DNA of 48,832 nucleotides. Origin: a virus. Where the stretch lies: positions 1 through 48,832 of the IMG/VR virus record IMGVR_UViG_3300018424_000034; one strand, 5' to 3'. Under the pieces are notes generated by a model that had not been told where the DNA came from, did no database searches, and saw only the letters and a program-made list of their open reading frames with translations. Both the position numbers and the translations under genes were made by a program. Positions 1 through 48,832 of this stretch are shown piece after piece. Positions within the stretch are counted from its first letter, which is position 1. Each line of letters starts with the position of its first letter.

Positions 1-1223
1 ACACAGACACAAATGCCTATGCTGAAATAGGAACAGATGGCTCTGGTATTTTGAATTTTATGGCTGACGAAGGTAATACTGGAGCATCTCCAAGAATTAC
101 TTTTGATGTATCTACAACAGAAGTTATGCGTATCGACAGTTCTGGTAATGTAGGTATTGGTACAAGTTCTCCAGATAATTTACTTCATATTGAAGGTGAC
201 CAACCAACTTATAAATTAACAAGCACAAATCCTTTATCTACTGCTGTAGGTACAGAAACAATAGCTGATATAGATTTTGAAGCTCAAAATAATAATTTAT
301 ACAGAACAACTGCTAGAATAAGAGCAAGACAAGATGGTACTTGGAGTGCAGCTACAGCTAATTTTGCACCTACAGCTTTAGATTTCTTTACACAAGATAA
401 TTCAACAAGTGATACTATGACATCACCAAGAATGACTATTAATGAAGATGGTAACATAGGTATTGGTACAAGTTCTCCATCAACTAAACTTGATATTAAT
501 GGTGGTTTAAAATTTGTAGATACTATGAGTTTTTCAGATAGTGGTGCAACAGTTAGTTGTTTTTTTCAAGCTAGTACTGATATTTTTCAATATGGAACAT
601 CAACAAGTGACCCCATAGCAATTTATACTAATAATGCAGAACGTATGCGTATTGATGCTTCTGGTTTTGTATTAGCTGGAACTACAACTCCTGTTAATAA
701 TGGTCATACTTTTAAAGCAATAGCAGATAGTAATCTTTATTTTGCTTTATCAGCTGAAGATGCTACTACAACTGATGGAAATATAAGAGGTGTTTTAGCT
801 TATGCGTCAGGTAGTAGTGGTTCAGCAGGATATTTGTTTGTCGGAAGAAATTCAGCTCAAGATGTTTTTCATGTAAGAAGTAATGGAGATGTAGATAATC
901 GAAATAATAGTTATGGTGCAATATCTGATAGAAATTTAAAAGAAAATGAAGTTGATGCTAGTTCACAATGGAACGATATTAAAGCAATTCAAGTAAAAAA
1001 TTATAATCTTAAATCATTACCTGAAATAACTCATTTAGGTGTAATAGCACAAGATTTAGAAGCATCTGGTATGAATGGTTTAGTTAAAACAGATGAAGAT
1101 GGAACTAAATCAGTTAAATATTCTATTCTATACATGAAAGCAGTTAAAGCACTTCAAGAAGCTATGGAAAGAATTGAAACACTTGAGGCTAAAGTACAAA
1201 CTTTAGAAAACAACCAACCATAA
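1..1223 (+). CDS. Tail fibre / tailspike with C-terminal S74 chaperone (5' partial)
   Basis: The reading frame is open to the first base, so the N-terminus lies outside the window; a TTG at 51 is only an internal codon. The body carries repeats of the type 'MRIDSSGNVGIGTSSP', typical of trimeric beta-rich phage fibres. The last 99 residues match the peptidase S74 / intramolecular chaperone family: 'SDRNLKEN' holds the Ser and the Lys five residues later (Ser at 924-926) that form the self-cleaving dyad in endosialidase-type fibres. 'HLGVIAQDLE' and a C-terminal helical coil follow. From family knowledge, the chaperone trimerises the fibre and then cuts itself off. The likely role is host-surface binding at the virion tail. 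The domain call is strong; the receptor is unknown. Confidence 0.9.
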   Translation, partial: TDTNAYAEIGTDGSGILNFMADEGNTGASPRITFDVSTTEVMRIDSSGNVGIGTSSPDNLLHIEGDQPTYKLTSTNPLSTAVGTETIADIDFEAQNNNLYRTTARIRARQDGTWSAATANFAPTALDFFTQDNSTSDTMTSPRMTINEDGNIGIGTSSPSTKLDINGGLKFVDTMSFSDSGATVSCFFQASTDIFQYGTSTSDPIAIYTNNAERMRIDASGFVLAGTTTPVNNGHTFKAIADSNLYFALSAEDATTTDGNIRGVLAYASGSSGSAGYLFVGRNSAQDVFHVRSNGDVDNRNNSYGAISDRNLKENEVDASSQWNDIKAIQVKNYNLKSLPEITHLGVIAQDLEASGMNGLVKTDEDGTKSVKYSILYMKAVKALQEAMERIETLEAKVQTLENNQP

Positions 1224-1236
1224 TAGGAGAAACAAC

Positions 1237-1524
1237 ATGATAACATACGAATGGTCTTTCCCTAACTTTGAATGTGATTCAGAGAATAAGGTAAAGACAA
1301 TACATTGGAGATATACAGCAGTAGATGGAGAACATTCAGCTAGTATGTATGGCTCTTGTGCAGGTTCAGAAGGTATGGATTTTGATGCTATGACTAAAGA
1401 GCATTGCGAAAATTGTGTTCTTGAAAATCAAGATACTACAATTGAAGATATGCAAAGCAACTTGTCTGCACAAATCGAAAAACAGAAATCACCTGAATTG
1501 ACATCAAAAACTAAGGAGTGGTAA
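1237..1524 (+). CDS. Small conserved phage protein (DUF7936-like)
   Basis: A 95-residue protein with a clear ribosome site (AGGAGA) before the ATG, 13 bases after the fibre gene. The centre holds 'VDGEHSASMYGSCAG' followed by an acidic, Cys-containing stretch (CENCVLEN) and a helical C-terminus. I recall the aromatic N-terminus plus 'DG-x-H-x-A-S' pattern from small proteins next to fibre genes in marine phages (DUF7936-like, recalled, not searched). Function unknown; its position suggests a virion or fibre-accessory role. Confidence 0.6.
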   Translation: MITYEWSFPNFECDSENKVKTIHWRYTAVDGEHSASMYGSCAGSEGMDFDAMTKEHCENCVLENQDTTIEDMQSNLSAQIEKQKSPELTSKTKEW

Positions 1525-1527
1525 GAC

Positions 1528-1556
1528 TTAATCTTATAAAAAGATTCTGATATAAT
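1528..1556 (+). promoter_or_regulatory. Extended -10 sigma-70-like promoter
   Basis: TTAATC at 1528-1533, a 17-base spacer and a perfect TATAAT at 1551-1556, preceded by TG one base upstream (TGATATAAT, an extended -10). It lies in the short gap before the gene at 1579, which has no Shine-Dalgarno sequence. An AT-rich 6-bp inverted repeat (AATCTT/AAGATT, 1530-1546) overlaps it. Confidence 0.55.
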
Positions 1557-1578
1557 AGCCATAAATAATTTTTAATTT

Positions 1579-2265
1579 ATGGCATTCGGAATATCAACAT
1601 TTGCAGAAGCACCTTTTGCGTCATTAGCCTCAACTAATGCGACTGTTGCTGTATCTGGAATACAGCTTAATACCAATATTGGTAATGAAATTGTTACAGG
1701 AGACGCTAATGTAACATTAACAGGAATTCCATTAACATTTACTATTAATGATGTAACTGTTGCACTTAATACACCTGTTGATGTAACAGGTCAAAATTTA
1801 ACAATTAATCTTGGTGATGAGTCTATTGTTGCTGACGCTAATGTAGATGTTACAGGCGAACAACTAGATTGGACTATTGGTACATTTTCTATTTCAGCAG
1901 ATGGTAATGTAAGTATTCCTGTTTCTCCAGAACATGAAATAACATCAGATTTAGGATCTACCAATATAACTGCTGATGCAAATGTTACAGTAACAGGACA
2001 GTCTGTATCTTTAACATTAGGCCAAGAAACAATTGATTTAAATACCCCTGTTGATGTAACAGGAGAACAGTTATCTACAAATACAGGATCTGTAACAATT
2101 GATCTAAACACTCCTGTAGATTTAACAGGACAACAGTTAACAATTGCTTTAAATAACCCTTTAATTACCGCATGGTCAAACGTTGATCCAGATGTTACAA
2201 ATACATGGACTGAAGTAAATACAAGCGACACAGCTGTTTGGATAGAAGTTGATCTTGCAGCTTAG
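1579..2265 (+). CDS. Repeat-containing virion/fibre protein
   Basis: A 228-residue protein built almost entirely from a degenerate repeat of about 20-25 residues. The core is 'ADANVTVTGQ' or 'LNTPVDVTGEQL', with alternating Val/Thr/Leu typical of beta strands. The C-terminus has three Trp residues (AWSNVDPDVTNTWTEV). It probably folds as a stacked beta structure in the tail or fibre. The ATG at 1579 has no ribosome site; a TATAAT ends 22 bases upstream. It sits in a run of fibre genes. No specific family recognised. Confidence 0.65.
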   Translation: MAFGISTFAEAPFASLASTNATVAVSGIQLNTNIGNEIVTGDANVTLTGIPLTFTINDVTVALNTPVDVTGQNLTINLGDESIVADANVDVTGEQLDWTIGTFSISADGNVSIPVSPEHEITSDLGSTNITADANVTVTGQSVSLTLGQETIDLNTPVDVTGEQLSTNTGSVTIDLNTPVDLTGQQLTIALNNPLITAWSNVDPDVTNTWTEVNTSDTAVWIEVDLAA

Positions 2266-2277
2266 AGGATATATAAT
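2249..2277 (+). promoter_or_regulatory. Sigma-70-like promoter before fibre gene 2288
   Basis: TTGATC (2249-2254), a 17-base spacer and TATAAT (2272-2277). The -10 ends 10 bases before the ATG at 2288 and there is no Shine-Dalgarno, so a transcript from it would have a leader of only a few bases. The -35 lies inside the end of the previous gene. Confidence 0.55.
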
Positions 2278-2287
2278 ACAGTAAATT

Positions 2288-2983
2288 ATGGCATCTACAT
2301 ATTCTACAGATTTAAAATTAGAACTTATGGCTACTGGTGAAAACGCTGGTACATGGGGAACTAAAACTAATACAAACCTAAACCTTGTTCAGCAAGCAAT
2401 TGCTGGTTATGAAGCAATCGATGTTGCTTCTGCAGATGTTACTTTAGTTATGTCTAATGCTTCTATATCTAATGCAAGAAACATGATTCTTAATTTTACA
2501 GGAACTTTAGCTGCAAACAGAACTGTAACCATTCCTGATTCAATAGAAAAATTTTACATATTAAAAGATGGTACAACACATTCAGGAAACACTTTAACTT
2601 TTAAGACTGTATCTGGTACAGGATTTACTTTAGATGAAGGTAAAATTCATGCAGCCTATTCAGATGGAACCAATGTTAATGAAGTTGCATTAAACACTTT
2701 AGGTGGAACAATCGGCACAGCTCAAATCGAGGATAACTCTATTACAAATGCAAAATTAGCAAACGATGCAGTTGATACGGCAGAAATGGTAGACGACGCT
2801 GTGACTAATGCTAAAGTTGCAGATAATGCTATTAATACTGCACAAATAGTTAATGATGCAGTTTCTACAGCTAAAATAGTTAATAATGCAGTTACTGCAG
2901 ATAAACTTCAAAGAAAATTTACAATCAGTACTAGTGATCCATCTGGAGGCAGTGATGGAGATATCTGGTTTAAATATACATAG
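2288..2983 (+). CDS. Tail fibre protein with NAK/DAV repeats
   Basis: A 231-residue protein. Its N-terminal half ('GENAGTWGTKTNTNLNLVQQAIAGY') is a domain I recognise from many marine phage fibres. The C-terminal half (about residues 140-205) is a run of short repeats such as 'NSITNAKLANDAV' and 'NAINTAQIVNDAV', a pattern that forms a fibrous trimer shaft. It ends with 'SDPSGGSDGDIWFKYT', a common fibre terminus. Gene order (repeat protein, this fibre, glycine-rich protein) suggests these assemble into one distal appendage. Confidence 0.75.
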   Translation: MASTYSTDLKLELMATGENAGTWGTKTNTNLNLVQQAIAGYEAIDVASADVTLVMSNASISNARNMILNFTGTLAANRTVTIPDSIEKFYILKDGTTHSGNTLTFKTVSGTGFTLDEGKIHAAYSDGTNVNEVALNTLGGTIGTAQIEDNSITNAKLANDAVDTAEMVDDAVTNAKVADNAINTAQIVNDAVSTAKIVNNAVTADKLQRKFTISTSDPSGGSDGDIWFKYT

Positions 2984-2991
2984 GAGGCCCC

Positions 2992-4017
2992 ATGGCTAAT
3001 ACCTATGGTAAAGCATCAGGAACTTTTAGAAACATAACTACGATTAAAGCTAAAGTATCAGGAACTTGGAGAGAGGTAGTTACTGGTTATGCTAAAGTAA
3101 GTGGAGTTTGGAAACCTGTTTACTATTCTTTTATTCAAGCAACGGGTGGAAGTATATCGGACACTACGATTGGAGGAGTTCCTTATCGAGTACATACTTT
3201 TACTTCTACTGGTTCTTTTGTTATATCTAGTGCACCTCCAACAGCAACTATAGAAGTATTTATGTGGGGAGGTGGAGCAGGAATAGGTGGATACAATCCT
3301 CCAGGTGGTTTAGATCCTGGTAGAAATGGTGGAGATGGCGGTGGTGGAGCATATGCTACTAATTCTTCACTTTCAGTGAGTTCTGAAACATTATCTGTTT
3401 GTGTTGGTGGAGGCGGAACAGGAGGCTCTGCTGGAGCAGGTGGATCGGGAATTACAATTAGTGGAACACAATATTATTATGGAGGAAGAGGAAACGCTCC
3501 AGGGCCTTCTGGATTCTCCCAAGGGGGAGGTGGAGGTGGCGGTGCTTCTGCTTTAATAAGAGGAACAACAGGTTTAATTGTAGCTGCTGGAGGCGGTGGC
3601 GGTGGCGGTGTAGAAAGAGCTGCTTTAGGATACTCTGCAGGTAATGGTGGCGGTGGAGGTCAAAATGGAACTCCTTCTCCTCAAGGTGCTTCAGGAGGAA
3701 CTGCTGGAGCTTCTGGAACAACAAATGGTTTAACTAATGATGCTGGAGGAGATCAATCTGCTGGAGGTGGCGGAGGTGGTGGTGTCAATGGTGGTGGTGC
3801 TGGAGGAAACCCTGGTACAGACAATCAAGGTGGCGGTGGAGCTGGTGGAGGAACTTCTCTCGGTTCTTCGGTTACTAATGGAAACCTTCGTGTACCAGGA
3901 AATAATACAGGATATAATACAAGTAATTATGGTTATGGAGGAGGCGGAGGATTTCCTCCTTCCCAAACAAATGGAAACCCAGGGTTAGTCGTAATACGAT
4001 ACCCAATACAAACATAA
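2992..4017 (+). CDS. Glycine-rich receptor-binding-type fibre protein
   Basis: A 341-residue protein with a strong ribosome site (TAGGAGG). Residues 1-50 contain three copies of a 'sGTWReV / sGVWKPV' repeat. From about residue 80 ('TIEVFMWGGGAG') to the end it is a glycine-rich domain with long Gly runs separated by short variable stretches, closing with 'GNPGLVVIRYPI'. This architecture matches phage adhesins whose poly-glycine sandwich carries variable receptor-binding loops (T2 gp38-like principle, by family knowledge). It is a likely host-range determinant. Long antisense open frames in this part are artefacts of glycine codons. Confidence 0.75.
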   Translation: MANTYGKASGTFRNITTIKAKVSGTWREVVTGYAKVSGVWKPVYYSFIQATGGSISDTTIGGVPYRVHTFTSTGSFVISSAPPTATIEVFMWGGGAGIGGYNPPGGLDPGRNGGDGGGGAYATNSSLSVSSETLSVCVGGGGTGGSAGAGGSGITISGTQYYYGGRGNAPGPSGFSQGGGGGGGASALIRGTTGLIVAAGGGGGGGVERAALGYSAGNGGGGGQNGTPSPQGASGGTAGASGTTNGLTNDAGGDQSAGGGGGGGVNGGGAGGNPGTDNQGGGGAGGGTSLGSSVTNGNLRVPGNNTGYNTSNYGYGGGGGFPPSQTNGNPGLVVIRYPIQT

Positions 4018-4021
4018 TATT

Positions 4022-5947
4022 ATGCCATTAACAAACGTACAAATTAGACCAGGTATAAATAAAGCAGATACTCCTTCAGGTGCGGAAGGACAATGGATTG
4101 ATAGTGATTTTGTAAGATTTAGATATGGTCAACCTGAAAAAATAGGAGGGTTCACGGCCATCGGACAGCAAACAATAGCAGGTCCTGCTAGAGCCCAGCA
4201 CACTTGGAATGATTTAGAGGGTAGAAAATATGCAGCGATAGGTACGTCTAAAGCTTTATATATTTATTATGAAGATAAATTTTATGATATTACTCCATTA
4301 GATACAGCTATAACTGGTGTTAATTTTGATTCAACTTCCAGCTCAAACATAGTTACTGTAAATAAAACTACACACGGTTTAGAGGTTGGTGAATATATAA
4401 CTTTTACAAGTGTAACTATACCAGGTACATCTTCTTTCACTGCATCTGACTTTGAAAATTATACTTTTGAAATTTTGACCGTTCCAACAACAGGAACCTT
4501 TACAATACAAATGAAAACAACTGAAACAGGGACACCTATGTCAGGTGGTGGCTCTGCTAGTATAAACCCTTATGAAGAAATTGGACCAACTATTCAAACC
4601 TATGGTTATGGTTGGGGAACAGATACTTGGGGTTCTGATGAATGGGGAGCAGGTAGTACATCCTCAAGCGTTATTCTTGATCCTGGTAACTGGAGTTTAG
4701 ATAACTTTGGACAACAATTAATAGCGACTATTAAAGACAGTAAAACATTTATATGGGATCCAGGGACAACAAGTCCTCAATTAGAAACTATGGCAACTTT
4801 AATGACAGGTGCACCAACTGCATCTAGACTAACTATTGTATCTGATCGAGATAGACACGTAGTTCATTTTGGAACAGAAACAACTATTGGAACTACTTCT
4901 ACACAAGACCCTATGTTTATTAGGTTTAGTGATCAAGAAAATTACAATGTATATGAACCTACTTCAGTAAATACTGCTGGTACATTTAGACTTGATACAG
5001 GTAATAAAATTGTAGCTGCGGTTTCTGGTAAAGACTATAATTTAATTTTAACCGATCAAGCTGCTTATACAATGCAGTTTGTAGGTCCACCATTTACATT
5101 CTCTATTAGACAGGTAGGTTCTAACTGTGGATGTATTGGACAGCATGCTGTTGTGTATGCAGATGGTCAAGTATTTTGGATGGGCACAGGTGGAGGTTTT
5201 TTTAAGTTTGATGGTACAGTTAAATTACTTCCATCTTTAGTAGAAGATTTTGTATTTAGTACTACTGGAAATAATATTGGTATTAATTATGCATCTAACG
5301 AAATTATATATGCATCCCATAATTCTTTATTTAATGAAATCGTTTGGTTTTATCCTTCAGGCAAACCTTTAAATAGTCCAGCGGTACAAAATAACAGATC
5401 AGTTATATATAACTATGTAGAAAACACTTGGTCAGTAATGACATTAGCTAGAAGCACCTATGCTGACGCTTCTACGTACGATAATCCCTATGCTACTGAA
5501 TATAATCCAACAGGCACTCCTACAGTTGATAATCTAAGTGGTGCTACTAATACTTTCGGTGCAAGTACTTATTTTGCACATGAGATTGGAACAAATAAAA
5601 TTGCATTAGATGGTAGTGAAACAGCTATTGCAGCATACATTCAGTCTGGAGATTTTGATTTACCAACAGATGGAGACGGTGAATATCTATTAAGAATATC
5701 TAGATTTTTACCAGATTTTAAAAACCTACAAGGAAATGCACAAGTAACTATTTTTTTAAAAGATTTCCCTATTCAAACAGGGACATCTTCACAATTAGGA
5801 CCTTTTACGATAAACTCTAGTACAACTAAAATAGATACAAGAGCTCGAGGACGATTAGCTAGTTTAAAAGTAGCTAATACTTCAACAGATGAAACATGGA
5901 GATTTGGAACCTTTAGAGCAGATGTAAACCAAGATGGAAGAAGATAA
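4022..5947 (+). CDS. Tail stabilisation / tail accessory-like protein
   Basis: A 641-residue protein. The N-terminus 'IRPGINKADTPSGAEGQWIDSDFVRFRYGQPEKIGGF' (split here only by description) is the hallmark I associate with marine podovirus tail proteins often labelled P22 gp10-like stabilisation proteins. The rest is beta-rich, with 'HAVVYADGQVFWMGTGGGFF' in the middle and no membrane segment. By analogy it would close the portal/tail joint after packaging. It stands between fibre genes and small virion genes. The ATG has no evident ribosome site. The family assignment is moderate. Confidence 0.6.
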   Translation: MPLTNVQIRPGINKADTPSGAEGQWIDSDFVRFRYGQPEKIGGFTAIGQQTIAGPARAQHTWNDLEGRKYAAIGTSKALYIYYEDKFYDITPLDTAITGVNFDSTSSSNIVTVNKTTHGLEVGEYITFTSVTIPGTSSFTASDFENYTFEILTVPTTGTFTIQMKTTETGTPMSGGGSASINPYEEIGPTIQTYGYGWGTDTWGSDEWGAGSTSSSVILDPGNWSLDNFGQQLIATIKDSKTFIWDPGTTSPQLETMATLMTGAPTASRLTIVSDRDRHVVHFGTETTIGTTSTQDPMFIRFSDQENYNVYEPTSVNTAGTFRLDTGNKIVAAVSGKDYNLILTDQAAYTMQFVGPPFTFSIRQVGSNCGCIGQHAVVYADGQVFWMGTGGGFFKFDGTVKLLPSLVEDFVFSTTGNNIGINYASNEIIYASHNSLFNEIVWFYPSGKPLNSPAVQNNRSVIYNYVENTWSVMTLARSTYADASTYDNPYATEYNPTGTPTVDNLSGATNTFGASTYFAHEIGTNKIALDGSETAIAAYIQSGDFDLPTDGDGEYLLRISRFLPDFKNLQGNAQVTIFLKDFPIQTGTSSQLGPFTINSSTTKIDTRARGRLASLKVANTSTDETWRFGTFRADVNQDGRR

Positions 5948-6111
5948 TGGCTAAAATAAACGTATATGTACCAGAACCACCTGAAGAATATACTCCAGAA
6001 GGTTTTAGACAAATTAACCAAGCATTAGAGACTGTTGAAAATCAACTTAACACATCTTATCAACAAGACTTGAAAAATGATCAAGATGCATTTAATTTCT
6101 TTTTATCATGA
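5947..6111 (+). CDS. Small hypothetical protein (54 aa)
   Basis: A short gene starting with ATG in a TAATG overlap with the preceding tail gene and ending with TGA inside ATGA of the next. It starts 'MAKINVYVPEPPEEYTPE' and is followed by an amphipathic helix (FRQINQALETVENQL). Translational coupling on both sides supports it being real. Function unknown; probably a small virion or assembly component. Confidence 0.6.
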   Translation: MAKINVYVPEPPEEYTPEGFRQINQALETVENQLNTSYQQDLKNDQDAFNFFLS

Positions 6112-6449
6112 CAATACAATATAAAAATCAAGGTTTTATTTTAAACACAACTAATTTAACTACAATACTTACAATTGATGCTTCCTCAAGAGCGTTGGTA
6201 AAAAATATTGCAGTTACTAATGAACATAATAGTAATAATTTAGTAGAGATGTATTTAACAGATAACTCCGCTGCTACCGATTATGAATTTTTTCATAAAA
6301 ATATGGTAGCAGACGAAACTGCTCAAGCTGCAGGGCAAGTTTTAGTATTAGAAGAAAGCGATGGGATTAAAGCTCAAGCAGACGTAGCAAACGTTGTTAA
6401 AGGCGTTATTTCTTATGCACTTATAAATAGATCGCAGGAAAATGGCTAA
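6108..6449 (+). CDS. Small virion-type beta protein (113 aa)
   Basis: A 113-residue protein overlapping its neighbour by ATGA. The pattern 'LTTILTIDASSRALVKNIAVTNEHNSNNLVEMYLTD' is an alternating hydrophobic beta region. Its layout recalls the protein at 48218, another short head/tail accessory-like protein. No cysteines or membrane segments. Likely a structural accessory; the exact role is unknown. Confidence 0.6.
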   Translation: MTIQYKNQGFILNTTNLTTILTIDASSRALVKNIAVTNEHNSNNLVEMYLTDNSAATDYEFFHKNMVADETAQAAGQVLVLEESDGIKAQADVANVVKGVISYALINRSQENG

Positions 6450-6573
6450 ACAAAAATTTGTTCACTATGAACCTAGGCCAAAGCCTAGAAAACGTCCAAG
6501 ACGTCACAAGAAGCGGTTGAATAAAAACGAAAAACGTAGTATAAAGAAATATAACCGACAAGGACGAGGATGA
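6442..6573 (+). CDS. Very basic 43-aa protein
   Basis: ATG at 6442 overlaps the end of the previous gene by 8 bases, and the stop overlaps the next start (ATGA at 6570). About half of the residues are Lys or Arg (for example 'RPKPRKRPRRHKKR'). Such a charge suggests nucleic-acid binding or packing with the genome inside the capsid, which is inference. The tight coupling on both sides is the main support. Confidence 0.55.
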   Translation: MAKQKFVHYEPRPKPRKRPRRHKKRLNKNEKRSIKKYNRQGRG

Positions 6574-6788
6574 CAAAAACAGTTATTATAAATGGAGAAG
6601 AAGTTCCAGTATTACCAGCTAAAGTGGTAGAAACAATAAAAAACAAAAGAACAGAAAAAGTATATGCTACCAAAGCTGATTTTGATGCTGATGTTGCTGA
6701 TCCCAATACTGACACTACTGCTGATGACTTTCGACAGGATGTGGGTATTGAGGTTGCATCTTTACAGGTTTTTGGTAAAACTAAATAA
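6570..6788 (+). CDS. Small hypothetical protein (72 aa)
   Basis: A 72-residue acidic protein, 'MTKTVIINGEEVPVLPAKVV...', coupled by ATGA to the basic peptide upstream and by TAATG to the glycosyltransferase downstream. It has a beta-like N-terminus and a mixed acidic middle (DADVADPNTD). No family recognised. Confidence 0.6.
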   Translation: MTKTVIINGEEVPVLPAKVVETIKNKRTEKVYATKADFDADVADPNTDTTADDFRQDVGIEVASLQVFGKTK

Positions 6789-7714
6789 TGCAAAAACCAT
6801 TTGGTGGAACCGAGATACAAGTAAAGTATCTAGAAAATTTCGTAGATAAAGATTTATTAAATAAGATAAATTTAACTACATCTATTCCAGAAAAAGAACC
6901 TGTTGTAGTTGATAGAACAAATGTGCTTTGGGTGCATAATAGTTATGACCAAGCTAATCTTGCACCGTGGTTCAAGAAAAAATTAAATCATGGAAAGTAT
7001 GATTGGTATGTATTTAATAGTCATTGGACATATGAAAAATATAGATATTTTTTTGATATTCCTACTGATCAATCTTTGGTTATAAAAAATGGTTTTACTG
7101 ATGATTTAACTATCAGAACTAATTTTGAACCTAAACCTAAAATAAAATTACTATATTCTTCTACCCCTTGGAGAGGTTTAGATGTTTTATTAGCGGCAAT
7201 GGAAGCATGTCAAAAAAATGAACATATTGAATTAGATGTTTATTCTAGTACACAAATATATGGAGACCAGTTTAAACAATATAACGATGATAAATTTAAA
7301 CCTTTATATGAAAAAGCTAAAAGCTTACCTAATGTAAATTATAAAGGCTACTTAACTCACAATGAATTATTAAAGATAATTCATACTTATGATGCTTATG
7401 TGCATCCATCTACTTTTGAAGAAACATTTTGTATAGCAGCTATGGAAGCATTAGCAGCTGGTATCATTGTAATGACTACAGATTTAGGAGCTTTACCTGA
7501 AACATGTGGAGAGTTTCCTATTTACGTACCGTACATGAAAGACAAGAAGAAACTTGCAGAAAAGTTTGCTTATGCAATAAATAGTTTACCTTCATTTATA
7601 AATAACTACCCTGAAGAAGCCTTGAAGTTTCAACAAGATTATTATAGAAACTATTATCATTGGGATACAATAAAAACTTATTGGGAGAATTTTTTAAATG
7701 GAATCAAAACCTAG
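6788..7714 (+). CDS. GT4-type glycosyltransferase (GT-B fold)
   Basis: A 308-residue protein. It opens with 'KPFGGTEIQ' and has 'VLWVHNSYDQ', an acceptor-side 'FNSHWTYEKYRYFF' and 'LLYSSTPWRGLDVLLAAMEA' at the start of the C-terminal domain. The donor-binding E-x7-E element is 'FEETFCIAAMEALAAG'. This is the family 4 / glycosyl transferase group 1 pattern. It lacks part of the usual N-terminal domain, being shorter than most relatives. It would transfer an activated sugar to an unknown acceptor. It sits in the virion gene run and overlaps the next glycosyltransferase by 17 bases, so the two are probably co-expressed and may modify virion proteins or host surface glycans. Confidence 0.85.
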   Translation: MQKPFGGTEIQVKYLENFVDKDLLNKINLTTSIPEKEPVVVDRTNVLWVHNSYDQANLAPWFKKKLNHGKYDWYVFNSHWTYEKYRYFFDIPTDQSLVIKNGFTDDLTIRTNFEPKPKIKLLYSSTPWRGLDVLLAAMEACQKNEHIELDVYSSTQIYGDQFKQYNDDKFKPLYEKAKSLPNVNYKGYLTHNELLKIIHTYDAYVHPSTFEETFCIAAMEALAAGIIVMTTDLGALPETCGEFPIYVPYMKDKKKLAEKFAYAINSLPSFINNYPEEALKFQQDYYRNYYHWDTIKTYWENFLNGIKT

Positions 7715-8486
7715 AATATACGTATCAACCCCTGTACACTCAGAAGTATCTGTTCATTATTTTAAAGCTTGTTTAGAGTTTCAAAAAGAATGTTTTATTA
7801 GAAAGATTCCTGTACAGTTTCAAGTTATGAAATCATCATTGGTTACACAAGGTAGAAATTTATGTGTATCAGGTTTTTTAGATTCTGATTTTACACACAT
7901 GTTATTTATAGATTCGGACATGACCTTTAACTTTAAGATGGTCGAAAGAATGTTAGAGTATGACAAAGAAGTATGTTTAGTTCCTTATCCCGTAAAGACA
8001 TTTGATAACGATAAAATAACTGAAGCTATAAAAGCAGGGGTAAAACTAAAACCGCAATTAGTAGGAAACCAATATACTTTAAATGTAGATAACCCTCATG
8101 ATGTTAAAGTAGATAAGGGTTTTATCGAACTTAATAGAGGTCCTACAGGATGTATGTTAATTAGACGAGATGTATTTGATAAACTAAAAAAAGAATATCC
8201 AGAGTTTGAAATAAAACAAAAAACATTAATTGATGGTAAATTAGTTGATCGAACTAACTTCTATAACTACTTTGATACTTATTGGAATAAAGAAGATAAA
8301 ACCTATACAGGAGAAGACTTTTTCTTTTGTAAATTATGTAAGCATGCAGGTATTAAAATGTATGGTTTAATTGACGAATATATTGAACATTATGGAGAGT
8401 TTGCCTACACAGGAAGATTAATAGACGAATTTGAGATAAAAAAAGCTGTAGGAAAAGTGTCCTCTGACGTATTGAATTCTGACTAG
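7698..8486 (+). CDS. GT-A-type glycosyltransferase (GT2-like, DSD motif)
   Basis: A 262-residue protein with N-terminal 'PRIYVSTPVHSEVSVHYFKACLEF', the strand 'QFQVMKSSLVTQGRN' and the metal/nucleotide-sugar motif in 'MLFIDSDMTF' (DSD, about residues 71-75). 'LNRGPTGCMLIRRDVF' and 'YTGEDFFFCKLCKHAG' (ED as candidate catalytic base) follow, which is the order seen in GT-A family 2-like phage enzymes. It overlaps the GT4 gene. The two folds side by side suggest two successive glycosyl transfers. Acceptor unknown. Confidence 0.8.
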   Translation: MESKPRIYVSTPVHSEVSVHYFKACLEFQKECFIRKIPVQFQVMKSSLVTQGRNLCVSGFLDSDFTHMLFIDSDMTFNFKMVERMLEYDKEVCLVPYPVKTFDNDKITEAIKAGVKLKPQLVGNQYTLNVDNPHDVKVDKGFIELNRGPTGCMLIRRDVFDKLKKEYPEFEIKQKTLIDGKLVDRTNFYNYFDTYWNKEDKTYTGEDFFFCKLCKHAGIKMYGLIDEYIEHYGEFAYTGRLIDEFEIKKAVGKVSSDVLNSD

Positions 8487-8514
8487 AAAGCCTTTAAAAT
8501 AGGGTGTATTATAT

Positions 8515-8520
8515 ATAATA
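8515..8520 (+). promoter_or_regulatory. TATAAT -10-like element before gene 8536
   Basis: A perfect TATAAT at 8515-8520 inside TATTATATATAAT, immediately followed by a good ribosome site (AGGAG) and the ATG at 8536. No convincing -35 at the right distance, so this could be AT-rich chance. It falls at the boundary between the glycosyltransferases and the internal virion genes, where a promoter would make sense. Confidence 0.35.
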
Positions 8521-8535
8521 GGAGTTATTTAACAT

Positions 8536-9501
8536 ATGGCGTTACCCGCGTTTTTAGTACCCGCATTAACATCTTTTGCTTTAGCAAAACTAACAGGAGC
8601 TAGTACAAAGAATGCACTTAAAGGTGCACTCATTGGAGGACTGACAGGAGGAATTGCAGATAAGTTAACTGCACCTGCAGCGGCAGCGAATGTAACTAAA
8701 GAATCTGTAATGGCTCAAATGATGAATGCTCCAGTAGGTACATCTCAATTACCTCAAGCAGGGGGTGTTGTTACATCAGGAATAGAAGCAGCTAAACAAG
8801 GTTTAAAAAAACCTTTGTTTGATGTGTTTGGTAAAACAGTTACAGGTGGAGATGTTTTAAAGTATGGAATACCTGCAGCGGCAATTTATAAATCATATGC
8901 AGATGCAGCTAAGGCTCCAAAAGAAACTATGTTCTATGGTGCTAACCTAGCTTATGCAAACCCAGATATTTATTCTCAAGTAGGTCCAACATCTTTTAAA
9001 GTGGGTGAATACGATGATCAAGGACAAATGACAGCAGTAGGTATAGAAGGTGCTGAAGACTATGTACCACCAGAAGAAGTATATAGAAGAGGGGATCAAG
9101 CTCCTATGCCATATGCAGTAGGTAAACAATTAATTAGTGCTAGCACAGGTGGATTAGCTACATTAAAAGGAATTCAAAAATACAATGCAGGTGGTCAAGT
9201 ACTACCAAGTAAAATGAACTACGATGAAAACGACGCTAACAATTATGTTAGAGCAAATGGTCATATAGTAGATATGTCAGACTTAGCTGACAAAGATGAA
9301 GATACAGTTTTAGCTCAACTTGCAGATGGTGAATTTGTAACTAGAGCAGATGGCGTGTTAGGAGCAGGAATATTAGCAGGTGCAAATCCAGGTAACATGG
9401 AAGAGATGAGAAAAAAAGGTGCTAAATATTTTTATGAACAACAAGCTAAGTATAAAAGAATTTTTGATCTTTTGCGAAAGAAAAAACAAGAGGCTAATTA
9501 A
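8536..9501 (+). CDS. Virion-associated protein with glycine-zipper N-terminus
   Basis: A 321-residue protein. The N-terminus (about residues 5-45, 'FALAKLTGASTKNALKGALIGGLTGGIADKL') is a small-residue helix that may associate with membranes. Near the C-terminus, about residues 258-278, 'VLAQLADGEFVTRADGVLGAG' is a motif I recall from many marine podovirus virion proteins. It ends in a basic helix. It heads the run of internal/ejection-type genes and has a good ribosome site. A DNA-ejection or internal core role is inferred, not shown. Confidence 0.6.
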   Translation: MALPAFLVPALTSFALAKLTGASTKNALKGALIGGLTGGIADKLTAPAAAANVTKESVMAQMMNAPVGTSQLPQAGGVVTSGIEAAKQGLKKPLFDVFGKTVTGGDVLKYGIPAAAIYKSYADAAKAPKETMFYGANLAYANPDIYSQVGPTSFKVGEYDDQGQMTAVGIEGAEDYVPPEEVYRRGDQAPMPYAVGKQLISASTGGLATLKGIQKYNAGGQVLPSKMNYDENDANNYVRANGHIVDMSDLADKDEDTVLAQLADGEFVTRADGVLGAGILAGANPGNMEEMRKKGAKYFYEQQAKYKRIFDLLRKKKQEAN

Positions 9502-9923
9502 TGCATCTAATTCAGTTTAAAGCTGAAGAAATAGATAGAGTTTGGGCACTTGTTAAAGATAGAGTTCAAGACGCATTAGATCGAAACCACAATTTTAGAG
9601 ACAACCAACACGTCAAAGAAAATTGTAAGAATGGTATAGAACAACTATGGGTCATAGTAGATAACAAAGATGACATTCATGGTGTTTGTATAACTCAGGT
9701 TGTACAACATCCTAACTATAATATAGGCACTGTTAGGATGGCTACAGGACATGATTTACCTTTATGGTATGATCAAGTTAAACACTTTGAAAAGTGGGCA
9801 CATGATGAGTATGGATGTAAGAAAATTGAAATCTACGGAAGACCAGGTTGGAAAAGAATATTAAAACCATTGGGATATGAGTTTACTCATGTTCAAATGG
9901 ATAAATTTATAGGAGGAAACTAA
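9501..9923 (+). CDS. GNAT-fold protein, T7 gp13-like internal virion protein
   Basis: A 140-residue protein with a GNAT-like layout: 'IDRVWALVKDRVQDAL' helix, 'QLWVIVDNKDDIHGVCITQVV' strands, and a C-terminal 'KIEIYGRPGWKRILKPLGYEFTHVQMDKFIGG'. That closely parallels the acetyltransferase-like end of T7 internal virion protein A (gp13; '...RFLKTIGAVFHEEYTRDG'). There is no obvious acetyl-CoA P-loop, so enzymatic activity is doubtful. It starts in the TAATG overlap with the previous gene and precedes the ejection-type proteins, consistent with a core-assembly role. Confidence 0.65.
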   Translation: MHLIQFKAEEIDRVWALVKDRVQDALDRNHNFRDNQHVKENCKNGIEQLWVIVDNKDDIHGVCITQVVQHPNYNIGTVRMATGHDLPLWYDQVKHFEKWAHDEYGCKKIEIYGRPGWKRILKPLGYEFTHVQMDKFIGGN

Positions 9924-9924
9924 T

Positions 9925-10767
9925 ATGTCATCAGGTGGTGGTGGAGGCGGATCAGCTCCCGCAGTACAAACACAAATAGTTAGAGAAGCACCAGGTATTG
10001 AAGAACGTAAACTAGGCTTGATGGATATTGGTCTTACTTTAGGTCAGCAACCTGTTAACATACCTCAAGTTCAGGTAGCAGGGCCAACGGGCCTTGAACA
10101 AGCTGCTTTTCAACAAGCAGGAACTACAGGGGTAGGTGCAGCAACACAACAGGCTGGAATTACTGCTTTACAACAAGCTGCAGGTGCACCAAACATTTCA
10201 CAATTTTTCAATCCATATCAAAACTATGTATTAGATGAAATTAATAGACAAGCTGCTCAAGGGATGACTAGAACACAAGGACAAGCCGTACAAGCGGGTG
10301 CTTTTGGTGGTGGAAGAGAAGGTGTTCAGTTAGCAGAACAAGAAAGAGCTAGACTAGGTTTAATTGGTCAAGCACAAGCTTCAGGATTCCAAACAGCATT
10401 AGGTGCTGCTCAACAACAGCAACAAGCTCAACTACAAGCTGGTCAAGCTTTAGGTGCTGCGGGTCAATCTCAACAAGCTATGCAACAAGCTGATATTCAA
10501 AGTCAGTTAATGGCAGGTGGAGCACAAAGACAGTTACAGCAACAACAATTAGATGCGGCTAGAGCTACTGAATTACAAAGAGCTTATGAACCTTTCCAAA
10601 GAGCTGAGTTTATTAAAAACATATACGCAGCGGGCCCTACTTCACAGTCGGGTATTACTGCAGCTACAACACCAACAGTAAACCCATTAGCTCAAACAGT
10701 AGGAACAGGTATTGCTGCTTATCAAGCGTATGCAGCATCACAACCTAAAACAATAGTTCAAAGTTAG
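9925..10767 (+). CDS. Gln/Ala-rich virion protein (ejection-type)
   Basis: A 280-residue protein starting 'MSSGGGGGGSAP' with a very Gln- and Ala-rich middle (about residues 60-215, 'AAQQQQQAQLQAGQALGAAGQSQQ'-like), predicted long helices and no membrane segment. A small conserved-looking block is 'FFNPYQNYVLDEINRQ'. Such proteins between gp13-like and very long internal proteins are typical of podovirus DNA-ejection apparatus, which is the inference here. No named family recognised. Confidence 0.6.
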   Translation: MSSGGGGGGSAPAVQTQIVREAPGIEERKLGLMDIGLTLGQQPVNIPQVQVAGPTGLEQAAFQQAGTTGVGAATQQAGITALQQAAGAPNISQFFNPYQNYVLDEINRQAAQGMTRTQGQAVQAGAFGGGREGVQLAEQERARLGLIGQAQASGFQTALGAAQQQQQAQLQAGQALGAAGQSQQAMQQADIQSQLMAGGAQRQLQQQQLDAARATELQRAYEPFQRAEFIKNIYAAGPTSQSGITAATTPTVNPLAQTVGTGIAAYQAYAASQPKTIVQS

Positions 10768-10776
10768 GAGGCCTGA

Positions 10777-13041
10777 GTGGACGATCCAGTACTAAACAGA
10801 AAGATGTTCAGGCACGTAGCTTTACGTACAGGTAAACTACAGCCTAAAAGATATAATAGAGGTGCAGGCAGTTATGGTGTATCTCCTTATGGTCCTTTCT
10901 TAACTAACGAATCTCAAGGTGTTAGTCCAATTGAAAATCAACCAGGTAATAGAATTGTAGTTAAAGACGGTCGAAGAATGGTTGTCGATAGATTTGGTAA
11001 TGTAATTAAAACAGAGTACATGCCAACGGTTTATAAAAAACCAGGATTAGGTACAAGAATGGGTCAAACCTTTTTTAATTTTGCTTCAAGAATTCCAGGA
11101 GTTGGTACTCCTGAAGGTATGCAGAAAAATGTAGAAGCTATAAAAAAATTTGGTCAAGCTGCTATAGATCCAAAAACATATATGAGAGGTGCACAAACTG
11201 TTGGAAGAGGTATAACAGGTCTTGCTAAAACAACTCCTGCAGCAATTGCAGTTGAACAAGGATTATCGAAGACAGGTTTAAATCCTGTTGATAAAGCTTT
11301 AGGCATGGGTGAAACTGGTTTTGCAACATTACTTACATCAGAAGGTGCTAGAGCAGCGTCTAATAAATTATTAAAAAGTCCTAACATGCTTAAAAGAGGT
11401 ATTGGACAAGTATTAAGAGTGCCTGGTGCCCCTGCAATGATTAGAGCAGCAGGTCAAAGAGCTATGATGAGCCCAGCGGGTCTAGCAACAATTGCTGTTG
11501 GTGGTGCTGGTTATGGTATGAAAAAACTAGAAGATTATTTAAGAGCTAATTATCCTGATTACAAAGCAGCTGCAGAAAAAGCACAAGAAGAATCTAAAAC
11601 ATTTATGTCACCAGATGATATGTTTAATTCAATGACTAGTGAACAAATAGATGCACTAAGATCTAGTGTACCAGGCTCTAAACTTGACGTAAAAGATGAA
11701 GCACCTATGACTAAATCAGATTTAGAAACAAAAGGTGAGATAGCTCAGTTACAGAAAAAAGATCAAGGAAAAACGGACATTGAACCAGGTGGAGAAGCTC
11801 CTTCTGGTGGAACAAATAAACCAGGTGGTGATGTACCTGACAATAAAACGTTAGAAGGTAATATTAGTGACTCAGCTAATACTCCAACAGATTTAAATAA
11901 CCCTATAAAACTTAATACAAAAATAACAGGTATCGATGCAAAAATACCAGGTAAATCTATATTCGATAAACTAGGAGATTTTTCAAGAACAACTGCAGGT
12001 AATATGTTTATGCTTAAGTTTGCAGCGGGACTATTATCAGGTAAGGGTAACTTTGGTGAAGTAGTAGGACAAGCACTAAATCCTGCTGTAGATTTATTAG
12101 CAGCATACAGATTAAAAGAAGATGAAAATGCTTACAAACAAATGAAACTTTTATTAGATGCTAAAGGTAAAGAAGAAAATGAAAGAGGAATGGTTAGAAT
12201 CGTAGAAGATGGAGTAGTTAGAGCAGTGCCTGCAATTAGAGATAAAAAGACTTTAGAAACTTATAGAGTGTTTGGTGATGGTAGTAAAATTTTAGTAGAT
12301 GATCAAAATATTGCTTCAGGTTTTAGAACCTACAATGCATCAAAAGCAACTGATGTAGTAGATGCTTTAAGTGCTTATAGTAACGTAGCTACTGCAAGGT
12401 CTTTAGCTGAATTTGTTAAAAATACTGACACTGCATTACTTGGTACTTCTGGTTTCTCTAAAAAATTATTTGATAGAATCATTGGAGCAGGTAAAGGTTA
12501 CTTTGAAGCTATGAGTAAAGCGGATGTAAAAGGAACTACTTTTACAGATGTAAATGGTAACGTGCTAACAGGCGATGCTAAAAAACAAGCTGAAGATACT
12601 TGGAATAATATTACTAAACAGTCTTCAAACATATTTAACAATGCAGATGCTACAACTAAAAAACGTTTACAACAATTAGGATTAACAGAAACAACTCTAA
12701 GATATTTCTTAGCTAATGCATTTAAACAAAAAGACAGATTAACAAACGTTGACTTAAACTTGATTAACGATCTTGTAATTACAATGGGTGCAACAATATC
12801 TGGAGAACAAGTACAAGATAGAATGGAAGCACTAATTAGTATTCTTGATGAGAAAATGGATACGTATAAAGAAAACGTTAGAGAATATGGTATTGATGAT
12901 TATCAATTTGCTACAAGATTCTACCAACAACCAGGAGCTAAAATTACTTTTGGTTTAATATCTGATCAAGATCAAACAGATTTTAGTAAATTAAAAGGTA
13001 AGGAGCTAGATGACTTCTTAAGAAGCAAAGGTTTTAAATAA
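10777..13041 (+). CDS. Large virion protein (754 aa), ejection-type
   Basis: The start is GTG at 10777, chosen because a strong ribosome site (TAGGAGG) lies just upstream. The N-terminal 120 residues are basic. About residues 130-260 are Ala/Gly-rich helices. Residues 310-380 are a Gly/Pro/Lys linker, and the C-terminal 330 residues form a folded helical domain ('FDKLGDFSRTTAGNMFMLKFAAGLLSG'). It is tightly joined to the next, even longer gene by a TAATG overlap. Position and composition suit an internal virion/ejection protein. Confidence 0.6.
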   Translation: MDDPVLNRKMFRHVALRTGKLQPKRYNRGAGSYGVSPYGPFLTNESQGVSPIENQPGNRIVVKDGRRMVVDRFGNVIKTEYMPTVYKKPGLGTRMGQTFFNFASRIPGVGTPEGMQKNVEAIKKFGQAAIDPKTYMRGAQTVGRGITGLAKTTPAAIAVEQGLSKTGLNPVDKALGMGETGFATLLTSEGARAASNKLLKSPNMLKRGIGQVLRVPGAPAMIRAAGQRAMMSPAGLATIAVGGAGYGMKKLEDYLRANYPDYKAAAEKAQEESKTFMSPDDMFNSMTSEQIDALRSSVPGSKLDVKDEAPMTKSDLETKGEIAQLQKKDQGKTDIEPGGEAPSGGTNKPGGDVPDNKTLEGNISDSANTPTDLNNPIKLNTKITGIDAKIPGKSIFDKLGDFSRTTAGNMFMLKFAAGLLSGKGNFGEVVGQALNPAVDLLAAYRLKEDENAYKQMKLLLDAKGKEENERGMVRIVEDGVVRAVPAIRDKKTLETYRVFGDGSKILVDDQNIASGFRTYNASKATDVVDALSAYSNVATARSLAEFVKNTDTALLGTSGFSKKLFDRIIGAGKGYFEAMSKADVKGTTFTDVNGNVLTGDAKKQAEDTWNNITKQSSNIFNNADATTKKRLQQLGLTETTLRYFLANAFKQKDRLTNVDLNLINDLVITMGATISGEQVQDRMEALISILDEKMDTYKENVREYGIDDYQFATRFYQQPGAKITFGLISDQDQTDFSKLKGKELDDFLRSKGFK

Positions 13042-16000
13042 TGTCTATTAAGGATAAAATTCAAGAGCAAATTAACAGCAAGTCTTTTAATCCTAGAGAG
13101 TACTCGCCTGATCAGTTAAGTGTAATAGATAGTATGTTACAACAAGGTGTCATCCAAGGCCCACGAATGAAAGACATCGTTACTGAGTTTGAAGGAACTG
13201 CACAACAAATATCAAAAGAAAAAGAATTTGCTAAAGATCCATTAGGATATGCATTACAAGATAAATCAATATTTCAAGGAGAGCTCACTGGTTTAATACC
13301 TACAAGAGCAGGGTCAGAATTAATCGGTGATTTAACAGGTTCTTTACTACCTTACATAAGAAATAACAAAGCACTTGTTCAATCTTTATCAATGCCTAAA
13401 GCTGCACAAAGTAAACAATTTGCAAAAGCAGCTATTGGTTTAGCTAATCAATTAGAAAAGATTCCAAGAATAGGTAAGTTTTTTAAATTTACAAAACCAT
13501 TATTATATAGAATGGGAAAATCAGTTGATTCTGTAACTAGTGCAAGAATGAAACCTTTGATTGCAACTGAAGCACAGTCTTTAGCAGGTGGAGCAATAGG
13601 AGCTGGTGCAGGTACAGTAGGTTATGATTTAGTTAATCAAACAGTAGGAAAAGATTTAGCAGTGGCGATCAATAATGATTTAGCTGATATGCCAGAACAA
13701 GAAGTTAAAACAGATACAGTAGCTTCAGCAGTAGAAGCAATGAAGAATTCATTAATGTGGGGAGCTGCAGGAACAGCAATGATGCCTATCTTAGGTATAT
13801 TGGGTAAAGGTGGTAGAAGATTATTTGGTTTAAAAGGAGATAAAGCTAGAGAACTATCTGAGTATGCACAAAAGAAAGGTTTACCATTACCTTTATTAGC
13901 TACAATGTCTAAAGAACAAAAAGGAGCAATCCTTGCAAACTTAGGTAAAACATATTTTAAAACAATTGGTCTGTTTCCATTCATAGCACCTGTTGGAGAG
14001 AAAGCGATAGCAGCGGCTGAAAGAGCGGGAACAACAGCTTACTTAGACGATATATTAAACATTGCACCTATTACTAAAACTTCAATGTTAGGTGTAGGAT
14101 CATTAAATGCATTTAGAGAAAACTTTCAAAAATATGGTGAATTAATATCCGATGGTTACAAAGCTTTTGATGCTAAAGTAGCAGATGTTGGTAACCCTGC
14201 AATTGTACAATTAAATAAAACACAAGAGTTTGCACAACAAATAGCAAATGATTTTGGTCAAGAGATACCTTTAATCGGTAAGTATACTGGTATGATTCAA
14301 AGAGGTTATAGAGAAGAACTTGCAACAGGTGCAGAACGATTAGCAGATGAAGCATTAGATAAAACATTAATCGGTGATTTATCTGATAGAGCTGATCCAT
14401 TAGTACAACTGTTTGCTAACTTAGCTATCAGACAAAACAAGCCAATGACTATTAAAGAATATGTTGGTTTACAAAAAATAGCAACTAAAGCTTATCAACA
14501 AACTAATTTAAAATTACCAAGAGAAATGGTTTTAGGTTTAAAAGAATCTTTAGATAACGACTTTGCACAATCTATTCCATTATTAACTAAAGATGACATG
14601 TTAAAAGATGCAGCACTTAAAGCTGAGTATGATGCAACAGTACAAGTATCAGGACAGAAAGCGGCAGATAACTTATTAGATTTAAGATACAAAGCAGCAC
14701 AAAGTTTAAATGATGAATTAAAATTAGCTAACACACAGTTCGCAAGATTACTTAGACCTTTTGAATATAGCTCAGTAGCACAAGCTATTAAAGCAGGAGA
14801 CAGATCCTTATTTACAAATAAACAACTATTAGGAATATCTGGTAGAGAATCTATTCCAGCTGACTTAATGTTTGAAGCAGTAGAAAAATCTACCTTTAGA
14901 CAAGGTAGTCCGATAGCTGTAAAACAATTAAAGTTTTTATACGGTCAAGATGCTGGCGGTAAAGAAATGTTTAATAGAGCTTTTTCTAGATACATGTATG
15001 ATTCTTATTTAGGTGCATTTAGTGAAAAAGGTATTAGTGATTCATCAGTATTTAATTATGTTAAAAAACAAATGAATGAAAGTCCTAGAAGTAAAATGAT
15101 TAGTGATGTTTTACAAAGAGGTGGTATGGACGATTTAGAAGCTGCATACGGAACTACAGTAAAAGATATTACATCAGGTGCAGGGGATGAAGCTATTGAA
15201 GTTACATTTGGTAAAGGTGATTTTGCAGAATTTGATGCAGATGCTTTTGCAAGAAACTTAGGTCTAACAGGATCTAAAGCTATTCAAAGAAGAGAAATGT
15301 TAAAAGAAGCTTATGGTGGTGGAGAAAAAGGTGCTAAAGCTTTAAAAGATTTAGATGACTTTATTAAATATGCTAAAGCTATATCTGAAGTACCTATTTC
15401 AGAACCGTCTGCATTCTTACAAAGACGTATTACACTAGGTGGATTTGGTTCAGCACTTGGTGGTGTGGTAATGGGTGGAACTTTATTTGCAGCTAATCCC
15501 TTAGCACCAGTTATTATGTTAGCAGCTGGATTAAAAATTGGTAGTGTTTTAACTAACCCTACATCAATTAGATACATGATGGATGCATTGGGGCCCGAAG
15601 AAAGATTAAAAGCAGCTAAAGGTATGGTAGGTTTAAAGAAAACAAGAGGTATACCAACAACATATGGTGAAACAGAATCAAGAGCATTTGCTAGATTTAT
15701 GAATTATCTGCATGAAGAAGATAATGATATACCTAAAGTAGATCCAAAGAATATTAATCCAGAAGAAATTATAAATAGACTTCAAGGTGTTTCTACAAAG
15801 ATACCTAAAAGAGGTTTTAAATATGAAAATCTTCCAGACAATGAAAAGAAAAGAATGTTTCCTGAAAGAGAATTAGCAGACAAGATACCAACTGAATTAC
15901 TAGCAGAAGCTGATCAATTTGGTAAAGGTTATGAAATGGGTCAAGAGGCAGACATAAAAGCAGTAAATGTAGATTATGGTTTAGAGCCTGAAGAAGGTGA

Positions 16001-16154
16001 AGAACAGCAACAAGCAGCTATTCCAGGAGCTGAAGGTATACCGACACTACAAGCACCTAAAGTTAATACTATAGAAGCACCACAGGTTAGAGCGAATAAG
16101 TATGCTAAACTATTTCCATTTGACGTAACAGGTCAGAGTATAGCGGAGAGTTAA
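13041..16154 (+). CDS. Very large internal virion protein (1037 aa)
   Basis: The longest gene in the window. It is mostly helical, with small-residue segments near residues 180-200 (GGAIGAGAGTVGYDL) and 235-260, and a clear hydrophobic pair at about 795-835 ('FGSALGGVVMGGTLFAANPLAPVIMLAAGLKIGSVL'). These could insert in the cell envelope. The last 60 residues are Glu/Gln/Pro-rich. Length and position match the large ejection proteins of podoviruses (T7 gp15/gp16 role by analogy). I see no lytic transglycosylase motif. No family recognised. Confidence 0.6.
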   Translation: MSIKDKIQEQINSKSFNPREYSPDQLSVIDSMLQQGVIQGPRMKDIVTEFEGTAQQISKEKEFAKDPLGYALQDKSIFQGELTGLIPTRAGSELIGDLTGSLLPYIRNNKALVQSLSMPKAAQSKQFAKAAIGLANQLEKIPRIGKFFKFTKPLLYRMGKSVDSVTSARMKPLIATEAQSLAGGAIGAGAGTVGYDLVNQTVGKDLAVAINNDLADMPEQEVKTDTVASAVEAMKNSLMWGAAGTAMMPILGILGKGGRRLFGLKGDKARELSEYAQKKGLPLPLLATMSKEQKGAILANLGKTYFKTIGLFPFIAPVGEKAIAAAERAGTTAYLDDILNIAPITKTSMLGVGSLNAFRENFQKYGELISDGYKAFDAKVADVGNPAIVQLNKTQEFAQQIANDFGQEIPLIGKYTGMIQRGYREELATGAERLADEALDKTLIGDLSDRADPLVQLFANLAIRQNKPMTIKEYVGLQKIATKAYQQTNLKLPREMVLGLKESLDNDFAQSIPLLTKDDMLKDAALKAEYDATVQVSGQKAADNLLDLRYKAAQSLNDELKLANTQFARLLRPFEYSSVAQAIKAGDRSLFTNKQLLGISGRESIPADLMFEAVEKSTFRQGSPIAVKQLKFLYGQDAGGKEMFNRAFSRYMYDSYLGAFSEKGISDSSVFNYVKKQMNESPRSKMISDVLQRGGMDDLEAAYGTTVKDITSGAGDEAIEVTFGKGDFAEFDADAFARNLGLTGSKAIQRREMLKEAYGGGEKGAKALKDLDDFIKYAKAISEVPISEPSAFLQRRITLGGFGSALGGVVMGGTLFAANPLAPVIMLAAGLKIGSVLTNPTSIRYMMDALGPEERLKAAKGMVGLKKTRGIPTTYGETESRAFARFMNYLHEEDNDIPKVDPKNINPEEIINRLQGVSTKIPKRGFKYENLPDNEKKRMFPERELADKIPTELLAEADQFGKGYEMGQEADIKAVNVDYGLEPEEGEEQQQAAIPGAEGIPTLQAPKVNTIEAPQVRANKYAKLFPFDVTGQSIAES

Positions 16155-16155
16155 A

Positions 16156-16308
16156 ATGATATGCAACGATTGTGGAAACGAAGCACATTGTGGAGAGGTT
16201 TTAAAAGATGAAATCAACGGAGTTCAAACAGTCGAATGTAAAAAATGCAGATGCACTGAATGCAAAGATTTTGAACGGCCACTCGAGGATGAATTCAATG
16301 GAGCCTAA
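16156..16308 (+). CDS. 50-aa zinc-knuckle-like protein
   Basis: The ATG lies one base after the stop of the large virion gene. It carries 'CNDC', a His and a Cys-rich 'CKKCRCTEC' cluster, enough for one or two zinc sites. It ends by overlapping the next gene, whose ATG (16298) lies inside its last codons. The cysteine spacing and coupling support a real gene. Function unknown; zinc-ribbon peptides of phages often bind nucleic acids or host proteins. Confidence 0.6.
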   Translation: MICNDCGNEAHCGEVLKDEINGVQTVECKKCRCTECKDFERPLEDEFNGA

Positions 16309-16501
16309 AACTACTAGAGAACATATTCTTGATCTTGAAGGTCAAGTCAAAGGTGTAAAGAGAGAAATCTTTCACATTAAAAAACAAGCCGAACATACTC
16401 ACAAAGACATAGAAAAAACATCTTCTAAGATAGATTGGATACTAGGTCTTATAATTGCTGGTTTAGCATTTATAGCGTCAAAAGCACTGTTTGACCTTTA
16501 A
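16298..16501 (+). CDS. XhlA/holin-like small membrane protein (67 aa)
   Basis: I chose the ATG at 16298 because GAGG lies at the right distance; upstream in-frame ATGs at 16208 and 16289 overlap the zinc gene or lack spacing. Residues 8-45 form an amphipathic coiled coil ('EHILDLEGQVKGVKREIFHI'). Residues 47-63 are a single membrane helix (WILGLIIAGLAFIASKA). The coil-plus-C-terminal-TM layout is that of XhlA-type proteins that assist phage lysis. It is a candidate holin or lysis accessory, though no endolysin is recognisable nearby. Confidence 0.55.
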   Translation: MEPKTTREHILDLEGQVKGVKREIFHIKKQAEHTHKDIEKTSSKIDWILGLIIAGLAFIASKALFDL

Positions 16502-16533
16502 AAAAACCTCCTGAGAAGCTCCAGAATTAACGT

Positions 16534-16565
16534 TTGACATCTTTTTGATACTAGGATACCCCTAG
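16534..16565 (+). promoter_or_regulatory. TTGACATCT promoter with CTAGG inverted repeat
   Basis: Perfect TTGACA at 16534-16539 (as TTGACATCT, shared with 32719 and 33540), then GATACC at 16555-16560 as a weak -10 at short spacing. A CTAGG-ATACC-CCTAG inverted repeat (16551-16565) covers the -10 and could be an operator. The exonuclease ATG follows at 16572 without a ribosome site. Confidence 0.4.
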
Positions 16566-16571
16566 ATTTTT

Positions 16572-17294
16572 ATGAAAATCATCAAAACAAGTAACGGATT
16601 TGAGATAACAGGTTTTGCCTGGGATCGTAATAAATACAACTATAGAAAGTTTACCAGACAAGAAGACGAGATTAGCGGACAACGGACATACAATGTTGAC
16701 GACAAAAAAATTCCTTCAGTCACTACAATATTATCTGCAACTAAATCAAAAGAAGATATGGAAGGTTTGCAAAGATGGAGAGATAGAGTTGGCGAAGAAG
16801 TAGCAAGAAAAACTATGATAGATGCAGCCACACGTGGTACTGAAATGCATTATGTATTAGAGAATTATATTGAAGGCAAAGGTTATATAAACTTAACAGA
16901 GAAAGGTGCTAAAGCTAGATTGATGGCACATAAGATTGTAGAAAACTTAGGTGCACTAAATGTAGTTTATGGTAATGAAGTATCTTTATATTACGAAGAA
17001 CTTTACGCAGGTGCAACTGACCTTGTAGGAATACACGGAGATAAGCCTACCATTATAGACTTTAAACAATCTAACAAGTTAAAGAAAAGAGAATATGTAG
17101 AAGATTACTATTATCAAATAGCTGCATATGCATTAGCACATGAAAAAAATCATGGCCCAATTGATAAAGGATTAATTTGTATCTGTACTAAAGACTTACA
17201 GTATCAAGAATTTATGTTAGATAAAGACGATCTAAATAGATATAAAGATAAATGGATTAAAAGAGTAGAGCAATTTAACAGAGAAAAGCTCTAA
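16572..17294 (+). CDS. PD-(D/E)XK exonuclease (RecB/Cas4-like)
   Basis: A 240-residue protein. 'IPSVTTILSATKSKEDMEGLQRW' and 'RGTEMHYVLENYIEG' are typical of RecB-family phage exonucleases. The catalytic core is 'AGATDLVGIHGDKPTIIDFKQS' (Asp, then D-x-K), followed by 'YYYQIAAYALA' (the Q-x3-Y motif). It would resect DNA ends for recombination or recycle host DNA. It opens the replication module, faces the helicase on the opposite strand and overlaps its end by 20 bases. No ribosome site; a -10-like element lies just upstream. Confidence 0.85.
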   Translation: MKIIKTSNGFEITGFAWDRNKYNYRKFTRQEDEISGQRTYNVDDKKIPSVTTILSATKSKEDMEGLQRWRDRVGEEVARKTMIDAATRGTEMHYVLENYIEGKGYINLTEKGAKARLMAHKIVENLGALNVVYGNEVSLYYEELYAGATDLVGIHGDKPTIIDFKQSNKLKKREYVEDYYYQIAAYALAHEKNHGPIDKGLICICTKDLQYQEFMLDKDDLNRYKDKWIKRVEQFNREKL

Positions 17295-18699
17295 CATCCT
17301 CACCTAAAGTTTTAGCAGACAACTTAATTTTACTTTGTAAAGCTCTTAAGATGTAATGATCTACAGTTTTTTCTGCGAGTAAATCGATATAAGTAACATC
17401 AGATTTTTGACCGATTCTATGAGCTCTGTCTTCACTTTGTTGTCTGACTTCCAAGTTGAAAGTATTACTAAAGTATACCACATAACTAGCAGCGGTAAGA
17501 GTAAGACCAAAACCACCAGTGGTAGGATTACCAACAAAGAACCTGCAGTTAGGATCTTCTTGAAAAGATTTGACTGCTGCTTGACGATCTTCCCTGGATA
17601 CCTCACCAAAAATAGCCACAGTGCTGCCTTTACCATACTTAGCCTCCAACTTTTTCATAATGTTTTTGATATTATACACGTAGTTGGCCCATATGATAAT
17701 CTTACTATCTGTTTCATCTATGATATTCATTAGCTCTTCTGTTTTAGGACACTTTTTAAACTCACGAACTACACCACTATCTCCTTTAACAAACCCACAA
17801 GTTACTTGATGTAATCTAAGTAATTCAGTTAGTTTGTTGTTGAAGCTTATTTGGTCATCTTCAATAATAGCCAGAGCTCTTTGTTTCAGTTCATCATAAG
17901 TTTTCTGTTGTTCTGCGGTTAGATCAACTGTTCTGATATATCTGTTCTTTTTAGGTAACTGCAAGCAATCATCTTTTCTAACACGATATGAAAACTCAGC
18001 TAACTTAGCCTCTAGTTCATCTAGATTAGTGTAATATTTAGGTGCAAATATATAACGATCATTACCTACTCTAATTTGATCCATAACAGCATATCTAGCT
18101 CTAAAACTATAATAACTACTAAAGCCTAAAAGTTCTGGACTTAGGAAACCACATTGTGTATAGAGATCCAATGGTGACTTTGTTACTGGTGATCCTGTTA
18201 GTATTCTCCTGTATTTGGATTGTGGGGCTATTTTTAAAACTGATTTTGTACGCATCGCTCCTTGGTTCTTTATTGTGGTTGATTCATCTATTATAAACAT
18301 ACTGTTTCTGTAACGTAACAATAATTCTTTAACAAACTTAACACCACTTTTATGTGAGAGAGCTTCTATGTTAATTAAATATATACCTAGCTTTCCATCT
18401 AAGATTGCATCATCAATAGGTTTTTTATCTCTTTGCCAGGCAAATATTTTATAAGGAACTTGATCAGATAAATGTGTTTCAATTTCAGTTTCCCAATTGA
18501 TATAAACAGATTTAGGTGCAGCGATAATTACTATATCTAATTCATTTTGTAGTTTGAGTATACCAATGTTATCAATTGCAACTTTTGTTTTACCTGTACC
18601 CATCTCCATAAAGTATGCATAGTTTTTCTTATTCCATGATAGATCCAGAGCTTTACGTTGGTGGTCAAATGGTTCAGTTTTAAATTTATATTTGTTCAT
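17275..18699 (-). CDS. SNF2-family SF2 helicase/translocase
   Basis: A 474-residue protein on the minus strand. Walker A 'MGTGKT' is at 33-38, motif Ia 'IIAAPKSVYINWE' near 58-70, Walker B 'IIDES' at 136-140 (DES in place of DEAH), and motif III 'LTGSP'. The C-terminal SNF2 signature is 'QSEDRAHRIGQ' at 421-431, followed by 'DVTYIDLLAEKTVDHYI'. All core motifs are present, so it should be an active ATP-driven translocase acting in replication or recombination. It is transcribed against the rest of the module together with the gene at 18714. Confidence 0.9.
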   Translation of the reverse strand: MNKYKFKTEPFDHQRKALDLSWNKKNYAYFMEMGTGKTKVAIDNIGILKLQNELDIVIIAAPKSVYINWETEIETHLSDQVPYKIFAWQRDKKPIDDAILDGKLGIYLINIEALSHKSGVKFVKELLLRYRNSMFIIDESTTIKNQGAMRTKSVLKIAPQSKYRRILTGSPVTKSPLDLYTQCGFLSPELLGFSSYYSFRARYAVMDQIRVGNDRYIFAPKYYTNLDELEAKLAEFSYRVRKDDCLQLPKKNRYIRTVDLTAEQQKTYDELKQRALAIIEDDQISFNNKLTELLRLHQVTCGFVKGDSGVVREFKKCPKTEELMNIIDETDSKIIIWANYVYNIKNIMKKLEAKYGKGSTVAIFGEVSREDRQAAVKSFQEDPNCRFFVGNPTTGGFGLTLTAASYVVYFSNTFNLEVRQQSEDRAHRIGQKSDVTYIDLLAEKTVDHYILRALQSKIKLSAKTLGEDVRAFLC

Positions 18700-18713
18700 T
18701 ATTAGTTTTTCCT

Positions 18714-19052
18714 TTATTGTGTTGGGTAATATCTTTCACCATCTACATAGTAATAATATTGACCTGTGTTATCATAGTGCATTATGTCAGAAGGTTCAAT
18801 ATAATTTTTAGGTTTTACATGCCATGCTTTCATACAGTTTAGAACAGTTCTAGCTTTAGAACCACCTAACATATTTAATAATTCACTAGCAGTTACCTGT
18901 GTTAACTCATACAAATTTAAACTAGGTAAATTAGATTCTAAAGTATCTAGTATTGCATTTGCTTGATGCATATCAAAAAAATGTTTAGCATCACGCAGAA
19001 ACACTTTTTCGTGCTGAAGATCAACTTCAGACTTTTCTATTTTTTTGTTCAT
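18714..19052 (-). CDS. Hypothetical protein upstream of SNF2 helicase
   Basis: A 112-residue protein, probably in one transcript with the helicase (14-base gap). N-terminal half helical ('FFDMHQANAILDTLESNLPSLNLYELTQV'), then 'ASELLNMLGGSKARTVLNCMKAW', and an aromatic C-terminus (GQYYYYVDGERYYPTQ). No family recognised. Its pairing with the helicase suggests a replication-related partner. Confidence 0.6.
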   Translation of the reverse strand: MNKKIEKSEVDLQHEKVFLRDAKHFFDMHQANAILDTLESNLPSLNLYELTQVTASELLNMLGGSKARTVLNCMKAWHVKPKNYIEPSDIMHYDNTGQYYYYVDGERYYPTQ

Positions 19053-19170
19053 ATAGCACAGATGTAATATCTCTGGTTAAGTTGTCAATAATATTGTTTA
19101 TAGGATAAAAAAATATTTGACAATTAATATTTAAAAGATTAAAAACGAATCAACTAAATAAGGAGGATCG
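19053..19170. promoter_or_regulatory. Divergent promoter region
   Basis: An AT-rich 118-base gap between the minus-strand helicase pair and the plus-strand replication operon. Plus strand: TTGACA at 19117-19122 with an AT-rich -10 region near 19139-19145, then AGGAGG before the ATG at 19171. Minus strand: the complement of 19083-19088 reads TTGACA, aimed at the gene starting at 19052. The -10 elements are weak, but the facing TTGACA boxes and gene orientation support it. Confidence 0.45.
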
Positions 19171-19716
19171 ATGGATCTAGAACAAATATCAGTCTCAATG
19201 AAGGTTGATGATAAAGAACTAGATACCCTTTCATCTCTTTGTAAGGAATTGCTAGAGCAACGAGAAGTCGTTAGCACTCTAGAGGAACAGTTGAAAACGG
19301 CTAAAGAAAAAGAACGACAGCTCTCCGAAGAAAAAATTCCTAACAAGATGAGTGAGTTGGGTTATAGTAACATAGGCTTAAGAACAGGTGAGAAAATAGA
19401 AATCAAACCTTTCTATGCAGCCAAGATTCCTAAAGACAGAGTCGATGAGGCATTCCAATGGCTCAGGGACAACGGACATGGGGATCTAATTAAAAACAAT
19501 GTATCTTTAACATTTGGTCGTAGCCAAGATAACGAAGCAAAATCTTTGGTTGACGAATTAAAAAACAAAGGATACAATGTGAACCAAGTCGAAAAGGTAG
19601 AACCGATGACTTTGAAAGCTTTCGTAACTGATGAGCTTAAAAAAGGAGTTAGTGTTCCATCCGATTTATTCGGCGTATATATAGCGAACAAAACCAAAAT
19701 AACAACGAAGGAGTAA
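19171..19716 (+). CDS. Coiled-coil replication-operon protein (181 aa)
   Basis: Strong ribosome site (AGGAGG). Residues 20-60 are a charged coiled coil ('EQREVVSTLEEQLKTAKEKE'), followed by 'IPNKMSELGYSNIGLRTGEKIEIKPFYAAKI', 'DEAFQWLRDNGHGDLIK' and a C-terminal helical region. The layout (coil, then small beta/helix domain) is one I recall from marine phage replication operons, but I cannot name a family. It is the first gene of the operon before the SSB-like gene; a role in binding single strands or recombination intermediates is possible. Confidence 0.6.
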   Translation: MDLEQISVSMKVDDKELDTLSSLCKELLEQREVVSTLEEQLKTAKEKERQLSEEKIPNKMSELGYSNIGLRTGEKIEIKPFYAAKIPKDRVDEAFQWLRDNGHGDLIKNNVSLTFGRSQDNEAKSLVDELKNKGYNVNQVEKVEPMTLKAFVTDELKKGVSVPSDLFGVYIANKTKITTKE

Positions 19717-19721
19717 TAACT

Positions 19722-20525
19722 ATGATTGAAAAATCAAATGCGATCGCTAAGAAAAAAGAAACACCATTGTCTATGGATGTTTCATCACTAGAAAATCTAG
19801 CAGGTATGGGTACAGAAAATGTAGGGCAAAGAGATTTGCAACTTCCATTTTTAAAAATCCTATCTCAACTATCACCGCAAGTAACACAAGGTGATTCTAA
19901 ATTCATAGCAGAAGCTAGACCTGGTATGATATACAACTCAGTATCCGATCAATGTTTTGATGGACAACAAGGTATAAGAGTAATTCCTTGTTTCTATAAA
20001 CTTGAATACTTAGAGTGGAAAGACAGAGGTCAAGAGGGAAGTGGTGCACCCGTAAATATTTACGATGCAACTTTTGACATTGCTGGTAAAACAACTAGAG
20101 GGCCAGATAGAAAAGATAGATTAGCTAACGGTAATTATATCGAAGAGACGGCTTCTCACTATGTGTTGTTAGTTGATGAGAATGATCAACCAACTGAAAC
20201 AGCTTTGATTACAATGAAAGCTACACAGAGAAAGAAGTCTAGAAAATGGAACTCTATGATCATGACTCAAAGAGTAAAAGGTAAGAATGGTTTCTTTCAA
20301 CCACCTTCATTTGCTCAAATCTATAAACTTAGAACTATTTTAGAAAAAAATAGTTTAGGTTCATGGTACGGTTGGGACATTGATTATGATAAGAATGTAT
20401 CAAATCAAACTCTACTTACTGCAGCACAAGACTTCTATAACACTTGTAAACAAGGTGAAGTTAATGTGAAGCATGGGGAAGAGGAAGCTCCAAAAGAAAT
20501 AGCATCTGAGACTACTCCATACTAA
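19722..20525 (+). CDS. Putative SSB-like replication protein (267 aa)
   Basis: A 267-residue protein with a good ribosome site. N-terminal 'QRDLQLPFLKILSQLSPQV', a beta-rich centre ('GIRVIPCFYKLEYLEW', 'YVLLVDENDQPTETALITMKATQRKKSRKWNSMI'), and an acidic tail (GEEEAPKEIASE). A basic/aromatic beta core with an acidic tail is the usual plan of phage ssDNA-binding proteins, and the gene directly precedes the primase. This is inference from composition and context; I recall the 'LPFLKILQ.LSP' start from many marine phage genomes without a proven function. Confidence 0.5.
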   Translation: MIEKSNAIAKKKETPLSMDVSSLENLAGMGTENVGQRDLQLPFLKILSQLSPQVTQGDSKFIAEARPGMIYNSVSDQCFDGQQGIRVIPCFYKLEYLEWKDRGQEGSGAPVNIYDATFDIAGKTTRGPDRKDRLANGNYIEETASHYVLLVDENDQPTETALITMKATQRKKSRKWNSMIMTQRVKGKNGFFQPPSFAQIYKLRTILEKNSLGSWYGWDIDYDKNVSNQTLLTAAQDFYNTCKQGEVNVKHGEEEAPKEIASETTPY

Positions 20526-20527
20526 AT

Positions 20528-22189
20528 ATGGATCTAAGTAGATTTTCAGAACTATTCGATGGATCTAAAAAACGTTATGGTACCTTCAAGCCTTCGGGCT
20601 TGAAGCGTGCCGACGGCAAAGTCGAAGGCAGATACGATTGGGAATCATTCCCTGCAAATGGGGATGAATCTAAGATGTGGTCAGACCACGTAAACGGAAT
20701 TCAATCAATTGGTATTGTACCAATTAGAGAAGATAGCACCGTTAGTTTTGGTGTTATTGATGTAGATCAAATTAAATCAGAAGAGGAAGCTAACGAAGTA
20801 CTAGATAAAATGAGAGGTTGGAACCTCCCATTAGTACCGTTTAGATCGAAATCGGGAGGCGTACACGCGTATTTATTCATAGATGGCTCTGCACCTGCCA
20901 AAGAAATAAAAAGAAGGCTTACTGCGTTATCTTTAAAACTTGGAAGACCTAAAAATACAATAGATATATTTCCAGTACAAACTAAACTTAACTCAGATGG
21001 TACAGGTAATCAGATTAATACACCTTATTTTAATCACAAGGACGAAGAAACAAAACGTTGGGCCATACGAAATTACAATATAAAAGATTTAATACCTTTA
21101 GAAGAATTTCTAAAGATGAAGATTACTAGAGTTACATTAAAAGAATTAGAATCAATTGGTATCAAAAAAGTTTCTGACTATCCACCATGTATGGATTATT
21201 ATTTTGAAAACAAAGTTCATGAAGGTGAAAGAGATAAAGCTCTTTTACAGTTTGGATGTGTTGCTAGAAAAATGCACGGTAATGATGAGGACAAGATTAG
21301 AGAAGAGATGGATAACTTTGTAACTAAGTTCTTTGCTTCTGAAGAAGGATTTGACAAAAACCAATTTGCTAAAAAAGTATCTCAGGTTATGAAAACAAGA
21401 GATGAAGCAGATAGAAAAGATGAGAATGATATTTACTACGTAAGAAATAACTGTAGACAAATAGCTGACTTAGGTCGATGTGATAAGGTTGCGTGTAGAA
21501 CTCGTAAGTTTGGTTTAGTAGAAAAATCTGTAATGGTTACAGACTATAGAATGATTATGACTAATCCTAGAAGACATTTACTTACAATGGTAAACGAACA
21601 AGGTGATGAAGTAATTATATCAATGACTACAGATCAACTTTGGACACAAAATCAAATAGCAAAAAGATGTTGGGAAGAACAAATTAAATGGACGTGGATT
21701 GAACCCGATGAGTTTCAAGACATGAAAGACAATTGGTTTAAGGATATGAAAGTTATTGATTCTTACAATGAAGGTGAAGAGAGATTATCTGAATTTAGTA
21801 CAATCCTACATTCTTTTATTGATGAGAAAAAAGGTGCAAACGATATTACTCAAATAGATTATGGTTACGTTTATAGATGTGACAAGCTGAAAAGATATTT
21901 TTGGAATGCTACTTCATTTAAACATTATGCAAAAAGTAAATACAATAAATCTTATGAAGTAACTTTAGGTGAGATGTTAGCTAGAATGTGTGAAGAAGAA
22001 AAAGCTAAACATCCAGATAAAAAAGATACAAGTAAAAGAATTATACAATTACATAAGGGTTACCAAGGTTATACAAAAAGATGTTACTCATCTGTAATAC
22101 TGTCTGAAATAGAAAAAAGAGATAACGGACAAAAGATAAATAACTTTAAACAACAGATGGGAGATAATGAGTTTAGTACAAACGAATAA
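20528..22189 (+). CDS. Archaeo-eukaryotic-type primase (AEP, TOTE-like)
   Basis: A 553-residue protein. The AEP catalytic elements are visible: 'SFGVIDVD' with the metal-binding D78-x-D80, 'SKSGGVHAYLFI' (SGG-x-H at 109-113) and 'IDIFPVQ' (third Asp at 146), followed by 'GTGNQINTPYF'. That series matches AEP domains of the TOTE type. A helical domain with 'ALLQFGCVARKMHG' follows (PriCT-like position), then a Cys cluster near residues 310-330 ('NNCRQIADLGRCDKVACRTRKFG') that may bind zinc, and a C-terminal region of unknown fold. It overlaps the UvrD-like helicase gene by 23 bases, so primase and helicase are co-translated. It would prime phage DNA replication. Confidence 0.8.
   Translation: MDLSRFSELFDGSKKRYGTFKPSGLKRADGKVEGRYDWESFPANGDESKMWSDHVNGIQSIGIVPIREDSTVSFGVIDVDQIKSEEEANEVLDKMRGWNLPLVPFRSKSGGVHAYLFIDGSAPAKEIKRRLTALSLKLGRPKNTIDIFPVQTKLNSDGTGNQINTPYFNHKDEETKRWAIRNYNIKDLIPLEEFLKMKITRVTLKELESIGIKKVSDYPPCMDYYFENKVHEGERDKALLQFGCVARKMHGNDEDKIREEMDNFVTKFFASEEGFDKNQFAKKVSQVMKTRDEADRKDENDIYYVRNNCRQIADLGRCDKVACRTRKFGLVEKSVMVTDYRMIMTNPRRHLLTMVNEQGDEVIISMTTDQLWTQNQIAKRCWEEQIKWTWIEPDEFQDMKDNWFKDMKVIDSYNEGEERLSEFSTILHSFIDEKKGANDITQIDYGYVYRCDKLKRYFWNATSFKHYAKSKYNKSYEVTLGEMLARMCEEEKAKHPDKKDTSKRIIQLHKGYQGYTKRCYSSVILSEIEKRDNGQKINNFKQQMGDNEFSTNE
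20584..20605 (+). repeat. 9-bp hairpin with UUCG tetraloop inside the primase gene
   Basis: CTTCAAGCC, TTCG, GGCTTGAAG: a perfect 9-bp inverted repeat closed by the extra-stable UUCG loop, 57 bases after the primase ATG and in frame (FKPSGLKR). It sits in a short GC-rich patch unlike the surrounding AT-rich code. No T-tract, so it is not a standard terminator; it may modulate translation or RNA stability. Confidence 0.7.
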
Positions 22190-23819
22190 ACCGAATGCAG
22201 CTGATGCAATTAGAAATGATTTTGATGCGGTACAAAAGATAAAAAATAAAACATGGAAGATCTATGGTCCTCCAGGTACAGGTAAAACGCACACTTTATT
22301 AAACATAATCAAATACGGTATTGGTAAATTACATAAGGTACCAGAATATATTGCATACTGTTCTTTTACTAGAGCTGCAGCTAAGGAAGGTATGGATAGA
22401 ATATTAAAAGCTTTTCCAAATAAATACAAAGAAGATTCATTTGAGTTATTTAAAACAATTCATGCAATGTGTTTGTCCAGGACAAGAGATTCTTCATTAG
22501 AAATTATAGATGAGAATAAACATTTACCTGCATTTAGTTATTTAGAAAGAGGAGAAGAAGTTCAATTAAAAGTAGGTAAGGATGAAGATGGTAAGGTTGC
22601 TATTAAAAATTACCCTATTGAGATATACGAGAGAGCTAGAAATTGCAAATTAACTTTGAAAGAAGCTTACGATGCTGATAATTCTATGAATAAAACACCT
22701 CACTGGGGAGATTTAGTAGACATAGTGGACAACTGGGTTAAGTTTAAAGAAGGTTTCTTTATGGACTTTACAGACATGATTGAAGACTTTTTAATTAAAG
22801 ATTATTCATTCAAGGTAGATTATTTTATAGTAGATGAAGCACAAGATTTAACACCCTTACAGTGGGATTTTGTATATTTAATGGCTAGTAAAGCAGACAC
22901 AGTTATTATTGCAGGTGATGATGATCAAGCTATTCATGAATGGAACGGTGCAAGTGTTGAGGAGTTTTTAAACTTTCCAGGAAGAACTAAAGTATTACAT
23001 AAATCTAGAAGACTACCATCAAAAATTTTAGAGTTTTCTAAAAACATAACTGACCAGATACAACTAAGACAACCAAAAAATTATATTGCTACAGGTTCTA
23101 AAGGTTACATACAAACAAACAACTTTACTTTAAAACATATAAACTTTAATGAGCATATAGATGATACCTGGATGGTATTAGCTAGGACCTTAACAGAACT
23201 AAAAGAGTTAAGAGCTTATGCTAAAGATATGGGACTATTCTTTAAGACATCATCTGGTTATCCATCTGTAAATGCTACCCATTGGAAAGCTATTGAGATA
23301 TGGGATAAGTTAATGAAAGATGAAGAGATTGGTATTCAGGAAGTTGGATTGGTTTATTCTTATATTAGAAACATACAACATGGTTGGAGAAAAACAGATA
23401 ACAAGAGATGGTCAAAGATAACTAAAGATAAGTTTAACTATCGATATTTACATCTTAACTGTGGACTACAAGAGGAACAGGGATCATGGACAACGGCATT
23501 AGATATAGACATTCACAATAAAAATTATATAAATAAATTACTTGAAAGAGGAGTTAAGTCCGATAGTGTACCTAAAATTACTATTGATAAGATTCATCAA
23601 GTGAAGGGAAAAGAGGCGGATCACGTAGTTATTTGGGAACAATGTCCTAAAATATGTACTTTACAAGATAAAAATAGTAGAGAAAGAGACGCCGAATTAA
23701 GAGTTTGGTATGTAGCTGTAACAAGAGCTAAAAAAGGTGTGCATATAATTCAACCAAATAAACCATATGGACATCACATGCCATTAACAGCAATAGGAAA
23801 CGGGAGATATAGAATATGA
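22167..23819 (+). CDS. UvrD/Rep-like SF1 helicase
   Basis: A 550-residue protein. Walker A 'GPPGTGKT' is at 34-41, motif Ia 'YCSFTRAAAKEGMDRI' near 64-80, and motif II 'VDEAQDLTPLQW' (DEAQD 223-227). Motif III is 'IIAGDDDQAIHEWNGA', motif V 'IDKIHQVKGKEADHVVI', and motif VI 'WYVAVTRAKKGVHI' near 514-527. All SF1A motifs are present. It follows the primase in an overlapping frame and probably unwinds the template for it. No DnaB-type helicase is visible, so this or the SNF2 enzyme may be the fork helicase. Confidence 0.9.
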   Translation: MSLVQTNKPNAADAIRNDFDAVQKIKNKTWKIYGPPGTGKTHTLLNIIKYGIGKLHKVPEYIAYCSFTRAAAKEGMDRILKAFPNKYKEDSFELFKTIHAMCLSRTRDSSLEIIDENKHLPAFSYLERGEEVQLKVGKDEDGKVAIKNYPIEIYERARNCKLTLKEAYDADNSMNKTPHWGDLVDIVDNWVKFKEGFFMDFTDMIEDFLIKDYSFKVDYFIVDEAQDLTPLQWDFVYLMASKADTVIIAGDDDQAIHEWNGASVEEFLNFPGRTKVLHKSRRLPSKILEFSKNITDQIQLRQPKNYIATGSKGYIQTNNFTLKHINFNEHIDDTWMVLARTLTELKELRAYAKDMGLFFKTSSGYPSVNATHWKAIEIWDKLMKDEEIGIQEVGLVYSYIRNIQHGWRKTDNKRWSKITKDKFNYRYLHLNCGLQEEQGSWTTALDIDIHNKNYINKLLERGVKSDSVPKITIDKIHQVKGKEADHVVIWEQCPKICTLQDKNSRERDAELRVWYVAVTRAKKGVHIIQPNKPYGHHMPLTAIGNGRYRI

Positions 23820-24070
23820 CAACTAAAAATATGTTTGATGAAGCATTTCCACAAGATAAACAGATTGGCGGGAATCACTACAAAGACTTTACAATTCAAC
23901 CTTATGAATTTATATCTAAAAATAATTTGTCATTCTTTCAAGGTAACGTTGTGAAATATGTTTGTAGATATTTAAACAAGAATGGTATAGAAGATTTAGA
24001 AAAAATTAAACATTATTGTGAACTAGAAATAAAAAAAATGAGGGATACTAATGCAAAGAAGAAAAAATAA
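23816..24070 (+). CDS. DUF3310 family protein
   Basis: An 84-residue protein overlapping the helicase stop (ATGA). 'QIGGNHYKDFTIQPYEFISKNNLSFFQGNVVKYVCRYL' and 'IEDLEKIKHYCELEI' are the hallmarks of DUF3310, found in many phages and related to part of T7 gp1.7, linked to nucleotide metabolism. It ends in a Lys run and abuts the polymerase ATG. Its place between helicase and polymerase fits a nucleotide-supply role. Confidence 0.85.
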   Translation: MTTKNMFDEAFPQDKQIGGNHYKDFTIQPYEFISKNNLSFFQGNVVKYVCRYLNKNGIEDLEKIKHYCELEIKKMRDTNAKKKK

Positions 24071-25954
24071 ATGTCGTATCAAATTAGTGTAATCATGAAA
24101 AATACTGAATGGGTAACACCAAGTGAGTTTCCAGATTTATCTGAAGAATCTGAAATAGCCATCGACTTAGAGACTAGAGACGAAAACATGAAAAAACTTG
24201 GCACAGGCTGGGCTAGACATGATGGAGAAATTGTAGGAATTGCAGTGGCTGCAGGTTCATTTAAAGGATACTATCCTATTAATCATCAAGGTGGTGGTAA
24301 TTTACCTAGAGGTAAAGTTATTGCATGGTTTCAATCAGTTTTAAAAACAAATGCAGATAAAATATTTCACAATGCACAATACGATTTAGGTTGGATTAGA
24401 GCACAGGGTTGGGAAGTTAAAGGTAGGATTATTGATACCATGATTGCTGCAGCATTGATTGATGAAAATAGATTTAGTTATTCATTGAATGCATTAGGTT
24501 TTGATTACCTTGGAGAAATTAAAGCAGAGGACGAGTTAAAAGAAGCTGCGGCTCAAAGAGGTTTAGATGCTAAAGCTGAATTATGGAAATTACCCGCTAT
24601 GGACGTGGGTTTTTACGCAGAACAAGATGCTGCACTTACTCTAAAATTATGGAATTACTTCAAGCCTACATTAGTAAAAGAAAATTTATTAAATGTTTGG
24701 CAACTAGAAATGGAGCTATTGCCTATACTTATAGGTATGAGAGAGACAGGTATAAGAGTAGATATAGATAAAGCGGAGACTTTGAAGAAGACTTTATTAG
24801 CTAAAGAATTAGAATTAATGAAGAAGATCAAAGGTTTAACAGGCCAAGATGTCGAGATATGGGCAGCACGATCAGTGGCTAAAGCTTTTGACCAACAAAA
24901 AATTAAGTATGATGTTACTGAAAAATCTAAGGCACCTTCTTTTACAACTAATTGGTTGGAGAATTGCAATCACCCCCTTGCAAGGTATATAAAGGACGCC
25001 AGAGAAATAAATAAATTACATTCAACGTTTATTGACTCCATATTAAAATACGAACACAAAGGTAGAATACATGCAGAAATTAATCAACTTCGCTCTGACA
25101 TGGGTGGGACTGTCTCTGGCCGTCTCTCTATGGCTAATCCTAATCTTCAACAAGTACCTGCCAGGAGCAAGGAGTATGGCAGACTTATTAGAGGCCTCTT
25201 CTTACCAGAAAAAGGATGCAAGTGGGGAAGTTTTGACTATTCACAGCAAGAACCAAGACTTGTTGTACATTACGCAGCCACAACAGATAAAGCACTAGGT
25301 GGTTTACAAGGATCACAACAACTTATAGATGCCTATCAAAATGATGACGCGGACTTTCATCAGACCGTAGCATCAATGGCTGGAATACCAAGATCACAGG
25401 CTAAAACTATTAACTTAGGAATATTTTATGGTATGGGTTCTGGAAAATTATCTAAACAATTAGGTATATCATTCGAAGAAGCTAAAGCATTGTTAAAAGA
25501 ATATGATGCCAAGGTACCTTTTGTTAAACAATTAGCAAACAGAGTAATGCAGCAAGCAGAGAAGTCTGGATCAATTAAAACTTTATTAGGTCGTAAGTGT
25601 AGATTTGATAAATGGGAACCAAAGTCTTTTGGTTTACATAAAGCTATGACTGAAAAAGAATATATTGCAGAGTATGGTAGTTTAAATTCTGCTAAGAGAG
25701 CTTTTACATACAAAGCATTAAACAGATTAATACAAGGTAGTGCAGCTGACCAGGTTAAAGCAGCGATGATTAATTGTGATAAGCACGGTCACGTACCTAT
25801 GCTACAGATTCACGATGAGTTATGTTTTAGTGTAGAAACAGAAGAAGATGAAGCAGGTATAGAAAAGGCCATGGTTAATAATCCTGCAGTAGATCTAGTG
25901 GTACCATCCAAAGTAGACAAAGCTTTAGGTGATGATTGGGGAGAAGCTACATAA
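24071..25954 (+). CDS. Family A DNA polymerase with 3'-5' exonuclease (Leu762 type)
   Basis: A 627-residue protein. Exonuclease: 'IDLET' (D32, E34), 'FHNAQYDLGW' (D105) and 'FYAEQD' (D186), so proofreading should be active. There is no 5'-3' nuclease domain. Polymerase: motif A 'SFDYSQQEPR' (D389), motif B 'PRSQAKTINLGIFYG' (R441, K445, Y453) and motif C 'IHDE' (581-583). The residue equivalent to E. coli Pol I Phe762 is Leu449 (codon TTA, 25415-25417). From published work on marine phages, Leu762 is linked to slower, possibly more accurate synthesis. Start: the ATG abuts the DUF3310 stop; an in-frame ATG at 24095 is possible. Confidence 0.95.
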   Translation: MSYQISVIMKNTEWVTPSEFPDLSEESEIAIDLETRDENMKKLGTGWARHDGEIVGIAVAAGSFKGYYPINHQGGGNLPRGKVIAWFQSVLKTNADKIFHNAQYDLGWIRAQGWEVKGRIIDTMIAAALIDENRFSYSLNALGFDYLGEIKAEDELKEAAAQRGLDAKAELWKLPAMDVGFYAEQDAALTLKLWNYFKPTLVKENLLNVWQLEMELLPILIGMRETGIRVDIDKAETLKKTLLAKELELMKKIKGLTGQDVEIWAARSVAKAFDQQKIKYDVTEKSKAPSFTTNWLENCNHPLARYIKDAREINKLHSTFIDSILKYEHKGRIHAEINQLRSDMGGTVSGRLSMANPNLQQVPARSKEYGRLIRGLFLPEKGCKWGSFDYSQQEPRLVVHYAATTDKALGGLQGSQQLIDAYQNDDADFHQTVASMAGIPRSQAKTINLGIFYGMGSGKLSKQLGISFEEAKALLKEYDAKVPFVKQLANRVMQQAEKSGSIKTLLGRKCRFDKWEPKSFGLHKAMTEKEYIAEYGSLNSAKRAFTYKALNRLIQGSAADQVKAAMINCDKHGHVPMLQIHDELCFSVETEEDEAGIEKAMVNNPAVDLVVPSKVDKALGDDWGEAT

Positions 25955-26358
25955 TGTTTGATAAAAAAATTGCTTGGCCCAAGTACCAACTTATAGCTAA
26001 ACGAATCAAAGTATTTTCAATAAATGAAATTAAAACACATCCCACGCACAACGAACACAAACAATTAATCCAAAAAGATATAGACAAGAATGGATTTTTA
26101 AATCCCCCTGTTATTCGTGCATTTGATAAATGGTGTGTTAGTGGTAACCATACCTTAACTCTCATGAGCAAAGAATACGATCATTGTATTTGTTATGAAG
26201 CAATGAATACTAATGAAGAAAAATTTTTATCTCGAATAAATAAATTAGTGTGGGAAAAAATAAAAAAGGGCGAAGAAGTTCGTGACTTTGAGTTCATTTT
26301 TAATGATTCAAAGTTAAGTGCACTAATAGACTCGTGCAGAGTATTGCTAGAACCTTAA
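25954..26358 (+). CDS. ParB/Srx-like domain protein (134 aa)
   Basis: The ATG at 25954 overlaps the polymerase stop (TAATG); an upstream in-frame ATG at 25936 would lie inside the polymerase. 'KVFSINEIKTHPTHNEHKQLIQKDIDKNGFLNPPVIRAF' followed by 'WCVSGNHTLTLM' follows the ParB N-terminal plan (S-I-x-x-x-G-x-x-x-P-x-V, then a G-x-H/R). Some members of this fold are CTPases or nucleases. The C-terminal half is helical. It converges with the minus-strand gene at 26359 with no gap. Function is uncertain. Confidence 0.5.
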   Translation: MFDKKIAWPKYQLIAKRIKVFSINEIKTHPTHNEHKQLIQKDIDKNGFLNPPVIRAFDKWCVSGNHTLTLMSKEYDHCICYEAMNTNEEKFLSRINKLVWEKIKKGEEVRDFEFIFNDSKLSALIDSCRVLLEP

Positions 26359-26568
26359 TTATCCAGCAAAAGAGTGGTTTTCACCATTCTTCATATTAAT
26401 GTTAGCATATCTAACGCTATCTTCTTTTAACTGTCTGACAACTGTTTTCAATTGATCTTGTATTGAAGCCATCTCTACAGTTACATATCCGCCGTTTTCT
26501 AAGAAAGATCTATTCCACTTATTTTCAAGCTCAAGCTTCTTGGCGAACAGTTTGTTGGGTTGTAACAT
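26359..26568 (-). CDS. Small helical protein (69 aa), minus strand
   Basis: A 69-residue helical protein ('LFAKKLELENKWNRSF', 'ASIQDQLKTVVRQLKEDSVRYANI'). It overlaps the start-side neighbour by 38 bases in another frame and ends exactly where the plus-strand gene ends. It is the last of three small minus-strand genes. No family recognised. Confidence 0.55.
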   Translation of the reverse strand: MLQPNKLFAKKLELENKWNRSFLENGGYVTVEMASIQDQLKTVVRQLKEDSVRYANINMKNGENHSFAG

Positions 26569-26755
26569 CAGCTACCTCCTCGTATGTTATAAAGCAGTAA
26601 TCAGGCCTGTACATTGGCTCATCACCTACAGGATGTAACGACCCCGCTTTAACTTTATTAACGAAGTCCATACCCGCCGCATCTACGTCTGCTGCTGAGA
26701 TTGTGTTATCCCAGTACTTTCCAGCATATCTGACTTGGATACGATATGTCTTCAT
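26531..26755 (-). CDS. Small hypothetical protein (74 aa), minus strand
   Basis: A 74-residue protein: 'MKTYRIQVRYAGKYWDNTISAADVDAAGMDFVNKV...' with a beta start, then a helix. Overlaps both neighbours (ATGA-type at 26752-26755). A compact alpha/beta domain, no catalytic motif seen. Co-transcribed with the two adjoining minus genes. Confidence 0.6.
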   Translation of the reverse strand: MKTYRIQVRYAGKYWDNTISAADVDAAGMDFVNKVKAGSLHPVGDEPMYRPDYCFITYEEVADVTTQQTVRQEA

Positions 26756-27060
26756 AAGATATTATAGTGTATATCTAGCCCTTTTTCAAGACTTCCATCG
26801 GGCTTGACAGGATCTGTATGAAAACAAGAAATTTGCATTGTTAAGATGGGTATTTTATTTTCGTCCATTTTATTTTTGATTTTTTGAGCTTTAGTATTAG
26901 CAGCTTTTTTACATTCTTCAAGCGTTTTATGATATACCATTGGGCTGTCCCAAAAGTTTACGCACTTTTGACCAAGCGAATCGGATAGATCCACGACACA
27001 CATCATACCAATTAAAACCCAACCTGATATTGTAGAAATGAACATTAAGTATTTTAGCAC
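26752..27060 (-). CDS. Membrane-anchored or exported small protein (102 aa)
   Basis: The start is GTG at 27060. Residues 3-22 (KYLMFISTISGWVLIGMMCV) form a hydrophobic signal/anchor. Four Cys residues follow (C21, 'QKCVNFW', 'LEECKKAANTKAQ', 'ISCFHT'), suggesting an extracytoplasmic disulphide-linked domain. It opens the minus-strand trio from a promoter overlapping the divergent plus-strand one. A surface-active role such as exclusion of other phages is possible but unproven. Confidence 0.6.
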   Translation of the reverse strand: MLKYLMFISTISGWVLIGMMCVVDLSDSLGQKCVNFWDSPMVYHKTLEECKKAANTKAQKIKNKMDENKIPILTMQISCFHTDPVKPDGSLEKGLDIHYNIL

Positions 27061-27097
27061 TTGACATTGTTATTTACAAATTATATCTAGATAAGAT
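27061..27097. promoter_or_regulatory. Overlapping divergent promoters in a 37-base gap
   Basis: Plus strand: perfect TTGACA (27061-27066) and TATCTA (27084-27089) at 17 bases, 8 bases before the ATG at 27098, with no room for a ribosome site. Minus strand: the complement of 27080-27085 is a perfect TATAAT directed at the GTG at 27060. The two -10 elements overlap, so the promoters should be mutually exclusive. The AGATAAGATA downstream of the plus -10 recurs at 32748. Confidence 0.6.
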
Positions 27098-27349
27098 ATG
27101 ACAAAAAGTAAAGCATGGGAAGAAGCAAAAGCTAAAATTGATGACATTCTAAATAGAATGTACGATAAAGATGCTTTGGGTAATCCCTTAAATGAAAACA
27201 GCCCAGAGCTATTAGATCCAATTAATCGAATTGCTAATGTAAATATGGAGTGGAGTGGTTTTATGTTTAGACTCATTCCAGAACACATTGCTAGAAGATT
27301 AGTGTTGGACGAACTAAAAAACAGGAACAACGAACAAAGGACAAACTAA
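27098..27349 (+). CDS. Hypothetical protein, probably leaderless mRNA (83 aa)
   Basis: An 83-residue helical protein ('AWEEAKAKIDDILNRMY', 'NMEWSGFMFRLIPEHIARRLVLDEL'). First gene of a plus-strand run. The -10 element is 8 bases from the ATG and there is no Shine-Dalgarno, so the mRNA probably starts at or near the AUG. No family recognised. Confidence 0.6.
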   Translation: MTKSKAWEEAKAKIDDILNRMYDKDALGNPLNENSPELLDPINRIANVNMEWSGFMFRLIPEHIARRLVLDELKNRNNEQRTN

Positions 27350-27483
27350 TGAACGATGCAGTAGAAGGATACAAAAAACATAAAAGCGATGTAGGAACTT
27401 TAGGACTATTATTTTTATTGGTGTTTCCAAAAACATTGATGCTATTCCTAGCCTTCATAGGCTATATGGTATTTGTGTCATGA
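27349..27483 (+). CDS. Small membrane protein (44 aa)
   Basis: The ATG overlaps the preceding stop (TAATG) and the TGA overlaps the next start (ATGA). After a charged N-terminus, residues 17-43 form one long or two short hydrophobic segments (GLLFLLVFPKTLMLFLAFIG). An inner-membrane location is likely; role unknown (holin-like or accessory). Confidence 0.6.
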   Translation: MNDAVEGYKKHKSDVGTLGLLFLLVFPKTLMLFLAFIGYMVFVS

Positions 27484-27869
27484 ATAAAAAGAAAAGAGGT
27501 ACTTTGTCTAAAGAAGATAAATTGTTTTTTGAATATCAAAGAGATTTTTATAAAGCCATGAAACTTTTTATGGACAGAGGAGACATCTTACAAAAGAAAC
27601 AAAAAGATAGAGGAGCGATTGCACCAACTGAAGTATTAATGTTTTTATTATTTTGGGGTGTGTTGAAAGCTAGATTTAAAGAAGGTCAACTTGATTTTAT
27701 TTCTATGATGTTTGAAAAAATTATGTTTGATGATTGGATGAAAGACCAAATGGTAGATCCACCAACAGACATGCAAGTAGAAGTTAGAACAAAAGAAGAC
27801 TTAATAAAAGAACAAAAAGGTGAAAAAATTAAAATGCCTTGGGATAAGAAAAAGGAGACAATACACTAA
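27480..27869 (+). CDS. Hypothetical protein (129 aa)
   Basis: A basic protein coupled by ATGA and TAATG to both neighbours. The central hydrophobic helix 'PTEVLMFLLFWGVLKARF' may be amphipathic or membrane-touching. The rest is charged and helical, with a Lys-rich end. It follows a membrane peptide, so the two may act together at the membrane. No family recognised. Confidence 0.55.
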   Translation: MNKKKRGTLSKEDKLFFEYQRDFYKAMKLFMDRGDILQKKQKDRGAIAPTEVLMFLLFWGVLKARFKEGQLDFISMMFEKIMFDDWMKDQMVDPPTDMQVEVRTKEDLIKEQKGEKIKMPWDKKKETIH

Positions 27870-28138
27870 TGAATACAAGATTATTAAAAATAAACGCAAT
27901 GAAACGTTTTTCTAGATGGATGAAGATGACAGGTTATGGTCCTCATGCAATCACTCCATTCTCAAGTGTAAAAGAAATAGATAATATTTTTGCTCATCAA
28001 AAAGAAATAGATAAAAGAAATGAATTTTGTAGTAAAAGAAAATTAGGAATTGTTTCTTATCAAAGAGCAGAACATGCAGACAATTATTTAAACTATATTA
28101 TTAAAAGATATGAAAGGAGAAAACATGGACACAAATAA
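27869..28138 (+). CDS. Small basic protein (89 aa)
   Basis: An 89-residue basic protein with 'AMKRFSRWMKMTGYGPHAITPFSS' and a C-terminal Arg/Lys/His stretch. Overlaps the neighbouring reading frames by one base upstream and 14 bases downstream. Composition fits nucleic-acid binding, otherwise unknown. Confidence 0.55.
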   Translation: MNTRLLKINAMKRFSRWMKMTGYGPHAITPFSSVKEIDNIFAHQKEIDKRNEFCSKRKLGIVSYQRAEHADNYLNYIIKRYERRKHGHK

Positions 28139-28328
28139 ATGGACATCTGTTGCTATTAAAAAACCAAAGCATACAGTGTTAAAAGCTATTTGCGAAGGTA
28201 AGTATAGAGCACCTGGTGCAATGGTAGAAAAACTGATTGATGATTACTGTGATTATCAAGCAAAGAAAAAGAAAATAACAACTGAACAATTTGTAAAGGA
28301 GTTACTCAATGGCAAACATAGAGATTAA
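28125..28328 (+). CDS. Ribbon-helix-helix-like protein (67 aa)
   Basis: The ATG at 28125 was chosen for its AAGGAG ribosome site 5 bases upstream. 'WTSVAIKKPKHTVLKAICEGKYRAPGAMVEKLIDDYCDY' follows the RHH plan: a strand with alternating residues, helix 1, a turn and helix 2. Such proteins are usually dimeric DNA-binding repressors. It may regulate early phage genes. Overlaps the methyltransferase start. Confidence 0.55.
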   Translation: MDTNKWTSVAIKKPKHTVLKAICEGKYRAPGAMVEKLIDDYCDYQAKKKKITTEQFVKELLNGKHRD

Positions 28329-28977
28329 AGAAAGAAAAGGAGATAGTTTAGAGTATGGAATATTTGAAGAATGTCTTAAATTTATTAAAAACCCTGTGGG
28401 AGCGACTATGGAAGTGGGTGTCAGGGACGGATTCGGATCTAAAGTCATTATCGATGCTTGGAGAAAAACACATGAAGGAAAACCACTGGTTCATTTGGGT
28501 TTGGATCCTTATGGCAATATCGATTATAATGGTGCTGATGATTTAAAAAACGTTAAGTACGATTACACCAACGATATGAAACAGGACATGTTAGTTTATA
28601 TGTCTAAGTTTTATCCAGAATTTCATTTAATAAATTTAGATGATAAAGAATTTTTTGCTAGATTTGTAAATGGTTATCCAATTTACAGAGAAGAAAAAAT
28701 TATGATTCGTAAATATGATTTGGTACATTTAGATGGGCCACACGATACAGAGTCTGTTTTAGATGAGATCAAATGGTTTTTACCAAGAGCAGCTAAAGAA
28801 TGTTGTATTGTAATCGATGATCAAAAAGCGTTTAACCTTCAAAAAATCATTGATTTTACTAACGATTTTACATGTTTAGATAATCCAAAACATTGTAAAT
28901 TTAAACTGCAATACCTTGGAGAAAGAAAAGCTGTGTTTATGAACTTCGAGGTTGACAAAGAAGAATCAAAAACATAA
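28309..28977 (+). CDS. Class I SAM-dependent methyltransferase (Methyltransf_24-like)
   Basis: A 222-residue protein with a good ribosome site (AAAGGAG). 'ATMEVGVRDGFGSKVIIDAW' is the SAM-binding motif I, 'HLGLDPYG' carries the acidic residue of motif II, and 'YDLVHLDGPHDTESVLDEIKWFLPRA' plus 'CCIVIDD' match the DG-x-H and [IV]-x-D-D pattern of family 24 methyltransferases. Substrate unknown; relatives modify sugars or small molecules, which would fit the two glycosyltransferases. A DNA-methylase motif (NPPY) is absent. Confidence 0.75.
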   Translation: MANIEIKERKGDSLEYGIFEECLKFIKNPVGATMEVGVRDGFGSKVIIDAWRKTHEGKPLVHLGLDPYGNIDYNGADDLKNVKYDYTNDMKQDMLVYMSKFYPEFHLINLDDKEFFARFVNGYPIYREEKIMIRKYDLVHLDGPHDTESVLDEIKWFLPRAAKECCIVIDDQKAFNLQKIIDFTNDFTCLDNPKHCKFKLQYLGERKAVFMNFEVDKEESKT

Positions 28978-28985
28978 ACATAGTA

Positions 28986-29180
28986 ATGGAAATAAAATAC
29001 GACACCTGTCAGAACTGTAAAGGGAATGGTTATGTTAGAATCATTCCTTACAGTGAAACACAAACTTGTAAAGAGTGTGGCGGTGCAGGATATTTTAAGC
29101 CAATTTCCATCAACAACGAAACAGGGCCAACGGACAACCACCAGTTAAATAGTAAGGTGGATTATGGCCGAAAAGATTGA
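28986..29180 (+). CDS. DnaJ-type zinc-finger protein (64 aa)
   Basis: Two CxxCxGxG-like repeats, 'CQNCKGNGYV' and 'CKECGGAGYF', form one DnaJ-type zinc centre without a J domain. The C-terminus contains bases shared with 30863 (ACAGGGCCAACGGA). I recall that HMO-2011-type phages carry DnaJ central domain sequence near the polymerase; here it is a free-standing protein. It may be a chaperone-like or thiol-active accessory. Confidence 0.7.
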   Translation: MEIKYDTCQNCKGNGYVRIIPYSETQTCKECGGAGYFKPISINNETGPTDNHQLNSKVDYGRKD

Positions 29181-29433
29181 TCTAAAACAATCATTCATTG
29201 ATACCTTAACTATTTTAGCTACCAAGCTAAATAAACGAGAATATGACAAAGTTACTTCTGTCATGTATTCGCTACACTGCGGTGTATCCATGGGATTTGA
29301 AGTTGCAGACCCCATGCTTTTACCAACATTCGAAGAAATTTGGAATTTAACCAAGAACAAAAGGCTTAAAACACAAGCTCATGTCAAGGTTTTTAAGGTA
29401 TATGAAAATAATAAAATTCAACCAAAAAAGTAA
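29164..29433 (+). CDS. Hypothetical protein (89 aa)
   Basis: An 89-residue helical protein ('QSFIDTLTILATKLNKREYDKV', 'TFEEIWNLTKNK'). Overlaps the DnaJ-type gene by 17 bases. No motif recognised; probably a small accessory protein. Confidence 0.55.
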   Translation: MAEKIDLKQSFIDTLTILATKLNKREYDKVTSVMYSLHCGVSMGFEVADPMLLPTFEEIWNLTKNKRLKTQAHVKVFKVYENNKIQPKK

Positions 29434-29668
29434 CCCTCCAAGATGGAACTCTTGCGTCCCTGTGTGGTATGATAGGTCTATGGACGATCTAGACATATTT
29501 ATCGAGGACAACCTAAATAGTAAAACGAGATTAGATCCAGAAGCTCAAGTCGGCTTTATGGACAAGATTCTACTCTCACACGATCTGTCAGCAGCACAGA
29601 AACTAGAAGAGGATACAAGATACTATCATGAGTTACTCAGTAAATTTGTTAGAACTTATGGGCACTAA
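29402..29668 (+). CDS. Hypothetical protein (88 aa)
   Basis: The start at ATG 29402 is preferred over 29381 because it shortens the overlap and has an AAGG nearby. 'NPPRWNSCVPVWYDRSMDDLDIFIEDNL' followed by helices. Overlaps both neighbours. No family recognised. Confidence 0.5.
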   Translation: MKIIKFNQKSNPPRWNSCVPVWYDRSMDDLDIFIEDNLNSKTRLDPEAQVGFMDKILLSHDLSAAQKLEEDTRYYHELLSKFVRTYGH

Positions 29669-30077
29669 AGTAGCCACGCAAGTCCTTTTTGCAGAAAATC
29701 AACCATCCGAAGTGAAGATGTGGCAAGCCGTTGTAATGACAGCATTTGAAGATGTCACTAATAAACTATCTGATAAGAAATCCTCTATTGCAAAGTGGGA
29801 TGCTTTCAAATGGTTTCACGACAAACATGAGTTTGAAACAGTCTGCTATCTAGCTGATTTTGACGCCGATTACGTATATGAACGATACCAACGAGCTATT
29901 GATAAAGATATTATAGTCTTTACTCCACGACAATTAGCATGGGCAAGGTATTCAGAAGTTATCAATCAATATAATATTGAAACTGATAAGAAAAAACGTA
30001 GTAAGCTTAAAAAACAATTAGAAGTCGAAAGACAAAGGGTAATGAATGCGACCACTGTGCCACCAATGCCAAACTAA
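29628..30077 (+). CDS. Hypothetical protein (149 aa)
   Basis: A mostly helical protein: 'MWQAVVMTAFEDVTN', 'WDAFKWFHDKHEFETVCYLADFDADYVYERYQRAI' and a Lys/Arg-rich coil at the end. The 'W-x-x-F-x-x-W' and 'FDADYVYER' elements recall accessory proteins of marine phages with unknown roles. Overlaps upstream by 41 bases and downstream by 32. Confidence 0.55.
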   Translation: MSYSVNLLELMGTKVATQVLFAENQPSEVKMWQAVVMTAFEDVTNKLSDKKSSIAKWDAFKWFHDKHEFETVCYLADFDADYVYERYQRAIDKDIIVFTPRQLAWARYSEVINQYNIETDKKKRSKLKKQLEVERQRVMNATTVPPMPN

Positions 30078-30216
30078 ACCTGCAGATATTGTAGAAGATA
30101 AAATTCTATGGTGTGCTGTTTGTAAGGTGCATGATTTAAGAGTTAGAGGTGAGATTAAAGTTACTCGACCTGTATTGACTAATAGAACAAACAAGCGTTA
30201 TATTAATAACAGGTAG
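30046..30216 (+). CDS. 56-aa zinc-ribbon protein
   Basis: ATG at 30046 inside the end of the previous gene in another frame. It carries 'CHQC' and 'CAVC' 14 residues apart (zinc ribbon), then a basic tail (RPVLTNRTNKRYINNR). The paired CxxC motifs support it despite the overlap. It is the last gene before the long noncoding region. Confidence 0.55.
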   Translation: MRPLCHQCQTKPADIVEDKILWCAVCKVHDLRVRGEIKVTRPVLTNRTNKRYINNR

Positions 30217-30263
30217 TCTTTTTTATATTTTTTTGTGGGCTACCCCCTTTCTTTTGTTTAGTT

Positions 30264-30295
30264 AGTCCCCTGACGTATCATATGATCAGGGGACT
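30264..30295 (+). repeat. 10-bp inverted repeat AGTCCCCTGA/TCAGGGGACT
   Basis: Perfect 10-bp arms (30264-30273 and 30286-30295). The 12-base loop, together with bases of the arms, contains the short palindrome ATCATATGAT. Only TTT follows, so it is a weak terminator at best; the inner symmetry makes a protein-binding site equally possible. It lies just before TTGACA at 30302. Confidence 0.6.
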
Positions 30296-30301
30296 TTAAA
30301 C

Positions 30302-30330
30302 TTGACACTAATTTTAAAATCAAATAATTT
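30302..30330 (+). promoter_or_regulatory. TTGACA promoter candidate
   Basis: Perfect TTGACA (30302-30307), 17 bases, then TAATTT (30325-30330), a weak -10. A transcript from here would meet a terminator within about 60 bases, so either it makes a very short RNA or the -35 is part of another control site. Confidence 0.35.
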
Positions 30331-30349
30331 GTAAATCTTTTATAAACAT

Positions 30350-30396
30350 ATACCCTCAAGGTTTTTAACTGGTTTAAGCTTTGGGGGTATTTTTTT
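30350..30396 (+). terminator. Rho-independent terminator
   Basis: ATACCCTCAAG (30350-30360) pairs with CTTTGGGGGTAT (30379-30390) with one wobble and a small slip, followed directly by a run of Ts (30390-30396). The long loop can fold further. It separates the accessory operon and the short upstream promoter from the repeat region. Confidence 0.65.
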
Positions 30397-30397
30397 C

Positions 30398-30426
30398 TTG
30401 ACACATTGTGATATTATCTGTATTGG
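30398..30426 (+). promoter_or_regulatory. Extended -10 promoter TGATATTAT plus a TTGACA box
   Basis: TGATATTAT at 30409-30417 is an extended -10 like those at 1548 (TGATATAAT) and 35574 (TGATATATT), predicting a start near 30424. A TTGACA at 30398-30403 pairs only with a poor -10 (TATTGG, 30421-30426) at 17 bases. Either would transcribe the structured segment that follows. Confidence 0.5.
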
Positions 30427-30535
30427 GTACTACAGCTTTTTTGTTAAAGCTCCCTTATGGGTTAAGTTAGTAGTCCTGGGACAGCGAGAGGTGTCCTGGG
30501 ACGGAGCTGGGACAGCCCCTCTGTCCCAGCTTTTT
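30424..30535 (+). ncRNA. Candidate structured noncoding RNA ending at an intrinsic terminator
   Basis: From the predicted start the RNA can form a three-way junction. The outer stem is ACTAC/GTAGT (30429-30433 with 30470-30474), the inner stem AGCTTT/AAAGCT (30434-30439 with 30446-30451), and a small CCC-TTAT-GGG hairpin sits at 30452-30461. Two CCTGGGAC boxes follow, then the terminator hairpin. The boxes can also pair with the terminator's CTGTCCCAG arm, giving an alternative fold. No open frame of note. Not a tRNA or a class I can name. The fold is by hand only. Confidence 0.4.
30505..30535 (+). terminator. Strong rho-independent terminator
   Basis: AGCTGGGACAG (30505-30515), loop CCCCT, CTGTCCCAGCT (30521-30531): 11 perfect base pairs followed by TTTTT (30531-30535). 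It is built from two of the TGGGAC boxes. Confidence 0.8.
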
Positions 30536-30696
30536 AAGTAAAAAGATACAATTACCAACACTTTTAAGTCAAAAATAATTCCTGGGACGCTAGGACATAT
30601 AAAATACCCTTTTTTAAAGACGCAAAAAAAATTTTGGGCTGTCTTTGTGTCCCAGAGGCCAAAATCGAGCTAAAACCGTTGGTATCATTGAATAAT

Positions 30697-30720
30697 CCTG
30701 GGACAAAATCTTGTCCCAGG
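30697..30720. repeat. Perfect 10-bp inverted repeat without T-tract
   Basis: CCTGGGACAA, AATC, TTGTCCCAGG. A perfect hairpin of two boxes, but followed by GCTGTCCCAG rather than Ts, so a protein-binding site is more likely than a terminator. Confidence 0.7.
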
Positions 30721-30914
30721 GCTGTCCCAGCGTGTCCCAGAGCTGTCCTAGGAGATATTTATTAAGGTTTAATAATGGTAAGTGCCTAGGGGCTAATTAA
30801 TATATAATAATAATAATTCTCAATTTATATCTACAAAAGGGAAAATAATAACGGACAACGGTACAGGGCCAACGGAACACGTCCACGAGTGTTTATTTAG
30901 GCAAGGAAATAGGT

Positions 30915-30920
30915 TATAGT
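30915..30920 (+). promoter_or_regulatory. -10-like TATAGT close to the small terminase start
   Basis: TATAGT ends 6 bases before the ATG at 30927, and the -35 region (TTTATT, 30892-30897) is weak. There is no Shine-Dalgarno at a working distance, so the terminase mRNA may be leaderless. Confidence 0.4.
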
Positions 30921-30926
30921 ACAGCC

Positions 30927-31451
30927 ATGGGAAAACTACCAAATACACTTAAAGCAACTTCACAACTAACTCCAAAACAGAGAACGTTTGTAGATAAATA
31001 CGTTGAGAACTATGCAAAGCCTGGTTATAGTAAAGCTCAGGCAGTTAGAGATGCGGGTTATAATCCTAAAAGAGATAATGGTGCAGCTGAGATAGGTAGT
31101 AGATTACTTAATCCGAATTTAAATCCACATGTGGTACGTTATTTTGAAAAACGTCTAAACGCCGAACTAGCTATTTATGAAAAAGACAAGCTACGATCCT
31201 ACAAACAATATGAACGTATGAGAGAAGGTGCTATTGATAAGTCACAATACAATGCAGCTATCAATGCTGAAAAAAGTATAGGACAGATGGCAGGATTTTT
31301 TGTAAATAGAACTGAAGTACAACACAGTAGTTTGGAGGGCATGTCGCGTGAGCAACTTGAAAAAAGGCTTAGCGAGCTTGAACGTAAACTCGGTGATCAC
31401 AAAGAAATCATTGACGTTACGCCAGAGAGCGTTGAAATTAGCGGAGACTGA
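30927..31451 (+). CDS. Terminase small subunit (Terminase_2-like)
   Basis: A 174-residue protein. 'LTPKQRTFVDKYVENYAKPGYSKAQAVRDAGYNPKRDNGAAEIGSRLLNP' (here given as one family signature) is the DNA-binding helix-turn-helix part of Terminase_2-type small subunits. Helices for ring assembly and a Glu/Lys coil ('SREQLEKRLSELERKLG') follow. It recognises the packaging site and recruits the large subunit. The large subunit gene is 4.1 kb downstream, an unusual separation. The upstream repeat cluster is its likely DNA target. Confidence 0.85.
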   Translation: MGKLPNTLKATSQLTPKQRTFVDKYVENYAKPGYSKAQAVRDAGYNPKRDNGAAEIGSRLLNPNLNPHVVRYFEKRLNAELAIYEKDKLRSYKQYERMREGAIDKSQYNAAINAEKSIGQMAGFFVNRTEVQHSSLEGMSREQLEKRLSELERKLGDHKEIIDVTPESVEISGD

Positions 31452-31560
31452 TTTTTTTACAGCCTTCCACATGGTGCACAATCCCGATATGGTGCAATCA
31501 AGTGTTGGGATAGTTAGTATTAAAGTTAACGATAAGGACACAAATGAGGAAGAAAAATAA
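31432..31560 (+). CDS. Possible 42-aa protein between terminase and metallopeptidase
   Basis: A frame starting at TTG 31432 overlaps the end of the terminase gene and the start of the next. The peptide 'LAETDFFTAFHMVHNPDMVQSSVGIVSIKV' looks protein-like (amphipathic plus strand). It could instead be a frameshifted extension of the terminase C-terminus. Weak support; listed so the 90-base gap is explained. Confidence 0.3.
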   Translation: MKLAETDFFTAFHMVHNPDMVQSSVGIVSIKVNDKDTNEEEK

Positions 31561-31954
31561 TAAACACTTCAAACAAATGAAGCCTATTGAAGTGGAGACA
31601 ACAGGATTGCCTGATAAAGTTAGAGTTGGTTATAAAGATATTAAAATTAAATATGTAAGGCCAGATTTTAAGAAGTGGCAGATGACTGATTGTTTCGGTG
31701 AATACGATTACAGACAGAACTTAATACACATTCAACATGACCTTTGTGGCCAGGAGCGAGTTAATACAATATTCCATGAAATCATGCATGCAGCCGTTCA
31801 AGTTAGTGGTTTGAACCAGGAGAAGTGTGCTCTTGAAAAAGATGAACATGAGGAATCTGTTGTAAATGTATTATCAAATATGATGATGGCTGTCTTCAGA
31901 GATAACCCTTGGCTTATTAAAATGATAGAAAAAGATATAGAAAACACAGATTAA
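31544..31954 (+). CDS. HExxH zinc metallopeptidase-like protein
   Basis: A 136-residue protein. 'FHEIMHAAV' gives HEIMH at residues 78-82 (zinc ligands and catalytic Glu). 'EHEESVVNVLSNMM' about 20 residues later provides a plausible third ligand Glu, as in SprT/IrrE-type phage peptidase domains. 'NLIHIQHDL' precedes it. Substrate unknown; it might act on host regulators or virion proteins. Follows the small terminase gene. Confidence 0.7.
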   Translation: MRKKNNKHFKQMKPIEVETTGLPDKVRVGYKDIKIKYVRPDFKKWQMTDCFGEYDYRQNLIHIQHDLCGQERVNTIFHEIMHAAVQVSGLNQEKCALEKDEHEESVVNVLSNMMMAVFRDNPWLIKMIEKDIENTD

Positions 31955-31980
31955 AACTATAACCTTGCCCTGTTGCTTTC

Positions 31981-32385
31981 ATGTCTAAAACTAACGAATA
32001 CAAACTGTTTCAATTACTAAAAAACAATTTAAAAAATACACATTTTACAAGGATAGAATCACATACTGAACTAGGTATTCCTGACGTAAATGCTTGTCAT
32101 AATGGACAAGAAGTATGGTTAGAACTTAAGGCTAACTCACGCAAGGATTTGGGGTTAAGCAAGTATCAAATCGTGTGGATGAAGAAAAGAATTAAGCATG
32201 GTGGTAACGTTTGGATTATGAACCGACCCCTCTTGGACAAGACCCTTAGATTCTACAGCCCAAGTACCATTGACCCTGGTTCGTTGACCTCGGTACACGA
32301 ACAACCGACCCTCGTCCTCGGGCCAAATAAGATTAACTGGGACCAGGTGATGGATCTACTCTTTCCCGCTGGAGCAGCTCACTAA
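31981..32385 (+). CDS. VRR-NUC / PD-(D/E)XK nuclease-like protein
   Basis: A 134-residue protein. 'ESHTELGIPDVNACHNGQEVWLELKA' contains the nuclease core (D35, E48-x-K50), and 'LSKYQIVWMKKRIKHGGNVWIM' gives the usual Q and helix of this fold. Related small phage nucleases act as junction resolvases or packaging-associated endonucleases. Located between the terminase genes, so a role in resolving replicated DNA before packaging is reasonable. The stop abuts the first CCTCG repeat. Confidence 0.75.
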   Translation: MSKTNEYKLFQLLKNNLKNTHFTRIESHTELGIPDVNACHNGQEVWLELKANSRKDLGLSKYQIVWMKKRIKHGGNVWIMNRPLLDKTLRFYSPSTIDPGSLTSVHEQPTLVLGPNKINWDQVMDLLFPAGAAH

Positions 32386-32490
32386 CCTCGCACCTCGTAC
32401 AATCCCAAACCTCGCGTGAAGCAGTACTTTTTGTGCATGGCCCACGGATCTGATTCACCAGACCCCCCGTGCAGCTCAGGAATTTTTTGC

Positions 32491-32518
32491 TTGACTTGAA
32501 TTTACAGTTTGGTAATCT
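32491..32518 (+). promoter_or_regulatory. Weak promoter candidate before ORF 32528
   Basis: TTGACT (32491-32496), 16 bases, TAATCT (32513-32518). The -10 ends 9 bases before an ATG without a ribosome site. Weak on its own, but it repeats the pattern of -10 elements next to start codons. Confidence 0.3.
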
Positions 32519-32527
32519 CGTTAGCAT

Positions 32528-32635
32528 ATGTCGTCGAATAACTCCGACTTACACATTAGAGAAAGGAGCACTGGCTCGTCACCAGCACGCTCCTTCCTCG
32601 TACCTCGTTTCATTCCTATCTTTGGATTCACATGA
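32528..32635 (+). CDS. Possible 35-aa peptide
   Basis: ATG at 32528, ending TGA at 32633-32635: 'MSSNNSDLHIRERSTGSSP...' with a hydrophobic end. The hairpin 32563-32595 and one CCTCG repeat lie inside it. No ribosome site. It may be a noncoding RNA rather than a gene. Confidence 0.25.
   Translation: MSSNNSDLHIRERSTGSSPARSFLVPRFIPIFGFT
32563..32595 (+). repeat. GC-rich hairpin in the island
   Basis: AAGGAGC (32563-32569) pairs with GCTCCTT (32589-32595), and inside it CTGG (32571-32574) pairs with CCAG (32582-32585). No T-tract follows; a CCTCG repeat follows directly. Confidence 0.5.
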
Positions 32636-32718
32636 CTAGACTCCGACTCCCTTCAGGAGCTGGCGTAGCACAAAGTTCCGTGATCCCTTTTCCATTTATC
32701 TTTCTAGAATTTTTCTTC

Positions 32719-32747
32719 TTGACATCTGCAGTTACACATCTTATATA
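32719..32747 (+). promoter_or_regulatory. Strong promoter TTGACATCT...TATATA
   Basis: TTGACA (32719-32724), 17-base spacer, TATATA (32742-32747). The downstream leader contains AGATAAGATA and ACTTAACATAAGGAGAAA before the ATG at 32777. The same plan is seen at 33540. Confidence 0.65.
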
Positions 32748-32776
32748 GATAAGATAACTTAACATAAGGAGAAACT

Positions 32777-32857
32777 ATGAACACAATAATCCCTGAGCTG
32801 GCAGCGATCGCTGTCGTACTTATGCTTCTTACTATGACGGGGGTAATCATATGGTGA
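32777..32857 (+). CDS. 26-aa single-pass membrane peptide
   Basis: Strong ribosome site (AAGGAG) and promoter. 'MNTIIPELAAIAVVLMLLTM' continues hydrophobic to a Trp at the end. Overlaps the next start. Such tiny membrane peptides in phages often modulate host membrane proteins or lysis; here the role is unknown. Confidence 0.6.
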   Translation: MNTIIPELAAIAVVLMLLTMTGVIIW

Positions 32858-33024
32858 AGAAGGTAAACTGGTCAGAGCTGCCATTGATGTGCTGGAAGCT
32901 AACCTATTACAAGGAGGCACCTAATGGGAAGATGCGGTTTTATGAATATGATGGTGACCACAGTAGCATGTGCGAAGGCATCGATGAAGACAAATTAATA
33001 CAAATATCGGAGGATAAAGCATGA
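32851..33024 (+). CDS. Small hypothetical protein (57 aa)
   Basis: Starts inside the end of the membrane peptide and ends in ATGA with the next gene. 'VKKVNWSELPLMCWKLTYYKEAPNGKMRFYEYDGD' has a beta-hairpin-like look, followed by an acidic end. Coupled on both sides. No family recognised. Confidence 0.55.
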   Translation: MVKKVNWSELPLMCWKLTYYKEAPNGKMRFYEYDGDHSSMCEGIDEDKLIQISEDKA

Positions 33025-33332
33025 ATATTAAAGAATGGTTGAAGGATCGTGAGCAGCAGGAGCTGCTCACCATCAAGGACGTCGCTGATCACGGATGCAG
33101 CGGTGGTGTCTCGGGTTTAATATACTACACTGAGACTGGTAAGTTCCATGATGACCATGAGAAAGAAATTTGGGATCTTGTAGAACGGTTCGCGAATGAC
33201 TCTGGTCAGAGTATCATGCAATACATCGCAAACATTTCCAAAGCTGGATCTCTTGATCAATTGAAGAATGATCTCGTCTGGCTGGCGGTAGAGGTGAATG
33301 CTCAGGACCTGCTCGATGAGCGTGGTCAATGA
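33021..33332 (+). CDS. Conserved phage protein (DUF7222-like)
   Basis: A 103-residue protein: 'KDVADHGCSGGVSGLIYYTETGKFHDDHEKEIWDLV' with 'HGC-S-GGVSG-x-IYY', a signature I recall from small phage proteins (DUF7222-like, from memory), and a helical C-terminus. GC content and codon choice differ from the AT-rich genes around it (many CTG, GTC, GAC), suggesting recent arrival. Function unknown; such island genes often counter host defence. Confidence 0.6.
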   Translation: MNIKEWLKDREQQELLTIKDVADHGCSGGVSGLIYYTETGKFHDDHEKEIWDLVERFANDSGQSIMQYIANISKAGSLDQLKNDLVWLAVEVNAQDLLDERGQ

Positions 33333-33543
33333 TCCTCGCACTTCTCGCACTGCTGTTAGTAAGCCCCAGGTCACTGTTGACACTGGGGGCCCTGCTGGCA
33401 ATGATTTTGATGAAGCTTTTGTCATGAAGAGCTCGTACCTCGTTTACGAACACAACTTGATTGGCACAGGGTTAGATGTAGAAGTTCAGGGGGCGTGCGT
33501 GGGATTGGGTAGGAAATATGCTTGGATAAATTTTTATACTTGA
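33316..33543 (+). CDS. Possible 75-aa protein overlapping a membrane peptide
   Basis: ATG at 33316 preceded by AGGA. 'VSKPQVTVDTGGPAGNDFDEAFVMKSSYLVYEHNLIGTGLDVEVQGACVGL' reads as a soluble beta-rich protein. The first third overlaps the gene before it and the membrane peptide at 33329 in another frame. One CCTCG repeat encodes 'SYLVY'. Either this frame or 33329, or both, is real. Confidence 0.4.
   Translation: MSVVNDPRTSRTAVSKPQVTVDTGGPAGNDFDEAFVMKSSYLVYEHNLIGTGLDVEVQGACVGLGRKYAWINFYT
33329..33427 (+). CDS. 32-aa hydrophobic peptide
   Basis: ATG in an ATGA overlap with the DUF7222-like gene. Nearly all hydrophobic ('ILALLALLLVSP', 'LLTLGALLAMILMKLL'). Competes with the frame at 33316. The ATGA coupling and hydrophobic pattern favour expression, but a hydrophobic shadow of a C/T-rich region is possible. 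Confidence 0.4.
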   Translation: MILALLALLLVSPRSLLTLGALLAMILMKLLS

Positions 33544-33568
33544 CATCTTATGAAGATATGCTTATATG
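33540..33568 (+). promoter_or_regulatory. Strong promoter TTGACATCT...TATATG
   Basis: TTGACA (33540-33545), 17-base spacer, TATATG (33563-33568), then a leader with ACTTAACAAAGGAGAAAA before the ATG at 33599. Nearly the same layout as 32719. Confidence 0.6.
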
Positions 33569-33598
33569 TAATGAACTAAACTTAACAAAGGAGAAAAC

Positions 33599-34102
33599 AT
33601 GGGATTTGATTTATATAGTCTAGGAAAACACAAATCAGAAAAAGGCGAATACTATAGAGATACTGTTTGGGGTTGGCGAAGATTAGCTGACTTTGTTTGT
33701 ACTCAAACAGGAGTGATTGAGGACAAAGATAAAGCCGATTGGCAAATGAACAATGGGCATGAAGTGTCAGAACAAACTGCAAAGCAAATCGCACAACAGT
33801 TAAAAGCCCTCATTAAAGATGGCACAGTTTCCAAAGCTATCAAAGAGGTAGAGGAAGAAGAAAAGAAAGCCGAAAGGAACAATGTTCAAATTCAGAAGTT
33901 GCATCAGATGTTGCGTGATAAGGTAGAGAAAGAAACAGGAAAAGAAAACCTTGCACCGATAGACTATCCAAAAGCTGACCATGATACGTGGGAATGGATA
34001 CAAAAACGATATGACTATGGTAGTTCCTATCCTTTTACAATGGAAAGCGTAGAAGAATTTATTCAGTTCTGCGAAGATAGTAATGGGTTTACAATCTGTT
34101 AA
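33599..34102 (+). CDS. Conserved marine-phage protein (167 aa)
   Basis: Begins 'MGFDLYSLGKHKSEKGEYYRDTVWGWRRL', a start I have seen in many phage genomes. A long charged helix (residues 65-120, 'KEVEEEEKKAERNNVQIQKL') and a C-terminal 'ESVEEFIQFCEDSNGFTIC' follow. Good ribosome site and its own promoter, so it is probably made early and strongly. Function not known. Confidence 0.65.
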   Translation: MGFDLYSLGKHKSEKGEYYRDTVWGWRRLADFVCTQTGVIEDKDKADWQMNNGHEVSEQTAKQIAQQLKALIKDGTVSKAIKEVEEEEKKAERNNVQIQKLHQMLRDKVEKETGKENLAPIDYPKADHDTWEWIQKRYDYGSSYPFTMESVEEFIQFCEDSNGFTIC

Positions 34103-34179
34103 TGGATTACTTTCTAATGTTGGTTATCGTCGTTGGTTTCATCTGCCTAGTTAATAGCGTTGAAACCTTTGACGATTAA
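34102..34179 (+). CDS. 25-aa membrane peptide
   Basis: ATG overlaps the stop before it (TAATG). 'MDYFLMLVIVVGFICLVNSV' then an acidic end. A single membrane helix. A CCTCG repeat follows the stop without a gap. Confidence 0.5.
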   Translation: MDYFLMLVIVVGFICLVNSVETFDD

Positions 34180-34475
34180 CCTCGTTTCTCGTGCAAGAAA
34201 CAAGTTTTATATTAATGCGATAGATTGTTAGGGTGCTTCGCTGACGGAAACAGTTCAAAAAGCCTATGATGTCTAGGTCGGGTTGTCCTCGTTTCGTGCG
34301 TGTGCGTTGATCTATGGAAGAATTTATTTGAACTAAAAGGGGGGAAATTATGATTTTGTTATATTTTGAATTAATAGAGCAAATAAAAAAAGTTTATAAA
34401 AAGATAAAATAATTGTTGTAATAAGTTTTTTAATTTTGTAAAAGTAATCACTAACTTAACAAAAGGAAAAAACAA
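34180..34475. other. 296-base gap with two CCTCG repeats and a possible tiny peptide
   Basis: Two copies of the CCTCG repeat (34180 and 34287) lie in a GC-richer first half, then a very AT-rich half. A 20-residue Lys-rich peptide (34350-34412) follows a strong AAGGGGGG site. The leader of the gene at 34476 carries ACTTAACAAAAGGA, related to the leaders at 32757 and 33579; a clear -10/-35 pair is not visible. Nothing else seen. Confidence 0.5.
34350..34412 (+). CDS. Possible 20-aa peptide
   Basis: ATG after an exceptionally G-rich ribosome site. 'MILLYFELIEQIKKVYKKIK' could be an amphipathic helix that binds membranes. Very short, so it is listed with low confidence. Confidence 0.25.
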   Translation: MILLYFELIEQIKKVYKKIK

Positions 34476-34847
34476 ATGACTATAAATACAAAACAAGTCA
34501 AAAGTTTTTCAGTTTATAAAGAGTTAGAACTCGAAAAAACTGAAAAGATAAAATATGCTTACGCGTCAGTTAAGATGACAAGAAAGCAATCAAATAAAAT
34601 AATTGAACTTTTACAACAAGAGGTCAGTTTATTATTTGATAAAAAACCAAAGACTAATGTTTTATTCATTAAGGATAAAAACAAAAATGTAGTTGGCTCA
34701 ATTCAAAAGATTGTGAGGAAATCACAAAGGTTTGATACAACTGCTTTCAAAGAAAAGTTTCCAAAACTTTTCAATGAGTTTTTAGTACCTAGTGAAAGCT
34801 GTGAATTTAAGCCTGTACTTGATGAGGTATTAAATGAGCAACAATAA
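34476..34847 (+). CDS. Hypothetical protein (123 aa)
   Basis: A Lys-rich protein: 'MTINTKQVKSFSVYKELELEKTEKIKYAYASVKMTRKQSNKIIELLQQEV' (start region), then 'TNVLFIKDKNKNVVGSIQKIVRKSQRFDTTAFKEKFPKLFNEF'. The beta-turn 'KNKNVVGS' and 'FDTTAFKEKFPKL' recall substrate-like proteins of phage recombination operons, but I cannot assign a family. Ribosome site AAAGGA; leader shared with two promoters upstream. Confidence 0.55.
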   Translation: MTINTKQVKSFSVYKELELEKTEKIKYAYASVKMTRKQSNKIIELLQQEVSLLFDKKPKTNVLFIKDKNKNVVGSIQKIVRKSQRFDTTAFKEKFPKLFNEFLVPSESCEFKPVLDEVLNEQQ

Positions 34848-35097
34848 TTCATTAGTAAATGTAATTAATACTAATCTTGAAAAAAAGTTTTCAAGCGAGG
34901 AAATTTCTAAACGATTGGATAGTAAGGTTGTTCGATCTTTAGACTATGAACTTTGTTATAAAACTTTAGAGAGTGTAGTTGAGGAAACTATATTAGAGTA
35001 TCAAGGAACTGAATGTGTCGAGTTTCTAAAACAAAAATACTTTGATAAGTTTAAGAACTTACTTGAAAAGATGAGTGGTATTAATTCTAATGGCTAG
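34834..35097 (+). CDS. Hypothetical protein (87 aa)
   Basis: A helical acidic protein overlapping the previous gene by 14 bases and the nuclease by 8. 'FSSEEISKRLDSKVVRSLDYELCYKTLESVVEETIL' forms several helices. No motif recognised. Confidence 0.55.
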   Translation: MSNNNSLVNVINTNLEKKFSSEEISKRLDSKVVRSLDYELCYKTLESVVEETILEYQGTECVEFLKQKYFDKFKNLLEKMSGINSNG

Positions 35098-35389
35098 AAT
35101 TTTTAACCTTAAACCCGATTATATCCCCGAGCAATTCGGGGGTATATACTTTCTAATATCTCGAACTAATGGTGTCATTAAATATATCGGAATGTCTAAG
35201 TTTGATGTCCACCAAAGATTAAGGAACTACAATTTAGATCGATTGAATTGTGATGTTAAAATCTTAAGAGTTAAAGATATTCACAAGATACGTTGGTATG
35301 AAAGACGTTGGATACAAAAGTACAGACCTAGTTGGAATGTAAGAATATATTCTAAACGTACCAATTACTTACATAACCCTTATCTTTAA
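35090..35389 (+). CDS. GIY-YIG endonuclease (99 aa)
   Basis: The ATG at 35090 overlaps the previous stop. The earlier in-frame start at 35075 is less likely because it extends the overlap. 'GGIYFLISRTNGVIKYIGMSK' gives GIY (18-20) and YIG (32-34). The catalytic Glu is in 'WYERRWIQKYRP' (E71) and the Asn in 'SWNVRI' (N83). It is a minimal single-domain nuclease, lacking the DNA-binding tail of homing enzymes such as I-TevI. It could be a free-standing homing nuclease beside the terminase or act in host DNA breakdown. Confidence 0.8.
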   Translation: MARIFNLKPDYIPEQFGGIYFLISRTNGVIKYIGMSKFDVHQRLRNYNLDRLNCDVKILRVKDIHKIRWYERRWIQKYRPSWNVRIYSKRTNYLHNPYL

Positions 35390-35589
35390 AAGCAGGAAGG
35401 CAGCTGCATCTCACCAGCAGCTGACTTCTATCACCTGTCAGCTCAGTACAATATCTAGTAATACAATTCCAGAAAACCACTACATAAGGTATCGACACCC
35501 CCCCCACCACGCATATAGACTGTGATGGTACCGACAACTTAGACTTTAGACAAGTTGAATACACGCAGAGAAGTGATATATTCTACGTT
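35390..35589. other. 200-base gap before the large terminase gene
   Basis: Contains three CAGCTG-like sites (around 35400-35455), among them the inverted repeat AGCTGAC/GTCAGCT, and an eight-C run (35498-35505), which is rare in this AT-rich genome. The promoter for the large terminase lies at its end. No open frame of interest. A packaging or control site is possible. Confidence 0.45.
35555..35582 (+). promoter_or_regulatory. Extended -10 promoter for the large terminase gene
   Basis: TTGAAT (35555-35560), 16-base spacer, TATATT (35577-35582) with an extended TG (TGATATATT). The -10 ends 7 bases before the ATG at 35590; there is no ribosome site, so the mRNA is probably leaderless. Confidence 0.55.
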
Positions 35590-37065
35590 ATGAGTACTGA
35601 ATTACTTACTACTAGTCAATTAAGAGATAAGTTAGAAACTACTTGGTTACAGCATATTAAACTTTGCCAAGATAATTTTTTATATTTTGTTGCAAATGTA
35701 TGGCCTGATTTCATTTATCGTAAGACAAGTGATCCTACTAAGTATGGTCACCATCAGATCATTGCCAATCAACTAGTTAAGATATCAAATTCCAAAAGAG
35801 GGAGGCTAATCATTAACATGCCCCCCCGACACACAAAATCAGAATTTGCTTCCTTTTTATTTCCTGCCTGGTTTATCGGAAAATTTCCAAAAAAGAAGAT
35901 TATGCAAGTATCCCACAACGCAGAGCTGGCTCAGAGATTTGGTTCCAAGGTAAGGAATCTTATGGATTCCCCTGAGTATAAACAAATTTTTGGTGATGTT
36001 AAATTAAGAGAAGATTCAAAAGCAAAAGGACGTTGGGAGACAAGTCATGGTGGGGAGTACTTTGCTGCTGGTGTAGGTGGTTCCATCACAGGTCGTGGTG
36101 CCGATCTATTAATTATTGATGATCCCCATACCGAACAAGATTCTATGAGTGACTCCGCAATGGAGAGAGCGTATGAGTGGTATTCATCAGGCCCCCGTCA
36201 ACGTTTACAGCCAGGTGGTTCCATCTTGGTAGTAATGACTAGATGGGCTCAAGATGATTTGACAGGACGACTTTTAAAAAACCAAACAGATCCAAAAGGA
36301 GATAAGTGGCAACAAATATCTTTCCCTGCAATATTACCTGGTGGTGAACCTGTATGGCCTGAGTATTGGGAACTAGAAGAATTAGAAAAAGTTAAAGCAT
36401 CTATTTCAGTACGTAACTGGAATGCTCAGTACATGCAAGAACCTACTTCTGAAGAAGGTGCTATTTTAAAACGAGAGTGGTGGAGACCGTGGAAGAAACA
36501 AATGCCACAAATACATTTTATAATTCAATCTTATGATACTGCATTTAGTAAAAAGGAAACTGCCGACTATAGTGCTATTACTACGTGGGGAGTATTTTAT
36601 CCAGATGAAGTTACCCCTGCTCTAATACTATTAGATGCTATGAAAGGTAGGTGGGACTTTCCAGAGTTAAAAGCTGTAGCTATGGAACAATATAAATACT
36701 GGGAACCTGAATCGGTGATCGTGGAAGCCAAAGCGTCAGGACAGCCCCTACTACAAGAGATGCGTAGAATGGGTATTCCTGTAATGGATTTCGTACCCAC
36801 AAGGGGAAATGATAAACATACCAGGGTCAATTCAGTAGCACCTATCTTTGAATCTGGTTCAGTTTGGTATCCTCATGGTGAGTCATGGGCAGAAGAAGTT
36901 ATCGAAGAATGTGCAGCTTTTCCTAATGGATCTCATGATGACTATGTAGACAGCACTAGTCAGGCTATGTTAAGATACCGTCAAGGTGGTTTAGTTTCTA
37001 TGAAATCGGACTACGAAGACGAGGAACGTCCACCAAGAGAATATATTTACTACGAAGGAAGATAA
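35590..37065 (+). CDS. terL: Terminase large subunit
   Basis: A 491-residue protein. The ATPase has Walker A-like 'MPPRHTKSE' (77-85) and Walker B 'LLIIDDPHTE' (173-182), with 'VVMTRWAQDDL' as the coupling motif. The RNase H-like nuclease has 'QSYDTAFSKKETADYSA' (D316), 'SVIVEAKASGQ' (E379) and 'NGSHDDYVDSTSQAM' (D450/D451). All catalytic residues are present, so it should cut and pump DNA into the prohead. It is separated from the small subunit by a 4.1-kb accessory island. Confidence 0.95.
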   Translation: MSTELLTTSQLRDKLETTWLQHIKLCQDNFLYFVANVWPDFIYRKTSDPTKYGHHQIIANQLVKISNSKRGRLIINMPPRHTKSEFASFLFPAWFIGKFPKKKIMQVSHNAELAQRFGSKVRNLMDSPEYKQIFGDVKLREDSKAKGRWETSHGGEYFAAGVGGSITGRGADLLIIDDPHTEQDSMSDSAMERAYEWYSSGPRQRLQPGGSILVVMTRWAQDDLTGRLLKNQTDPKGDKWQQISFPAILPGGEPVWPEYWELEELEKVKASISVRNWNAQYMQEPTSEEGAILKREWWRPWKKQMPQIHFIIQSYDTAFSKKETADYSAITTWGVFYPDEVTPALILLDAMKGRWDFPELKAVAMEQYKYWEPESVIVEAKASGQPLLQEMRRMGIPVMDFVPTRGNDKHTRVNSVAPIFESGSVWYPHGESWAEEVIEECAAFPNGSHDDYVDSTSQAMLRYRQGGLVSMKSDYEDEERPPREYIYYEGR

Positions 37066-37066
37066 C

Positions 37067-37414
37067 ATGTCAGACAAATTATCATTTGATGAAAAAATGA
37101 AGCTAGTAGAGCAAGGAAAAATAGATAAAAAAACTGGTAAGTTTACATCTATGGATGCTATGAGAGAAGCTAAAGGATTTAAGCCTGGAGAAACTCCAGC
37201 ACAATTTAATACAAGAAGATCAGTTTTAGAAGGTGCTAAGAAAACACTTAAAGCTACTAAGTACGGAAAGATTGCAGCTGGTGTTGTTGGAGCAGGACTA
37301 GCTCTTAAACAATATTTAAAATCTAAAACTAATAAAGCTGAAGACGTAGATAAAAAATCTACAGGTGGTATGACCATCGGTAAAGGTAAAGATTACATCA
37401 AAGATTTATTATAG
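37067..37414 (+). CDS. Small head-region protein (115 aa)
   Basis: A basic protein: 'LSFDEKMKLVEQGKIDKKTGKFTSMDAMREAKGF' then 'GKIAAGVVGAGLALKQYLKS', a small-residue helix, and a Gly/Lys-rich end. It follows the large terminase by one base. The short Gly-zipper helix and location suggest a small virion component. No family recognised. Confidence 0.55.
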   Translation: MSDKLSFDEKMKLVEQGKIDKKTGKFTSMDAMREAKGFKPGETPAQFNTRRSVLEGAKKTLKATKYGKIAAGVVGAGLALKQYLKSKTNKAEDVDKKSTGGMTIGKGKDYIKDLL

Positions 37415-37423
37415 GAGTTAATT

Positions 37424-37789
37424 ATGGCACTATCACCAAAACAGAAAAAGATTGCTAAGATGGCAGGAGACCCTAACAAGATTGAGGGCGAAGATTTTAA
37501 AAAATTAAAAACTATGAAAGCTAATAGTGGATTAGAAATAGACGCCGATATTTTAGGTAATAGGTTAGACAAGAAAATGACAAAGTATCTTGGTTCTAAA
37601 GAAACTGAATTACATGCTGGATACAAAGGTGATTACAAAGAAGATTCTGGTGAAGATAGAGCAGAGAAAAGAGCTTTAAAAGAAGTAATGCAAGAAGCGG
37701 GTATAAAATTTACAGGTGCTAAATACGGTAAGATGATCATGGCCCGTGGTTGTAAGATGGGTAAAAATAAACCAACAAAATTATCATAG
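37424..37789 (+). CDS. Small basic head-region protein (121 aa)
   Basis: Begins 'MALSPKQKKIAKMAGDPNKI', a helix start seen in many marine phage head clusters. It continues charged and ends with 'MIMARGCKMGKNKPTKLS'. Ribosome site AGGAG. Probably a minor virion or assembly protein; function unproven. Confidence 0.55.
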   Translation: MALSPKQKKIAKMAGDPNKIEGEDFKKLKTMKANSGLEIDADILGNRLDKKMTKYLGSKETELHAGYKGDYKEDSGEDRAEKRALKEVMQEAGIKFTGAKYGKMIMARGCKMGKNKPTKLS

Positions 37790-37796
37790 GAGATTT

Positions 37797-38144
37797 ATGG
37801 GAGAAAAAGTTAAAACAAATCCATACGCTTTATCTAGTCGTAAAAAAGAAAGTAAAGGATCAGACACTTCTGGTTCTCCTGTTTACGATCCAAATCCACC
37901 GATCATGGGAAACCCTGCAGTTGTAGGTCCTAAGATGGAAGGTGATGAAATGAGAGAATTCATGAGTGTTAATCAAGGCATTGAAGATGTAGCCGATTAT
38001 TCTTCTAAGTACCAAGCTAATCCAGACATGGACAAGGAATCAAAAGAGTATGTTCAATCACGAAACTACAACACAGGTGGTGATGTAAAAGTAAGGGGTG
38101 GTGGCAAAGCGATTAGAGGAATGAACTTCACAGGCGTAAAGTAA
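37797..38144 (+). CDS. Small head-region protein with GGG-IRG-F-G-K tail (115 aa)
   Basis: The ATG at 37797 follows TAGGAG; an upstream in-frame GTG/ATG near 37746 lies inside the previous gene. The C-terminal 'GGDVKVRGGGKAIRGMNFTGV' is a motif I associate with small proteins of HMO-2011-type and related marine podoviruses. A related end (IQIKGFKFSGIK) closes the protein at 43419. It may be a docking tail for the capsid interior; that is inference. Confidence 0.6.
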   Translation: MGEKVKTNPYALSSRKKESKGSDTSGSPVYDPNPPIMGNPAVVGPKMEGDEMREFMSVNQGIEDVADYSSKYQANPDMDKESKEYVQSRNYNTGGDVKVRGGGKAIRGMNFTGVK

Positions 38145-38148
38145 TGCC

Positions 38149-38826
38149 ATGGGGAAGAATTTAAAAAAGCCTAAACTAAAAAAAATTAAAGTTTTAAAAG
38201 CTTTTACAGGGGCACAAGCAGATACAAGAGCTGGACAAGCAATGTCGCCTGGAACTTCTTCTACAGGTGCTACAAGAGGAAGTGGTAGAAACCCTAGTGC
38301 ACAGTATAATAACACTGCAACAATATCCGCAAAAGCAAGACAGGATTTAGCTACACAAAGAAAGACAGCTAGAGAAACATTAAGTCCTTCTACAAAAACA
38401 AGTTCTAAAGTTGCACAATTAATAGCAGGTACTGTTATTCCTGGAGGAGGTCTTCTTTTAGCAAAGCTTCAAGATTCAAGACCTTATTGGAAAAAAAGTA
38501 AAGCAGCTCAAGACTTTAAAGTAAATACAGGTAACGATAGAGATGGCCCTCAAACTAGATCTATTGTATCTCCAGATACTACTGCAGTTAAACCTTTGTT
38601 TTCAGGAAACACTACTCCGCAACAACAAGCAGTATCAGGTTTTATGTTAAAACCTGGAGTTTCTTTATCAAGTAATCAATTAGGTATGAGTGGTCAGATG
38701 TTACCAAAACCCCCAACAGGTCAGTTTATGATTAGACCTGGTGTAGCTTTATCAGATGTAGCAAAAGCATCTTCAGGTAAATTAATTAAAGGTAAACCTA
38801 AGTTAGCTAAAAAAGGTTGGAAGTAA
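38149..38826 (+). CDS. Basic virion-type protein (225 aa)
   Basis: A Lys/Ser/Thr-rich protein with a basic start (KKPKLKKIKVLKAF) and a short hydrophobic stretch 'LIAGTVIPGGGLLLAKL'. Near the C-terminus are two copies of 'FM(L/I)(K/R)PGV(S/A)LS', about 50 residues apart. It looks like a disordered, nucleic-acid-associated virion protein. No family recognised. Confidence 0.5.
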   Translation: MGKNLKKPKLKKIKVLKAFTGAQADTRAGQAMSPGTSSTGATRGSGRNPSAQYNNTATISAKARQDLATQRKTARETLSPSTKTSSKVAQLIAGTVIPGGGLLLAKLQDSRPYWKKSKAAQDFKVNTGNDRDGPQTRSIVSPDTTAVKPLFSGNTTPQQQAVSGFMLKPGVSLSSNQLGMSGQMLPKPPTGQFMIRPGVALSDVAKASSGKLIKGKPKLAKKGWK

Positions 38827-39030
38827 ATGATTAAAAATTTTAAAGACATTGTAGTTTTATTAATTACAACTGGTGTTCTAGTTTTATTAGGTACTATTAT
38901 TATTGGAGATTATATTGTAGCACTAGAAGAAAACAGACCAGTAGATGAAAGTGTTATAACTCTAATGAAGATGTCAGTTACAGGATTAATTGGAGTTATT
39001 GGTGGATATATTGGAGGAAGTAAAAACTAA
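38827..39030 (+). CDS. Two-TM holin-like protein (67 aa)
   Basis: ATG abuts the previous stop. TM1 is about residues 8-27 (IVVLLITTGVLVLLGTIIIG), a short acidic loop (ALEENRPVDES) follows, and TM2 is about 47-64 (MSVTGLIGVIGGYIGG). A class II holin-like topology with a basic end. Its place in the head cluster is unusual for lysis genes, so a virion membrane role is also possible. Confidence 0.55.
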   Translation: MIKNFKDIVVLLITTGVLVLLGTIIIGDYIVALEENRPVDESVITLMKMSVTGLIGVIGGYIGGSKN

Positions 39031-41123
39031 TGGCCGATGTTGAAAAGAAACTATTAGAAGAAAAAGAAGAGTCAGGTGGCCTTGGTACGTTGATCGGGTT
39101 AGGTGCTGCGGCGACCCTTCCTTTCTTACGACCATTCAGAAATATTGCTAAAGTTAAAAGAGCGTTTGATACAATCAACAAGACTAACGCAAAACGGACA
39201 GCGGCCAGCGAAGTCCTAACCCCAGTTATTAAAACACCTAAGACAGGTTTAGAAGCATTCAGACCACCCGCTAAAGTTACCTACGGCAAACAGGTTAAAG
39301 CACCAAGTCCAACGGTCAACGTTAATCCGTTAGTTAATGATAGAGAAAATATTTTAAGAAACGAAGCAGTAATGTCATTTGCTGAGAAGAATCCTCAGTC
39401 TATGTTTGGTTCAGCTTTATATGATCAAATTAAAATGTTTCCAAAAGACAAAGCAACTCCTGATGAATGGTTAAAATTCTTTAATCAGAAAAAAGGAGTT
39501 AAGTATAATGATGGACGTTCAGCATCAATTGATACTGAAGAATTATTTGATACAAATATTGCCTCATTAGATAAGTCTGGTAATTTAATAGGTGGATTAT
39601 TTAAAACAGCTAAAGATATGAATATGGCTGTAGATAAAAATACACTACTAGCACAAGTAAGACAAAACCCATTTAATAAATTAGAACTAAGAAGATACAT
39701 GTCACCAACAGGTGTAGATGATTCTGTTGACGGTATGATTGGTGAAGCACAAAAGATTAAAAAAATTTTAAGCACAAAGTATTTAGATGAAACAGGAGCC
39801 CCTATTACTGCAAGACTTATTAATAATATTGACGAAGCTTTAGAATCTATGAAGATGCCTTCTTTTGCATCAGGTCAAAGCATGGAAACATTAACTAACA
39901 ATCTTAATGCAGGTGCTAGAACTTTAAGAGAATCTTTAAAGAAATCTTTAGATTCAATATCTGATCCTCAAGATAGACAAATGATTAATCAAGCGATTAG
40001 AAATATAAATGGATTAGCTGAAGAAGGTGTAATGAAAATTAAATCTGTTCCAAGATTACCACAACATGCAGGTAGCAGTGAATATGGAACGTATAGATTA
40101 GAAGGTGAAATGGCTCCTGGAGAATTTGTTTGGCATTTTCCTTCAGGTAAAGCACCTGTGGGTCCTGGAAGACATACAGATCGTTATCATTGGGCAGATG
40201 CTAAACAACCAGTAGTGCATACTATGTATGGTACCAGATATACACCCCAAGGACAAAAAGTCATTTCCATTAACGAAGTACAAGCTGATGTACAACAAGC
40301 AGTAACTAAAGATGTTTTAAAAAATGGTAAAGTTAGATACAACCCCGAAGGTAGGGAAGTTGCTAATAGTTTAATTGTAGATAATATGAATGCACCAAGA
40401 GAAACAATTGAACGTTTAATGAAAAAAGGATTGTATATGTCTGAGAAAGATCGATATGATTTATCAACAGCATTCAATCAATTAAAAGCAGGTAGAAAAT
40501 CTTTAAGAGGTTCAGAAGCTGTAAACACGGATAGCTTAACGGATTACCTTCCATTCTTTAATAGTAAGAATTATGCTGATCTTGCACTTAAAACTACAAT
40601 CAAAGCTGCAGGGGATGATGGTGCTCAGTGGGTAAGTGTTATTCCTGTTAACATGATTTCAAGAGGTAGTGGTGCCGTAAAAGGTAATCAACAGTTTTAT
40701 GGTTATGCAACAGGTAAAGGCTTTCAGAAAAAAGGTGAAGCAATATTACCAGAACTAATGAGAAAACTATCGAAACAATACAAGACAGAAGCAAAGACAA
40801 TACAAGTTACTTTATCTGATCCTAAAAAACCATATAAAATTGTTAGCACAAGAGATGTTAAAAGATATGATGGAGACAAAAATGATCCTGGTACAGCTGT
40901 AGAAACTTTTAAAGAGAAATACCATGCTAAAGCATTTAAAACAGAAGAAGATGCGATCAATGCAGGATATTCTAAATCCGATATTAAGTTTATTCCAGAA
41001 GGAGATCCAAATTTGTATATGAATACATATGCCTTGCGAATAACTCCAGATATGATACAAAAGCCAATGAAGCTTTACAAAAAAGAAGGAGGACTTATCG
41101 AAAATGTGTTTAGGCCTTTATAA
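39030..41123 (+). CDS. Large virion-associated protein with polyvalent-type domain (697 aa)
   Basis: Overlaps the previous stop (TAATG). The N-terminus has a small-residue helix ('GTLIGLGAAATLPFL'), then basic and helical regions. At about residues 380-435, 'RYHWADAKQPVVHTMYGTRYTPQGQKVISINEVQADVQQAV' follows the 'R-y-x-x-x-G-x-k-v-l-x-i-x-E-x-Q-x-D' pattern seen in large polyvalent phage proteins. A later 'DDGAQWVSVIPVNMISRG' matches the 'A-W-T/V' part of the same unit. It could be an injected effector or an internal head protein. The domain match is by memory and needs a profile search. Confidence 0.55.
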   Translation: MADVEKKLLEEKEESGGLGTLIGLGAAATLPFLRPFRNIAKVKRAFDTINKTNAKRTAASEVLTPVIKTPKTGLEAFRPPAKVTYGKQVKAPSPTVNVNPLVNDRENILRNEAVMSFAEKNPQSMFGSALYDQIKMFPKDKATPDEWLKFFNQKKGVKYNDGRSASIDTEELFDTNIASLDKSGNLIGGLFKTAKDMNMAVDKNTLLAQVRQNPFNKLELRRYMSPTGVDDSVDGMIGEAQKIKKILSTKYLDETGAPITARLINNIDEALESMKMPSFASGQSMETLTNNLNAGARTLRESLKKSLDSISDPQDRQMINQAIRNINGLAEEGVMKIKSVPRLPQHAGSSEYGTYRLEGEMAPGEFVWHFPSGKAPVGPGRHTDRYHWADAKQPVVHTMYGTRYTPQGQKVISINEVQADVQQAVTKDVLKNGKVRYNPEGREVANSLIVDNMNAPRETIERLMKKGLYMSEKDRYDLSTAFNQLKAGRKSLRGSEAVNTDSLTDYLPFFNSKNYADLALKTTIKAAGDDGAQWVSVIPVNMISRGSGAVKGNQQFYGYATGKGFQKKGEAILPELMRKLSKQYKTEAKTIQVTLSDPKKPYKIVSTRDVKRYDGDKNDPGTAVETFKEKYHAKAFKTEEDAINAGYSKSDIKFIPEGDPNLYMNTYALRITPDMIQKPMKLYKKEGGLIENVFRPL

Positions 41124-41154
41124 ACACTCAATTGTTTGATAAACTTACGATATT

Positions 41155-43419
41155 ATGGCTGAAGAAGATATTTCATTACAAGAGACAGAAGATTTAGAAG
41201 TAACTGACAAAGAGCAGGCTCCTGAAGTTATTATAGAAGGTGAAGAGGATGTTGTAGAAGAAGCTCCTCAAGAAGACTTTTATAAAAACTTAGCTGAGGA
41301 CATGGACGAAAGACAGTTACAAGACTTAGCTAATCAACTTATTTCTGATTATAAAAATGATAAAGAAACTAGAAAAGATTGGGAAGAGTCTTATACTAAA
41401 GGTTTAGATTTACTAGGTTTTAAATATACACAACAAACAAAACCATTCACAGGTGCTTCAGGAGTAACACACCCTTTACTTGCAGAAGCCGTAACACAAT
41501 TTCAAGCACAAGCTTACAAAGAATTAGTTCCAGCTGATGGCCCTGTCAAAGCACAGATCGTTGGTAAAAGAGATGCAGCTAAAGAAGATCAAGCTGAAAG
41601 AGTAAAAGAATTCATGAACTATATGTTAATGGACAAGATGGAAGAATACACTCCAGAGATGGATCAATTATTATTTATGCTTCCATTAGCAGGTTCAGCA
41701 TTTAAGAAAATAAATTATGATGAAGTTATGGGTAGAGCAGTTTCTAAGTTTGTACCTGCAGAAGATTTAGTTATTCCATATTATGTAACTAACTTAAATG
41801 ATTGTGAAAGAATTACTCACATCATTAAGATGACTGAAAACCAAGTTAGAAAATCTCAAGTTGCAGGAGTGTTTAGAGATATAGAATTATCAGAACCTGA
41901 GTCTAAAGAAACAGATATTCAAAAACAATACAACAGATTAGAAGGTGTATCTAGACCGTCTGAACAAGAACAAGATACTAGAAACATTTTAGAGATGCAT
42001 GTTGATTTAGATATAGAAGATTCAGAAGAAGGAATTAAAATTCCATACATTGTAACTATAGATGAAACGTCTCAAGAGATTTTAAGAATTATTAGAAACT
42101 ATAGAGAAGATGATCCAACTGCAAAGAAGATAAATTACTTTGTACACTATAAGTTTTTACCAGGTTTAGGGTTTTATGGTTTTGGTTTAATACACATGAT
42201 CGGTGGTTTATCTACTGCAGCAACTTCTGCACTAAGACAATTACTTGATGCAGGTACATTATCTAACTTACCTGCTGGATTTAAGACCAGAGGAATGAGA
42301 ATTAGAGATGATGATCAGCCAATTCAACCTGGAGAGTTTAGAGATGTAGATGCACCAGGTGGAAATATTAGAGAACAGTTTCAATTATTACCTTTTAAAG
42401 AACCTTCAGCAACATTATTTCAGCTTTTAGGCTTCTGTGTTGAAGCAGGAAAACGTTTTGCAGGTATTGCAGACATGCAATCGGGTGAAGATGCACAAAA
42501 TAGAGCTGTAGGAACTACAATTGCACTGTTAGAAAGAGGTGCAAGAGTGATGTCAGCTATTCATAAGCGATTATATTACGCTATGAAGCAAGAATTTAAG
42601 ATTTTATCACGTGTAATTTCAGAATATCTACCTCCAGAATATCCTTATGATGTTTATGGTGGTGAAAGAACGATAAAACAGACAGATTTTGATGACAGAG
42701 TAGATGTTTTACCTGTTGCAGACCCAAATATTTTCTCAATGTCGCAAAGAGTGACGTTAGCACAGACTCAATTACAAATTGCACAGACAAATCCACAAAT
42801 TCACAACCTATATGAAGCTTATAGACGTATTTATACTGCATTAGGTACTAAACAAATTGATGAATTACTAATTAAACCACCAGAACCAGAACCAAAAGAC
42901 CCTGCAATTGAAAATATGGAAGGTTTACAGATGAAATTACCTAAAGCTTTTCCAGAACAAGATCATGAAGCACATTTACAAGCACATAAAACATTTATGA
43001 AAAGTAGAATGGTGCAAGTTAACCCTCAAGTCTACGCTTTATTTCAAGGTCATATATCAGAACACATATCTCAAATGGCAACAATACAAATATTGCAAGT
43101 TATGAGAGAAGATCCAGAAATGGCACAAATGGAACAACAAGACCCAGAAGGTTTTAATCAAATGGCAGCATCACAAATTGCAAAAAGAATAAATGTACTG
43201 ACTCAACAACTTGTTCAAGAAGAAGGTGGCCAACAGCAAGATCCTTTAGTTGCATTGAAGCAAAGAGAGTTAGATTTAAAAGCTATGGACATTCAAATGA
43301 GAGCTAAAAGAGAAGAAGCTAAGTTAGAACAGCAACAAGAGCAATTTGAAGATAGGTTAGACTTCGATGGAGAAAAACTTGAAACTCAAGTAGCACTTCA
43401 ACAACAAAGAAAACAATAA
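41155..43419 (+). CDS. Portal protein (754 aa)
   Basis: An acidic N-terminal 45 residues, then 'LADQLISDYKNDKETRKDWEESYTKGLDLLGF' (close to this form), 'TKPFTGASGVTHPLLAEAVTQFQAQAYKEL' and 'LPLAGSAFKKINYDEVMGRAVSKFVPAEDLVIPY', which match long marine podovirus portals. The stem/crown part 'GFGLIHMIGGLSTAATSALRQLLDAGTLSNLPAGFK' is typical of portal proteins. The C-terminal third is Gln/Glu-rich coil. It forms the dodecameric DNA gate joining head and tail. No ribosome site; a TACGAT sits just before the ATG. Confidence 0.85.
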   Translation: MAEEDISLQETEDLEVTDKEQAPEVIIEGEEDVVEEAPQEDFYKNLAEDMDERQLQDLANQLISDYKNDKETRKDWEESYTKGLDLLGFKYTQQTKPFTGASGVTHPLLAEAVTQFQAQAYKELVPADGPVKAQIVGKRDAAKEDQAERVKEFMNYMLMDKMEEYTPEMDQLLFMLPLAGSAFKKINYDEVMGRAVSKFVPAEDLVIPYYVTNLNDCERITHIIKMTENQVRKSQVAGVFRDIELSEPESKETDIQKQYNRLEGVSRPSEQEQDTRNILEMHVDLDIEDSEEGIKIPYIVTIDETSQEILRIIRNYREDDPTAKKINYFVHYKFLPGLGFYGFGLIHMIGGLSTAATSALRQLLDAGTLSNLPAGFKTRGMRIRDDDQPIQPGEFRDVDAPGGNIREQFQLLPFKEPSATLFQLLGFCVEAGKRFAGIADMQSGEDAQNRAVGTTIALLERGARVMSAIHKRLYYAMKQEFKILSRVISEYLPPEYPYDVYGGERTIKQTDFDDRVDVLPVADPNIFSMSQRVTLAQTQLQIAQTNPQIHNLYEAYRRIYTALGTKQIDELLIKPPEPEPKDPAIENMEGLQMKLPKAFPEQDHEAHLQAHKTFMKSRMVQVNPQVYALFQGHISEHISQMATIQILQVMREDPEMAQMEQQDPEGFNQMAASQIAKRINVLTQQLVQEEGGQQQDPLVALKQRELDLKAMDIQMRAKREEAKLEQQQEQFEDRLDFDGEKLETQVALQQQRKQ

Positions 43420-43727
43420 TGGGTAAGTTTAAATTTGCATTAGATATGGGAAAAAAGCTTTTTCCAAATGCATCTAAAAAAATTCAAAAATTAGCAAAAG
43501 AAGAATACGATTCAGCAAAAATTAATATGTCAGGAGCTTCAGCAGAATCTTATGCTAGAGCTGCTATAAGAGATAAATATAAAACAGACTTTAGTGGAAT
43601 ACCAAAAGTAGACAAAAAGAACCTAGGTGGATTATCTGGAGGAGTATCTTCAGGGCCACCTCCAAAAAAAGGACCTAACTCACATGGAATCCAGATTAAG
43701 GGTTTTAAATTTTCAGGAATTAAATAA
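43419..43727 (+). CDS. Small head protein with IQIKGFKFSGIK tail (102 aa)
   Basis: Overlaps the portal stop (TAATG). A helical N-terminus ('ALDMGKKLFPNASKKIQKLAKEEYDSAK'), then a Gly/Ser/Pro linker and the 'GPNSHGIQIKGFKFSGIK' end, like the tail of the protein at 37797. The nuclease gene 43684 begins inside this region in another frame. Probably a small virion protein. Confidence 0.6.
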   Translation: MGKFKFALDMGKKLFPNASKKIQKLAKEEYDSAKINMSGASAESYARAAIRDKYKTDFSGIPKVDKKNLGGLSGGVSSGPPPKKGPNSHGIQIKGFKFSGIK

Positions 43728-44184
43728 AAAAGAACAATTAATATTATTAGCTGGAATCTTTGAAGGTGAAGGTTGGTTTGGTATTAATAAAAGAAAATAT
43801 GGTTGGACTCCAAGTGCAGTTATGGAGATTCAAATGACAGATGAGGAAATCGTTACAAAATTTAAAGAATATTTAAAAGCCGAAGCTCCTATATACAAAA
43901 GAAAAAAGAAAGAAAAAGATTACCATAAAGATGTATATAGATTTACTATTAAAGGGCACCGTGCTTTACACTTTATGGAAGAGATGCTACCATATTTAGG
44001 AATAAGGAGAAGAGAACAGTATTATGCCGTGGTTAAATCTATTGGGGATGGGCCTAAAAACTGGAGCCCACCTATATGCCAATCGTCAAAAGACGAAACA
44101 AGCAATGTCGGACGCACAATTAATGCACGCAGAAAAAATGCGAGCGGGAGAGATCGCGTACGAGGGCAAGCTATTAGAAGCTAG
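43684..44184 (+). CDS. LAGLIDADG-type homing endonuclease (166 aa)
   Basis: The ATG at 43684 (MESRLRVLNF) was chosen because AAGGA lies upstream; an earlier in-frame start at 43627 overlaps the previous gene more. 'LILLAGIFEGEGWFGI' (residues 19-34) is a single LAGLIDADG motif (LAGIFEGEG), followed by 'MEIQMTDEEIVTKFKEYL' and 'YRFTIKGHRALHFMEEMLPYLGIRRREQY', the usual fold. Its last 161 bases overlap the start of the next gene in another frame, so the C-terminal 50 residues are probably read-through sequence. It has inserted between two virion genes. Confidence 0.8.
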   Translation: MESRLRVLNFQELNKKEQLILLAGIFEGEGWFGINKRKYGWTPSAVMEIQMTDEEIVTKFKEYLKAEAPIYKRKKKEKDYHKDVYRFTIKGHRALHFMEEMLPYLGIRRREQYYAVVKSIGDGPKNWSPPICQSSKDETSNVGRTINARRKNASGRDRVRGQAIRS

Positions 44185-44404
44185 ACAATCGGACTGGAAA
44201 GACGAATTTATTTTATTATTGCTCTCAGCTCCAATAGTAATGTTAAGTTGGGCAGTATTTTCGGATGATCCAACTGCAATGCAGAAGATGCAGCTTTTCT
44301 TCGAATACTTTTCACAACTTCCTTTTTGGTATCAGACAATTTTCGTGGGTGTCATAGCGAGCGTGTATGGTCTTAAAGCCACTGACTTGATTAAACGTAA
44401 GTAA
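44024..44404 (+). CDS. Two-TM conserved head-region protein (126 aa)
   Basis: Begins 'MPWLNLLGMGLKTGAHLYANRQKTKQAMSDAQLMHAEKM', a start I recall from HMO-2011-type phages. Two membrane helices follow, near residues 63-80 (FILLLLSAPIVMLSWAVF) and 103-119 (TIFVGVIASVYGLKATD). Its 5' part is overlapped by the homing endonuclease gene. It may help lysis or the early infection steps at the membrane. Confidence 0.65.
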   Translation: MPWLNLLGMGLKTGAHLYANRQKTKQAMSDAQLMHAEKMRAGEIAYEGKLLEARQSDWKDEFILLLLSAPIVMLSWAVFSDDPTAMQKMQLFFEYFSQLPFWYQTIFVGVIASVYGLKATDLIKRK

Positions 44405-44420
44405 ATGATATATATCATTT
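44403..44420. repeat. Perfect 18-bp palindrome before gene 44421
   Basis: AAATGATATATATCATTT reads the same on both strands. It sits between two genes, touching the GTG start at 44421. Candidate operator for a dimeric regulator or an RNA hairpin blocking the start. Confidence 0.55.
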
Positions 44421-44642
44421 GTGATTGATTACGATAGTTACAAATACATTAAGATCAAGATAAACAAAGAGGTTGCAAACCTTAAAGACAGTCTTGCGTA
44501 CAGTGTAGACAATCTTAATCAATTTTGGTATATTAAAGGTAAATTACAAGGCCTAGAAACCTTGCTACAGGACTTGACGGACCTGCAGAACAAACAGGAG
44601 TTATTCGATGACGACACAGACCGCAAATCTGGAAGTACCTAA
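44421..44642 (+). CDS. Small coiled protein (73 aa)
   Basis: The start is GTG, right after the palindrome, with no ribosome site. A helical protein: 'YIKIKINKEVANLKDSLAYSVDNLNQFWYIKGKLQGLETLLQDL', then an acidic end. It overlaps the GroES-like gene by 35 bases. Possibly an assembly partner of the head genes downstream. Confidence 0.55.
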   Translation: MIDYDSYKYIKIKINKEVANLKDSLAYSVDNLNQFWYIKGKLQGLETLLQDLTDLQNKQELFDDDTDRKSGST

Positions 44643-45075
44643 AATTAAATTAGGTCTTCAAGAAAAGTACGACAAAGAAACTAAAGAAGAAGAAGATAAA
44701 AGGCTTACAGCCGATAAAGTAAAATCAGACAAATCTTTATTAGATAAATTACCAAACCCTACAGGTTACAGAATGTTGGTATTACCACATGCTGGAGCTA
44801 GAAAAACTAAGGGTGGTATTCTTTTATCTGATACGACACTTGAGACTATGCAGATGACTACTGTGTGTGCTTACGTGTTGAAACAAGGTGACCTTTGCTA
44901 TCAAGATAAAGAAAAATTTCCTAATGGGCCATGGTGCAAGAATGGTGATTGGGTAATATTTGGAAGATACGCAGGGGCAAGATTCAAAATAGACGGAGGA
45001 GAAGTCAGAATACTTAATGATGACGAGATCATTGCAGTAGTAGACGATCCTAACGATATTTTGCAAACATACTAA
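44608..45075 (+). CDS. GroES-like co-chaperonin (155 aa)
   Basis: Ribosome site AGGAG. After a charged 45-residue extension, 'NPTGYRMLVLPHAGARKTKGGILLSDTTLETMQM' holds the Cpn10 start and mobile loop. 'AYVLKQGDLCYQDKEKFPNGPWCKNGDWVIFGRYAGARFKIDGGEVRILNDDEIIAVV' gives the rest of the beta barrel. It presumably replaces host GroES on host GroEL to fold the capsid protein, as T4 gp31 does by family analogy. It lies just upstream of scaffold and capsid genes; no GroEL is present. Confidence 0.85.
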   Translation: MTTQTANLEVPKIKLGLQEKYDKETKEEEDKRLTADKVKSDKSLLDKLPNPTGYRMLVLPHAGARKTKGGILLSDTTLETMQMTTVCAYVLKQGDLCYQDKEKFPNGPWCKNGDWVIFGRYAGARFKIDGGEVRILNDDEIIAVVDDPNDILQTY

Positions 45076-45088
45076 GGAGGAATAAAGT

Positions 45089-46099
45089 ATGCAGGAGTTA
45101 AATACGACAAGAGACAAAAATCCTAGTGTTGATTTAGACACGGATGATGTCAAAGAAACAAACGTTCAGGTTGAAGAACAAGAACAGAAAAGTACTAAAC
45201 CTAATTTAAACGTAGGTGAAGTAGATTTAGGCTATCAAACATACGACAACGATGATAAATCTGAAAAACCAGAAATATCTATCGAAGAAGATACTGTTGA
45301 TACTCAAGAAGCAAAGCCTAAAGAAAATTTACAAGAGTATAGTGAGGGTGTTCAAAAAAGAATTGACAAACTTACTAAAAAAATGCGTGAAGCAGAAAGA
45401 AGAGAACAAGCAGCTCTTGCTTATGCTGAAGGCTTAAAGAAAAAATACTCTGATGTTAAATCTAAGTACGATGAGATAGACGAAAGTTATGTCAAACAGT
45501 ACGATGCAAGAATAGACTCTGAAAAAGATCAAGTCAAAGCTAAATTAAAAGCAGCTATTGAAATGAATGATTCAGAAGCGATTATATCTGCCCAAGAAGA
45601 TTTGGCTAGATTAACCGTGGAGAAAGAAAGAGCTAAAATTTCTCTTGCAGATAGAGAAAGACGTAAAAAGGTTACTGAAGCTCCAGAACAGGAGTTGCAA
45701 TCTCAAAGTAATGACCCTATCCAACAAGTTGAAAATCAGGTCAATAATCCTAGTCCAAAAGCTAGAGATTGGGCTGAAAAAAACGATTGGTTTGGTCAAG
45801 ATCAGTATATGACAAACACCGCTTTTCAAATCCATGAAAATCTAGTGGGAGAAGGGTTTGACGTAGACAGTGAAGACTACTATAATGAGATTGATAAGAG
45901 AATAAAAGAGGTTTTTCCTCATAAGTTCTCTGAGTCAGAAACACAGGAGCAACCAAGAAAACCCGTCCAGACAGTTGCTACTGCTAATAGAGGTAAAACT
46001 GGACGCAGATCCGTGAAACTCACCAAGTCACAAGTCGCTATTGCGAAAAAATTAGGGGTGCCACTAGAAGAATACGCAAAATACGTGAAGGAGGTATAG
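45089..46099 (+). CDS. Capsid scaffolding protein
   Basis: A 336-residue protein with an AGGAGG ribosome site. The N-terminal 90 residues are acidic and disordered, then a long coiled coil (about 95-200, 'RIDKLTKKMREAERREQAALAYAEGLKKKY'), and a basic C-terminus ('RGKTGRRSVKLTKSQVAIAKKLG'). An acidic, coiled, basic-ended protein just before the capsid gene is the standard scaffold plan. It would line the prohead and leave or be cut on maturation. Confidence 0.8.
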   Translation: MQELNTTRDKNPSVDLDTDDVKETNVQVEEQEQKSTKPNLNVGEVDLGYQTYDNDDKSEKPEISIEEDTVDTQEAKPKENLQEYSEGVQKRIDKLTKKMREAERREQAALAYAEGLKKKYSDVKSKYDEIDESYVKQYDARIDSEKDQVKAKLKAAIEMNDSEAIISAQEDLARLTVEKERAKISLADRERRKKVTEAPEQELQSQSNDPIQQVENQVNNPSPKARDWAEKNDWFGQDQYMTNTAFQIHENLVGEGFDVDSEDYYNEIDKRIKEVFPHKFSESETQEQPRKPVQTVATANRGKTGRRSVKLTKSQVAIAKKLGVPLEEYAKYVKEV

Positions 46100-46103
46100 T
46101 ATT

Positions 46104-46577
46104 ATGGAAAATAAATTAAATAGAACTTCACGCGGTTCGGAGACAAGAGCAAAAGTTGATAAAAGAAAAGCTCCTTGGACTCCTCCATCTAACTTAGATG
46201 CACCGCCTGCACCAGATGGTTTTCACCATAGATGGTTAAGGGCTGAGGCTGGAGGTTTTGTGGACACTGCGAATATGTCTAAAAAACTAAGAGAAGGCTA
46301 TGAATTGGTAAGAGCTGAAGAGCTTACATCACAGATTGGCCAACACGATTATCCAGTTATCGGCGACGGTAAACACGCGGGTATCATAGGAGTAGGTGGC
46401 CTTGTGCTGGCAAGGATACCTGAAGAAATAGTTGAGTCACGTAAAGAGTACTTCGCAGGAAGAACTCGAGATCAACAACAAGCCGTGGACAACGATTTAA
46501 TGAAGGAGCAGCGACCTGAGATGCCTATCAATATTGATAGACAATCTCGTGTAACTTTTGGTGGTAATAAGAAATAA
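46104..46577 (+). CDS. Conserved head-cluster protein (157 aa)
   Basis: 'WTPPSNLDAPPAPDGFHHRWLRAEAGGFVDTANMSKKLREGYELVRAEEL' is a conserved-looking block with Pro- and His-rich turns. 'GIIGVGGLVLARIPEEIVESRKEYFAGRTRDQQQAVDNDL' follows. I recall it between scaffold and capsid genes of marine podoviruses with no known function. Five bases after the scaffold stop. Confidence 0.65.
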   Translation: MENKLNRTSRGSETRAKVDKRKAPWTPPSNLDAPPAPDGFHHRWLRAEAGGFVDTANMSKKLREGYELVRAEELTSQIGQHDYPVIGDGKHAGIIGVGGLVLARIPEEIVESRKEYFAGRTRDQQQAVDNDLMKEQRPEMPINIDRQSRVTFGGNKK

Positions 46578-46630
46578 TTTTTTCGTAATACCAACCAATG
46601 AACATTAATATGTAAAAAGGAGAAAAACAT

Positions 46631-47209
46631 ATGGCAAATAAAACTGAGCTATACGGATTAAGACCCGTAAGACAGCTGAATGGTTCTCCGTTTATTAATG
46701 CTCAAAACAGATACAGAATAGCTGCTGACTATGGCACTAGCATCTATCAAGGCGACTTGGTAGAACCACAAGCAGATGGTACAATTGCTAAACATAGTGG
46801 TGGAACTTCTGGTCAAGTTGTGGGTGTTTTCAACGGATGTTTCTATACAGATCCAACTACTCAAAAGCCAACGTTCAAAAACTATTATCCGTCATCTACT
46901 AATGCAAGTGACATTGTTGCTTACGTTATTGATGCACCAGAGACAGTTTTTGAAATGAATACAAACTTGTCTTTTGTGGTAGCTGATTTGTTTAAGAACT
47001 TTTCAGTAACAGATACAACAGGAAGTACTTCAACTGGAATTTCATACGGACAATTAGATGTAGGAAGTTCTGGAACAGCAGGTACATTTGTGGTTCAAGC
47101 AATTGATATATCACAAAATCCTGATAACCAAGACTTAACCGTTTCAAACGTAGGTGTGTTAGTTAGAATTAACAACCACTTCTACAGACAAAGCGGTACA
47201 GGTAAGTAA
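46631..47209 (+). CDS. Head decoration-type protein (192 aa)
   Basis: A strong ribosome site (AAGGAG). 'YGLRPVRQLNGSPFINAQNRYRIAADYGTSIYQGDLVE' then beta-rich sequence with 'GQVVGVFNGCFYTDPTTQKP'. Only one Cys, no membrane helix. It directly precedes the capsid gene and is probably a capsid-associated decoration or cement protein. Family not named. Confidence 0.65.
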   Translation: MANKTELYGLRPVRQLNGSPFINAQNRYRIAADYGTSIYQGDLVEPQADGTIAKHSGGTSGQVVGVFNGCFYTDPTTQKPTFKNYYPSSTNASDIVAYVIDAPETVFEMNTNLSFVVADLFKNFSVTDTTGSTSTGISYGQLDVGSSGTAGTFVVQAIDISQNPDNQDLTVSNVGVLVRINNHFYRQSGTGK

Positions 47210-47223
47210 TAGGAGAATAAACT

Positions 47224-48153
47224 ATGGCGATAAGTAGATCACAACTAGTTAAAGAACTAGAACCAGGTTTAAATGCCCTATTTGGCCTGGAATATAGCAG
47301 ATACGAGAATGAACATGCAGAAATCTTCATGTCAGAAGCATCAGACAGAGCTTTTGAAGAAGAAGTAATGTTATCAGGTTTCGGAAGTGCAGCAACGAAG
47401 CAAGAAGGAGCAGGAATTGTTTACGATCAAGCAACTGAATCTTTCACTTCTAGATACACTCACGAGACTGTAGCATTAGGCTTCGCAATCACTGAAGAAG
47501 CGATTGAGGACAACCTGTATGACAGACTTGCGTCTAGATATACAAGAGCGTTAGCTAGATCAATGGCTAACACTAAACAAGTTAAAGCAGCAGCTGTACT
47601 AAACAATGCGTTTGATACAGGTGGAAGCTATAACGGTGGTGACGGTGTTGCACTTTGTACAACAAACCACCCATTAGCAACTGGTGGAACTTTCAGAAAT
47701 GAACTTTCTACTGCAGCAGACCTTAACGAAACATCATTAGAGCAATCTCTAATTGATATTGCGTCTTTCGTAGATGAAAGAGGTTTAAAAATTGCTATTC
47801 AAGGCAGAAAAATGATAATTCCAAAAGAATTACAATTTACTGCTGAGAGAGTAATGAAAACTCCTCTATCTACTACTCTAACAGGTAGTGACTACGCTAA
47901 GAACGACATCAATGCTATGATGAACATGGGAATGATTCCAGAAGGTTACAGAGTTAATCACTTCTTAACTGACACTGATGCATTCTTCATCATGACTGAT
48001 GCACCTAATGGCTTAAAGAACTTCGTAAGAAGTCCTATCAAAACAGCTATTGAAGGTGATTTCGATACTGGTAACGTTAGATTCAAAGCTAGAGAAAGAT
48101 ACAGCTTCGGTTGGTCTGACCCTAGAGGAATCTTCGGATCTCCAGGAGCGTAA
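47224..48153 (+). CDS. Major capsid protein
   Basis: A 309-residue protein with an AGGAGA ribosome site. 'MAISRSQLVKELEPGLNALFGLEYSRYENEHAEIFMSEASDRAFEEEVMLSGFG' is a well-known start of marine podovirus capsid proteins. 'YTHETVALGFAITEEAIEDNLYDRLASRYTRALARSMANTKQVKAAAVLNNAF' and 'PLATGGTFRNELSTAADLNETSLEQSLIDI' follow, with the 'RSPIKTAIEGDFDTGNVRFKARERYSFGWSDPRGIFGS' end. The HK97-like fold is inferred from the family. Its position after scaffold and before a strong terminator supports it. Confidence 0.9.
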   Translation: MAISRSQLVKELEPGLNALFGLEYSRYENEHAEIFMSEASDRAFEEEVMLSGFGSAATKQEGAGIVYDQATESFTSRYTHETVALGFAITEEAIEDNLYDRLASRYTRALARSMANTKQVKAAAVLNNAFDTGGSYNGGDGVALCTTNHPLATGGTFRNELSTAADLNETSLEQSLIDIASFVDERGLKIAIQGRKMIIPKELQFTAERVMKTPLSTTLTGSDYAKNDINAMMNMGMIPEGYRVNHFLTDTDAFFIMTDAPNGLKNFVRSPIKTAIEGDFDTGNVRFKARERYSFGWSDPRGIFGSPGA

Positions 48154-48166
48154 GGTTAATTATTAT

Positions 48167-48195
48167 GATGGGGCGTACTTTACGCCCCATCTTTT
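48167..48195 (+). terminator. Strong terminator after the capsid gene
   Basis: GATGGGGCGT, loop ACTTT, ACGCCCCATC: 10 perfect base pairs, then TTTT. It lies 14 bases after the capsid stop, as expected for limiting read-through from the most highly expressed gene. Confidence 0.85.
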
Positions 48196-48207
48196 ATAAG
48201 TTATAAT
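48179..48207 (+). promoter_or_regulatory. Promoter overlapping the capsid terminator
   Basis: TTTACG (48179-48184), a 17-base spacer and a perfect TATAAT (48202-48207). The -35 lies in the loop and 3' arm of the terminator. It would restart transcription for the gene at 48218. Confidence 0.45.
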
Positions 48208-48217
48208 TGGAGATATT

Positions 48218-48499
48218 ATGGCAGCAAAAGGTGACGTTAAAGCAGTACAGATTACAGCAGCAGGTTCGGTGTTCGGTGGCCGTACTAGATTAAGAGGAAT
48301 TATTTTAACTAATATAACTACAACTACAGACACAGGTTCAGTTGTATTACAAGATGAAAATGGAACTCAGTTCACTACTGATGTTTTACCAGCAGATGTA
48401 TTAACACTTAACCTTCCTGAAGATGGAATTCTATTCAAAGGTTTTATGACTTGTAATGCTATTACAAGTGCTAAGTGTACAGTATTAATCGATAAATAA
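48218..48499 (+). CDS. Small beta protein (93 aa), virion-type
   Basis: Good ribosome site (GGAG). 'KAVQITAAGSVFGGRTRLRGIILTNITTTTDTGSVVLQDENGTQFTTDVLPADVLTLNLPEDGILFKGFMTC' is an all-beta pattern seen in many phage head/tail accessory proteins and parallels that at 6108. It is likely a minor virion protein; function not proven. Confidence 0.65.
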   Translation: MAAKGDVKAVQITAAGSVFGGRTRLRGIILTNITTTTDTGSVVLQDENGTQFTTDVLPADVLTLNLPEDGILFKGFMTCNAITSAKCTVLIDK

Positions 48500-48507
48500 A
48501 GGTTACC

Positions 48508-48832
48508 ATGGATTATCAAGAATCCGTTTTACAACTTGTTAACTCCATGAAAAAAGGCGGTATGCCTTCAAGACGAAAGTCTGCAGGTAATTATCGTTCT
48601 ACTAAATCAGGTGCAGGTATGACTGCAAAAGGTGTTGCAGCATACAGAAGAGCAAATCCAGGATCAAAATTAAAAACAGCAGTTACAGGTAAAGTTAAAC
48701 CTGGATCAACAGCTGCAAAAAGAAGAAAATCATATTGTGCTAGATCATTAGGACAATTAAAAAGAGCATCCGCAGAAACTAGAAACGATCCAAATTCAAG
48801 AATTAGACAAGCTAGAAGACGTTGGAAGTGTA
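48508..48832 (+). CDS. DUF6321-like basic protein (3' partial)
   Basis: ATG at 48508; the frame is open to the last base (108 full codons, the last encoding Cys), so the gene is cut by the window edge. 'GMTAKGVAAYRRANPGSKLKTAVTGKVKPGSTAAKRRKSYCARS' is a basic signature I recall as DUF6321-like from cyanophages and other marine phages. Probably a DNA-associated virion protein. No clear Shine-Dalgarno is needed for the call. Confidence 0.7.
   Translation, partial: MDYQESVLQLVNSMKKGGMPSRRKSAGNYRSTKSGAGMTAKGVAAYRRANPGSKLKTAVTGKVKPGSTAAKRRKSYCARSLGQLKRASAETRNDPNSRIRQARRRWKC

Follow-up and report, generated by a model that had tools for sequence, protein, structure and literature searches.

Does a cluster of short repeated words directly before the gene for the small terminase subunit (terS) mark the site where DNA packaging begins, or the origin from which the genome is replicated? 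The original prediction for the locus described here proposed either. The window, i.e., the whole stretch of DNA analysed, is a 48,832-base IMG/VR fragment without end repeats. It is a fragment of an HTVC023P-type pelagiphage, a group of abundant marine phages, and among cultured relatives Pelagibacter phage HTVC023P has the TerS nearest to its own (56% amino-acid identity). Tail genes come first, followed by a minus-strand SNF2-type helicase gene, Pam3 gp33/gp34-like genes and the genes for an AEP primase, a UvrD-like helicase and a family A polymerase, and then by small genes, the box cluster, terS, terL and the portal gene (Table 1). The gene after the cluster had been correctly assigned as terS; Terminase_2, the Pfam family that it matches, we take to be the SPP1/SF6 G1P family. 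TerS is predicted to have an N-terminal helix-turn-helix followed by further helices, and its model gives weak matches only in the PDB, including the NV1 and PaP3 small terminases. The AEP domain of the primase model matches the folds of CAPP Prim-Pol and the RSF1010 RepB′ primase. Rows from named phage records were left out of two structure-model alignments. In the literature searched, no origin, pac site or box cluster was found described in this pelagiphage group.

Allowing at most one mismatch to CTGGGACA, the array comprises 12 boxes at 30476-30751, ten exact copies of CTGGGAC (five per strand) and two of CTAGGAC, with 175 bases between the end of the last box and the start of terS. CTAGGACA accounts for two of the 12, all eight exact copies of CTGGGACA in the window are confined to the cluster, and the boxes of the proximal block are spaced 14, 11, 10 and 11. 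The hexamer TGGGAC is not enriched genome-wide (16 observed against 10.8 expected), whereas 10 of its 16 copies, five per strand, fall within 30477-30739; the signal is thus clustering rather than overall frequency. CTGGGAC has ten copies within a 300-base span, whereas in 40 dinucleotide-preserving shuffles of the window the maximum for any 7-mer containing three or more G/C was 3 or 4, and the cluster is the top short-word cluster of the entire window. The dense, two-orientation array that had been predicted is therefore real, and both of its predicted perfect hairpins are present. An iteron-type origin would be expected to look like this, with a short word repeated several times within a compact stretch of non-coding DNA. 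A GC-skew switch at the cluster, originally proposed as a check for an origin, was not seen, which counts against that reading, although the skew test has little power because nearly all genes lie on one strand. Two terminator-like hairpins were seen by eye in the A+T-rich flank upstream of the boxes but were not reported by the pattern scan. A separate cluster of another word lies far from terS (Table 1).

Table 1. Features of the window and box or repeat regions in other contigs
Feature	Position	Strand	Remarks
Distal box block	30476..30529	both	CTGGGACA/G at 30476(+), 30496(+), 30507(+), 30522(-)
Perfect hairpin, 11-bp arms	30505-30515/30521-30531		in distal block
Middle box pair	30582..30597	+	CTGGGACG and CTAGGACA, 8 bp apart
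Lone box	30648..30655	-	CTGGGACA
Proximal box block	30698..30751	both	30698(+), 30712(-), 30723(-), 30733(-), 30744(-, CTAGGACA)
Perfect hairpin, 10-bp arms	30697-30706/30711-30720		in proximal block; read from sequence
A+T-rich flank, 77% A+T	30750..30849		between boxes and terS; candidate unwinding region
A+T-rich flank, 73-75% A+T	30250..30399		upstream of boxes
terS, small terminase	30927..31451	+	PHROG 51, E 1e-9; Pfam Terminase_2
Pam3 gp34-like replication-module gene	19722..20525	+	
AEP-type DNA primase	20528..22189	+	AEP-TOTE 1e-15; candidate box reader
UvrD/PcrA/Rep-like helicase (SF1)	22167..23819	+	
Family A DNA polymerase	24071..25954	+	with 3′-5′ exonuclease domain
ACAAGC(T) cluster	10121-10320		ACAAGCT six times per 300 bases; inside or at end of an ORF
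HTVC027P repeats	L004:16499-17746		GCTTG(A/T)GGCTTG-type, 7-base periodicity; partly in annotated small genes
CTGGGACA/TGTCCCAG box regions	L346:1194-1668, L338:2033-2374, L364:925-1349		beside VapE/D5-type primase-helicase genes
CTGGGACA/TGTCCCAG box regions	L345:3740-4049, L373:2511-2819		beside VapE/D5-type primase-helicase genes

Is the array conserved? TerS searches yielded about 100 distinct TerS sequences among relatives, and de novo word counts upstream of terS revealed clusters in most of them. The boxes expected at the same place in related contigs are thus found, but in differing words: CTGGGACA, CAAAGACA, TGTGACA, CAGGGACA and variants of YYRRGAAA. CTGGGAC is shared by the window and L005, CTGGGAC and CTAGGAC occur together in L007, CAAAGAC is used in L008-L010, and CTAGGAA is the word of most HTVC023P-like loci, with CTGGGAA, CCAGGAA, TTAGGAA, CTAAGAA and TTAAGAA as variants. 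A TGTGACA/CTGACA class comprises G017, L121, L424 and L432, a CAGGGACA class is represented by L484, and a CTCTTACA class by L433, in which three small genes separate the cluster from terS. Within one genome most copies share a single word or a near variant of it, so that words switch together over the sites, although some genomes mix closely similar variants. In the HTVC023P-like clade the layout hardly varies, with spacings of 8, about 43, 11, 9 and 12 and the orientation ++ ++-+. A layout that is kept while each genome holds to one word implies a co-evolving DNA-binding protein, and the concerted change suggests that this protein reads the sites. Additional elements accompany some clusters. 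Between inverted CTGGGAA boxes 430 bases upstream of terS, L096 and L124 carry a second word, TTGACAA/TTGTCAA; in L002, L054 and other HTVC023P-like loci an inverted GTTTGTAAGGAAG..GTAT-like element flanks the cluster on either side, pointing outward, and is possibly part of a promoter or of an origin.

The position of the cluster relative to terS also varies. The inverted terS of HTVC027P-type phages has its cluster, with words such as TGTTACA, TTGAGAC and TGAAGCA, beyond the 3′ end, beginning about 0.86 kb from the start of the gene. The placement in 023Pt_psg01, with seven copies of TGGCACA, is similar. As the cluster lies past the 3′ end of terS, a role in the terS leader is excluded in both. 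This bears on the idea that the inverted boxes form RNA hairpins controlling expression from the terS leader. The window strand folds far better than its shuffles (z -6.8), but inverted copies fold by construction, the boxes of relatives are oriented differently, in many cases largely as direct copies, and there was no Rfam match. With the cluster outside the terS leader in HTVC027P-type phages as well, such a role is very improbable, and it was rejected because box orientations are not conserved.

Which protein, then, do the words follow? The obvious candidate is TerS itself, which would bind the boxes as a pac or cosB site and start packaging nearby. The cluster adjoins terS in most relatives, where such a site would be expected, and TerS belongs to Terminase_2 like the SPP1/SF6 small subunits, which have a boxed pac site (PMC4737164). 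A pac or cosB word would be expected to track the DNA-binding domain of TerS, but given the primase the correlation of box word with this domain is 0.000, and given any of the replication proteins it is 0.00-0.11 and not significant. Conversely, given the TerS DNA-binding domain, partial Spearman correlations with the box word are 0.389 for the primase (p 0.01), 0.357 for the helicase (p 0.024) and 0.407 for the polymerase (p 0.012). Counting as overlapping any between-class pair whose identity exceeds that of the most dissimilar within-class pair, 0 of 66 pairs overlap for primase, helicase and polymerase, as against 60 of 66 for the TerS domain; the three replication proteins thus divide along the same lines as the words. 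G017 shares 65-70% identity in the TerS domain with G015, G020, G009 and G007 and yet its box is wholly different, whereas the TerS domain of G009 is just 50% identical to that of HTVC023P and their boxes are one base apart. The primase tree unites the genomes with GAAA-type boxes in a single clade, whose branch is 2.56 changes per column long. The TerS tree, which had been expected to reject monophyly of the GAAA type, is unresolved and did not do so (p 0.60). The tree test alone is therefore not decisive, and the case against TerS rests on the degree of divergence and on few independent switches. Taken from these sequence comparisons, the box-reading protein is probably not TerS; as expected of an iteron-type origin, word specificity goes with the replication proteins that each genome encodes.

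Two further leads did not hold. A code pairing TerS recognition-helix residue 57 (G/A) with box position 7 (C/A) looked promising but fails, because L106-type TerS has G with TTAAGAA and L134/G017-type TerS has A with CTGACA. Roseobacter phage CRP-901 was considered as a case in which replication genes had been exchanged in nature (PMC10149686), but blastp detected no relationship for its TerS, which makes the comparison uninformative; no cluster was found upstream of its terS.

The ends of contigs provide another view of packaging. Among the IMG/VR relatives, 27 left ends fall in the first 800 bases upstream of terS and about 20 in the 2.1 kb beyond. This excess may reflect DNA ends, as packaging from the cluster would have it, or assembly breaks in variable repeats; the ends are scattered with no single point, and the circular assemblies G001 and G006, which have short end overlaps, break at unrelated places. 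A TerL kinship comparison did not settle the mode of packaging. With the words independent of the TerS domain and, in distant relatives, clusters upstream of primase genes far from terS, packaging initiation at the boxes is unlikely.

In six distant phages with a related primase (24-28% identity), boxes immediately precede the primase gene; in those with an annotated terS, some 20 kb lie between these boxes and terS. The words are GCAACCG in DMU1, TGGAACG in K21lambda1, PMBT28 and PSA28, and GGAACC in Kokobel2, all five found by the scan, and GGTAAC in JeffCo, seen by eye only and below the scan threshold. A further cluster, its word identical or almost so, is present in DMU1 (L401), K21lambda1 (L404) and Kokobel2 (L403); in DMU1 it adjoins terS. 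The clusters of these three phages adjoin a short hairpin such as TTGTCGCC/GGCGACAA. DMU1 and K21lambda1 also carry an adenylosuccinate synthetase gene, which suggests 2-aminoadenine genomes. A scan for CTGGGACA triples found 41 viral contigs, several with clusters beside VapE/D5-type or AAA_25 replication genes; as they were chosen by the word, they show style and not kinship. In viral contigs of higher G+C content, many CTGGGACA/TGTCCCAG boxes occur in both orientations, mostly 8-11 bp apart, and the five such regions listed in Table 1 are likely origins of other phages.

The same arrangement could also serve transcription if the boxes were sites of a phage activator or repressor for the operon that starts after the cluster. 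Clusters do occupy the larger intergenic regions where operons start, promoter-like sequences lie about 100 bp after them in the distant phages, two clusters precede two operons, and in HTVC023P a winged-helix-like gene, gp20, adjoins the cluster. However, gp20 was not detected in any of the other genomes examined, the clusters are not known to adjoin a conserved regulator gene, and in HTVC027P-type phages the cluster lies outside the terS promoter. An operator would also not usually consist of as many as 12 non-palindromic 8-bp sites in mixed orientation. Transcription control is thus rather unlikely.

The reading that we favor, and hold to be fairly probable, is that the cluster is an iteron-type origin of DNA replication. 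Of the two alternatives first proposed, origin has gained from the co-variation of the words with replication proteins and from the clusters upstream of distant primases; packaging has lost from the lack of co-variation with the TerS domain and from the position 3′ of the inverted HTVC027P-type terS. A possible mechanism is as follows: a protein encoded in the replication module of the phage itself, most plausibly the AEP primase or a co-encoded partner, would bind the 8-bp boxes, and the resulting complex would melt the A+T-rich DNA beside them and load the UvrD-like helicase and family A polymerase. What counts against an origin, besides the skew, is that the window cluster lies about 8 kb from the primase gene and in this family always stays near terS. 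Within the primase, a box-binding domain is a candidate only: from predicted secondary structure, the C-terminal segment at about 440-523 could be a winged helix, for which no backing match was found in the PDB, and no profile similarity between the primase and P4 alpha was detectable. More tentatively, we suggest that a protein of an AEP-primase module reads the iteron array without a P4-type D5 helicase, the 8-bp word having changed jointly over 6-12 sites. If so, matched pairs of protein and word would constitute a natural specificity code for origin recognition. With a candidate origin located, replication of these phages becomes testable, and matched sets of words and replication proteins permit direct tests of how origin recognition evolves. 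The case also cautions against taking every set of repeats beside terS for a packaging site.

How does the cluster compare with known systems? In lambda, cosB consists of repeated sites directly upstream of the small terminase gene; in the window phage group no fixed end is seen and word variation is independent of TerS. The SPP1/SF6 pac site, which has repeats at terS (PMC4737164), is similar in having direct-repeat boxes at a Terminase_2 small-subunit gene. Binding by the SF6 TerS domain is largely sequence-independent (PMC4737164), whereas the words of the window phage group change jointly and track replication genes. An AEP-type primase is common to the window phage, NrS-1 PrimPol, pRN1 and RSF1010. 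NrS-1 PrimPol recognizes an 8-nt motif, which may fix the start site (PMC8718748); the pRN1 origin has a stem-loop instead of iterons, and the RSF1010 iterons are read by RepC and not by the primase (PMC4234260). In satellite phage P4, the winged-helix domain of alpha binds the origin repeats (PMC4234260). P4 alpha is a primase-helicase with Toprim, D5_N and Pox_D5 domains, whereas the window phage has an AEP primase with a separate SF1 helicase, and a single cluster in the window; with no P4-family alpha primase-helicase, it does not belong to the P4-type systems and works like them at most. In the deposited P4 annotation, ori and crr are each a cluster of an 8-bp word that occurs on both strands, and they are the top matches of the same cluster scan. 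Their type 1 repeats, non-palindromic, 8 bp long, in both orientations, spaced 9-11 bp within a block and several per cluster, resemble the window boxes in size, mixed orientation and spacing (8-12 bp in the window).
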